Source: a virus
IMG/VR virus record: IMGVR_UViG_3300044610_000470
Coordinates: 1-37,900 of that record
DNA length: 37,900 bases
Strand: one strand, 5' to 3'
Positions 1 to 37,900 of the stretch are shown here, one piece after another. How positions within the stretch are numbered: the stretch's first letter is position 1; the number at the start of each line of letters is the position of its first letter. The position numbers and the translations under genes were made by a program. Below the pieces are notes generated by a model. It did no database searches. It worked only from the letters and a program-made list of their open reading frames with translations, and was not told the origin of the DNA.

Positions 1-95
1 GCGTTAGCAAGCGGCCCCGTGCTGACGCGTGCGGTTCTGTGTCAACCCCCTGAATTCCCGTTGAGCCATTTTTTACTACCAACAAAGGAGTTCTC

Positions 96-503
96 ATGTA
101 TCAACAGCTAATTCTGATCGGCCACCTCGGTACAGAGCCGGAGATGCGCTACACCTCCTCCGGTGTTCCTGTCACCAATTTTAACATGGCGGTGAGCCGG
201 CGCTGGACGAATGCCGAAGGGCAAAGCCAGGAAAAGACGACCTGGTTTCGGATCAATCTCTGGCGCCGGCAAGCCGAGATCGCCAGCCAATATTTGGCGA
301 AGGGTCATCGCGTGATGATTGTGGGCGAGGTGGATAATGCCCGGCCCTGGACCGATCGCGACGGCAATATGCGCGCAACCATTGAGGTAACGGCGACTGA
401 ACTCAAGTTAATGGAAGGGAAGGGCGCAAACAGCAATGGCGCGCATGACACGGCCCCCGCCGAAGCAGCACCAGCCGGCAACGAGGAGCGTGTCCCTTTC
501 TAA
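96..503 (+). CDS. ssb: Single-stranded DNA-binding protein (host)
   Basis: Binds and protects single-stranded DNA during replication, recombination and repair. The 135-residue product is a little shorter than typical bacterial SSB. It has the N-terminal OB-fold pattern (start MYQQLILIGHLG, then the stretch around VPVTNFNMAVSRRW and the TTWFRINLW strand, roughly residues 1-105). A short hydrophilic linker follows, and the protein ends in EERVPF, an acidic-Pro-Phe tip like the partner-binding tail of SSBs. The start is supported by AAAGGAG five bases upstream. It stands alone in front of a clear terminator and is outside the prophage, so it is host chromosome. Confidence 0.95.
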   Translation: MYQQLILIGHLGTEPEMRYTSSGVPVTNFNMAVSRRWTNAEGQSQEKTTWFRINLWRRQAEIASQYLAKGHRVMIVGEVDNARPWTDRDGNMRATIEVTATELKLMEGKGANSNGAHDTAPAEAAPAGNEERVPF

Positions 504-518
504 TTCAGAGGGGTTAAA

Positions 519-552
519 AGAAAAGAGCGCCCTGTAAAGAGCGCTCTTTTCC
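519..552 (+). terminator. Rho-independent terminator of ssb
   Basis: Inverted repeat AAAAGAGCGC (521-530) and GCGCTCTTTT (541-550) with a 10-base loop lies 16 bases after the ssb stop. The A-rich left arm and T-rich right arm make it usable from either strand. Confidence 0.8.
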
Positions 553-624
553 CGGCTGGAACTCTAGAACCAGCCAGCATCTTCAACCATAGGAGCATCT
601 GGTGGATCTGTAGTGTAGTACAGT

Positions 625-640
625 TGTTCAGTGCTGAACA
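625..640. repeat. 16-bp palindrome between convergent host genes
   Basis: TGTTCAG-TG-CTGAACA is a perfect palindrome with a 2-base centre between the 3' ends of ssb and the SH3-domain gene. It has no T-tract and its position behind two converging genes argues against an operator. It may be a small termination hairpin or a protein site; function unknown. Confidence 0.35.
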
Positions 641-665
641 GGGGCCATTAGGGTACACCCATTTT

Positions 666-1895
666 TTATGGATTGTTGCCCACCGAGATTATCGATCTAG
701 TGACACGACCACCATAAGTGCTGTATTGAACTATAAAGTTACCGGGGTCACCGCCGACCCATAAATCGAAATGGTCTTTCATACTTTCGCTCATGTAGAG
801 CATGACGATTGTTTCAGGACGCCCAGCGGGGCTATAAGTCTTTATGAGGGTGGCATCAGTCGGCATCAGCGTTTTGCTCCATGCTTCAATGGTTTTAGCA
901 TCGACATCCGACCATTGTTGTTCGATGTACCAAACCTTGTCATCTTGGAATGCGACGATGATAGTATTGTCATAGATAGTGCCGATAATATCTTTGCCAG
1001 TTGCGGTACGGGTTTTCTCAAAGCTTGCCTTATCAAGGCCCAGACCACCAGACGCAAACAACTCTTTTGCAACCGGTGTGGCAGTGGGTGTTCTTTTGAT
1101 CGGTGTTGGGGTTTTGGTTGGCGTAATGGCCCGCTTTGTCGATGTCGGCTTGACAGTCGGTGTGGCGGTTGGTAGAGCCTGCATCTTAGTGGAAGCACGC
1201 TCAATTGCTTCTTGCCCAAGTTGCATTTCAGTAGTTGCCTGCCGGAGTAAATCGGCATCCAATTGATCAATCCCATCAGCGGCTAGTGTTGCGACCTTTT
1301 CATAATGGGCTGCCGCTGCCAACACATCCGTATGTAGATCCGCCATCCGGGTTGGTGGTGTGAGTGTGCGCACCTCATCAGCAAGCAAGGTAAACATAGC
1401 CAAAGTCATGGCCGTCTTTGTCCGCCATTCATCATCTAAGATGAGGGTAGGATTGTTACCAGCCGCCGTCATCTGCGTGCCAAAGGTATCTAGCGCTGTA
1501 CTGTAAGCGCCTGTGACCTCACCCATTTTATCAAGGTAAGCTTTTTCGTGCGCCGCTTCACTAACAGCACTGGTCGGCGTGGCCTGCGCTTTCGTAGCGG
1601 TGGCGACCGGCGACGGCGTGCTGCCCGGTGCAACCGTCACCAGGAAAGCTGCAATCCATTCACCGGTCTCAAGCTGATACCAATCGCCGGCTGCATTGGT
1701 TTGGACAATGGTCAAAGCCTGACCGGCTTTCACCCCGCCCACAACCGCGTAGGTTGTACTGGGACCGGCACGCAGGTTGGCATCACGGGCTACAACACCT
1801 TGCAGCAACGTTTGCGCCAAGAGAACACCAGCCAAGAGAAACGCAGCTAACGTTACAAGAGATGACAGCGCGGCAGCACGGAGAAGAGTTTTCAT
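666..1895 (-). CDS. Secreted SH3-domain protein with Thr/Pro-rich linker (host)
   Basis: 409 residues. An N-terminal hydrophobic segment (about residues 8-28) looks like a signal peptide. It is followed by a bacterial SH3 (SH3b) domain at about 33-90, with the typical [15 protein letters not shown] start and a W-Y-x-L strand. Residues about 115-240 are a helical region. Residues about 243-273 are a Thr/Pro-rich linker of the kind common in Chloroflexota exported proteins. The last 130 residues form an unrecognised globular domain. SH3b domains usually bind cell-wall or extracellular ligands. RBS AAAGGA lies seven bases before the ATG. Host gene left of attL; exact role unknown. Confidence 0.75.
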
Positions 1896-2113
1896 AGCGG
1901 TTCCTTTCTGGGTGCAATGGCGTCGATGAAAACAACGATGATAGAAAAAAGCGCGGAAAAATTAAACTTGTTAAATAGAAGTTGTAAGCTATTGTCTCAA
2001 AAAAATGAGCGTTCTAAAACGCCCACTCTTTCAACTAATTACAAATGGAGCCATCGGAATTGTCAAGGCTATAAGGATGGATCTAGGTTTGCCACTAGAT
2101 CCATCCTCTTTAA
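1896..2113. other. Host intergenic DNA left of attL, with tRNA-distal hairpin
   Basis: AT-richer spacer upstream of the SH3 gene. The clear structure is a 13-bp inverted repeat, AGGATGGATCTAG and CTAGATCCATCCT, separated by 8 bases and ending just before the tRNA remnant (about 2074-2107). It is best read as the original terminator behind the host tRNA-Glu gene, separated from its promoter by the prophage. A short open frame running through this region into the tRNA remnant is not believed to be a gene. Confidence 0.5.
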
Positions 2114-2160
2114 GGTAGCCCGTACGGGATTCGAACCCGTGTCACCGCCTTGAGAGGGCG
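2114..2160. repeat. attL: attL: 47-bp tRNA-Glu 3' remnant
   Basis: A 47-base identical direct repeat of 36997-37043, covering the T arm, variable loop, anticodon loop and 3' acceptor strand of tRNA-Glu. Identity stops in the anticodon stem on the phage side. On the host side this copy continues without an encoded CCA (next bases AA on the plus strand), unlike the right copy. With the integrase gene 66 bases away, this is the left attachment site. Confidence 0.93.
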
Positions 2161-2188
2161 GTATACTAACTTAGGCTTTATTTACGCT

Positions 2189-2217
2189 AAGTCACCGCCC
2201 TATGATGGCGGTGACTT
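2189..2217. terminator. Hairpin behind integrase; mimics the tRNA anticodon arm
   Basis: GTCACCGCC (2191-2199) and GGCGGTGAC (2207-2215) pair perfectly around a 7-base loop, just after the integrase stop on the minus strand, with A/T extensions on both sides. Probably the integrase terminator. The left arm equals the tRNA anticodon-arm sequence in attL (GTCACCGCC, 2142-2150), so it could also be an integrase-binding site. Confidence 0.55.
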
Positions 2218-2226
2218 TGTTTTAGG

Positions 2227-3207
2227 CTATTGTTTGCCAGCTTCCAAGAGGGCAAACGGGCTGATCAGTACCTCACGAACGTCTTCTACATCTTGTAGGG
2301 AGTAGGTGGCGGTCATGCGGTATGAGCTATGACCGAGTTGTTTGGAAAGCAGTTGGCCGTGTGATTCGCCACGGCGATGGCGGTTATAGTAGGTTGTAAA
2401 GTTTCTTCTGAAGTCATGCGGGCCTTGGAGTTGTTCGGCCAGGCCGGCGATGATGATCAGTTTTTTAACGGCTCGATAGATCCCGATGGGCGTTAGGCGC
2501 CGGCCGCTACGGCCAGAGGTGAAGAGCGGCCCTTTGGGTGGAATTGTGTCCAGGTAGGCGCGGATATGGCGCCCGGTTGGTTGGTCGAAGGCGACCAGGC
2601 GGCGATGAACTTCGCGCTGGCCCACTTTTTTGGCTTCAACTTGCAGTTCGCCACTGTCATCGGCGTTCATTGTCACCCACTCTACATTGATTGATGCGCA
2701 TTCGGCGCGGCGCACCCCAGTGCCGAGCAAGACGGCCAAGATGGCCCGATCCCGTGTGGGGTAGGGTGATTGGTCGGCGGCGGTGATGAGCAAGCGCAGT
2801 TGGTCGAGGGGGGTGGCGGTGCGCATGGGGGCGCTACCGGTGGGGGCGGGTACGAGTGTGCTGTAGTTATGGTTGACGTAGCCGCCACGGTAGGCCCACA
2901 GGAACATTTGGCGAAGGCGGCGTAGGCAGTCTTTGCGGGTATGATAGCCCAGCGGCTTGCCAAAGCGGCTGGGGCGGTCGCTAAGATGTTGGTTAAAGTC
3001 AAGTAGTAAATCCTCATCCAGTTGCCACGCAACGGTGGCGCCGGTTGTTTTCCACCATTCACGAAAATAGCGGATTTTTTCTGTATAGCCTTGTAGCGTT
3101 TTCTGGCTCAAGCGCCGTCGGCGATCTTTGAGCCAGAGATCGATAAGCGCGTCGAGATGCTGGGCGTCCAAAATTGGGCGCGCAGGGTCCAAGCGGATTG
3201 AATCCAT
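2227..3207 (-). CDS. int: Phage tyrosine recombinase (integrase)
   Basis: Catalyses site-specific recombination between attP and the tRNA-Glu attB. Of 326 residues, about 15-115 form the SAM-like core-binding domain and about 130-320 the catalytic domain. The expected catalytic set is visible: Arg166 (TGVRRAE), a candidate Lys194 in the beta hairpin, His264 and Arg267 (HDFRR), His293 (LGHSS) and nucleophile Tyr302. The length is normal for a phage or ICE integrase without a large arm-binding domain. RBS GGGAGG precedes the ATG by 5 bases. The gene sits beside attL and reads towards it. Its promoter region overlaps an 11-bp inverted repeat at 3272-3308 that could provide regulation. Confidence 0.95.
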   Translation of the reverse strand: MDSIRLDPARPILDAQHLDALIDLWLKDRRRRLSQKTLQGYTEKIRYFREWWKTTGATVAWQLDEDLLLDFNQHLSDRPSRFGKPLGYHTRKDCLRRLRQMFLWAYRGGYVNHNYSTLVPAPTGSAPMRTATPLDQLRLLITAADQSPYPTRDRAILAVLLGTGVRRAECASINVEWVTMNADDSGELQVEAKKVGQREVHRRLVAFDQPTGRHIRAYLDTIPPKGPLFTSGRSGRRLTPIGIYRAVKKLIIIAGLAEQLQGPHDFRRNFTTYYNRHRRGESHGQLLSKQLGHSSYRMTATYSLQDVEDVREVLISPFALLEAGKQ

Positions 3208-3271
3208 AACTACCTCCCAGGTTACAACAGGTGCGATGGTGGCGGCGATGTTGGGCTTGTCATTGCCTCTG

Positions 3272-3316
3272 GGAGAGATTGATACGTTGGTCGCGGGTCA
3301 ATCTCTCCTATTATAG
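3272..3316. promoter_or_regulatory. Int/early divergent control region with 11-bp inverted repeat
   Basis: GGAGAGATTGA (3272-3282) and TCAATCTCTCC (3298-3308) form a perfect inverted repeat. Directly next to it, a -10-like TATTAT (3309-3314) follows TTGGTC (3287-3292) with 16-bp spacing towards the early operon. The opposite strand shows TATAAT (plus 3310-3315) towards int with a poor -35. A repressor bound at the repeat would cover both. Promoter assignments are predictions. Confidence 0.45.
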
Positions 3317-3377
3317 CGGATGACAATGGCTGGGGGAATTTTCTTTATTGAAACGATGAAAGTAAAGGAGAGATGCG

Positions 3378-4046
3378 ATGAATGAGAATTATGAGCGCTA
3401 TGTGGAGATGGGACGGAAGGTGCTGGAAGAGCGGTTGGCGGCAGAGCGGGCGGCGGCGGTGGCGGCTTTGGCTGAACGCCGGGAGAGAAATCGAGAGAAA
3501 TGGTTGGCGCATTTGAAGCCGCTGTTTGATAGCGTGCCGGCGGATCTGCATCCCTTCTTTCGGTTTGATGACCTTCGGGAGCCTACATACTGGAATGGGT
3601 ATGATCTGCGTTCGCACTTTTGCAGCTTGGAGTATGTGCCGTTTGTGCCAATCCGGGTTGAGGTGCCAGTCAATGGTGGGCAGATCGACTATGCCGTGGG
3701 GCAGGCTGAGAGCATCGAGAGTGATGAGTGTGACGGCCTTTATATCAAGTACAGTTATCACTACGCTTACACCGATATTTTCGAGGCGATGGCGATGGCA
3801 GATGCGGTTAAGTTGCACAATGCGGGGATGGTGGCACGGTTGGAAGATGAGGAATCAGTGAAGCCAGTAGGGCCAGTAGTGGGGCCAGCACCGCTTAGTT
3901 ACTTACGAAAAGCGGTGGCAGCGTTCGCTGATGATCGGGCGGGTGATGCCAAGCTCTTTGCCCTGTTCTCTATTGCTGAGTCATTAGAGGGGGTTGCCCA
4001 CAGTCTTGATAACACCCTCTCTGTTCGCAACGTTGACAGTTACTAG
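3378..4046 (+). CDS. Unknown protein, first gene of the early operon
   Basis: 222 residues, family not recognised. Residues about 5-50 are a strongly charged Ala/Arg/Glu helix, probably coiled coil. Residues 55-150 are rich in aromatic residues (FRFDDL, YWNGYDLRSHF, YIKYSYHYAY) and look globular. The C-terminus is helical. No HTH or catalytic motif stands out. RBS AAAGGAG is 6 bases before the ATG. As the first gene after the control region it could be a regulator or replication accessory, but the sequence does not show which. Confidence 0.6.
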   Translation: MNENYERYVEMGRKVLEERLAAERAAAVAALAERRERNREKWLAHLKPLFDSVPADLHPFFRFDDLREPTYWNGYDLRSHFCSLEYVPFVPIRVEVPVNGGQIDYAVGQAESIESDECDGLYIKYSYHYAYTDIFEAMAMADAVKLHNAGMVARLEDEESVKPVGPVVGPAPLSYLRKAVAAFADDRAGDAKLFALFSIAESLEGVAHSLDNTLSVRNVDSY

Positions 4047-4124
4047 GCGCATCCTGGCCCCGACTGGGTGCGCACCGGTTTTGACGGCCGTTGCCCGCGG
4101 TCGTGTCGTGAGGGACATCGCAGT

Positions 4125-5402
4125 ATGGAGAGATTGGAAAAAGATGAGATGGGGGCGCCGCTGGTGGCCGCGGCGGTGCGCCAGATTGATCAGGCCAGGT
4201 TGACGGCGACGCAGTATCGAGCGGCGCGGCGGCTGTTGGATGCAGCGGCCGCTACGGGTCATGTGAAGGTGACGAAGGAGGTGGCGGCGGCGCTTTGTTT
4301 TATGGAGTCGGAGGGGGCGACACGGCGGCTGCTGGGGGCGCTGCAACAGGCCAAGATTATCCATTATTCGATCAACAGTTATGTTTACGTGGATTTTACG
4401 GCCTGGTCGCCCGTTGCAAAAACGGATCATCCACGCGCGGTTTTGGCGCGTACACGCGCGGTTTTGGATCATGATTGGATCGATGAAGGTGATGACGATG
4501 GGCTTACAGATTTAAAAATGGATCATCTACGCGCGGAAATGGCGCGTACACGCGCGGTTTTGGATCATGGAATTTCAAGCAATGGGCATTTACGATCCGA
4601 AAGCGCGCGTACACGATCCAAAACCGCGCGTGTACGCGCCGAAAGTGATCACCCACGCGCGGAAACGGATCGTACCTATGCGCACGCGCACGCGCATGTT
4701 TGTTTGTCTGTAGATCCAATATCTTTATCTTCTTCTGATAAAGAAGAACAAACAGACAAACAAACACCGGAAGGGGTTTCAACGATTGACCCGATTGAGC
4801 GTTCGATTTCTTTCGCTTTACTTTGCGCTATTCGGGTATGGACAGACGAAGCAAAACAACTGTCAGAGCAAAAGACATTGAATCAAGTACGCGAGGCGGT
4901 ATGCCGCTGGTTCTTTAATCGAAAGAGTGTTGGCGGCGAATTTGATGAGACACCGGGGATTGTCGTCTATTGGTTAAAAAACTGGGAAAATGCCGGGGTG
5001 CCACCACTTGACCCACGATTCAGACAGACAGAGTATTACCGACAATTCCGCACCCCTCTTGAAATTGAGGCCGATGAACAGGCTGAAGCAGAAGAGGAGG
5101 CGCAACAGGCGGCGTGGGTGCGGCCAGCGCCGGCAGAGGCAACAACGGTCGCCGAGCCAGTGAGTGAGCTGGATGGGGTGTGGGCGGCGACGTTGGCGGC
5201 GTACCGGGTACAGGCGCGCGAGATTGTTGATCATCAACTGAAAGGGACGCGCTTGGTGGCCGTGGCGGATGGGCGTGCGGTGATCGAGGCGCCGGGGCGG
5301 TGGGTCGAGTGGATTCAGAATCGGTTGCAGCGGCGACTGCTTAATGAACTCAAGCTTAGTGGCCTGGCAGTTACGTCTCTGGTTGTGCAGGAGGCGCAAT
5401 GA
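4125..5402 (+). CDS. Lambda-O-like replication initiator with embedded origin
   Basis: 425 residues from the ATG preceded by GAGGGA; an upstream in-frame ATG at 4068 has no comparable site. Residues about 20-85 look like a winged-helix DNA-binding domain. Residues about 103-185 are encoded by eight 21-bp iterons, giving heptads of the type DHPRAVL/ARTRAVL. After an acidic Gln/Ala-rich linker, the C-terminal 75 residues resemble the DnaA N-terminal (DnaA-I-like) fold: W-x-x-x-L start, then LVAVADGRAVIEAPGRWVEW and a final helix, a layout used for helicase or loader contacts. The next gene overlaps by ATGA. The domain reading is by eye; the origin arrangement strongly supports an initiator role. 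Confidence 0.7.
   Translation: MERLEKDEMGAPLVAAAVRQIDQARLTATQYRAARRLLDAAAATGHVKVTKEVAAALCFMESEGATRRLLGALQQAKIIHYSINSYVYVDFTAWSPVAKTDHPRAVLARTRAVLDHDWIDEGDDDGLTDLKMDHLRAEMARTRAVLDHGISSNGHLRSESARTRSKTARVRAESDHPRAETDRTYAHAHAHVCLSVDPISLSSSDKEEQTDKQTPEGVSTIDPIERSISFALLCAIRVWTDEAKQLSEQKTLNQVREAVCRWFFNRKSVGGEFDETPGIVVYWLKNWENAGVPPLDPRFRQTEYYRQFRTPLEIEADEQAEAEEEAQQAAWVRPAPAEATTVAEPVSELDGVWAATLAAYRVQAREIVDHQLKGTRLVAVADGRAVIEAPGRWVEWIQNRLQRRLLNELKLSGLAVTSLVVQEAQ
4432..4674 (+). repeat. ori: Eight 21-bp iterons inside the initiator gene (probable origin)
   Basis: Units start at 4432, 4453, 4528, 4549, 4591, 4612, 4633 and 4654, each 21 bp. Approximate consensus is YACGCGCSGWWWTGG plus six looser bases. 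The first two pairs lie in a 63-bp block (4411-4473) repeated at 4507-4569, exactly 96 bp away. The period is seven codons, so the frame is kept. Placement within the initiator gene and before an AT-rich inverted repeat copies the lambda-type origin plan. Confidence 0.75.
4697..4766. repeat. AT-rich 15-bp inverted repeat, candidate unwinding element
   Basis: TGTTTGTTTGTCTGT (4697-4711) and its exact complement (4752-4766) flank 40 AT-rich bases that contain smaller complementary tracts (TTTATC/GATAAA, TTCTT/AAGAA). It begins about 20 bases after the last iteron in a GC-rich gene. It could be a DNA unwinding element or a single-strand hairpin for helicase loading. Confidence 0.6.
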
Positions 5403-5692
5403 ATCGACGGGGTAGGGCGCGAGGGGTGGCGCTGACGGGGCGGTCGGCAGAGGCGAGTGCGGTTTATCGGCTGTTGGCCATCCAGTTGTTGGCGCAGGCG
5501 GTACGAGATGCAAGGAGTAAGAATCGGCTGATCAGTGAGGATGCGCTGCAATGGTTGAATTCGCCGGAAGCGCGCCATCTGGCTCTATTGCTGGGAGCGC
5601 GCTATTTCCAGTGGATGTTGGGGCCGGAGCCGGTGACCCGTAAGGATTTGCCGGTAAAGAAGCGGGACACGTACTTCAAGGGGGCGGTATGA
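5399..5692 (+). CDS. Small unknown protein, early operon
   Basis: 97 residues, basic N-terminus (MNRRGRARG) then mostly helix (SAVYRLLAIQLLAQAVRDAR, EARHLALLLGARYFQWMLG). Its ATG overlaps the stop of the initiator gene (ATGA) and it ends in the same kind of overlap with the next gene, so translation is coupled. A small helical protein behind an initiator is where a helicase loader or accessory would be, but no family is recognised. Confidence 0.6.
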   Translation: MNRRGRARGVALTGRSAEASAVYRLLAIQLLAQAVRDARSKNRLISEDALQWLNSPEARHLALLLGARYFQWMLGPEPVTRKDLPVKKRDTYFKGAV

Positions 5693-6015
5693 CACTTTCG
5701 ACGATTGGCCAGGAGATGAAAGAGCGGTTGGCGGCGGTGGAAAAGGGGCATGTGACCAAGGCGCTCTTTGGCGGGCTGATGATTGTGCTGGAGCGGCGGG
5801 GCCGGTTGTGGCGGCTGGCGCTGGGACGGACGAAGACGCCACTGAGTATTACGGAGGCGCAAGTGGTGGCGCGTGAATTCGGCTTGCCGGCGGGGATCGA
5901 GTGGCATTGGGAGATCAAGCGCAATCAGAAACAGAAGATGGTTTATCAGGTGGCTGAGTGTCGGTGGTTGGAGGATGATGAGCGTGCAAGTGAAGATGAA
6001 AGGGGTGGGGGATGA
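5689..6015 (+). CDS. Small unknown protein, early operon
   Basis: 108 residues with a compact alpha/beta look: a helix at residues 5-20, then strands (ALFGGLMIVLERRGRLWRLAL), a helix near the VVAREFGLP stretch and a final strand ending in an acidic tail. Coupled by ATGA to the preceding gene and overlapping parA by four bases. No family recognised. Confidence 0.6.
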   Translation: MTLSTIGQEMKERLAAVEKGHVTKALFGGLMIVLERRGRLWRLALGRTKTPLSITEAQVVAREFGLPAGIEWHWEIKRNQKQKMVYQVAECRWLEDDERASEDERGGG

Positions 6016-6770
6016 TGAAGACGGTGGCGGTGGCGAACCACAAAGGTGGGAGCGGGAAGACGACGACGACCTATAACCTGGGGATGATCTTCGGGGGGGT
6101 GGGGGTGCGGACGTTGGTGATTGATTTGGATACGCAGATGAATCTAACGCGGCGCTTTTACCCGGATAAGCCACGGGGGTATACGCCGGGGTTGACGGTG
6201 GCGAATGTGCTGGGTGGGGCGGCGCCGGGGGTTGACATCCGAGAGGCGATTTACCCAGTGGGGGGCGATGAGTTGTATTTGTGTCCTTCGGCATTTGATC
6301 TGGCGAATGTGGCGCTGGGGTTGTTGAATGACCCGATCCGAGGGCGGACGGCGTTGCGGCGGGCGTTGCGACCGATTGGCGACCGGTATGATTTATGTTT
6401 ATTGGACTGTCCACCGGAAGCGGGGATCATTTTAGCCAATGCGTTGGTGGCGGCGGATGCGGTGATCTGCCCGGCAGAGCCAGAGCGCGATGCTTTGGAT
6501 GGGATTCAACGGGTGGTAGAGATTGTTGATTTTATCCAGGGCGAGTATGGCGCGGAGCGGTTGACGGTGCTGGGGTCGATTGCGACGCGGGTTAATCTGC
6601 GGACAAATTTGCATCATGACGGTCTGACGAAGATGGGCCAAGAGGAGCGGGCGCCGTTGTTGGCGACAATTCCCGCCCGCAGCGGGACCGACCGGGATGA
6701 ACGGTTGGCGGCGGAATATGGACCGGTGGCAGAGGCCATTCGGCAATGGTTGGGAGGGCAGGTATGTTAG
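6012..6770 (+). CDS. parA: ParA-family partition ATPase
   Basis: A 252-residue deviant Walker ATPase that would move or space DNA cargo on the nucleoid with a ParB partner. The Walker A motif KGGSGKTT is at about residues 11-18, the A' motif is VIDLDTQMN, and the Walker B region is LCLLDCPPE. It lacks the N-terminal HTH of P1-type ParA, so it is a short (type Ib or Soj-like) ParA. Two adjacent ATGs (6012, 6015) are both possible after the GGGGG stretch. It overlaps the small gene before it and parB after it, so the four genes are translated as a unit. Confidence 0.92.
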   Translation: MMKTVAVANHKGGSGKTTTTYNLGMIFGGVGVRTLVIDLDTQMNLTRRFYPDKPRGYTPGLTVANVLGGAAPGVDIREAIYPVGGDELYLCPSAFDLANVALGLLNDPIRGRTALRRALRPIGDRYDLCLLDCPPEAGIILANALVAADAVICPAEPERDALDGIQRVVEIVDFIQGEYGAERLTVLGSIATRVNLRTNLHHDGLTKMGQEERAPLLATIPARSGTDRDERLAAEYGPVAEAIRQWLGGQVC

Positions 6771-8764
6771 CACTCTTGAAAGGGGCGGGCAGCGTCGAGG
6801 CGGAAGAGTTGGCGACGGAGCGGATTCGGGTGGATGGTGGGACGCAGATGCGCGCCGGGTTGAATGCGCAGACGCTGGCCGAGTACAAAGAATCGTGGTT
6901 GGCAGGGGCGCGCTTCCCGGCGGTGGTGGTGTACTTTGATGGAACCGAGTATTGGTTGGGTGATGGGTTTCATCGGGTGGCGTCGCACAAGGAGGCGTTT
7001 GGGGCGTTGGCAGAGAAGCCAGGGATCGCCTGTGAGGTGCGAGCAGGGACGCGGCGGGATGCGGTTCTGCACGCGGTGGGGGCCAATGCAGAGCATGGGC
7101 TGCGGCGGACGGATGACGATAAGCAGCGGGCGGTTGATGCGCTTCTGCGTGATGAGGAGTGGGGGCAGTGGGCAGACCGGGAGATCGCCCGGCGGTGCAA
7201 TGTGTCGCCGACGTTTGTGGGGAAGCGGCGGGCGGCGCTGGGCCAGGCCGAGCCAGCGACCGAGCGGACGTATGTGACCCGGCATGGAACGGTGGCGACG
7301 ATGGCGGTCGAAAATATCGGCAGTCGGCAGCCGTTGACGGTGGAAGAGGTGAAGGCGTTGATCCTCTCTTCGGTGCCGGCAGAGGCAAAGGTGGGGCCGT
7401 GGTTGCGGGTTCATCAAGCGATGATTCATTATCGGGGGCTGGTGCCGGCAGGGCGGGATTTGCAGATCAAGGTGTTTTCGGTGGCGATGACGAATTTGCT
7501 GGCAGAGACGGAGGCAAAGGCGCAGGCGGACGATAAGCGGGAAGAGCGGATCGACAAGCTTCGGTCTTGGTTGATGGGAAAGGGCTGGGCTTTTTCGATT
7601 GGTGCTGGGCCAAAGCGTTCGGGGGTTTATCGCAATGGCCATTCGTTTTACTGGGACGATGATGGCTCTGATGAACATTGGGCGGCGCTTAGGGATGCGC
7701 AGGCAATCCAGGTGGCGGCGCAAAAGCCACAGAATGAGCCAGGAACGCACGAAACAGCCGAGACTGGCGTGATTGCGCCTGAAAGCGAGGAGACGGGGCA
7801 AAATGAGACGGTTGCGTCGGTTGGGGAGGAAGCGGCGGGGCCGCGGGAAATCACGGAAGAGTTGGACGCTGCGATCCGGCGGGCGGTTTGTGCGCATGTG
7901 GGGGATCGGGCGAAGTGGGAGGCGTTGGCGGCGACCGGGGCCGATCATGGAGAAATTGCGGATCTACTGAAAGAGTGTATCAATTCGACGGGCGGGGGAG
8001 GCGGGCCGGGGCTTCATTATATTCAAGTTAAGCGTGGGCCATTTGTAACTATTTTTGAAAAGCCGGGTGGGCCGGTATTGCATCATTTGTTTGCTGGTCG
8101 TCTTGTGGATGCCGTGCGTAAGGCGTGGGGGATTCCGCTGGGGCGGCGCCGGGATGCGCCTAATGCGATTACTTCGGTGCAGGCGGTGGAGTTGGTTTGG
8201 GCGGCGCTGGATGCGGAGCATTTTAGGGCGCCGATTTTGCCGGGGAAGATTCAGTTTCTAAAGACGGCGCCGATGGCGGTGTATAAGCAGTTTATTCGAC
8301 CTGGCGAGACGGTGACGGATGAAACGCTGTTGATGGCGCTGGGGAAGGTTGAAGCGAGTTTGGAACAGGCGATGGGCAACTGCGACCACGCCCAGAGTGA
8401 TCGTGATGATTTTTGCTCGCGCTGTGGGCAAATGGCAAAGCCATTTGCCCACAGCGCGGCAGCGGCGCCCAATGAGCCTGTGACTGTCCATGTGGACAGT
8501 GAGGGGGCGGGTAGGGCGCCAATGGCGGCTTATCGCTCTTCTCTGGATAGGGGACTCAATGGGACGGCGCCAGAAAGGGCGTTTGTGGCGCAGATGGTGC
8601 ATAAGACGCTCTCGATGCTGTTGGAGGCTGAACTGGAAGCGTATAGCAAGCTGACAGGGCGGCATACGGATGTGTTGCCGGTGCGGCGGGGGTTGGAGGC
8701 GATGCGGGAAGAGTTGACGGCGTTGCTCAATGTTTTGCAGCCGAGTCAGGAGCCGAAACCATGA
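6764..8764 (+). CDS. parB: Large ParB-like protein with extended C-terminus
   Basis: 666 residues from the ATG after GGGAGG, overlapping the parA stop by 7 bases. Residues about 18-110 are a ParB/Srx-like N-domain with DGFHRVASH at the place of the GxxR box. An HTH follows at about 136-158 (ADREIARRCNVSPTFVGKRR). The remaining 500 residues exceed normal ParB (about 300). They include a long helical region, a Gly-rich segment near 410 and a possible zinc site near 540-555 (CDH, then CSRC). The section around 573 is encoded by the 18-bp palindrome, and a perfect 19-bp hairpin lies just before it. The N-terminal assignment is fairly firm; the C-terminal role is unknown. Confidence 0.75.
   Translation: MLALLKGAGSVEAEELATERIRVDGGTQMRAGLNAQTLAEYKESWLAGARFPAVVVYFDGTEYWLGDGFHRVASHKEAFGALAEKPGIACEVRAGTRRDAVLHAVGANAEHGLRRTDDDKQRAVDALLRDEEWGQWADREIARRCNVSPTFVGKRRAALGQAEPATERTYVTRHGTVATMAVENIGSRQPLTVEEVKALILSSVPAEAKVGPWLRVHQAMIHYRGLVPAGRDLQIKVFSVAMTNLLAETEAKAQADDKREERIDKLRSWLMGKGWAFSIGAGPKRSGVYRNGHSFYWDDDGSDEHWAALRDAQAIQVAAQKPQNEPGTHETAETGVIAPESEETGQNETVASVGEEAAGPREITEELDAAIRRAVCAHVGDRAKWEALAATGADHGEIADLLKECINSTGGGGGPGLHYIQVKRGPFVTIFEKPGGPVLHHLFAGRLVDAVRKAWGIPLGRRRDAPNAITSVQAVELVWAALDAEHFRAPILPGKIQFLKTAPMAVYKQFIRPGETVTDETLLMALGKVEASLEQAMGNCDHAQSDRDDFCSRCGQMAKPFAHSAAAAPNEPVTVHVDSEGAGRAPMAAYRSSLDRGLNGTAPERAFVAQMVHKTLSMLLEAELEAYSKLTGRHTDVLPVRRGLEAMREELTALLNVLQPSQEPKP
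8418..8458. repeat. Perfect 19-bp hairpin inside parB
   Basis: Arms 8418-8436 (CGCGCTGTGGGCAAATGGC) and 8440-8458 are exact complements around the loop AAA. It lies in coding sequence just after the CSRC codons. There is no T-tract. Candidate protein site, attenuator or inserted palindrome. Confidence 0.7.
8483..8500. repeat. Dispersed 18-bp palindrome, copy 1 (in parB)
   Basis: ACTGTCCATGTGGACAGT: 8-bp arms around TG. Identical to 33736-33753, with 24 bp of shared context (one G/T on each side onwards), and to 12835-12852 in reverse orientation; 24154-24171 differs at two positions. Candidate parS-like site for the adjacent ParAB. Confidence 0.75.
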
Positions 8765-9108
8765 GTGAGATCAAGGAGTTGATTGCAGCCGATATTAAGC
8801 GGCTGGGGTTTGGGGCGTGGGCTAAGGCGGTGTTGGCGGCGGGCCGGACGCGTGGGCTGGTTCTGGACGAAGCGAGCCGGGGGGCGTTGGAGATGGCGCT
8901 GGAATGGCATCAATTTACGGTTGGCTGGGTGGCCGAGCGGCGGCGGAAAGGGTTGGCGGCTCATCATTGTGCGCTGGCGGTGGCGATGGCTTCGGCTGAT
9001 TATCAACAGCAGACGTGGGATTATTATTTGCGCCAGGCGCACTGGCATTTGCGAGACGTGTTTGAGCGTGAGATGGTGGCGGCGCGGTGGTTAAGTCGCG
9101 ATTCTTAA
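8761..9108 (+). CDS. Small helical unknown protein, last of the early operon
   Basis: 115 residues, predicted almost wholly helical with many Ala, Trp and His (ALEMALEWHQFTVGWVAERR, QQTWDYYLRQAHWHLRDVFE). The ATG overlaps the parB stop (ATGA). It is followed by a hairpin and then a strong terminator, so it closes the operon. No family recognised. Confidence 0.6.
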   Translation: MSEIKELIAADIKRLGFGAWAKAVLAAGRTRGLVLDEASRGALEMALEWHQFTVGWVAERRRKGLAAHHCALAVAMASADYQQQTWDYYLRQAHWHLRDVFEREMVAARWLSRDS

Positions 9109-9120
9109 GGGTAAGGGGAT

Positions 9121-9149
9121 GGGTCAAAATGTCTACAGCATTTTGACCC
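9121..9149 (+). terminator. Hairpin after early operon
   Basis: GGGTCAAAATG (9121-9131) and CATTTTGACCC (9139-9149), perfect 11-bp stem with a 7-base loop, 12 bases after the stop of the preceding gene. There is no T-tract behind it, so it may stabilise the mRNA 3' end rather than terminate. The 80 bases between it and the next terminator show no gene. Confidence 0.5.
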
Positions 9150-9228
9150 GTGGCGAACGCTGAAAGGTTACAAGGCCAGCACAGCGCAACCGGCGATGAT
9201 CATATCATTGGCCGGGGCGAGATGCAAG

Positions 9229-9278
9229 GACGCCTTTCAGCATGAATTATTTTCATGGCTGGGGGGCGTCTTTTTTTT
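9229..9278 (+). terminator. Strong rho-independent terminator
   Basis: GACGCC (9229-9234) pairs with GGCGTC (9265-9270). Inner pairing CAGC/GCTG and ATGAA/TTCAT extends the stem, and eight T residues follow (9271-9278). It separates the early operon from the membrane-protein cassette. Confidence 0.85.
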
Positions 9279-9310
9279 GCCCTTCAGCCTTGTGGAAAGG
9301 CAGGAGAGTG

Positions 9311-9616
9311 ATGGTTACGGCTTTGGTGTATGTGATACCGGTTGATCCGGTGGCGGTGGTGGTGAAGGCGCTTTTGCTGGCGCTGGTGATGACGGGGCTG
9401 GTGTTCGGTGGGCGGGCCGGTGTTGTCGCTGCTGGCCTGTCCATCATTCTGATTGTCGGGGCCATCCGTCACCCGGAGATTGCACCCAGCGGCCAACAGT
9501 TAGAAGGGACGCAGGAGGAACAGTTGCAAATCATTATGCTGATGGTTGCCTTGATTCTCTTTCCCCGCTTGGCCTGGTGGTGGCTGTGTGGGCTTTTCAG
9601 AAGGGGCGGACGATGA
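9311..9616 (+). CDS. Small membrane protein (three segments), cassette gene 1
   Basis: 101 residues from the ATG with CAGGAG eight bases before it; an upstream in-frame ATG inside the terminator is unlikely. Hydrophobic segments at about residues 14-32, 35-52 and 76-96, and an Arg-rich end (FRRGGR), suggest an inner-membrane protein with its C-terminus inside. It starts a series of overlapping small genes. No family recognised. Confidence 0.6.
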   Translation: MVTALVYVIPVDPVAVVVKALLLALVMTGLVFGGRAGVVAAGLSIILIVGAIRHPEIAPSGQQLEGTQEEQLQIIMLMVALILFPRLAWWWLCGLFRRGGR

Positions 9617-9789
9617 TTGTCACCATCTCAACACAACAGCGCTTTGTCTACGTGGCCGGCAACGCCCACCAGTTGACCAGGCAGGGATGCAATCGGGTGT
9701 TGTCCTGGCTGTTCAGTAACGCCGAATTGGTACGGGGTTGGGCGGATGTTGGCGAGTATGTTTTCAAGCTATCGGAGGTGCAACCGTGA
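9613..9789 (+). CDS. Small soluble unknown protein, cassette gene 2
   Basis: 58 residues, start ATGA-overlapping the preceding stop. Composition is mixed beta/alpha (MIVTISTQQRFVYVAG, then a helix NRVLSWLFSNAELVRGW and a closing strand). The only cassette member of its size without a membrane segment. Function unknown. Confidence 0.5.
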   Translation: MIVTISTQQRFVYVAGNAHQLTRQGCNRVLSWLFSNAELVRGWADVGEYVFKLSEVQP

Positions 9790-10115
9790 GAGATACATTT
9801 GAAGGTTGTGTAGTGGCGCTGATGGGGTTGGCGTTCGTGGCCGTTCTTCTTCTGACTGGCGGCGCGGTTATCAGCCGTTCCGTTGCTGACTGGCGACACG
9901 CCGGGGCAATGGTGCAGGTAGCTGAACAGGAGACGGAACAGACCCGCATTGAATGGACGGCGCGCACGGAGATCGCCCGCATTGAAGCCGATGCCACCAA
10001 GAAGACAAGCTTTGCTTTCGTCGCCTTTTACCTGGTGCGCTATGGCGTTTGGGTTGCCTCCGGGCTGATGGTTTTGGCCGTGGGCCTGTGGGTGTGGGGC
10101 AAGGTGCGACCATGA
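9786..10115 (+). CDS. Small membrane protein with coiled-coil, cassette gene 3
   Basis: 109 residues from a GTG that overlaps the preceding TGA, with GGAGG six bases upstream. The hydrophobic segment at about 8-28 is followed by a charged helix rich in Glu, Arg and Ile (about 38-66, coiled-coil-like) and a second membrane segment at about 78-102. This is a hairpin topology with a helical periplasmic or cytoplasmic loop. The layout loosely resembles small phage spanin- or holin-like proteins, but no family is recognised. Confidence 0.55.
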   Translation: MRDTFEGCVVALMGLAFVAVLLLTGGAVISRSVADWRHAGAMVQVAEQETEQTRIEWTARTEIARIEADATKKTSFAFVAFYLVRYGVWVASGLMVLAVGLWVWGKVRP

Positions 10116-10498
10116 ACATGATTGATAGATTGAAGACGCCACCAATGGCCGTTGGTTTGTTCGTGGCCGGTTTGCTGCTGTTTGCTGTGGTGGGCATTGC
10201 CCGCAAGGCAACGGGGGCCATTGACCAGGGCAGCGTGGCACGGGCCGCACAGAGTAACGTGGCCGGCGCGGTGGTGCAACCAGTCAACCGCCGACCCACG
10301 ATTCCCGCCATTGGTGATGTAGAGGTTGACAACTTCGGCTATCGGTTCGTGTGGTTGGGGCGGGCCTGGTTGTCATGCCGCCACCTTGACCCGGTGACAC
10401 TGGTCTATGATACCGCCAACGTTGACCCGGCTATCACCGACTGGTCACGGCTGGCGACGGATGAAAAGCGCAACATGGCGGGGGTGTGCTATGAATAG
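10112..10498 (+). CDS. Single-pass membrane protein, cassette gene 4
   Basis: 128 residues, ATGA overlap with the gene before. One membrane segment at about residues 12-30 is followed by an approximately 95-residue soluble domain with Trp- and Tyr-rich strands (FGYRFVWLGRAWLSC). Type II-like anchor with an extracytoplasmic domain is likely. Function unknown. Confidence 0.55.
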   Translation: MNMIDRLKTPPMAVGLFVAGLLLFAVVGIARKATGAIDQGSVARAAQSNVAGAVVQPVNRRPTIPAIGDVEVDNFGYRFVWLGRAWLSCRHLDPVTLVYDTANVDPAITDWSRLATDEKRNMAGVCYE

Positions 10499-10667
10499 AT
10501 TTACGGTCATGCTGGGCGCGCTGGCGCTGGCGTTCGTCTCTGGGTGGTTATTCTCCAACGAAGTGCCGGCGCCCTCATTCGATAACGTTGCGTTGGCGAT
10601 GTGGATCGCCTGTGGTGGGGTGGCTGTCATTAGTGCGCTTATGGTGAGTGCAGGGGGTAGGGGATGA
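10491..10667 (+). CDS. 58-residue membrane protein, cassette gene 5
   Basis: Starts at an ATG inside the previous stop region (8-base overlap) and ends in an ATGA overlap. Two hydrophobic segments, about residues 5-20 and 33-52, with an acidic turn between. Too short for confident family placement; coupling to both neighbours supports it as a real gene. Confidence 0.5.
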   Translation: MNRFTVMLGALALAFVSGWLFSNEVPAPSFDNVALAMWIACGGVAVISALMVSAGGRG

Positions 10668-11140
10668 ACAACAACACAATCACGCTAGAGGAACAGGAAG
10701 AGGCAGGATACCGCCGACCTTCACAGAAGTTTGTCCCGGCTGGCCCTGTGCGTCGTGACTTGCCACTGATGCCAATCAACGCCAACGTCAACCATACCAT
10801 TGATGCCGCGCCCGTCGCGACACAGCATGTAGAGATGAAGACAAGCGCGGTAGATCGGGCGCTGGGCTTTCTCATTGCGTCCGTGCCGTTGTATGGCGGG
10901 TTTGCGCTGTTGGTGCTGCTGGTGTCTGTCTTCTTTGCCGGGGTTCCGTTCCTGTCCTTGCCCGCGCTGGTTATCTTCTGGCTGTCCTTTGTGGCGGCCT
11001 GGGTGGTGGGCTATTGCTATACGTTGAGTGTTTCGGCGGAAGGGGTAAGCCACTACGAAGCGCGCCAGAAGTGGGACGTAATCAAGGAAGAACAGCGGCG
11101 GCGCTGGGCGCACTATGAGCGATTGACCGGGGGTGAATAG
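10664..11140 (+). CDS. Membrane protein with two central segments, cassette gene 6
   Basis: 158 residues. A soluble N-terminal part of about 60 residues is rich in Glu, Pro and Asn. Two membrane segments at about 68-92 and 98-124 follow, then a charged C-terminal helix (about 128-155). Both ends are predicted cytoplasmic. ATGA overlap with the preceding gene; the next gene starts directly after the stop. Function unknown. Confidence 0.55.
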   Translation: MNNNTITLEEQEEAGYRRPSQKFVPAGPVRRDLPLMPINANVNHTIDAAPVATQHVEMKTSAVDRALGFLIASVPLYGGFALLVLLVSVFFAGVPFLSLPALVIFWLSFVAAWVVGYCYTLSVSAEGVSHYEARQKWDVIKEEQRRRWAHYERLTGGE

Positions 11141-11338
11141 ATGGACGCCTACACGCTCATGCTCATTGCCACTGTTGCGCACCTGTGTAAGCCGCCGTTT
11201 CGCCGTAGGGCGTCGGTGATGGCCGGCAATCCTTTGGTGGGCATTGGGGCGGCGCTAATCTTCCTGGTGCTGTCCCTGATCAACCTGGGGGCCATCGTGC
11301 TGGCTGTAATCATGACAGGAGTAGATTTATGGAACTGA
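11141..11338 (+). CDS. 65-residue membrane protein, cassette gene 7
   Basis: Begins immediately after the previous stop (TAGATG). One weak hydrophobic stretch near the start (MLIATVAHLC), a basic loop (KPPFRRRAS) and a strong membrane segment at about 34-60. It overlaps the next gene by 10 bases. Function unknown. Confidence 0.5.
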   Translation: MDAYTLMLIATVAHLCKPPFRRRASVMAGNPLVGIGAALIFLVLSLINLGAIVLAVIMTGVDLWN

Positions 11339-11850
11339 CAACACTCATTGAACGAACGCAGACGATTCGTGAGGCGCTACCAGTCCCGAATGTGAAACAA
11401 CGGTTGGCGGCGGCGGCGCAAGAATTGTCTTTGGCCGGTTATAACCAAAGTCGAGTTGAGATTCTACAAGAATCTGTCTTGCACTTCACCACAACGCTTT
11501 TCGCTGTTGACCAGTCGGGAAGGTTGGAAAATGTGGATCACCGCACGCACAGAATTTTAATCCCAGCGCCGTGGGGATCGTCGGGCTGGAATTGCTGGAA
11601 TATGCGCCGATGGGAAGCGACAATCTTGCGAAAAACGCTAATTGTCCGTTGCCAAATGAATCGAATTAAGCCGCTTCTCGACTTTGGCGGCGGGCAATGG
11701 TTTTTGAATTTTACCGATTATGGCCGGCTGGATTTAGCGCTCATGTACTGGAAGACCAACCCAATTACGCTCAAGGATTGGCACTTACACGCCGATCTGA
11801 TGCGCCAACAAGCGCGTGACCGAATGGACAAATTACGGGGCCGTGGGTAG
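11329..11850 (+). CDS. Soluble unknown protein, cassette gene 8
   Basis: 173 residues with no membrane segment. AGGAG lies 8 bases upstream of the ATG. The N-terminal 60 residues look helical, and the rest is rich in Trp and aromatic residues (WGSSGWNCWNMRRW, GGGQWFLNFTDYG). It ends the cassette, and a large inverted repeat starts eight bases after its stop. No family recognised; possibly the cytoplasmic partner of the membrane proteins. Confidence 0.55.
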   Translation: MELTTLIERTQTIREALPVPNVKQRLAAAAQELSLAGYNQSRVEILQESVLHFTTTLFAVDQSGRLENVDHRTHRILIPAPWGSSGWNCWNMRRWEATILRKTLIVRCQMNRIKPLLDFGGGQWFLNFTDYGRLDLALMYWKTNPITLKDWHLHADLMRQQARDRMDKLRGRG

Positions 11851-11857
11851 GCCATAG

Positions 11858-11910
11858 CCGATAGTGTGCGGTGGATGAACAGTGGATGAACACTGGCCGC
11901 ACACTATCGG
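11858..11910. repeat. 14-bp inverted repeat behind the membrane cassette
   Basis: CCGATAGTGTGCGG (11858-11871) and CCGCACACTATCGG (11897-11910) pair perfectly around a 25-base loop. The loop holds a direct repeat TGGATGAACA and an inner CAGTG/CACTG pairing. There is no T-tract. It overlaps the start of the 11-bp array, so it may be a cruciform or mRNA 3' hairpin. Confidence 0.7.
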
Positions 11911-11985
11911 AACAATCAACGAACGGTGTAGCAACAGTGTCTGAACACTAGCTTAACAGTATACCGAACTATGCCGAACAGGTGT
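11876..11985. repeat. 11-bp-phased degenerate repeat array (GAACA units)
   Basis: The tetramer GAAC, or CAAC/TAAC, occurs at 11877, 11888, 11910, 11921, 11932, 11943, 11954, 11966 and 11976. All lie on an 11-bp register (nine periods in 99 bp), and the missing 11899 position reads GCAC. Extended units are about TGAACA-S-T-R-K-N. Because 11 is not a multiple of three and no credible ORF covers it, it looks like a non-coding array of helically phased sites. Confidence 0.6.
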
Positions 11986-12264
11986 GTTGCACGCAACGAC
12001 GGCCACACCACCGCCACCGCTAGAGCATCCAACCGAGCCGCCACACTCGCACGCGCAGCACTTTGCAACATCGTGTGGCCGTCGCTGTCATCGTCAAATT
12101 GTGTTTTCAATTCCAACAATTTGTTTGAATTTCAATCAATCATTCGGGGAAATTGTCGCCCACGTCGCACCACTCCCCTACTCAATTAGGGGGCATCAAT
12201 CATGAATCAGTTAGACATTTCCAACGCCGTTTTCAATACCGCAGATGAGAGTTTGGGGGGGATT

Positions 12265-12813
12265 ATGGAAAAACCTATTTTGTTTTCTACGCAAATGGTT
12301 AAGGCAATTTTGTCAGGCCGAAAAACTCAGACGCGCCGAATTGTTAGAAAGAGAGATGGGTATCATAGATCCGAACTACTATGGGTAAGAGAGACATGGC
12401 TACAAGTGCCAACGTCGGGTGAATTTTGCTATAAGGCAGACGGTGTTTTTTTGGATGGAGCATTGTGGCGCCCGTCCATATATATGCCAAGAAGGGCAAG
12501 TCGAATCACGTTGCGCGTTACCGATTTTAGGATTGAACGATTGCAAGAAATTACAGAGGATGATGCTAAGGCAGAGGGAATTATTGGGTTTAGTGACAAC
12601 TTGGGAAGCAGGCATTCTAACCCTACAACAATCTATCCCGCCTTTCCTGATCGACCTGGTGGCTTCCCAACCGCAAGAGCGGCATTTGAGGCGCTTTGGA
12701 ATTCGATTAATGCAAAGCGAGGTTTTAGTTGGGATATTAACCCTTATGTGTCCGTAATTACGTTCGAGATCGAACGTGTAACGGGGAGTCTGCACAAGCA
12801 CATCGAGGCTTAG
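12265..12813 (+). CDS. Phage ASCH/PUA-like protein
   Basis: 182 residues. It matches a family common in phages, recognised by the opening PILFSTQMVKAILSGRKTQT-RR, then LWVRETW, the IYMPRRASRITLRVTD strand, RLQEITEDDAKAEGI, and a C-terminal ending NPYVSVITFEIERV. The fold is ASCH/PUA-like and presumably binds RNA or nucleotides; some members are annotated as morphogenetic proteins without strong reason. The ATG at 12265 is chosen because the family starts there and GGGGGG lies just upstream; 12202 is an alternative. The gene is clearly more AT-rich than its neighbours, suggesting separate acquisition. Confidence 0.65.
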   Translation: MEKPILFSTQMVKAILSGRKTQTRRIVRKRDGYHRSELLWVRETWLQVPTSGEFCYKADGVFLDGALWRPSIYMPRRASRITLRVTDFRIERLQEITEDDAKAEGIIGFSDNLGSRHSNPTTIYPAFPDRPGGFPTARAAFEALWNSINAKRGFSWDINPYVSVITFEIERVTGSLHKHIEA

Positions 12814-12825
12814 TAGTCTAAGAAT

Positions 12826-12861
12826 AAAAGGGTCACTGTCCACATGGACAGTGACCCTTTT
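12826..12861. terminator. Bidirectional terminator carrying palindrome copy 2
   Basis: 17-bp arms (12826-12842 and 12845-12861) around a CA centre, with AAAA on the left and TTTTTT on the right. It terminates the ASCH gene on the plus strand and transcripts from the right on the minus strand. Its core 12835-12852 is the 18-bp dispersed palindrome in reverse orientation. Confidence 0.85.
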
Positions 12862-12918
12862 TTGTTGGTGAAAACCCGTCACATTTGAGCGTGCTGGCAG
12901 AGGCTTGGCGGGTGTACT
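12827..12918 (-). ncRNA. Candidate short RNA between converging operons
   Basis: On the minus strand an extended -10 (TGTGCTATACT, plus 12925-12935) stands 3' of the receptor-binding gene. A transcript from about 12918 would end at the hairpin 12861-12826 with its T run, about 90 bases, with no credible ORF. No good -35 is visible. The 15 bases around the -10 nearly match a promoter at 35915-35929. Prediction only. Confidence 0.3.
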
Positions 12919-12939
12919 ATGAATAGTATAGCACAGGTG

Positions 12940-15027
12940 TTAGGTATACGCGATCCCTTGGATGATATTACGGACGGTTAATTGACCGTCTATCGTCGCC
13001 GTCTTTCCCGTGGCGCCAGTCACTTTGCGGCGAATCGCCAATGTATTATTTTCCTGGGTTGGGCGGAAATTGTTTGGATTTGTGACCAAGGCCGTTATGT
13101 CGATTCGATACCAGCCCCCCCCAATCGACACGGCGCCCTCTAGGCCGCCCGGCGTGGTGGCGTTGACCTGGTATTCTAAATCGGTCAGGGCAAACGTATT
13201 CGGCGCGCTTTCGCGATAGATGCCATACTGTGCATTGATCACAGGGGTAAAGGTGTGGGTATGGTCAGCGACAGTGACACTATGGGTATGGTCAGCGACA
13301 GTGACACTATGGGTATGGGCCGGAATGGTCACGCCGTGAACATGGCTGGGGATGCTGATCCCGTGGGTGTGTCCACTGCCGGTGGATGAGGCGTTGATCT
13401 TGCCGCCGCCCGGCGTGCGCAGATCGCCAGTGCCGCCGACGCCGGCATAATAGACCGTGTTGCCGACAAAGCTATCGGCAATATTGATCTCATGCGTGTG
13501 TCCAGATCCAGCGTCACTGGTGACGTTGGTGCCACCCCCACTGCCAGAAGTAGGAGTGCTGCCGCCACCACTGCTAGAGGTGGCGGTGCTGCCGCCGCCG
13601 CTGCTAGAGGTGGCGGTACTGCCGCCGCCGGCGCTGGTGGTGGTGCTAGTGCCGCCGACGCTTTTGACAGTACTCTCCAACGGCAGCAATTGAAACTCAA
13701 AGGCCACCTGTTGCAGTTGCACCACTTCGGCGCCAAAGCGAAAGCGGAATTCGGCGGTCGCATCTTGATCGACCGGCTTGACGTAGCCGGTCACATAGCT
13801 GTTGGCGTTCAATTGGGGGTGGGCCTGAAAGACCACGCCTTGCTCAATTGTGCTGGCAACGATCTGGCCGTCGTCATCCGGGAACCGGTCACCCGTGCTG
13901 ACGACTAGCCCCGTTGTATGCAACCCATCGTTGCGCACCTCATAAGAGACTTCGAGGATATTGAGCGTCTCATCAATGTTGATCCCGGCCACGGTGTCAC
14001 GGTAGACCACCCGAATCGACTGCATCGGTCGCAGCACCTGGCTACAGCCGGCCACCGCCAACCGATACGTTTTCGTGGGCGCCAAATGCTGATTCAGCCA
14101 GCGGATTGCCGTGTTTCGCAGGGAGAGCGCCGCGGCCTCAACATCGGCGTTGGTGTTGGAGAGCGGGCCAACATCCTTGAATTCCACCGTGCGCGAGATC
14201 AGACCATAGAGCGCCGTGGCGCTGGTTGCCTCAATATAATTGTCGCCCTTATTCATGGTGTATGTTTGATCTGGCAACAGCAACGCAGTGGGAATAAAGG
14301 CCGATGCCGGCTTGAGATTCAGTCTCACATCGCCCTGGCCAGCGCCATAGGGATGAACCCTGGTCACCATATCATACGATTCTTCCAATACCTCTAGATC
14401 CACGATTGCGCACGTTTCCGTCGCCAACGAGCTCACCCCACCCACCGCCCGCACCCCACTAGGGCTAAAGCTGCTGTCAAAGGTCAATACCCGGTCGCCA
14501 TCATAGCGAAAATGACTGTAACTCTTTTTGGCAATGCTGATCAGCGCCTGTAAGCAACTCTCGCCAGCAAAGCGCGCATAGACCTGGTTGGGGCTGCTGG
14601 CTTCGGCGCCAAAGGTCCAGCCCGCCGGCGCATAGGCTGCCACCGCCGCCACCGCCGCCGTCTGGCTAATGGCCGCGCCAGTCGCCGCCAGTTGCAGCGG
14701 CCCGACCGTGCGCTGGGCCAACTCTCTTACCCCATCGCCGCCGCTTACCGTCAGCATGACGATCCCGCTTGGGTCAATCTTGCGCCCAATCTGCTCGATG
14801 ATCCCATCGCCAACCGTCACCCAAGCGCCGTTAATGCGTGCCTTGGCGCGCACCCGGCGCAAGGGCTGCACCGCCGCCGCGTTTGGGTCGGTTATTGGCA
14901 TCTCAAACGAAAAGGCGCCGGCGGCATCCATCCGCCGCGTGATTCGCAAGCCGCGTGCGCTGGTGATCGGTCCCGCCCCCTGTTTCACGCCGCTGGCGTT
15001 TTCAACGTCAATGTAAAAATCAGTCAT
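12940..15027 (-). CDS. Tail tip / receptor-binding protein with His-x-His repeats
   Basis: 695 residues, last gene of the late operon. Residues about 1-400 look like the siphovirus baseplate/tail-hub family placed after Dit (start MTDFYIDVENASG; GAFSFEMPITDP; similar to Gp37-like tail proteins). Residues about 459-499 are four 10-residue Gly/Ser/Thr repeats (30-bp DNA units at 13531-13650). Residues about 540-595 carry many H-T-H or H-V-H motifs, including two identical 10-residue units (13261-13320), like the metal-binding trimer stalks of phage fibres. The final 100 residues form a probable host-recognition domain. It would bind the cell surface at the tail tip. Confidence 0.7.
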   Translation of the reverse strand: MTDFYIDVENASGVKQGAGPITSARGLRITRRMDAAGAFSFEMPITDPNAAAVQPLRRVRAKARINGAWVTVGDGIIEQIGRKIDPSGIVMLTVSGGDGVRELAQRTVGPLQLAATGAAISQTAAVAAVAAYAPAGWTFGAEASSPNQVYARFAGESCLQALISIAKKSYSHFRYDGDRVLTFDSSFSPSGVRAVGGVSSLATETCAIVDLEVLEESYDMVTRVHPYGAGQGDVRLNLKPASAFIPTALLLPDQTYTMNKGDNYIEATSATALYGLISRTVEFKDVGPLSNTNADVEAAALSLRNTAIRWLNQHLAPTKTYRLAVAGCSQVLRPMQSIRVVYRDTVAGINIDETLNILEVSYEVRNDGLHTTGLVVSTGDRFPDDDGQIVASTIEQGVVFQAHPQLNANSYVTGYVKPVDQDATAEFRFRFGAEVVQLQQVAFEFQLLPLESTVKSVGGTSTTTSAGGGSTATSSSGGGSTATSSSGGGSTPTSGSGGGTNVTSDAGSGHTHEINIADSFVGNTVYYAGVGGTGDLRTPGGGKINASSTGSGHTHGISIPSHVHGVTIPAHTHSVTVADHTHSVTVADHTHTFTPVINAQYGIYRESAPNTFALTDLEYQVNATTPGGLEGAVSIGGGWYRIDITALVTNPNNFRPTQENNTLAIRRKVTGATGKTATIDGQLTVRNIIQGIAYT
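13531..13650. repeat. Four 30-bp tandem repeats in the tail-tip gene
   Basis: Units start at 13531, 13561, 13591 and 13621, each encoding a Gly-Gly-Gly-Ser-Thr-x-Thr-Ser-type decapeptide. The middle two are nearly identical. Such units can slip and change linker length. A second pair of identical 30-bp units (13261-13320) encodes the His-x-His stalk. Confidence 0.8.
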
Positions 15028-15030
15028 ACA

Positions 15031-15846
15031 TCAAACCCACTTGTGATAGTAACTCAACGTGAATAGCCCACCCGCCCCTGTCACCGTAACGGTTATGCTA
15101 TTCCCGCCGGGCGCCAACGGCAACCAACTACGCGCCGTGTGCGTGCCTGCCAACGCAAAATTGGCATAGGCATCCACCAGCACAGCCGGCGGCAATGGCG
15201 AGGTGACCGCGCGCACCGTCTGTATCCCGCAATTAATCGCCAACATGGTGCCGATAAAGACCGCCCCGGTATAGGTCCAGTCCACTCCTAACGCCGTGCA
15301 GACAAGGCGCAAGGAACTCAACGTGCCATTGCCCGGTATAAAGGTAATCGTTGGATCGTCGGCCACAAAGTTGCCATTCGGCGTAACGGTGAAGGTGAGC
15401 GGACTGCCAACGTTGATGTTGCTCTGGAATGTGACGATGTCGGGAAAGCGCCACGCCCGTTCCGCCGATTCAAAGGTTAGTTCCACCTCGGCCACCAGCG
15501 CTCCAGCATGTTGGATGGGCCGTTGATGCTTCACCGATAGGAGACGCGCCTTTTTGTTTTGCTGATCCCCGTTGCTGATCCGCTGGCGCACCAGGTCGCC
15601 ATAGGTTCCCAGCTTGGCATAAAGATTATTAATCAGCGAGTCCAACGCCGACGCCGATGCCGCCACATACATGCCCTTGTAGGTCAGCGTATGGCGCCGC
15701 GCATAGCGCTGGTTGACGCCAAAATAGTCCAGACTGGCGCCAATGTTATCGATCAAGGCAGAGTCTACCGATGGCGTGCCTACATCTTCATCGACCATGC
15801 GTTCCGGCAACGTGATGCCAAAAAACGAAATAAGCTTGTACGCCAT
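15031..15846 (-). CDS. Distal tail protein (Dit-like)
   Basis: 271 residues directly downstream of the tape measure gene, the standard place of Dit, which forms the hexameric hub joining tail tube and tip. The N-terminal half has the Dit pattern of long strands followed by a loop (YARRHTLTYKGMY, then GDLVRQRISNGDQQNKKARL and the AEVELTFES strand). The C-terminal half is a galectin-like beta region. The ATG overlaps the last base of the tape measure stop, and only 3 bases separate it from the next gene. No enzymatic domain is fused. Confidence 0.75.
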   Translation of the reverse strand: MAYKLISFFGITLPERMVDEDVGTPSVDSALIDNIGASLDYFGVNQRYARRHTLTYKGMYVAASASALDSLINNLYAKLGTYGDLVRQRISNGDQQNKKARLLSVKHQRPIQHAGALVAEVELTFESAERAWRFPDIVTFQSNINVGSPLTFTVTPNGNFVADDPTITFIPGNGTLSSLRLVCTALGVDWTYTGAVFIGTMLAINCGIQTVRAVTSPLPPAVLVDAYANFALAGTHTARSWLPLAPGGNSITVTVTGAGGLFTLSYYHKWV

Positions 15847-18800
15847 TACATTGCCCCCCGCTGGCGCAACCCAGCCAGCACGCCATCCTGCGCCGCGCCG
15901 CGCACCGTTGCCGGGTCGGCTGCCCCGTAGAAATTTTGCACGAGATTGATCCCACCGGACCCGCCAGGCGCTGCCGTGGCTCCAACGGGCTGAATGCCAC
16001 CCATGAGCGCGGCCAGGCCGCTATCCAGTTGGCCGGCAATGGCATCCAGGCCACGCAGCGCGCCTTCGCCAATGCCTTCGGCAAAGGGTACGCCAATGTC
16101 TTCAGCAGCCACTTCGCTGGGGCTTTGGATACCAAGCCAGTCCTTGGCGGCATCGAGCGCGCCCTGTGCCGCCTGGCTGGCCGCATCCTGAAGCCACGAC
16201 GCCGAGGAGGTGATCCCCTCCGCAATGCCGGCGACAATGTTTTGCCCGATGTCGCTCCAACCAAAGTTGGTGAAAAGGCTCTTAATGGCGTCGATTTGTC
16301 GTTGAAAGATGGCGGCGGCTTGTTCCATGGCCGTTTGCGCCAGCGTGCGTAATGTCGTCAATCCGGTGTCCCACGCCGTTCGCATCCCTTCCACGCTGGC
16401 GAGCAGGAGCGCCCGCACGCTTTCTAACCCACTGCCAAAGGTCGCTTGCGCCCCCTCCCACAGCGCGCCGGCCAGGCTCAACAATTGGTCACGGTGTGCG
16501 CTCCACGCATCATAAAGCATGGCCAGGCGCCCGCCGGTGATCTCGTTGATCTGCGTCATCGCCGTTTCAGTAGTGGCGCGCAACGTCTCATGAGCGCCCG
16601 CCCAATCCCCGGAAAGCGCTTGCCACAGCGCCCCAACGATGACGGTAATCTCTTCTTGGTGCGTTGCCCACATATCGCGCAGATCCGCCAATCGCCCACC
16701 GGTCAGATCATTGAGCCGCGCAAAGTTGCTATCATTGGTGGCAAGTAACGTCTGGGCGGCGGCGCTCCAATCGCCGTTGATGGCTTGCCAAGCGGCTTGT
16801 GTGATGCCTTTGGCCGTCTCCATGCCAACAGCGAAAGCGGTCTGCGTACTATCCCATAATGCAGATGTAACAGACAAAACAGTCTCACGGTTTTCGACCC
16901 AAGTGGCGGTGATACCTTGCCAGCCGGCTAGGGCAATGGCCTTGGTTGCGTCCAGGCCGATGGTGAAAGCGGCTTTCGTGCCATCCCACAAGTCAGCCAG
17001 GAAGGGCAACGCACTCGCCTTGACTGTAGACCAGGTGGCGGTGATACCCTGCCAGCCGGCCAGGGCAATGGCCTTGGTTGCGTCCAGGCCGATGGTGAAA
17101 GTGGCTTTCGTGCCATCCCACAAGTCAGCCAGAAAGGGCAACGCACTCGCCTTGACCGTAGACCAGGTGGCGGTGATGCCTTGCCAGCCGGCGCTGGCAA
17201 TCCCCTTGACCGCATTCAGCCCGGTAGAAAAAATTGATTGGATGCCCTGCCAGGCCGCTTGGCTGATATCGCGAATACCGAGAAAATTAGTTTGCCAGGC
17301 GATGACCAGGGCGGCAACGGCGGCGATGGTAAGACCCACCGGCCCAGTAGCGAAGGCGAGCAGGGTGCTGCCAATGGCGCCGACACTACCGACGACGGCG
17401 GTGATGGTGGCGCCGATGCCAGTCAGGGCGCCGACGCCGCCAGCGACGGCGCCAATAATGCCGACCAGGCCGCTGATGGCGCCGCCCATTGTGCTGACGA
17501 CGGTGATTAGAGTGCTGAGAACAATCAGCACCGGTCCTGCGGCCGCGGCAAGGGCGGCAATGGTGACGATCCATTTCTGGGTGCTGGCATCTGCATTGGC
17601 AAAGCGATCTGCCCATACCGCGGCTTTGTCGAGCATCGGCGTGATCACTTCCAGCAGGCTCCCAAGGGCTGGGGCCAGGCCGTCGCCCAATTTTTGCATT
17701 AAAACTTCGGCCTTGACCGCTACTTGTTTCATGGTGAAGCCGGCTTTGTTCAGCCCAGCGGTTTGCGCGGCAAAGGCGGCATCGGTGGCGCCGGCGACAT
17801 TCAGCATGGCATCGTACTTTTCGGCGGCGTTTTCCGCCTGTCCACCGGATAGCGCGAGAACGGCCGTGAGTGATTCGACGCTGCCCAGCATCTTTGCCAG
17901 CGAATTGGTATTGCCGCCCGTGGTGGCGTTGAGCATTGCTAAGGTTTCGTTGAGACCGGCACTTTTCACAATCGAGCTACCCAGGGCGGCGGCGGCGTTT
18001 TCGACGGCGGCTTGCTGGTCGGTGACGATCCGCTCCTGCTCTTTGATCGACTTGTTTAGGCTGTCATATTTTTCCTTGAGTTGGCTATTGCCGCCGGCGC
18101 TTAAAAGCTGTCCTTGCAATTCAAGTTCGCGCTGATCATTGAGTGCCTTGAGTTGCGTGAGTTGCTCTTTGATGGCCGCGGCCTGTTGCTTGCCAGCATC
18201 GGTGCTGGTGTCGATGGCGTTTAGTTGGCTCTTTAATGCAGCTTCCGCCTGTTTAGCTTCCAGGCGCTGTTGCTTGATCTGCTCATTGAGTGCTTGGGTC
18301 GTGCTGTTGGCAGCGCCCATGCTGGCTTCCAGGCTTTCGATCTGGCTGCGCATGTCGGCCAGTGACTGGGCGCTGGCGTCGTGAGTGGCACGCGCCGCTT
18401 TCCACGCATCGACCAGCGGCCCGCCCGCCAGCCGTCCTTGCTTTTCAAGCTCAATGGCGACACTGGCCAGGGAGTCTTGCATTTCGGTGGTGGGTCGAAG
18501 AATGGCCTGATACGTTGCACGGAGCTGCGTCACAACCTCTGATGTATTGCCGGTGACGCCTGTCAGGGTTGCCATTTGCCCGAATAGCTCCTCTTGTGTC
18601 ACGCCGAGGGCCACGGCGATGGGGGCAACGGCGCCCATGTTTTTCGCTAATTCAGGAAAGGAGGTGACGCCAAGATTGACCGTCTGGAAGGCGAGATCCG
18701 CCGTCTTTTGGATGGCATCGGCGCTGGTGTCACCGTAGGCTTTGGTAACGGCGCTGGTCAGCTTAATGGCGTCCTGCGTGGTCGCCAAGCCGGCGGCGGC

Positions 18801-19193
18801 CGCCTTGGCGTTGATCTTCAGAACGTCTAGAGTTTCGGACGTATCGCCAAAGGTCCCGATGACCTCATAGACGCCAGTCGATAGATCCTCAGTACTTTTG
18901 CCGACCTCGATTGCCATGTCTTGCATGGCCCCCTTAAATTCGAGGACGCGGTCGGTGGCAATACCCAATGATGCAACGTTGGCCAGCCCCTCATTCATCT
19001 GCGTGCTGGCGGTGATGGCGGCGGCGCCAATGCCGAGCAGGGGGGCGCTGACCGACGCGGTCATGGTGCGACCCGTACTGTCCATGGCGTTGGCGGTTTG
19101 CGCCAGGCGGCCTTCGGCGTTTTTCAGGTTGTTGTTAAAGTCGCTGGTGTCAGCCGCCAGGCGGATGATCAGCGAGCCGAGAACGTTGCTCAT
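15846..19193 (-). CDS. Tail tape measure protein
   Basis: The longest gene of the window, 1115 residues. The N-terminus has the typical ALLGIGAAA-like TMP region (residues 1-60, SAPLLGIGAAAITASTQM). A long coiled coil follows (about 265-410), then a hydrophobic Gly/Ala region (about 545-650, probably membrane-inserting), then 44-residue W-rich repeats. The C-terminus is helical and ends in a Gly-rich tail. By the rule of about 0.15 nm per residue, the tail would be near 165 nm. It lies directly after the GT chaperone pair and before Dit. No peptidase or lysozyme motif is evident. Confidence 0.92.
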   Translation of the reverse strand: MSNVLGSLIIRLAADTSDFNNNLKNAEGRLAQTANAMDSTGRTMTASVSAPLLGIGAAAITASTQMNEGLANVASLGIATDRVLEFKGAMQDMAIEVGKSTEDLSTGVYEVIGTFGDTSETLDVLKINAKAAAAGLATTQDAIKLTSAVTKAYGDTSADAIQKTADLAFQTVNLGVTSFPELAKNMGAVAPIAVALGVTQEELFGQMATLTGVTGNTSEVVTQLRATYQAILRPTTEMQDSLASVAIELEKQGRLAGGPLVDAWKAARATHDASAQSLADMRSQIESLEASMGAANSTTQALNEQIKQQRLEAKQAEAALKSQLNAIDTSTDAGKQQAAAIKEQLTQLKALNDQRELELQGQLLSAGGNSQLKEKYDSLNKSIKEQERIVTDQQAAVENAAAALGSSIVKSAGLNETLAMLNATTGGNTNSLAKMLGSVESLTAVLALSGGQAENAAEKYDAMLNVAGATDAAFAAQTAGLNKAGFTMKQVAVKAEVLMQKLGDGLAPALGSLLEVITPMLDKAAVWADRFANADASTQKWIVTIAALAAAAGPVLIVLSTLITVVSTMGGAISGLVGIIGAVAGGVGALTGIGATITAVVGSVGAIGSTLLAFATGPVGLTIAAVAALVIAWQTNFLGIRDISQAAWQGIQSIFSTGLNAVKGIASAGWQGITATWSTVKASALPFLADLWDGTKATFTIGLDATKAIALAGWQGITATWSTVKASALPFLADLWDGTKAAFTIGLDATKAIALAGWQGITATWVENRETVLSVTSALWDSTQTAFAVGMETAKGITQAAWQAINGDWSAAAQTLLATNDSNFARLNDLTGGRLADLRDMWATHQEEITVIVGALWQALSGDWAGAHETLRATTETAMTQINEITGGRLAMLYDAWSAHRDQLLSLAGALWEGAQATFGSGLESVRALLLASVEGMRTAWDTGLTTLRTLAQTAMEQAAAIFQRQIDAIKSLFTNFGWSDIGQNIVAGIAEGITSSASWLQDAASQAAQGALDAAKDWLGIQSPSEVAAEDIGVPFAEGIGEGALRGLDAIAGQLDSGLAALMGGIQPVGATAAPGGSGGINLVQNFYGAADPATVRGAAQDGVLAGLRQRGAM
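16921..17184. repeat. 132-bp tandem repeat in the tape measure gene
   Basis: Two almost identical 132-bp copies (16921-17052, 17053-17184), 44 codons each, encode GWQGITATWSTVKASALPF plus DLWDGTKA and IGLDATKA segments. A third, diverged W-rich unit lies on each side. High identity suggests recent duplication affecting tail length. Confidence 0.85.
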
Positions 19194-19199
19194 AGTGAA

Positions 19200-19882
19200 T
19201 TATCCAAAGAGCGCTTTGAATTTGTTGCGAATCAAGGCGCTCCTGTCTTCCACGAATTGTTGCCAGTAGTCGGGCAGAAAATCTTTGATGGTGTATGCCT
19301 TGGGCCGCTTCTTGGTGTCGCGATGGGCATTGGCTAAAAGCGACGCCAGCAGCCCGGTTTGCAGGTCGCCGCGGGCATGACCAAAGGGTTCGATGGAGTA
19401 GTAGGCGCGCCATTCCATAAATTCGGCGTGCCCCATGCGCGCTTTCAGTTCGGCCACAGATGACCCAAGCGCCAGCGCCAGCACAAACCAAAAGCGGCGC
19501 TCTGGGTCATCTGTTAGTTTTTTTCCGCTTGCTCCACTGACTTGGGCCGCAAGCCGCTCAAAACGGCGATAGCATCGGCGATGGTGTCAATGGTCTGGTT
19601 AGACTCGCCATAGAGGAGAGCGCCTTCCTCTTCTGTCAAAACATGCGTGCCATCGGCATTGATCCAGCCGGATACGATCAGGCTGTGGGCAAAGACGCGT
19701 AAATTAGCCTGATCGGTCACCTGCCCATCCTTGACGGCGGAAGCGGCAATTGATCGCACAGTTTCCACCTCGGCGCCGGTTAACTCGCGGATAAGGATGG
19801 TGCCGCCCCACGTCGGCACATCAATCTCCTGTCGCTTGAGCAAGCCTTTGCCCAGTACATTTTTCCCTAAGAGTGTACTCAC
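19200..19882 (-). CDS. GT fusion chaperone made by -1 frameshift
   Basis: The downstream frame (19200-19516) is exactly -1 to G and stays open from the slip site. It encodes LTDDPERRFWF and then a lambda-T-like domain (ARMGHAEFMEWRAYYSIEPFG). The fusion is about 227 residues, 122 from G and 105 from T. GT proteins bind TMP through G and recruit tail-tube subunits through T. No RBS supports separate translation of T from its internal ATG-like start at 19484. The 6 bases between the T stop and TMP start indicate tight coupling. Confidence 0.8.
19456..19523 (-). other. Programmed -1 frameshift signal
   Basis: The canonical slippery heptamer A-AAA-AAC lies at 19523-19517 in the G frame (GAA AAA AAC TAA). 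Two bases later an 11-bp perfect stem begins: ACAGATGACCC (19514-19504) pairs with GGGTCATCTGT (19466-19456), with additional AGCGCC/GGCGCT pairing inside. The short spacer suggests that the first pairs must be open while the slip occurs. Confidence 0.85.
19514..19882 (-). CDS. Tail assembly chaperone, short form (lambda G-like)
   Basis: 122 residues, upstream of the tape measure gene. The sequence (TLLGKNVLGKGLLKRQEIDV, then ILIRELTGAEVETVRSIA, DGTHVLTEEEGALL and IDTIADAIAVLSGL) fits phage tail-assembly chaperones that coat TMP before tube polymerisation. The stop follows directly on a slippery A-AAA-AAC, so this is the product of normal termination. A small fraction of ribosomes would give the GT fusion. 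Confidence 0.8.
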   Translation of the reverse strand: MSTLLGKNVLGKGLLKRQEIDVPTWGGTILIRELTGAEVETVRSIAASAVKDGQVTDQANLRVFAHSLIVSGWINADGTHVLTEEEGALLYGESNQTIDTIADAIAVLSGLRPKSVEQAEKN

Positions 19883-19887
19883 GGTTT

Positions 19888-20706
19888 TTACCTTTCTGTA
19901 TAAAAAATGGGTTGTAGAATGACTCTGTACTTTGGCCGGGTGATCAGATATAGACTATTGGCGCTATTCCACTGTTGGGCTAGATAGCTGCCGGACGCTG
20001 GCGATAATGACCAGTAGTCATCCTTGTTGCAGTCGATGATGTCAAAGCGGTTGCATTTGTGATTGTTGGGGCGGGTCATCACGTCCCCAAAATCGAGCGT
20101 GTGAAAGTTCCCGTCACTGTTTGGGGCGCCAAGCTGGACGGCGCCCATCGCGTGCAACATTTCATGGGTGACGACATAGGCGCCCAGGCAGTCACGGGCA
20201 ACCCAAAGCGGTGTGGACAGATTGTTAGGATTGTCGGGGCCGGGGCGCTCGTCGCCATAGAGAAGCGCCATCCCACAATATTTTAAACTCTGTTCGATGA
20301 TGATCTGCTTGCGGCGCTCTTCCGTTGGCGGCGGCTCGATGACGGCGTCATGGGTGACATACAAAATGTCTAGTTGGCAATCGGCGGTCATCTGCCAGGC
20401 CGGCAACCGATACTCACTATCACTGTCGCTGTCCAGCCAAAACATATAGTTGACTTGTTCGGCGATGGCCGTCAACCGGTCGCGAACGGCGGCCTGATCG
20501 GTTCTTTCGCCGTCAGCGGCGCGCCAGATGAATTGAAAGGTATGGTTGCCAGGCGCACAATCGAGCGATAGGCGCGAAGTGTCCACACTGACACCGTTGA
20601 TACCATTAGGAAAGAGGTAATCAACGGTGTCAGTGTGGATTGTGTGCTGGCTCAAGGGCGCGCCAGCATAGAGAAAAAGCGCGCCCAGAAAGATGATTAC
20701 GCCCAT
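19888..20706 (-). CDS. Secreted-type zinc metalloprotease in the tail operon
   Basis: 272 residues. The hydrophobic N-terminus (about 2-16) may be a signal or anchor but has no basic residues. The motif HEMLHAMG is at 181-188 (His181, Glu182, His185). His202 in GNFHTLDFGDVM is the likely third zinc ligand, and Met210 may be a Met-turn. The end (DCNKDDYWSLSPASGSYLA) is like a family of exported bacterial peptidases with DCxxDDYF-type C-termini. Cysteines at 50, 110, 144, 173, 218 and 226 could form disulfides. It overlaps the tail-tube gene by 10 bases, so it is co-translated. Role could be virion-borne surface digestion or lysogenic conversion. Confidence 0.65.
   Translation of the reverse strand: MGVIIFLGALFLYAGAPLSQHTIHTDTVDYLFPNGINGVSVDTSRLSLDCAPGNHTFQFIWRAADGERTDQAAVRDRLTAIAEQVNYMFWLDSDSDSEYRLPAWQMTADCQLDILYVTHDAVIEPPPTEERRKQIIIEQSLKYCGMALLYGDERPGPDNPNNLSTPLWVARDCLGAYVVTHEMLHAMGAVQLGAPNSDGNFHTLDFGDVMTRPNNHKCNRFDIIDCNKDDYWSLSPASGSYLAQQWNSANSLYLITRPKYRVILQPIFYTER
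20582..20639. repeat. Perfect 20-bp hairpin near the 5' end of the metalloprotease gene
   Basis: Arms 20582-20601 (TCCACACTGACACCGTTGAT) and 20620-20639 are exact complements, with an 18-base loop. It covers codons about 23-42 of the gene. There is no T-tract. It would form a very stable mRNA hairpin soon after translation starts. Confidence 0.85.
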
Positions 20707-21125
20707 GTTGGTCGTGCGCTCACTTTGATGGTGCAGTCCGCGGCCAGTGCGTCGTTCATCGGCGACTTGGGAGTGAAGGCCGTGACGATGCCGGAAAATG
20801 TCACGGTGGTGACGGGTGCAGCGTCCGGGAAGCTGATCCGGAAGTTGTTCAGGGTCCCGTCCTGCAGGAGTTTGACAAGGCCGCCGGCTGCACTGGCGCT
20901 GTGAGTGACCAGATCGGGATCGTAGAGCAGATCGAAACTGACCTCGCCACCGTCGCGCAGACCAGCCAAGTAAGTCTTAAATAGATTGGCGTTGTCCCGG
21001 CTGGTGGTCTCAATGGTGTCGGCGGACTGATTGGGGCCATTGATGTCTCTGATCTGGGCAATGACGGTGTAGACGCTTGCAATTTCGGTGGCCAGGGTGA
21101 CACCTGTGCCTGCATACTTTGCCAT
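20697..21125 (-). CDS. Major tail tube protein
   Basis: 142 residues with the compact all-beta tail-tube look: AQIRDINGPNQSADTIETTSRD, GEVSFDLLYDP and the final FTPKSPMNDALAADCTIKVSA segment, which are the conserved patches of siphovirus major tail proteins. It polymerises into the tube through which DNA passes. GGAG lies 9 bases upstream of the ATG. It shares the same three patches with the N-terminal part of the product of 22308-23462. It directly follows the tail terminator gene. Confidence 0.85.
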   Translation of the reverse strand: MAKYAGTGVTLATEIASVYTVIAQIRDINGPNQSADTIETTSRDNANLFKTYLAGLRDGGEVSFDLLYDPDLVTHSASAAGGLVKLLQDGTLNNFRISFPDAAPVTTVTFSGIVTAFTPKSPMNDALAADCTIKVSARPTWA

Positions 21126-21131
21126 GGTTTT

Positions 21132-21521
21132 TTACTCCTCGTGCCAAATGATGGCATCAACAATCCGACGATAGTAGTTGAGATCATCGAACGCGGGTTC
21201 GTCGTCATCGCGTTCGTTGTCGATAAAGATGCGATCCACACGGGGGGCGGTGGTGCGCTTAAAGGCTTGCAGGGCCAGCTTGAGCTGGCTGCTGATGGCG
21301 TCTACGTCGGCGTAGACGCGGCCGTTCACATTGAACTGGTAGCGACTGGCCACCAGTAGATCGCGCCCGCTGCGCACCGATGCCGGCGCCCGGCTGATGC
21401 GTTGGTATGTGATAGCAGGCAGCGCGACGGATTGGGGCAACAGGCCGGGATAGAGGCGGTCGCCGATCAGGGCCGTCAGGGCGCTATAGCCATTGAGGTA
21501 GGCCACCAGATGCGTAATCAT
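21132..21521 (-). CDS. Tail terminator / completion protein (DUF3168-like)
   Basis: 129 residues. Starts MITHLVAYLNGYSALTALIG, a typical DUF3168 opening, with YPGLLPQSVALPAITYQRIS and a final DDLNYYRRIVDAI strand. Lambda gpU-type proteins of this group cap the tail tube and join it to the head. The ATG overlaps the preceding gene by 4 bases, and it stands just before the tail tube gene, as expected. Confidence 0.75.
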   Translation of the reverse strand: MITHLVAYLNGYSALTALIGDRLYPGLLPQSVALPAITYQRISRAPASVRSGRDLLVASRYQFNVNGRVYADVDAISSQLKLALQAFKRTTAPRVDRIFIDNERDDDEPAFDDLNYYRRIVDAIIWHEE

Positions 21522-21976
21522 GCGGCGCCGGTCTTTCGTTTGAACTCGCGCCCGGCGACGGCCTGCGCTTCGCCTTTGCGCGTGTCCAGCGCCGGGCGCA
21601 GGAATGGCTTGGCGGGCAGGCCTGGATGGTGCGCGCTGCGACGAAAGGCGCCGTTGATGAACTGCAAGGCGGCTTGGGTGCGGGTTGTGACTAGGTGGCC
21701 CTTGGCGCCGAATTCAATGATATGGCTGTACCAATGCGCCTTGGTTGGGCCGACGCCGACCACAACATTGTCGGGGCGCTTTTCCAGGGTTTCACGCGCC
21801 ATTTCGTCGGCAACGCTTTGGGCCGTGGCGCGCACGTTGGCGGCGGCCGCTTCCTGAATGACGCCGGCGGCGGCGTGCAGAATTTCTTCCAGGCCAGTCT
21901 CGACATTGAGGCGGCGGCGGTGCAGCTCACGGGCGATTTCGTTGGCGCCTTCGATTTTGAATGTTGGGTTAGCCAT
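21518..21976 (-). CDS. HK97 gp10-like head-tail / tail completion protein
   Basis: 152 residues from the ATG at 21976; the frame is open further upstream, but that part overlaps the preceding gene and is not family-like. Pattern: N-terminal helix (ELHRRRLNVETGLEEILHAA), VGVGPTKAHWYSHIIEFGAKG, and a C-terminal GLPAKPFLRPALD motif typical of the gp10 family. These proteins act at the head-tail interface. It overlaps the adaptor gene by 8 bases. Confidence 0.8.
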   Translation of the reverse strand: MANPTFKIEGANEIARELHRRRLNVETGLEEILHAAAGVIQEAAAANVRATAQSVADEMARETLEKRPDNVVVGVGPTKAHWYSHIIEFGAKGHLVTTRTQAALQFINGAFRRSAHHPGLPAKPFLRPALDTRKGEAQAVAGREFKRKTGAA

Positions 21977-22298
21977 TGAGTACCTCACGACAGGACAAGC
22001 GCAAGCGTTGCCGGCGACCATCGGGATCGGTAATTCCTTCAATGTCAAAGGTGCGGCCATTGTAGACAATGCGCATCTTGACGGTAATGCCAACAACGAA
22101 GCGAATGGTGATCGCATGATCCACCGAGGCTTGCACCTGGTCGGCGCCTGTCACTATGCGCTCACTGGCGCCAGCGGGCCTGATCTCGCCCCAAGCTTGC
22201 CCCCAATTCGTGAAGGTGATCACCTCTTCGTTGTAGGCGTTGCGCACAACAGATTGCGCTTGGATAGTCAGCAGATGCCGCAGGCGACCCGATTGCAT
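21969..22298 (-). CDS. Head-tail adaptor / stopper (SPP1 gp16-like)
   Basis: 109 residues of the phage head-tail joining family: MQSGRLRHLLTIQ opening, YNEEVITFTNWGQAWGEIRP, then VVGITVKMRIVYNGRTFDIEG and a final basic strand. It closes the connector after packaging. It would normally follow the gp6-like connector gene directly, but here the propeller-bearing tube paralogue is inserted between them. Confidence 0.8.
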   Translation of the reverse strand: MQSGRLRHLLTIQAQSVVRNAYNEEVITFTNWGQAWGEIRPAGASERIVTGADQVQASVDHAITIRFVVGITVKMRIVYNGRTFDIEGITDPDGRRQRLRLSCREVLNG

Positions 22299-22307
22299 AA
22301 TGGTTCC

Positions 22308-23462
22308 TTAGAGTGCCGTCATGACACGGTTGCCCGTTCCCGACACGGCGACAGCCACAAAGAGGCCCTTGTCAAAAGTAACGGAGCGCCATTGGTTATC
22401 AACGGCGCTGGTGCGCGCTGTCCAGGTAATGCCATCGGGCGAGGTCATGACGCGGTTACCCGTGCCGGTGACGCCAACTACGACATAGACCCCATTGCCA
22501 AAACAGACGCTGCGCCAATCATTGTCGGCGGCGCTGGTGCGTGCGGTCCAGGTGATGCCGTCCGGCGAGGTCATGACCCGGTTGCCCGTGCCAGACATAG
22601 CGACGGCCACAAACAAGCCATTGCCAAAACAGACGCTCTGCCAGTTGTTGTCGGCGGCGCTGGTGCGCGCCGTCCAGGTGATGCCGTCGGGCGAGGTCAT
22701 GACCCGGTTGCCCGTGCCAGAGGTAGCGACGGCCACAAACAAGCCATTGCCAAAACAGACGCTCTGCCAGTTGTTGTCGGCGGCGCTGGTGCGCGCCGTC
22801 CAGGTGATGCCATCGGGCGAGGTCATGACCCGATTGCCCGTGCCGGTGATGGCAACGGTCACAAACAAGCCATTGCCAAAACAGACGCTCTGCCATTGGT
22901 TATCAATAGGACTGGTGCGCGCCGTCCAGGTGATGCCATCGGGCGAGGTCATGATGCGGTTGCCCGTGCCAGTGTTGGCGACGGCGACAAACAAGTTATT
23001 GCCAAAACAAACGCTCTGCCAGTTATTGTCGGCGGCGCTGGTGCGCGCCGTCCAGGTGGCGCCATTTGGATAAAATTGAGCGCGGACGGTCACGTCGGCG
23101 GCCAAAGCGTCGTTGATTGGCGATTTTGGCGTAAAGTTGCTAATAAATCCTTGCACAACATGGGAGTCATTGGCGCCCCACACAACGCGCCAGAGTTCAG
23201 TGCTGGCGGCAAGGGATAGATTCAACAACGTTTGGTGCGTCGCCACCCCTGGATCGTAGATGAGATCGAAGGTCAACTCGCTCATGTCATTAAAGCTACT
23301 ACGAAAATTATGGTGTTGGTTTTCGTCCGCGTCACGGGTTGTTAGATCAATGATGTCGCTAATCACGCCCGGCCCGTTGATGTCGCGCACTTGGGCAAGG
23401 GTGATAAACCCATTTGTGTTATTCCAGAGGGCCAGGGATGTATCAAGGCCACTAAATTTCAT
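22308..23462 (-). CDS. Tail-tube paralogue fused to six propeller-like repeats
   Basis: 384 residues from the ATG two bases after the preceding stop (an ATG four codons upstream overlaps that gene). Residues about 1-125 are a paralogue of the major tail tube: AQVRDINGPGVISDIIDLTTRD, LTFDLIYDPG and FTPKSPINDALAADVTV are shared. Residues about 130-384 are six copies of a 42-residue unit (TWTARTS...NxWxSVxFGNGLFVAV...GTGNRVMTSPDGI), like blades of a sialidase/BNR-type beta propeller. It probably decorates the tail tube, as C-terminal Ig domains do in other tails, and may bind host-surface or environmental glycans. Its place among connector genes is unusual. Confidence 0.75.
   Translation of the reverse strand: MKFSGLDTSLALWNNTNGFITLAQVRDINGPGVISDIIDLTTRDADENQHHNFRSSFNDMSELTFDLIYDPGVATHQTLLNLSLAASTELWRVVWGANDSHVVQGFISNFTPKSPINDALAADVTVRAQFYPNGATWTARTSAADNNWQSVCFGNNLFVAVANTGTGNRIMTSPDGITWTARTSPIDNQWQSVCFGNGLFVTVAITGTGNRVMTSPDGITWTARTSAADNNWQSVCFGNGLFVAVATSGTGNRVMTSPDGITWTARTSAADNNWQSVCFGNGLFVAVAMSGTGNRVMTSPDGITWTARTSAADNDWRSVCFGNGVYVVVGVTGTGNRVMTSPDGITWTARTSAVDNQWRSVTFDKGLFVAVAVSGTGNRVMTAL
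22320..23075. repeat. Six 126-bp tandem repeats (propeller units)
   Basis: 126-bp units run in register through the 3' two-thirds of the gene. Units 3 and 4 are nearly identical at DNA level, and the terminal units are more diverged. In-frame period of 42 codons. Suitable for copy-number change by recombination. Confidence 0.9.
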
Positions 23463-23464
23463 GT

Positions 23465-24058
23465 TTACCACCATCCTCTATCGATATGGAGTAAGGAGCG
23501 CACGGCGTCAGGCATTTGGGCAACGGTGACGCCAGGTGCGGCGACCACCTGTTCGCGGTTCTCGTAGAAATGCCCGGCGAGCAGCCGGATCGCCTGCTTG
23601 TAGCGCTCTGGGACGGCGCCGGCATTGCCATAACCGGCGACAAAGGTGATTGTGATGGCCGGGCCAGGGCGCAGGGTGGCGCTGGGCCAGGAAGCATTGT
23701 AGGCCAGTAGCAGCCGGCCCGGTTCGCTGGTCGTGTCAGCAATGTAGTCGGCGCCCGGCATGTTGCGGGTAACGCCGGCATAGTCGATATAGGTAACGCT
23801 TGTGATGCTTTGCAGTGGGGGGCGGGGCAAAGCCACGTGCGTATCAAGCGGCCATGCAAACGGCCATGTCTCCAGACCAAGCGCCAGCGCTTGCGTAACG
23901 AAGGCGCGGCGGCTTTCTAGCTCGCACATCTCGCGTGCAGCCTGAAGATAGGCGGTGATGACACTGTCTTCATCACTGCCTATCACGCGTAAGTGCGCTT
24001 TGATTTCGGCCAGGCTGATTGGTTCGGTCGCCGGCGGCGTTACAAGCTTGAGAATCAC
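23465..24058 (-). CDS. Head-tail connector (phage gp6-like)
   Basis: 197 residues. The opening KLVTPPATEPISLAEIKAHL plus the helix SVITAYLQAAREMCELESRR identifies the gp6-like connector family, which forms a ring under the portal. The C-terminal part (PERYKQAIRLLAGHFYENRE, then a short DAVRSLL helix) is also typical. ATGA overlap with the small gene upstream. Confidence 0.85.
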   Translation of the reverse strand: MILKLVTPPATEPISLAEIKAHLRVIGSDEDSVITAYLQAAREMCELESRRAFVTQALALGLETWPFAWPLDTHVALPRPPLQSITSVTYIDYAGVTRNMPGADYIADTTSEPGRLLLAYNASWPSATLRPGPAITITFVAGYGNAGAVPERYKQAIRLLAGHFYENREQVVAAPGVTVAQMPDAVRSLLHIDRGWW

Positions 24059-24309
24059 GCGCCGCTCTTTCCTTTGCGCTTGGCTGCAACCGTAGTGCCG
24101 TCATCCGGCGTGGTTTGGGTGTCGGTCACAGTGGCGCCATCATCGGCGGGCTGACTGTCCACGTGGATAGTGACAGCAGGCTCTTCAAGGCTTTCGGCGG
24201 CGCCAGCGTCTAAAAGAGCCTGGCCAGTTTCGTCGTCAACGATTTGGCGGCTGCCAATCGGCCAGTTGATGTTGGGACCGGCTGCGGCTTTTTTCATGCG
24301 GATAATCAT
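24055..24309 (-). CDS. Small capsid-cluster protein containing palindrome copy 3
   Basis: 84 residues, AAGGAG ten bases before the ATG. The N-terminal 45 residues (MIIRMKKAAAGPNINWP, then IVDDETGQALLDAGAAE) look like a small phage structural or assembly protein found between capsid and connector genes. The remainder is a Thr/Asp-rich low-complexity tail. The VTIHVDS stretch is encoded by the near-copy of the 18-bp palindrome (24154-24171). Function unknown. Confidence 0.6.
   Translation of the reverse strand: MIIRMKKAAAGPNINWPIGSRQIVDDETGQALLDAGAAESLEEPAVTIHVDSQPADDGATVTDTQTTPDDGTTVAAKRKGKSGA
24154..24171. repeat. Dispersed 18-bp palindrome, copy 3
   Basis: ACTGTCCACGTGGATAGT, two differences from the other copies; its centre is CACGTG. 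It lies in coding sequence in the same frame as copies 1 and 4. Confidence 0.65.
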
Positions 24310-24387
24310 TGAACAATACTCCTTATTCTTAGACCAATAATCGGTTCTTATCAGTCGAAAACTATGCCCCCGGTAAATTGAACGGGA

Positions 24388-24477
24388 TTACGACGCCGCC
24401 GAGACTAAATTCGCTAAATGTGGAGCGCCTGAACCCGCCGTCGTGCGTGTTCCTGTCACGCGTGCTACTTTTGTCAT
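24388..24477 (-). CDS. Possible 29-residue ORF
   Basis: An ATG overlaps the preceding stop (TAATG) and opens a frame of 29 codons (MTKVARVTGTRTTAGSGAPH, then LANLVSAAS). It is the only ORF filling the 78-base gap before the next gene's leader. Coupling is the only support; it may be a translated leftover. Confidence 0.25.
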   Translation of the reverse strand: MTKVARVTGTRTTAGSGAPHLANLVSAAS

Positions 24478-24893
24478 TAGGCTGTTCCTTCTGCCGGCGA
24501 CGCCCAGAGTTCGGCGGCCTGAGCGGCCGTGATGTTGCCAACCGGCAATTTATTGCCCATGTACTGGATGGCCCACACCGCATCGATCACGGTTGTTGTG
24601 CCACGCAGAATGGCAGCGCGTAGATAGCGCTCAGTCGGGCGGTAGATGTCGAGTACAAAATCAGTCTTGTTGGCGAGGATTTGGCTACCGGCCAAATCGG
24701 CGGCGTCGCTTAGGTTGGCCGCCGGCCCCTGCTGGGCCTTGATGCCATTGTTGGCGGCCGCTGTTGAAAGCGATGCCACAAAGACAACACCTTCAAATCC
24801 CTGCATGTCAACAGCAGTAGTATTAATTGTGGTGGTGCCGGTGACCGTGTTGGTTAGCACCTTGGTGATTTTTACTTCGCCAGAAAGATTCAT
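24477..24893 (-). CDS. Unknown structural protein next to the capsid gene
   Basis: 138 residues, all-beta appearance with many Thr, Val and Gly (VKITKVLTNTVTGTTTINTT, FEGVVFVASLST, FVLDIYRPTERYLRAAILRG). It lies right after the major capsid gene, where head decoration or stabilising proteins are often encoded, and the composition fits. No family recognised with confidence. RBS AAGGAAGCAGG precedes the ATG. Confidence 0.6.
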   Translation of the reverse strand: MNLSGEVKITKVLTNTVTGTTTINTTAVDMQGFEGVVFVASLSTAAANNGIKAQQGPAANLSDAADLAGSQILANKTDFVLDIYRPTERYLRAAILRGTTTVIDAVWAIQYMGNKLPVGNITAAQAAELWASPAEGTA

Positions 24894-24937
24894 TTCCTGC
24901 TTCCTTCTTTTAAAAATCGAGTGGGGCTTCGATGGAC

Positions 24938-26245
24938 TTAGGCTAATCTAACACGCACAAAGGCTTCTTCCAGCGTCGGCATCCCATCGCTATCGAGGCG
25001 ACCGATCAGGCCGATCTGGTTGGTTTCGGCGTAGAGTTCGACCAGGCGCTGCATTTCCATAGCCATAGAATCGGCGATCCAGTAGTTGGAGAAGTCGCCC
25101 AGGATGCCGACATAAAGACCAGTCGTGAAGGTGTTGGGGGCATATTCAGATGTGTTGATGGGCAACCCCAGCACCCGATCCGGTTCGCCGACGCGCACGG
25201 ATTCGCGCCAAAGGTACTGACCCTGACTGTCCTTGAGCTTGGCGATCTGGCTCACCGCGTCGCGATGGAAGACCCACTGGGCGCGGTTCCAGTATTGGCC
25301 CTTGAGGCCATATTTGGCACTGATCAGCCCATCAAAGCCGATGCTGGTGGTGGTGTTGCCGCTGCTAATGTCGCGGTTGGTGCTGATGCCGCTGCTGCTG
25401 GCGACAAAGACGCCTAGCGGCTGGCCGGAGCCCGTGCCGAGCATAAAGCCCTTTTCCTGCGTGATGCCAAACTTGTAGGCCAAACGCTGGATCGTGATTT
25501 GTTCGACATTCGGGACTTTGGCGATCAACTTGCGGCTGATGCGAATGCGCTTGGCGAGCGGATGGGGTTTCAACTCGCGCTTACCAAAGCCCATCGTGTT
25601 ATCTTCGCCGCCCGTCGCCAATTCGCTCGTCCAGTCGGCGTCGGCGGGGTCGGCGTCCAAGGTCGGGACGCCAAGCGAATCCGCATTGGGGACGGCGATG
25701 ACGGTCGCCAGGCGGCGGACAAAAACCGCATCATCAACGGCTTGAATCAGGCGATCCACCATCTGAATCGGCGCCATGAGATAGCCGCCCTGGGTGTCCA
25801 AGTCGGCTTGTAGGGCGCGCACTTCTGCGCTGGCTTGCTGGCCGCGCAAGAAGGAACGAAAGCCGCGGTTATAGGCCGCACTACCCGTTCTTAGGAGGCG
25901 CTGCCATTCGGGGGTATTGCGCCAGTCCGGTTCGTTTTCGTCGGCGCCACGCATGGAGCGGGATCGGAATTCGATCCGTTCGCCACCACCACTATTGCCC
26001 CGGCCTTCGGGGTCGGGACGGGTGCTGGCGGTGACGGGGGCGCCCTGGTCGGCTTCAGCCGCCGCCATGCGCTCTTCCCGGTCGATCTGGTCCTTGAGCT
26101 TCTGCGCTTCGTTCATAAGCGCATTCCACGAGTTCTGTTCCTCCTGGATCAACTCGCGCTTTTCGCCATCGGCCCGGTCGAGCAAGGCGCGCGCATCGGC
26201 GACAAATTTGGCGCGCTTCTGGCGCATTTCGATCAATCTGTGCAT
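24938..26245 (-). CDS. Major capsid protein (HK97 fold)
   Basis: 435 residues. The first approximately 110 are a charged coiled coil plus linker, the delta/scaffold domain removed by the protease. The shell domain follows: GGYLMAPIQMVDRLIQAVDD, FVRRLATVIAVPNADSLGVP, LAKRIRISRKLI, LGTGSGQPLGVF and the late GILGDFSNYWIADS/MEMQRLVE segments, all typical of HK97-fold phage capsids. GTGGAG overlaps the preceding gene's stop and serves as its RBS. Portal, protease and capsid are in the standard order. Confidence 0.95.
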   Translation of the reverse strand: MHRLIEMRQKRAKFVADARALLDRADGEKRELIQEEQNSWNALMNEAQKLKDQIDREERMAAAEADQGAPVTASTRPDPEGRGNSGGGERIEFRSRSMRGADENEPDWRNTPEWQRLLRTGSAAYNRGFRSFLRGQQASAEVRALQADLDTQGGYLMAPIQMVDRLIQAVDDAVFVRRLATVIAVPNADSLGVPTLDADPADADWTSELATGGEDNTMGFGKRELKPHPLAKRIRISRKLIAKVPNVEQITIQRLAYKFGITQEKGFMLGTGSGQPLGVFVASSSGISTNRDISSGNTTTSIGFDGLISAKYGLKGQYWNRAQWVFHRDAVSQIAKLKDSQGQYLWRESVRVGEPDRVLGLPINTSEYAPNTFTTGLYVGILGDFSNYWIADSMAMEMQRLVELYAETNQIGLIGRLDSDGMPTLEEAFVRVRLA

Positions 26246-26248
26246 TGG

Positions 26249-26896
26249 TTACTCCACTTCTAACAGGCGTAATCGTCGTTGCTGGAACAGGCGGCGCACC
26301 TGCGCAGCCGCGTCAGCAGTTGGTTTATGGGAATCAGGCGCCCGCCTGAATTGTTTCGGAATCGTGGGGATCACCCCATAGAGGGCGTCAATCTGCCTGC
26401 CGTCGCTGCGCTGTTGGACGCTGGTGGCAGTGTAGGCAGGGAAGGTCACATAGGAGACCTCGTACAACTTGACTTTCAGCAGGGTGCGCACGAGCTGCTC
26501 TTCGCCGTCCATGTCCCAAGTGTCTTCCAGCACGCGGAAGCCGAAGCTCATCTGATCAACATCACCCCGTTGCACGCTTTCGATCTGGTGCGCAGCGGAC
26601 AGCGGCGGCTGATTCTCAAATTGTAGCCCGGTGGCGTCTTCGGCCAGGCGCAACGTCCCACTCTTAGTGCGGCCCATCACCATGCCGGTTTGATGGTCCC
26701 ACAGAGCGCGCACATCATCACCCAAGCTGGCCGCAAACGCCCCAGGGGCGATCTTCTCGCGGAAGCCCCACATCGCGACACTCAGCGTATTGAAGACAGC
26801 GGCGTAGCCCTCAAAGGTCAATGGCTGATCTGCGGCGCGCTGTACGGTTTTTAGATGATGCTGCGCACAATAACGGCGCTCGATTTCCAGTTCCAT
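26249..26896 (-). CDS. HK97-family prohead protease
   Basis: 215 residues. LTFEGYAAVFNT opening and EKIAPGAFAASL are family hallmarks. The catalytic His is in ALWDHQTGMVMGRTKSGTLRL and the Ser in LYEVSYVTFPAY. This serine protease cuts scaffold domains during prohead maturation. AGGAGG lies 6 bases before the ATG. Confidence 0.93.
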   Translation of the reverse strand: MELEIERRYCAQHHLKTVQRAADQPLTFEGYAAVFNTLSVAMWGFREKIAPGAFAASLGDDVRALWDHQTGMVMGRTKSGTLRLAEDATGLQFENQPPLSAAHQIESVQRGDVDQMSFGFRVLEDTWDMDGEEQLVRTLLKVKLYEVSYVTFPAYTATSVQQRSDGRQIDALYGVIPTIPKQFRRAPDSHKPTADAAAQVRRLFQQRRLRLLEVE

Positions 26897-26905
26897 AGCT
26901 TCCTC

Positions 26906-28945
26906 CTACGCTGCGATAGTCACGCAATCACAGCCTTTATGTAGCGGCCCGTGGCGCGTGTTTTTGCGCACCAACATTGGCGCATCATTCGGGCCACCGT
27001 TGACGCTGTCACCCTTCTGCACGAAATAGCTGTCAATGCCGACCACAGAGCCGCTCAGACGCTGGCAGAAGGCGCACGATTTGCCCGAAGCCGCCCAATA
27101 CAATCGGCGCACCCCAAAGACCACATAGAGCGCTCTGGCCATGGCGTTGCCCGACTCAACGGCTTGGGCATCGGCCATCTGTTCGGCGCGATTCTCTTCC
27201 CACCCATCGAGCCGTTGGTCAATCAGATCCGCCGCGTCAACCCCTTCGGTCTCGGCATCGGCCATCAACGCGTCGATCTGGTTGCGGCTGCTGGCCGTAT
27301 ACCCTTCGGCAATCGCCTCTAGATAGAGCTTGATGAACTCGCGCAGATCGTCATCAACGCCCGGATCATCCTTGTCCAGTTCGCCGGCGACCGCCGTCGC
27401 CACCTGGGCAGCGTAGGTTTCCAGCAGGGGCGCAAACTGCTCACTGACAACGCCAGCAAATTCAGCGTAAAAATCATCCAGCCATTGGCGGAAGTCGCTA
27501 ATGCTACGTTTGCGTAGATGCTTGTTAACCGCCCGACGCACGTCGTTCGCTTCCCGCCGCACCACCCGCCCGGCGACATCGGCAAAGAGCGGGATATAAT
27601 CACGCGCTAACTTTTGGCGTGATCGGCGGTTCGTCTTAACGGCGTCGGTTTCGCCGTCGGGGCTGTCATCATCCGTGCCATCATCGGCGCGGCGCTCACG
27701 CTGCCGGCAGCGGTCGCACGAACAATCATTGCCGTGGCTGCGCTGTTGTGCCGGCGCATTGGCGGCCTGGTCAGCCGGCGCCATATTGAGCGGAAGCAAA
27801 TAAACATCGCCCCCGTCATACGGGTTGAGATTCTCCAGGTCGCGCACCTCGTTGGGTGACATAATGCCCGTCTGAATCGCGGTGCTATAGGCTTCGTAGC
27901 GATCAGCGGTGCGGCCCCGGAGCAACGCGGCGGTCAGATGCTCCACAAATAAGGTTTTCCGCTCGTCACTGGATAGGAGCGTTAGCCCAATCGTCTGCTC
28001 CAGGTTGACAAGCCACGGCCCAAGCGAATAGACCACAAAGCCAATGCCTAGTTCTTCAATATTGTTGAAGGTGGCTTTGTCCAGGTCGGCGATCATGTGG
28101 GGTGGCACATTAAACCAACGCGCCACCTCGTTGACCTGGAAGCGCCGGGTCTCCAAAAACTGGGCTTCTTCGGGGTTGATTCCAGTATCCTCAAATTTCA
28201 TCCCCTCTTCGAGAATGCGCAGCCGGTGTGCGTTACTCAACCCCTGATGATCGGCGTTCCATGACTTTTGCAGGCGAGCGAAGGCTACATCACTGAGCTT
28301 GCCCGGATGCGCCAGAACGCCGCCGGGCTTAGAGCTATTGCCGAAGAGCCGGGCGCCATATTCTTCGGCGCCCAGGCCCAGCCCGATGGTTTGCATGGCC
28401 AGGCGGATGGGCGAATAGCCTTTGATGCCATTGCCGCTTAACCCGCGGACGTGGAGAACGCGCCAGGCGGGCAAATTGGCGGTTGTGCCGTCTGGTAGGT
28501 CATACAGGTAGCGCAATTGCCCATTGACGCGCTGCACATCCATTCGGGCCGTGTTGAGCGGCCACAACGCCAGCGGGCGCCCAGCGTTCGACCATTCAAT
28601 CTCGGCATATCCATTGCCACGGCCCACGGCATGACTCATGATGGTCGAGCGGAAATCAAACGCCGTCATCTCCGCGTTGGCTGCCTCTTTGAGCAAAGGA
28701 TAGAGGGGGTGATCAGTCGCCCGGTCTTTGCCCCGGCCAGGCCGGCGCCGATAGGTCAGCAACGGCAACATGGCCGCCGACCACGCCAGCAGCCGCACGC
28801 AGGCAAAGACCGCGCTGTAGGTCATCGCGGTTTCTTCCGTGACGTTGACGCCGGTATAGCTGGTGTTGCCAACACCAAAGATAGTGGCCAAGCTGTGTTG
28901 CGATGGGTGGGTGCGACGTTCGAGCAGACGGCTGATGATGCCCAC
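26906..28945 (-). CDS. Portal protein fused to a MuF-like head morphogenesis domain
   Basis: 679 residues from the GTG at 28945, giving the portal-like start MGIISRLLERR. A longer frame beginning TTG at 28981 would start inside the tRNA terminator and is rejected. Residues about 1-400 are HK97-family portal (YSAVFACVRLLAWSAAMLPLLTY; NTARMDVQRVNGQLRYLY; ETRRFQVNEVARWFNVPPHM). After an acidic Cys-containing linker (CSCDRCRQRERR), residues about 440-679 are helical and end with a MuF-like minor-head motif (SGKSCAFCQRLSGSVVG ... HGPLHKGCDC). These two functions are usually separate neighbouring genes. Confidence 0.88.
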   Translation of the reverse strand: MGIISRLLERRTHPSQHSLATIFGVGNTSYTGVNVTEETAMTYSAVFACVRLLAWSAAMLPLLTYRRRPGRGKDRATDHPLYPLLKEAANAEMTAFDFRSTIMSHAVGRGNGYAEIEWSNAGRPLALWPLNTARMDVQRVNGQLRYLYDLPDGTTANLPAWRVLHVRGLSGNGIKGYSPIRLAMQTIGLGLGAEEYGARLFGNSSKPGGVLAHPGKLSDVAFARLQKSWNADHQGLSNAHRLRILEEGMKFEDTGINPEEAQFLETRRFQVNEVARWFNVPPHMIADLDKATFNNIEELGIGFVVYSLGPWLVNLEQTIGLTLLSSDERKTLFVEHLTAALLRGRTADRYEAYSTAIQTGIMSPNEVRDLENLNPYDGGDVYLLPLNMAPADQAANAPAQQRSHGNDCSCDRCRQRERRADDGTDDDSPDGETDAVKTNRRSRQKLARDYIPLFADVAGRVVRREANDVRRAVNKHLRKRSISDFRQWLDDFYAEFAGVVSEQFAPLLETYAAQVATAVAGELDKDDPGVDDDLREFIKLYLEAIAEGYTASSRNQIDALMADAETEGVDAADLIDQRLDGWEENRAEQMADAQAVESGNAMARALYVVFGVRRLYWAASGKSCAFCQRLSGSVVGIDSYFVQKGDSVNGGPNDAPMLVRKNTRHGPLHKGCDCVTIAA

Positions 28946-28964
28946 GGTGATAACCCCAAAGGCG

Positions 28965-29008
28965 ATAAAAAAAGACGCCAAACGGCATTGCTGCTCGTTT
29001 GGCGTCTT
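28965..29008 (-). terminator. Rho-independent terminator of the phage tRNA gene
   Basis: On the minus strand AAGACGCCAAACG (29008-28996) pairs with CGTTTGGCGTCTT (28984-28972) around 11 bases, followed by seven T residues in total. It lies 35 bases after the tRNA. Some read-through or a further promoter is needed for the late operon. Confidence 0.8.
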
Positions 29009-29042
29009 GCGCTCCGATATTTGATTGGGGGCTGTGCGTTAA

Positions 29043-29114
29043 TGGCGGGAGTGAGATTTGAACTCACGGCCTCCTGATTATGAGCCAGGCGAGCTACCGC
29101 TGCTCCATCCCGCT
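29043..29114 (-). tRNA. tRNA-Met(CAT), initiator-like
   Basis: 72 bases, anticodon loop CTCATAA, no encoded CCA. Initiator features: D arm GGAGCAGC-GGTAGCTC with the A11:T24 pair, T loop TTCAAAT, and a non-Watson-Crick 1:72 position. That position is A1.C72 rather than the usual C1.A72, and the anticodon stem has TGG/TCA instead of three G:C pairs. It lies inside the prophage just upstream of the portal gene. Confidence 0.85.
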
Positions 29115-29120
29115 ATGGGT

Positions 29121-29172
29121 GACGGTTATAACTTCCCCCGATGGCGTTTGAAGCGCCAAAGCTATAACCGTC
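29121..29172 (-). ncRNA. Structured leader before the phage tRNA
   Basis: Predicted transcription starts near 29172. The first bases GACGGTTATA pair with TATAACCGTC ending at 29121, enclosing a second TGGCG/CGCCA hairpin and a G-rich loop. The tRNA begins 6 bases later. It may protect or process the precursor, or be a small RNA released by tRNA maturation. Confidence 0.45.
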
Positions 29173-29256
29173 GCGATCATCATAGCATGTTTGGCCGTTG
29201 TTAGCAATACTTACGGCAGTGTTTGTTAGCGCGCCCATTTGTGCTATGATGATCGC
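29173..29256. promoter_or_regulatory. Twin divergent late promoters within a 15-bp inverted repeat
   Basis: Rightward: TTGTTA (29223-29228), 16 bp, TATGAT (29245-29250). Leftward: TTGCTA (plus 29202-29207), 17 bp, TATGAT (plus 29179-29184). Each -10 lies in the same 15-mer TGCTATGATGATCGC, forming an exact inverted repeat (29173-29187, 29242-29256). The leftward promoter drives tRNA and head-tail genes; the rightward one drives the CHAT, holin and terminase genes. Confidence 0.65.
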
Positions 29257-29332
29257 ACGGGCAGCCAACCAAACGGCTTGCCTTTGCGTTGGCTGCACTC
29301 CTATCATAAACAGCAGCAATATGGAGGCAGTA

Positions 29333-30061
29333 ATGAGCAACACCAGCCGGCGCGAATCTCTTTTGACTCTTGCAACGCTCCACGGAGACCTGGCCGCCAC
29401 CCATCGTTTGATCGCTGAAGAGTATCAGGCCCTGGCCGAGAGCGAGGGCGATACGCAGACCACGCCCGATCCGCCTGACCCTATCGATCCGATTAAGCCG
29501 CCGACGCCTGTGCGCCTGCGCTTGGGGCAGTGGGTTGATAAGATGAGGATTCGCATTTGCGGCATTCAGGAGCGGCCAGATCGCCCACAAGCAAAGAATG
29601 GTATCAAGTACTTTATCACCGATGTTTTTACAACGCGTGACGGTGCCTGGGAGCCGTCAGGGGTATTGGGCAGCGTTGACCAATGGGCGCGTGATACGTA
29701 CTTGCGCCCGTTTAACGCGCCGGATTATTTTGATGATGCTGGGGCGGCTACTCATCTTTTTGCGGCGGTCATCGGGCTAGATGGGAAGTTGATTCGCGGG
29801 CAGCAGATTATCTTTTGGTCGGATGGCCTGGGCAAGCTGGCCGATCCAACCTATCAGAAATATGTCACGCAGTACACCAAGGAAAAGAGTGGATGGTGCA
29901 ATTTGTTTATGTCGCCGTCGGCGTCCTTTGTGCCTGAGCGTGGCGAGTCGGGGCCGTGGTGCTGGTGTCCACCTGGCGCCAGTGATGTGTTGGTGGGGGG
30001 TGGGTTGCCGGCCAGGCAGCATGTTAGTACTTTTGCCGTTTGGCAGGCAGTGAGGGCGTAA
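29333..30061 (+). CDS. Unknown protein upstream of the CHAT gene
   Basis: 242 residues; GGAGG nine bases before the ATG. The N-terminal helix (about 8-42) is followed by a Pro/Asp-rich linker (about 45-62) and then a beta-rich domain of about 180 residues. Conserved-looking Trp/Cys patches are SGWCNLF, GPWCWCPPG and LPARQHVSTFAVW. It resembles no family I can name. The stop overlaps the start of the CHAT-like gene (TAATG), so the two are translated together and may form a functional pair. No membrane segment or signal peptide. Confidence 0.6.
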   Translation: MSNTSRRESLLTLATLHGDLAATHRLIAEEYQALAESEGDTQTTPDPPDPIDPIKPPTPVRLRLGQWVDKMRIRICGIQERPDRPQAKNGIKYFITDVFTTRDGAWEPSGVLGSVDQWARDTYLRPFNAPDYFDDAGAATHLFAAVIGLDGKLIRGQQIIFWSDGLGKLADPTYQKYVTQYTKEKSGWCNLFMSPSASFVPERGESGPWCWCPPGASDVLVGGGLPARQHVSTFAVWQAVRA

Positions 30062-30807
30062 TGCGGATTTTATTGATTGCGCCTGATCAACCGGACATTA
30101 ATTCAATCCCGGAGATCCGGCGGTTGAGCGAGATGCACACGACCCACGTTTTCAACGGGCCGGTGAGTTATGATGATCTGCTCGATGCGGTGCGACACAA
30201 TGAGTATGATGCGATTCATTTTGCTACTCATATCCGCGCTGATGATTACCGAAAGCTCAACTCGATGGCTCTGAGCGGACGCGACTACATCGACCTGAAT
30301 CGGGCGGTACAGTTGTGCAAGTTAGGAAAGACCAAGTTGGCGTTTTTTAATTTATGCCTGGCCGCCAGGTTTGGGGCGTACCTTGCGCAGCGGGCGGCGG
30401 TTCCTTTTGTGATCTTCACCACTGTTGAAATACAGGATGATCATGCGTGGTCTACGGCGGTATCGTTTTATGAGCGGTGTCGCCGGGTTGAGTTGTCTGG
30501 TCAACCAATGGATTATAAGGAATTGCTTGAGTCCGTGGATAGCGGAGATGGATTGTACTACTGGGCGGCGGCGACGGATTATTACGGGCATTTGCTCAAG
30601 CCATTGAAAGATACGCTCTTTGAAATCCAGCAGCAGTTACAGGCACTGGTCAGCACGGTAGATCGTCACGCGGAACTGCTGGATGCTCGTGCGCCTAGCC
30701 CGATACATAGTCGATTCTTGATTGGGCTTGCGATCTTCTGTGCTGTGCTGGTCGTGCTGAGTAGTGTGTTGGTGTTGACCCAAGCGGTCCATATCTTTAT
30801 GCAGTGA
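30061..30807 (+). CDS. CHAT-like (caspase-fold) protein with C-terminal membrane anchor
   Basis: 248 residues. The fold signs are an opening strand (MRILLIAP), AIHFATH with candidate catalytic His57, and KLAFFNLCLAARFGAYLAQR with candidate Cys99. A CHAT-typical VPFVIFTTVEIQDDHAWSTAVSFYERC block follows, where these proteins usually have a G-x-x-x-V-I-x-x-x-W segment, Asp-x-x-Ala and FY. A helix at about 182-208 and one membrane segment at 219-243 complete it. CHAT proteases are peptidases often used in programmed cell death or defence. Starts in the stop of the preceding gene and lies before a holin-like gene. Assignment is by eye and needs structural confirmation. Confidence 0.5.
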   Translation: MRILLIAPDQPDINSIPEIRRLSEMHTTHVFNGPVSYDDLLDAVRHNEYDAIHFATHIRADDYRKLNSMALSGRDYIDLNRAVQLCKLGKTKLAFFNLCLAARFGAYLAQRAAVPFVIFTTVEIQDDHAWSTAVSFYERCRRVELSGQPMDYKELLESVDSGDGLYYWAAATDYYGHLLKPLKDTLFEIQQQLQALVSTVDRHAELLDARAPSPIHSRFLIGLAIFCAVLVVLSSVLVLTQAVHIFMQ

Positions 30808-30820
30808 AAGGCTGGAATCT

Positions 30821-31153
30821 ATGTTGGAGACAGGGAACTCTCTATTGGCCACGGTGGTGGTGGCGGTGATCGTGCTGGTCTTTTTGCGGTGGTGGAAGAA
30901 GAGTAGGCAAGGTGAGCTATTAAGTTTGATCGTTGAGTTAGTCGCCGCGGCAGAGCAGGTCTATGGGGCGAAGAGCGGATCGACAAAACTGACGTGGGTG
31001 CTTGAGCAGATCAAGGTGCGCTTTCCTGGTGTCGATATCGCGTTGGCGCGCACGCTGATCGAAGCTGCTGTGCATCGCCAGGAGTCTGCCAAGCCGCAGA
31101 AATCAATACAATCTGCGCCAGTGAGTCGAGCAAACGGATACGATCATCGCTAG
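30821..31153 (+). CDS. Holin-like protein (LL-H type)
   Basis: 110 residues. One N-terminal membrane segment (about 8-26), a basic stretch (RWWKKSRQ), then helices (LSLIVELVAAAEQVYGAKSG; LTWVLEQIKVRFPGVDIALA) as in LL-H-type phage holins, which control endolysin release through the membrane. The endolysin gene is 4 kb away on the other strand. An alternative is a different small membrane protein working with the CHAT gene. Confidence 0.6.
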   Translation: MLETGNSLLATVVVAVIVLVFLRWWKKSRQGELLSLIVELVAAAEQVYGAKSGSTKLTWVLEQIKVRFPGVDIALARTLIEAAVHRQESAKPQKSIQSAPVSRANGYDHR

Positions 31154-31165
31154 GCCGTGCAGGGG

Positions 31166-31253
31166 TAGGGGGGATCAAATCTCTACAGCCCCAAGGATGT
31201 AGACCGGCGGCGTGGTCGAACGCGCGCGACCGCGAAATTGGATAGGGGGGGGT
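31166..31253. other. cos: Probable cos (packaging) region
   Basis: Non-coding stretch beginning GGGGGGATCAAATCTCTACA and, 60 bases later, ending GGATAGGGGGGGG. In between are CCGGCGGCGTGG and a CGCGCGCGACCGCG palindromic run. Many P27-type terminase phages with HNH partners show this G-run/ATCAAATCTCTACAGCC arrangement immediately before their terminase genes. The exact cut site is not determined. Confidence 0.55.
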
Positions 31254-31580
31254 ATGTCGGATAGGGGGCCTGCGGGCTTAGGCTTGGACACGGCAAATGT
31301 GAGTAGTTTCACGGCGATCAGTAAGGTAGAGGTGGCGCGGTTGTTGCCGGGTGATGTGCTGGTTGTGACCGTCCGTGAAGGGGTGTATCTTTCTCAAGCG
31401 GATGCTGAGTCGCTGCGTTCTCAGTTGCGGGCGGCGTTGCCAATCTGGGTCAAGGTGGCTATTGCGCAGGGTGTTGATTTCATGATTGTGAGGCGGGGGG
31501 ATGGCGGGGAGACCAGCAAAACCAACACGACTGAAGGAATTGACGGGCAACCCAGGGAAGCGCAGCCTGAACAAGAGTGA
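31254..31580 (+). CDS. Small phage protein before TerS
   Basis: 108 residues. The core (VARLLPGDVLVVTVREGVYL, SQADAESLRSQLRAALP) matches a short beta-alpha domain seen in many phage genomes near packaging or lysis genes, with a 'LxPGDVLVV' signature and unknown role. It starts at the end of the cos-like region after a G-run. It overlaps the TerS gene by 80 bases in another frame, so translation of TerS begins inside it. Confidence 0.6.
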   Translation: MSDRGPAGLGLDTANVSSFTAISKVEVARLLPGDVLVVTVREGVYLSQADAESLRSQLRAALPIWVKVAIAQGVDFMIVRRGDGGETSKTNTTEGIDGQPREAQPEQE

Positions 31581-31971
31581 GCCAAAGCCGCCAGCGAAGG
31601 CGCCCACCTGTCCTAAGCATATTCAGGGGGAAGGGCGCAAGGAGTGGAACCGGATAACTAAGCAGTTGATGGCGTTGGGTTTGCTGACGGAGATTGACCG
31701 GGCCGCACTGGCGGCGTACTGTCAGTGTTGGGCGCGGTGGGTGCAAGCGGAAGAGGCCATGCGCGACCCTGAGCATAAGATGGTGACATTGACCGATAGT
31801 GGATACCCGGTGGTGACGCCTTGGATTAATGTGGCAAACACTGCGATGAAGCAGATGCTGCGCTACTTGACTGAATTTGGGATGACGCCGGCGTCACGAA
31901 GCAAGGTTACGGCAGCGAGCGAGGAAGAAGATGACCCATACGAGGAATTTATAAAGAGGAAAAGCGCTTGA
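31501..31971 (+). CDS. Terminase small subunit (P27 family)
   Basis: 156 residues: MAGRPAKPTRLKELTGNPGK opening, then PPAKAPTCPKHIQGEGRKEW, LLTEIDRAALAAYCQCWARW and a C-terminal ASRSKVTAASEEEDDPYEEF tail, the standard P27 layout. Recognises the packaging site and delivers DNA to TerL. AGGCGGGGGG acts as RBS. Its stop overlaps the TerL start. Confidence 0.92.
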   Translation: MAGRPAKPTRLKELTGNPGKRSLNKSEPKPPAKAPTCPKHIQGEGRKEWNRITKQLMALGLLTEIDRAALAAYCQCWARWVQAEEAMRDPEHKMVTLTDSGYPVVTPWINVANTAMKQMLRYLTEFGMTPASRSKVTAASEEEDDPYEEFIKRKSA

Positions 31972-33695
31972 TGGGTGAGTATCTCTATCAGCAGTATATT
32001 GATGATGTGTTATCCGGGCGGCAGGTGGTTTGTAAGTGGGTGCGGCTGGCGGTGGAGCGGCATCGAGACGACTTGGTGACGGGGGGCGGGCGCGGGTTGC
32101 GGTTTAGTGATGATGCTGCGCAGCATGTGATCGACTTCTTCGGATTCCTGCGGCATAGCAAGGGCGAGTGGGCGGGGCGGGTGGTGACGCTGGAGCCTTG
32201 GCAACAGTTTGTATTGGCGATGGCGTTTGGGTGGCAGCGGTATAACGATGAGCGTGAGCAGTGGCTTCGGCGCTTTCGGCAGGTGTTTTTGGAGGTGGCG
32301 CGCAAGAATGGGAAATCGACGTTGGCGGCTGGGGTGGCGCTGTATCTTTTGGATGCGGATGGGGAAGCTGGCGCTGAAGTTTATTGCGCGGCGACAAAAA
32401 AGGATCAGGCGCGGATCGCCTGGTCGGAGGCGAAACGGATGGTGCAATCGTCGGCGTTTCTGCGTCGGCGGATTCGGTCGGTGCGGGATAACCTGCATAT
32501 TTTGAATACGGCTTCTAAGCTTGAGCCGCTTGGCCGTGACACGGATAGCATGGACGGGTTGAACGTGCATGGGGGCATTGTTGATGAGCTTCATGCGCAC
32601 AAGAACCGGGAAACCTGGGATCTGCTGGATACGGCGACCGGCAGCCGGCGCCAGTCGCTGCTGTTGGGTATCACGACGGCGGGGGTGGATAAGCATTCGC
32701 TGTGTTGGGACTTGCACCAGTATACCGAGAAGGTGGTGGAAGGGATGGTGCAGGATGACACCTTCTTCGGGGTGATCTATACGCTTGATCAAGAGAAGGT
32801 GGATGAGGCCGGGGTTGTCGTCGAGAAGGGGGATGATTGGGAGGACGAGGCGGTTTGGGTGAAGGCTAATCCCAATCTCTATGTCTCCAAGCATCTGGAT
32901 GATATGCGACGAAAGGCGCGGACGGCCAAAGAGATGCCCACGGCGCAAAATTCTTTTCTTCAGCGCGAACTGAATACATGGACGCAAGCTACTGTGCGCT
33001 GGGTGAATGCGGCCAAGTGGTTGGCGTGTGGGGCGGCGGTGAATGAGGATGGGTTGCGCGGGCGCATGTGCTTTGGTGGGCTGGATTTGTCTAGCACGAG
33101 TGATATTACGGCGTTTGTGCTGGTCTTTCCGCCGCAGCAGGCGACTGATCCGTATTCGGTGATTTGTCGCTTTTGGGTGCCTGAAGAGACGATGCGGGAA
33201 CGAAGCAAGCGGGATCGGGTGCTGTATAGTACATGGGTGCGTCAGGGTTATATTATGGCGACGCCTGGATATGTGATCGATTATGAATATATTTTGGCAG
33301 AGATCGAGGAGTTAGGGCAGCGATACGATATTCGGCAGGTTGCCTTTGACCGCTGGGGCGCTGCGCAGATTCAGACCAAGCTGTTAGATATGGGGGGCGA
33401 AGAGTTCCTGGTGCAGTTTGGACAAGGGTTTGCGAGTATGAGCGCGCCGACGAAAGAGTTGGAGCGGCTGCTTGGCAATGGGCGATTGGCGCATGGGGGC
33501 AACCCGGTTTTGACGTGGATGGCCGGGAATGCGGTGGCGAGCAAGGATGCAGCGGACAATATCAAATTGGATAAGGCGAAATCGACAGAGAAGATCGACG
33601 GGATGATTGCGTTGGTGATGGCGTTAGATCGGGCGACCAGGGGAGAGCCGGACGATTCGAGTGTTTATGATGAGAGTGATATTAAGGTTTTGTAG
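31971..33695 (+). CDS. Terminase large subunit
   Basis: 574 residues from the ATG overlapping the TerS stop. ATPase domain: adenine-binding LEPWQQFVLAMAFGW near 74-88, Walker A RKNGKST (111-117) and Walker B with catalytic Glu in GGIVDELHAH (about 200-209). Nuclease domain begins near 368 with GLDLSSTSD (first metal Asp), with further acidic sites at AFDRWGAAQ and in the final DAADNIKLDKAKST/KIDGMIALVMALD region. This is an HK97-type Terminase_1 protein that packages and cuts phage DNA. Confidence 0.95.
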   Translation: MGEYLYQQYIDDVLSGRQVVCKWVRLAVERHRDDLVTGGGRGLRFSDDAAQHVIDFFGFLRHSKGEWAGRVVTLEPWQQFVLAMAFGWQRYNDEREQWLRRFRQVFLEVARKNGKSTLAAGVALYLLDADGEAGAEVYCAATKKDQARIAWSEAKRMVQSSAFLRRRIRSVRDNLHILNTASKLEPLGRDTDSMDGLNVHGGIVDELHAHKNRETWDLLDTATGSRRQSLLLGITTAGVDKHSLCWDLHQYTEKVVEGMVQDDTFFGVIYTLDQEKVDEAGVVVEKGDDWEDEAVWVKANPNLYVSKHLDDMRRKARTAKEMPTAQNSFLQRELNTWTQATVRWVNAAKWLACGAAVNEDGLRGRMCFGGLDLSSTSDITAFVLVFPPQQATDPYSVICRFWVPEETMRERSKRDRVLYSTWVRQGYIMATPGYVIDYEYILAEIEELGQRYDIRQVAFDRWGAAQIQTKLLDMGGEEFLVQFGQGFASMSAPTKELERLLGNGRLAHGGNPVLTWMAGNAVASKDAADNIKLDKAKSTEKIDGMIALVMALDRATRGEPDDSSVYDESDIKVL

Positions 33696-33717
33696 AGAGA
33701 TAGGAGGGTTGGGATTC

Positions 33718-33783
33718 ATGAAGATCAGCGGGGTGACTGTCCATGTGGACAGTGAGAGGGGGCAGGAGAATGAAGAGGCTTGA
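33718..33783 (+). CDS. 21-residue micro-ORF made largely of the palindrome
   Basis: ATG at 33718 with AGGAGGG ten bases upstream opens 21 codons, residues 6-12 being VTVHVDS, encoded by palindrome copy 4. It ends 14 bases inside the next gene. The RBS is good, but the peptide may only couple translation to the membrane gene that follows. Confidence 0.35.
   Translation: MKISGVTVHVDSERGQENEEA
33736..33753. repeat. Dispersed 18-bp palindrome, copy 4
   Basis: ACTGTCCATGTGGACAGT, identical to copy 1 (8483-8500), in direct orientation, with identical GTG/GAG flanks on each side. Located just downstream of TerL. Confidence 0.75.
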
Positions 33784-33958
33784 TTGGGAAGATGGGTTGG
33801 TGCTGGTGGGGGCGCTGTTGGTGCTGGTGGCAATCTACTGGATGTATGGGGCGGCAGGGGTGGTAGGAACGGTGGGTCTGCTGCTGTTGACCGCAGGGGT
33901 AGGGGTGGCAATATGGCGACAGGAACAGGGCAAGCGCAACAACAACAGCGGGAAGTAG
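33770..33958 (+). CDS. Small two-segment membrane protein
   Basis: 62 residues from the ATG at 33770 (an ATG nine codons upstream lies in the palindrome and lacks an RBS). Hydrophobic segments at about 11-28 and 29-49 with charged ends (MKRLDWEDG, WRQEQGKRNNN). Second possible holin or antiholin of the phage by size and topology, but no family is recognised. Confidence 0.5.
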   Translation: MKRLDWEDGLVLVGALLVLVAIYWMYGAAGVVGTVGLLLLTAGVGVAIWRQEQGKRNNNSGK

Positions 33959-34158
33959 AATTGCGAGCGCAAGCGCGATTGCATGGGGTGCTGACCGGGC
34001 CGGGGCAGTTGTGCATACGCCGGGGTGATGTGCTGGTGGTGTATGATCTGGTGGAAAGTTGGCGGCAGGGGCGAGCCGTTTTTACAGTGCAGGTAATTAT
34101 TCCACGGAGTTTTGCAGAGTCACCGAAGGATTTACCCTGTCCCAACGATGATATATAA
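33913..34158 (+). CDS. Small unknown protein, end of the rightward operon
   Basis: 81 residues from the ATG at 33913, overlapping the membrane gene by 46 bases. A Gln-rich start (MATGTGQAQQQQREVELRAQ) leads into a small beta domain (LCIRRGDVLVVYDLVESW, RAVFTVQVIIPRS). It shares the 'GDVLVV' strand pattern with the product of 31254-31580 but is not clearly homologous. Followed by two hairpins. Confidence 0.5.
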   Translation: MATGTGQAQQQQREVELRAQARLHGVLTGPGQLCIRRGDVLVVYDLVESWRQGRAVFTVQVIIPRSFAESPKDLPCPNDDI

Positions 34159-34178
34159 TGCAGATTACAACTAAATAA

Positions 34179-34265
34179 GGCCGGGCGAGGGGGACATCGC
34201 ATTGAACACCTCACCCGGCCGGTTGCCTTAGACGCCAGTACATTGCCCGTGTACTGGCGTCTTTT
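34179..34265 (+). terminator. Two successive hairpins ending the rightward operon
   Basis: First: GGCCGGGCGAGG (34179-34190) with CCTCACCCGGCC (34209-34220), one mismatch. Second: GACGCCAGTACA (34231-34242) with TGTACTGGCGTC (34250-34261), perfect 12 bp, then TTTT. The second is a rho-independent terminator; the converging minus-strand genes end just to the right. Confidence 0.85.
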
Positions 34266-34275
34266 GCTTATTGTA

Positions 34276-34635
34276 TCATACTTTTATTGTAAGAGTAGAC
34301 ATAGTTTTCTTGGAGTGGCATGAGTGGCAGAGGGATTGAAGGTTGGCGGGGTGGTCGGTGCCGCCTTCGCGCTTGGGTATGATGTGATCGACATCGATGG
34401 CGGCGGTGGTGATGCCGGCGGCAAGGCAGTGGACACAGAGGGGATGGTTGCGGAGGTGCATTTGGCGGATAGTGCGCCAGCGGCGGTCGTATCCGCGCTT
34501 GGCGGCAGTGCCACGGGCGGCATCGTAGGCGGCTTGCGAGGGTCGGGCGGTGCCACAGGCGGAGCATTGGCCGTTGCGGACAAGGCCAGGGCAGCCGGGT
34601 GTGCGCCGGCAGGGTGTAGCGGGTTTGGCGGGCAT
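34276..34635 (-). CDS. HNH endonuclease (packaging-associated)
   Basis: 119 residues from ATG 34635; the open frame upstream is a shadow of other genes. N-terminal zinc ligands C...C-x-x-C (around CPGLVRNGQCSACG), a linker (AAKRGYDRRWRTIRQMHLRN), then the HNH core CVHCLAAG...DVDHIIPKREGG...NLQSLCHSCHSKKT. HNH proteins of this size are packaging partners of cos-type terminases in HK97-like phages. One base separates it from the small gene before it. Confidence 0.88.
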   Translation of the reverse strand: MPAKPATPCRRTPGCPGLVRNGQCSACGTARPSQAAYDAARGTAAKRGYDRRWRTIRQMHLRNHPLCVHCLAAGITTAAIDVDHIIPKREGGTDHPANLQSLCHSCHSKKTMSTLTIKV

Positions 34636-34636
34636 C

Positions 34637-34870
34637 TTAGGCGCGGCGGTGGCGGGCCTGGCGCAACCGTTGGAAGCGGGGGGGCGGTTGGTGGCGACGG
34701 CTGCGGATGGTGGAATAGAGCAGAGATTTTTGATATTGACCCAGGTTGAGACCGCTGGGGGCATAGATGACGCTTTGATCATCGGCATTGAATTGCCAGC
34801 CCACAAAGCGGCCTTGGGGGTCGGTGAGTTCGTAGATGGTGGCGGTGTGAAACTCTTCTTCCTGGCTCAT
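34637..34870 (-). CDS. 77-residue unknown protein behind the endolysin
   Basis: ATGA overlap with the endolysin stop. The first 50 residues look globular (EFHTATIYELTDPQGRFVGW, FNADDQSVIYAPSGL), and the last 25 are strongly basic with many Arg and His. No family recognised. Coupling on both sides supports a real gene. Confidence 0.55.
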   Translation of the reverse strand: MSQEEEFHTATIYELTDPQGRFVGWQFNADDQSVIYAPSGLNLGQYQKSLLYSTIRSRRHQPPPRFQRLRQARHRRA

Positions 34871-35721
34871 GGATGTTGCTCTTTGAACTGGCGTAGCTTC
34901 TTGGCGTAGTAGGCGGCGTTGGCTGGGCCGTTGTAGTAATAGGCAAAGGTTTCAAATTGTTCGGTTTGTAGATAGCCGACTAGTTTGGCGCGCTCGATGT
35001 AGGCAAAGAAGCCCAGCACCTGCCTGGGGAAATTATACTGCCAATCGGTGAACATGGCTAATGCAGAGGGATAGCCTAGTTGTTTGTGCTTGTCGCCCAT
35101 GATTTGGCCGGGGCCGAGGCTGGTGGCGTTATAGACTGGTTCGGGGCCGAAGAGACGAAGGGCTAGATCGAGGGCATGGCGTTCGGTGTATTGGTTGACG
35201 TGCAGATCCTGCCAGTCGGCGTTGGGGGTGGGGCGCCATTGGTGGTGGTTGTGGGGCAGGTGGCCGGCGGCGTAGCGGAAATGGGTGACAAAGTCGCTAA
35301 GGCGGTGGATGTATTCGCGCAAACGATGCACTTCCAGGCGGATGGTGACGCGGGCGCAGGGCGCCGAGCGCGGGCCAGCTTCAATGCGAAAGAGGGCATA
35401 GGCGACAGCAGGATCGAGATCGAGCCGGGCGGCTTCGAGTTTGATCAGATGATCACGTTGTTCGGTATTGATGGCGGCTAGGAGCGGAATGTCGGTTGGG
35501 CTGGATTCGGCGATCCAGCCGGCTAGGGTGGTATTGACGCGGACAGGCCACCAATAGAGGGCGCCTTCGGCGGTCATGGGGCCGATGATGGTGACGGGGG
35601 TTTCGGGTTCGATGATGGACAGGATGTCGGCTTTGGTTTTTTGGGTATGGCCGGGTGTGCGCCGGAGATTGGTGTAGTCGATAACGTAGGCGATTTCACC
35701 CGGCGCAAAGGGCATGTGCAT
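34867..35721 (-). CDS. Endolysin: SH3b domain plus N-acetylmuramidase
   Basis: 284 residues from ATG 35721 with GGAGAG four bases upstream; upstream open frame is leader. Residues about 8-75 are SH3b-like (YVIDYTNLRRTPGHTQKTKA, WWPVRVNTTLAGWIAE). Residues about 85-280 fit the phage muramidase group (DUF3380-like): AYALFRIEAGPRSA with a candidate catalytic Glu, SLGPGQIMGDKHKQLGYPSA, and FETFAYYYNGPANAAYYAKK. It would cut peptidoglycan for lysis. No signal peptide, so export depends on a holin. A clear promoter lies just upstream (35755-35781). Confidence 0.85.
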   Translation of the reverse strand: MHMPFAPGEIAYVIDYTNLRRTPGHTQKTKADILSIIEPETPVTIIGPMTAEGALYWWPVRVNTTLAGWIAESSPTDIPLLAAINTEQRDHLIKLEAARLDLDPAVAYALFRIEAGPRSAPCARVTIRLEVHRLREYIHRLSDFVTHFRYAAGHLPHNHHQWRPTPNADWQDLHVNQYTERHALDLALRLFGPEPVYNATSLGPGQIMGDKHKQLGYPSALAMFTDWQYNFPRQVLGFFAYIERAKLVGYLQTEQFETFAYYYNGPANAAYYAKKLRQFKEQHP

Positions 35722-35754
35722 AGGTCTCTCCTTTGGATGAGTGAATTTAGTTTT

Positions 35755-35781
35755 AGTATAGCAGGTTTGTGGGAGGTGCAA
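35755..35781 (-). promoter_or_regulatory. Endolysin promoter
   Basis: -10 TATACT (plus 35755-35760) preceded by TGC (extended -10); -35 TTTGCA/TTGCAC around 35776-35782 with 15-16 bp spacing. The leader is about 27 bases long. It shares the CTTTGCA...TGCTAY pattern with two promoters 140 and 280 bases upstream. Confidence 0.6.
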
Positions 35782-35793
35782 AGGGGAGGGAAA

Positions 35794-35908
35794 CAAAAAG
35801 CGAGCCGGGATTGGTGGCGGCTCGCTCTTTGCGGTCGGCGCTTATCTCGACCTGGGTTCGGTTTGTCAGCAACCAAAGGAGTGGCACGGGGAAATGGTGG
35901 GCGTGCCT
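35794..35908 (-). ncRNA. Candidate small RNA b
   Basis: Promoter TTGCAA (plus 35937-35942), 16 bp, TATCCT (35915-35920). Transcript of about 115 bases ends at a 9-bp hairpin (35799-35807/35818-35826) followed by a T run. It has no convincing ORF and contains CTCCTTTGG (35881-35873), fully complementary to the endolysin RBS region (9 bp). Prediction only. Confidence 0.45.
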
Positions 35909-35949
35909 GGATCTAGGATAGCACAGGTGGGCCGGATTGCAAAGAGGGA

Positions 35950-36028
35950 AAATGAGAAGATCCGCCTGTCACGGCGGATCTTCTCGACTTCGACTGGTTT
36001 AGGAGAAAGTCATGCGAATGTTGGACCC
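35950..36028 (-). ncRNA. Candidate small RNA a
   Basis: Promoter TTGCAC (plus 36057-36062), 16 bp, TACAAT (36035-36040). The transcript of about 78 bases ends at a perfect 13-bp hairpin (35954-35966/35973-35985) followed by ATTTT. It carries a pyrimidine-rich TTTCTCCT anti-SD-like stretch and no ORF longer than four codons. Confidence 0.45.
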
Positions 36029-36067
36029 GCTTTGATTGTAGCATTGGTTGGGCGCGGTGCAAAGGGG

Positions 36068-36451
36068 TCAGGGGAGGGATTCGCAGGCTTCGCCGTCGTT
36101 GTTGTTATCGAGTTTGTGGATGTCGCCAAAGCCAAGGGCGGCGCAGTAGTTATAGACGGTTTGGGCGGCGGCTTGGGTGTTGAAGTTAGAGCAGTTATAG
36201 GCGTCACGATCACAGATGTAGAGTAGTTGCATGGTGGCGGTGGCGGTTGGGGTCAGGGTTGGCGTGGGGGTGGCGGTGTTGACGGGTTGGGTGGTGGCTG
36301 TTGCCGTGGGCGTGGGGGTGGCGGTCGGCGGGTCCTGCCGGATGACGAGGGGCAGATAAAGACCGGGCGGGATGGTTTGACCGGCGCCGGGCTGGGTGAG
36401 GGCCAAGGCGCTCAACGAAAGAAACAGACCAATAGCGAGTAGGTAGCGCAT
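36068..36451 (-). CDS. Secreted Excalibur-type protein
   Basis: 127 residues: signal peptide (about 1-22), a Thr/Pro-rich linker (about 43-72) and a C-terminal Excalibur-like domain (about 78-127) with YNCSNFNTQAAAQ and the calcium-type motif DNNNDGEACE. Excalibur domains are found in exported cell-surface and nuclease proteins. It is a stand-alone gene near attR, so a lysogenic-conversion factor is likely. The linker style matches the host secreted protein at 666-1895, which suggests a host origin. Confidence 0.7.
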   Translation of the reverse strand: MRYLLAIGLFLSLSALALTQPGAGQTIPPGLYLPLVIRQDPPTATPTPTATATTQPVNTATPTPTLTPTATATMQLLYICDRDAYNCSNFNTQAAAQTVYNYCAALGFGDIHKLDNNNDGEACESLP

Positions 36452-36514
36452 AGGGTGATCCTGGTCAAGTGGCTAGGTTTTTGTCAAGAAAATAACGAAT
36501 TTTACAAAAGGGTA

Positions 36515-36574
36515 TTGACAGGCAACAAAGCCTATGATAATATCGCTTTGTACGCATTTAACGCAATGTACGCA
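36515..36574 (+). promoter_or_regulatory. Excisionase promoter and 9-bp-phased ACGCA sites
   Basis: TTGACA (36515-36520), 17 bp, TAATAT (36538-36543): close to consensus. Downstream, ACGCA recurs at 36552, 36561 and 36570 (exact 9-bp steps), overlapping the expected start region. Likely binding sites for the gene product or another regulator. Confidence 0.6.
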
Positions 36575-36589
36575 ACACGGAGAAAAAAC

Positions 36590-36796
36590 ATGACTGTGAT
36601 GTCTACAAGCAAAGCAGCAGAGTTGCTGCAATGCTCGCACGACACCGTGCTGCGACTTATTCAGTTAGGTGACTTGCCTGCGACAAGGTTAACACCCACA
36701 GGCCGTTGGCGTATTCGCGAACAAGACCTATCTGAGTATGCAAAACAGCACGGTTTGGAACTCTTGGCAGAGGATGAACCGGCCAAGAAAAGTTAG
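36590..36796 (+). CDS. Excisionase-like HTH protein
   Basis: 68 residues from the ATG at 36590, after CGGAG and downstream of a strong promoter. It is a MerR/excisionase-type winged helix: MSTSKAAELLQCSHDTVLRL, GDLPATRL-T-PTGRWRI, and EQDLSEYAKQHG. Phage excisionases and recombination directionality factors use this fold; here it sits beside attR, opposite the integrase. Could also be a repressor of its own promoter. Three ACGCA sites lie just upstream. Confidence 0.75.
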   Translation: MTVMSTSKAAELLQCSHDTVLRLIQLGDLPATRLTPTGRWRIREQDLSEYAKQHGLELLAEDEPAKKS

Positions 36797-36839
36797 AAAT
36801 CGCTCCGGCCCTAGCGACCAACTAACCCGGAGCGATTTC
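36796..36839 (+). terminator. Hairpin behind the excisionase-like gene
   Basis: GAAATCGCTCCGG (36796-36808) and CCGGAGCGATTTC (36827-36839), perfect 13-bp stem with an 18-base loop, starting at the last base of the stop codon. A weak TTTCC follows. Confidence 0.75.
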
Positions 36840-36851
36840 CTGCACGCACCT

Positions 36852-36939
36852 TAACAACCGAAGAGCATAGCCCCGGAGCAGTAACCGTCAGAAACCGGCT
36901 ACGGTCGGCGGGTGAATCGCCGGGAGAGCTATGTTGTTA
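36852..36939. ncRNA. Structured element of unknown class
   Basis: TAACAA+CATAGC pairs with GCTATG+TTGTTA (left side with an 8-base bulge). Inside are ACCGT/ACGGT and CGGCG/CGCCG hairpins, the latter with loop GGTGAAT. This is a multi-branched fold similar in style to a small regulatory RNA. It fits no riboswitch class I can name; it may instead be an integrase or excisionase binding region. Confidence 0.4.
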
Positions 36940-36953
36940 GATTATCAAGGTAC

Positions 36954-36993
36954 GGGGATTTATCTAGTATATTAAATTACTAAATAAATCCCC
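36954..36993. terminator. Phage-borne hairpin behind tRNA-Glu
   Basis: GGGGATTTAT (36954-36963) and ATAAATCCCC (36984-36993) with inner TAGTA/TACTA, three bases from the tRNA 3' end. It acts as terminator of the host tRNA, replacing the one cut off to the left of attL. Confidence 0.65.
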
Positions 36994-36995
36994 TT

Positions 36996-37071
36996 TGGTA
37001 GCCCGTACGGGATTCGAACCCGTGTCACCGCCTTGAGAGGGCGATATCCTAGGCCGCTAGACGAACGAGCC
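36996..37071 (-). tRNA. tRNA-Glu(CTC)
   Basis: 76 bases including CCA. Anticodon loop CTCTCAA (anticodon CTC), T loop TTCGAAT, acceptor 7 bp ending with a G1.T72 wobble pair. The 3' part is phage-supplied. The gene is expressed from a consensus promoter on the host side. Confidence 0.95.
36997..37043. repeat. attR: attR: 47-bp repeat within the intact tRNA-Glu
   Basis: Identical to 2114-2160. Here the repeat joins the host tRNA 5' half and restores the whole gene. Flank on the phage side adds TGG, giving an encoded CCA end. Confidence 0.93.
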
Positions 37072-37118
37072 ACGAACAACACTAGTTGGATGCAGGTGCG
37101 AACCGCTAGGATTGGTTG

Positions 37119-37147
37119 ATTATACTGCCTACCGCCGCTGCTGTCAA
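37119..37147 (-). promoter_or_regulatory. tRNA-Glu promoter
   Basis: Exact consensus on the minus strand: TTGACA (plus 37142-37147), 17 bp, TATAAT (37119-37124), about 40 bases before the tRNA 5' end. Confidence 0.85.
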
Positions 37148-37220
37148 ATTTAGTAGAGCAGCGCGAAAATGGGGCGCACATGGCTGGCTTGTCATGGGTA
37201 GGAAATAGACCAACCGTGGG

Positions 37221-37248
37221 TTGACGTAATCTAATTTAATGGTAGAAT
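37221..37248 (+). promoter_or_regulatory. Promoter of the ThuA-like gene
   Basis: TTGACG (37221-37226), 16 bp, TAGAAT (37243-37248). Leader of about 110 bases to the ATG, with no other gene in it. The remaining 37072-37366 region shows nothing else clear. Confidence 0.6.
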
Positions 37249-37366
37249 GACTACAGCGTCTGCTTGATCTCATCTCTGAACGACTACATCTTCGCCCTGT
37301 GCCGATCCATAACCGGCTCGGTGCAAGCCATGATCGTCGTTATCCACGCAGTGAAAGGAACGATCC

Positions 37367-37900
37367 ATGAAGAAAGCCTTGATTGTTTGGGGTGGCTGGG
37401 ACGGCCATGAACCCAAACTTTGCACCGATATATTCGCGCCCATGTTGCGCGAACGCAATTATGATGTCACCATCTCCGATACGCTCGATATTTATCTGAA
37501 CACCGAGTTTATGCTGGCACTCGACCTGATCGTGCCGATCTGGACGATGGGCACGATTACCCGTGAACAGGAAAAAGGCTTGCTCGACGCCATTGCCGGC
37601 GGCGTGGGCGTGGCTGGCTGGCATGGCGGCATGGGTGACGCCTTCCGCAACAACACCACCTACCAGTGGATGGTGGGCGGACAATGGGTGGCCCATCCCG
37701 GTAATATCATCGATTACGAAGTCAATATTATCGACCACAATGATCCCATCACCGCTGGCCTCAACGACTTCAAGATGCACTCGGAACAATATTACATGCA
37801 CGTTGACCCATCGAACCAGGTCTTGGCCACCACCACCTTTACGGGTGAACACGCGTCATGGGTCAACGGGGCCGTCATGCCGGTGGTCTGGAAACGTATG
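37367..37900 (+). CDS. ThuA-like protein, partial (host)
   Basis: Open from ATG 37367 (GAAAGG upstream) to the window edge, 178 codons without a stop. [15 protein letters not shown] start, then [40 protein letters not shown] and [12 protein letters not shown], and [20 protein letters not shown] show the ThuA (trehalose-utilisation, GATase-like) family, of sugar-related but poorly defined function. The long minus-strand frame over the same bases is its shadow. Confidence 0.88.

Follow-up and report, generated by a model that had tools for sequence, protein, structure and literature searches.

We found that the gene starting at position 30061 of the window (the whole 37,900-nt stretch of viral DNA analyzed here) very probably encodes a CHAT-type cysteine peptidase, whose catalysis is predicted from conserved residues and a structural model. 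The catalytic domain is of a known kind (CHAT), and the assignment stands well above chance because of the relatives recovered for the protein and its predicted structure. The original prediction had listed CHAT hallmarks in this product, and they were present as described: His57 lies in HFATH and Cys99 in NLC, together with VPFVIFTT and DDHAW...FYE blocks. The Gly that usually follows the catalytic His is absent.

A family of small predicted phage proteases

Queried alone, the window protease matched the Pfam CHAT family PF12770 weakly (E 0.036, 13.9 bits, below the cut-off of 24 bits), gave no match in a sequence search of the PDB, and recovered no relatives in single-sequence scans of viral and genome contigs, phages, and plasmids. 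Relatives were reached through a partial copy in G006 (IMGVR 3300044998_000514), which was found among records whose terminase or portal genes are related to those of the window; a two-row alignment of the N-termini then led to two full-length relatives, L123 (IMGVR 3300021970_000001, 222 aa) and L124 (IMGVR 3300031227_005660, 265 aa). Over nearly the whole catalytic region, the window protease shares 34% identity with L123 (E 1e-34) and 36% with L124 (E 4e-39), and L123 itself matches PF12770 at E 4e-11 with 43.3 bits, above the cut-off.

H57 and C99, whose conservation among homologs the original prediction had set as a test, are kept in both L123 and L124 and are thus invariant in all three full-length phage proteins, where they align with the His and Cys of bacterial CHAT proteins. 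Ten columns, including H57, N97, C99, D126, A129, F136, and Y137, are invariant across the three phage proteins and three bacterial CHAT proteins (from Nostoc, Calothrix, and a Hymenobacter plasmid). Profile-profile comparison (hhalign) of the phage family with bacterial CHAT domains gave a probability of 97.2%, and in a PDB search with the family profile the best sequence match was 8tl0 (E 0.018; His and Cys each aligned with their counterparts), which is SAVED-CHAT (PMC11417357). The L123 match to PF12770, the identity between the window protease and L123, the invariant columns, and the hhalign result led us to reject a chance CHAT-like match; a pseudo-protease was also rejected, as H57 and C99 are kept while neighboring residues vary.

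An AlphaFold model of the protease based on a four-row alignment (pLDDT 75.7, pTM 0.67) placed H57 directly behind core strand 51-55 and C99 directly behind the next one, 93-97, as in caspases, with a long helix (172-208) running into the C-terminal helix. In a Foldseek comparison of this model with the PDB, caspase-6 (E 1.1e-3) and a C11 protease came out best, followed by TPR-CHAT at ranks 6 and 14, separase at rank 10, and procaspase-3 at rank 42; these matches were moderate (E only about 1e-3) and interspersed with receiver-type alpha/beta folds. Structure prediction and comparison thus recovered the anticipated caspase-like fold.

The single C-terminal membrane segment noted earlier was also confirmed: the protease has one strong hydrophobic segment at about residues 220-240 (mean Kyte-Doolittle 2.94), and a strongly hydrophobic C-terminal stretch occurs in four of four copies, that is, in the three full-length proteins and in the tail left in G006. 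Basic residues precede the hydrophobic segment in each copy. According to the positive-inside rule, a basic flank marks the cytoplasmic side, which would place the protease domain there, and the protein is probably tail-anchored with a cytoplasmic catalytic domain.

With the CHAT family PF12770, the phage proteins share the predicted caspase fold, the His, the NxC Cys, and the D..A and FY motifs; however, they are phage-encoded and very small (222-265 aa), lack TPR, SAVED, or any other sensor domain as well as the GHG glycine, and carry a helical stalk and a C-terminal anchor. Type III-E TPR-CHAT (Csx29, Craspase) has the same class of catalytic domain and stands at Foldseek ranks 6 and 14, whereas the 248-aa window protease has neither an N-terminal extension nor a TPR region, is membrane-anchored, and has holin and terminase genes rather than Cas7-11 nearby. 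SAVED-CHAT (8tl0) resembles the family in the aligned His and Cys, but the phage protease has no SAVED ligand-binding domain and the window has no CRISPR locus. The transmembrane anti-sigma factor DdvA (PDB 8rot), a membrane protein by its title, ranked 24th in Foldseek (E 0.011), although its chain is much larger and the fold match is weak. Among predicted viral structures (BFVD), the top fold matches of the protease were the unnamed protein A0A1P8DJ94 (264 aa, E 1.4e-8), one from Myoviridae sp. ctWaE18, and caspase/clostripain-like proteins of giant viruses; these matches have 9-13% identity to the protease, and the hosts of giant viruses are eukaryotes.

Prophage context and distribution of the gene

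The features of the window are listed in Table 1. The two 55-nt tRNA-Glu repeats are 96% identical, and together with the adjoining integrase they identify the window as an integrated prophage of a temperate phage; positions of about 1-2113 and 37052-37900, outside the repeats, are accordingly host DNA. The phage origin of the protease gene was likewise supported. Its location just before a holin-like gene also held: a Holin_LLH gene comes next, followed by the genes for both terminase subunits. A scan with the window holin found no relatives.

Table 1. Features of the window discussed in the text
Feature	Position	Strand	Remarks
Attachment-site copy, 55 nt	2114..2168	.	Repeat; 3' part of tRNA-Glu
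Tyrosine integrase	2227..3207	-	PF00589 E 9.2e-16; adjoins left attachment-site copy
Exact 15-bp inverted repeat	29173..29256	.	TGCTATGATGATCGC; arms 29173-29187 and 29242-29256
Promoter-like site	29223..29250	+	TTGTTA-16-TATGAT, extended -10; consensus match only; would drive the protease operon
Gene of unknown fold, orphan	29333..30061	+	242 aa; closely preceded by a GGAGG-type ribosome-binding site
Predicted CHAT-type caspase-like protease gene	30061..30807	+	248 aa from ATG; adjacent to the gene above (proposed partner)
Layout of the protease			Catalytic domain about residues 1-171; helical stalk 172-208; C-terminal membrane segment about 220-240
Holin_LLH-type holin	30821..31153	+	PF09682 E 2.4e-7; phrog_6918 E 9.4e-8; directly 3' of the protease gene
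Small gene, same operon	31254..31580	+	No Pfam or PHROG family match
Terminase small subunit (TerS)	31501..31971	+	PF05119 E 1.8e-27
Terminase large subunit (TerL)	31968..33695	+	PF03354 and PF20441
Likely operon terminator	34229..34262	+	Strong hairpin and T run; z -5.0
Second attachment-site copy	36997..37051	.	Within intact tRNA-Glu gene 36996-37071

The backbones carrying the full-length relatives are unlike that of the window, as their TerL and capsid types differ: the window has a PF03354 TerL and a PF05065 capsid, whereas the L124 phage has a Terminase_6-type TerL and the L123 phage a DUF6260-type capsid gene. The neighborhoods also vary. In L123 the protease gene follows the capsid gene, and no recognized lysis gene was found in its neighborhood; in L124 its neighbors are a cell-wall hydrolase gene (PF07486) and small ORFs that putatively encode membrane proteins, and the terminase gene comes shortly after. 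In a set of about 80 records whose TerL or portal genes have common ancestry with those of the window, a trace of the protease was found only in G006, a rarity that is indicative only, since many of these records are fragmentary and the scans depend on short exact patterns. The G006 copy is decayed, having lost its Cys-bearing part, with the tail out of frame. No CHAT relative was found in 99 genomes around a Paenibacillus, a result of little weight. The G+C content of the protease gene is 0.51, compared with 0.55-0.61 in the other genes sampled. In lambdoid phages, the vicinity of lysis and packaging genes is a usual place for mobile cargo genes. Given its sporadic occurrence, the unrelated backbones, its lower G+C, and its decay in G006, the protease gene looks like mobile accessory cargo placed next to lysis and packaging genes.

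Adjoining the decayed gene on the G006 contig, directly before a tRNA-Met gene, is a small CRISPR-like array (35860-36188; L117:2382-2710). Its five repeats of 37-38 nt are separated by spacers of 34-36 nt, of which two are identical; no target of the spacers was found among the loci compared.

Possible roles of the protease

The most likely role, which we put forward tentatively and at slightly less than an even chance, is superinfection exclusion or abortive infection in the lysogen, carried out by a protease tethered to the membrane. We favor protection of the lysogen in view of the accessory nature of the gene and of the part that known CHAT proteases play in defense: one is listed in the phage-defense system Borvo (PMC10952713), and type III-E CRISPR phage defense uses another, Csx29, which cuts the single substrate Csx30 (PMC10028731). 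The C-terminal helix would tether the protease to the inner membrane and leave its catalytic domain on the cytoplasmic side; the enzyme would be catalytically active, and its copies could cluster at the membrane through the helical stalk (172-208). A trigger at the membrane, for instance injection or a membrane disturbance caused by a second phage, might then switch it on. By limited cleavage of one or a few host or phage proteins close to the membrane, it would stop the intruding phage or the cell. Nevertheless, in a late-type holin-terminase operon strong expression may be confined to the lytic phase, which suits lysogen protection less. Beyond the CHAT protease in common, the window protease has no PADLOC match to Borvo; PADLOC models gave it chance-level matches only (0.017 and 0.056), to unrelated models.

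The same operon invites an explanation based on lysis, in which the protease, produced late, cleaves either the holin or an envelope protein of the host at the membrane, so that its action sets the time of burst. The position of the gene directly upstream of the Holin_LLH gene in one operon, the cell-wall hydrolase and small putative membrane ORFs beside the L124 relative, and the membrane anchor in every intact copy all fit such timing or promotion of lysis. We nonetheless regard it as unlikely, as almost all related phages lack the protease and presumably still lyse their hosts, the L123 gene follows a capsid gene with no recognized lysis gene found adjacent, and the G006 copy has decayed. 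Late or infection-time expression and a membrane location would also agree with host takeover or counter-defense, i.e. cleavage of a host defense or regulatory protein during infection, for which the single-substrate specificity of CHAT proteases, such as that of Csx29 for Csx30 (PMC10028731), would be suitable; the late gene position comes late for counter-defense, and this role seems quite improbable to us. Processing of a structural protein during virion maturation is hardly credible: the gene does lie inside the structural and packaging region, and in L123 it directly follows the capsid gene, but another gene (26249-26896) occupies the prohead-protease position before the capsid gene, judging by gene order only, capsid processing would have no use for a membrane anchor, and the distribution of the protease is sporadic.

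The original prediction had further coupled the protease to the upstream gene as a dedicated pair. The overlap that it reported is real, in that the stop of the upstream gene and the ATG of the protease gene share one base (TAATG, with the A of ATG within TAA), and the two genes are likely to be co-expressed. The overlap and the tight co-transcription speak for a two-gene system, with the upstream product as sensor, inhibitor, or substrate of the protease. Overlapping starts are, however, common in phage operons, and in L124 another small ORF is tightly packed against the protease gene, its stop overlapping the TTG start. The upstream product has no detectable relative in any collection searched, a motif search of all loci for its C-terminal pattern returned chance matches only, and a gene of this type is absent beside the protease copies of L123, L124, and G006. 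The claim of a dedicated pair was therefore not upheld, and we consider a two-gene system very unlikely. A single-sequence model of the upstream product was unusable (pLDDT 35.5).

Most of what is known of caspase-like CHAT proteases comes from bacterial defense. A membrane-anchored CHAT protein with a conserved dyad in unrelated phages suggests viral use of limited proteolysis, which would guard the host against rival phages or control host death. We found no description of the minimal layout of stalk and tail anchor in unrelated phages in a limited open-access literature, which is weak evidence. It is conceivable but somewhat doubtful that these proteins form a family as yet undescribed, in which minimal CHAT proteases with a tail anchor, carried by unrelated temperate phages, act as one-gene suicide or exclusion devices that are triggered at the membrane and have no separate sensor; if this is true, viruses would have their own equivalent of the caspase-like immunity of bacteria. 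Because it consists of one 248-aa gene with two predicted catalytic residues, the protease lends itself unusually well to testing.

Transcription signals and other features of the window

Each arm of the TGCTATGATGATCGC inverted repeat contains the -10 element of one of two divergent promoter-like sites, one being that listed in Table 1 and the other facing tRNA-Met and the portal gene. Common control of the protease and portal operons is thus possible, with a terminator-like hairpin intervening. This hairpin, which is very strong, comes after tRNA-Met on the minus strand (28960-29115) and immediately precedes the portal gene. The block from the upstream gene to TerL (window ~29000-33800) is inverted relative to the HNH gene (34276-34806, -) and the portal gene (-), and HNH, TerS, TerL, and portal genes are collinear in G006. 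Inverted repeats flanking this inverted packaging block were sought, and none was found. A contig 98-99% identical to the window (L090) stops at 29134, right behind tRNA-Met.

Elsewhere in the window, a ParA gene (6012-6770) is followed by a large ParB-like gene, the latter recognized by sequence and position only with no Pfam match. A near-perfect 22-bp palindrome of the TCACTGTCCACATGGACAGTGA type occurs four times (8480, 12832, 24151, and 33733); these palindromes may be partition or operator sites. The tail region encodes a predicted secreted-type protein (19888-20706, -) in which we read a zinc-protease motif, HEMLHAMGAVQ, and a protein (22308-23474, -) with five 126-bp tandem repeats (WTARTS...NGLFVAV units).
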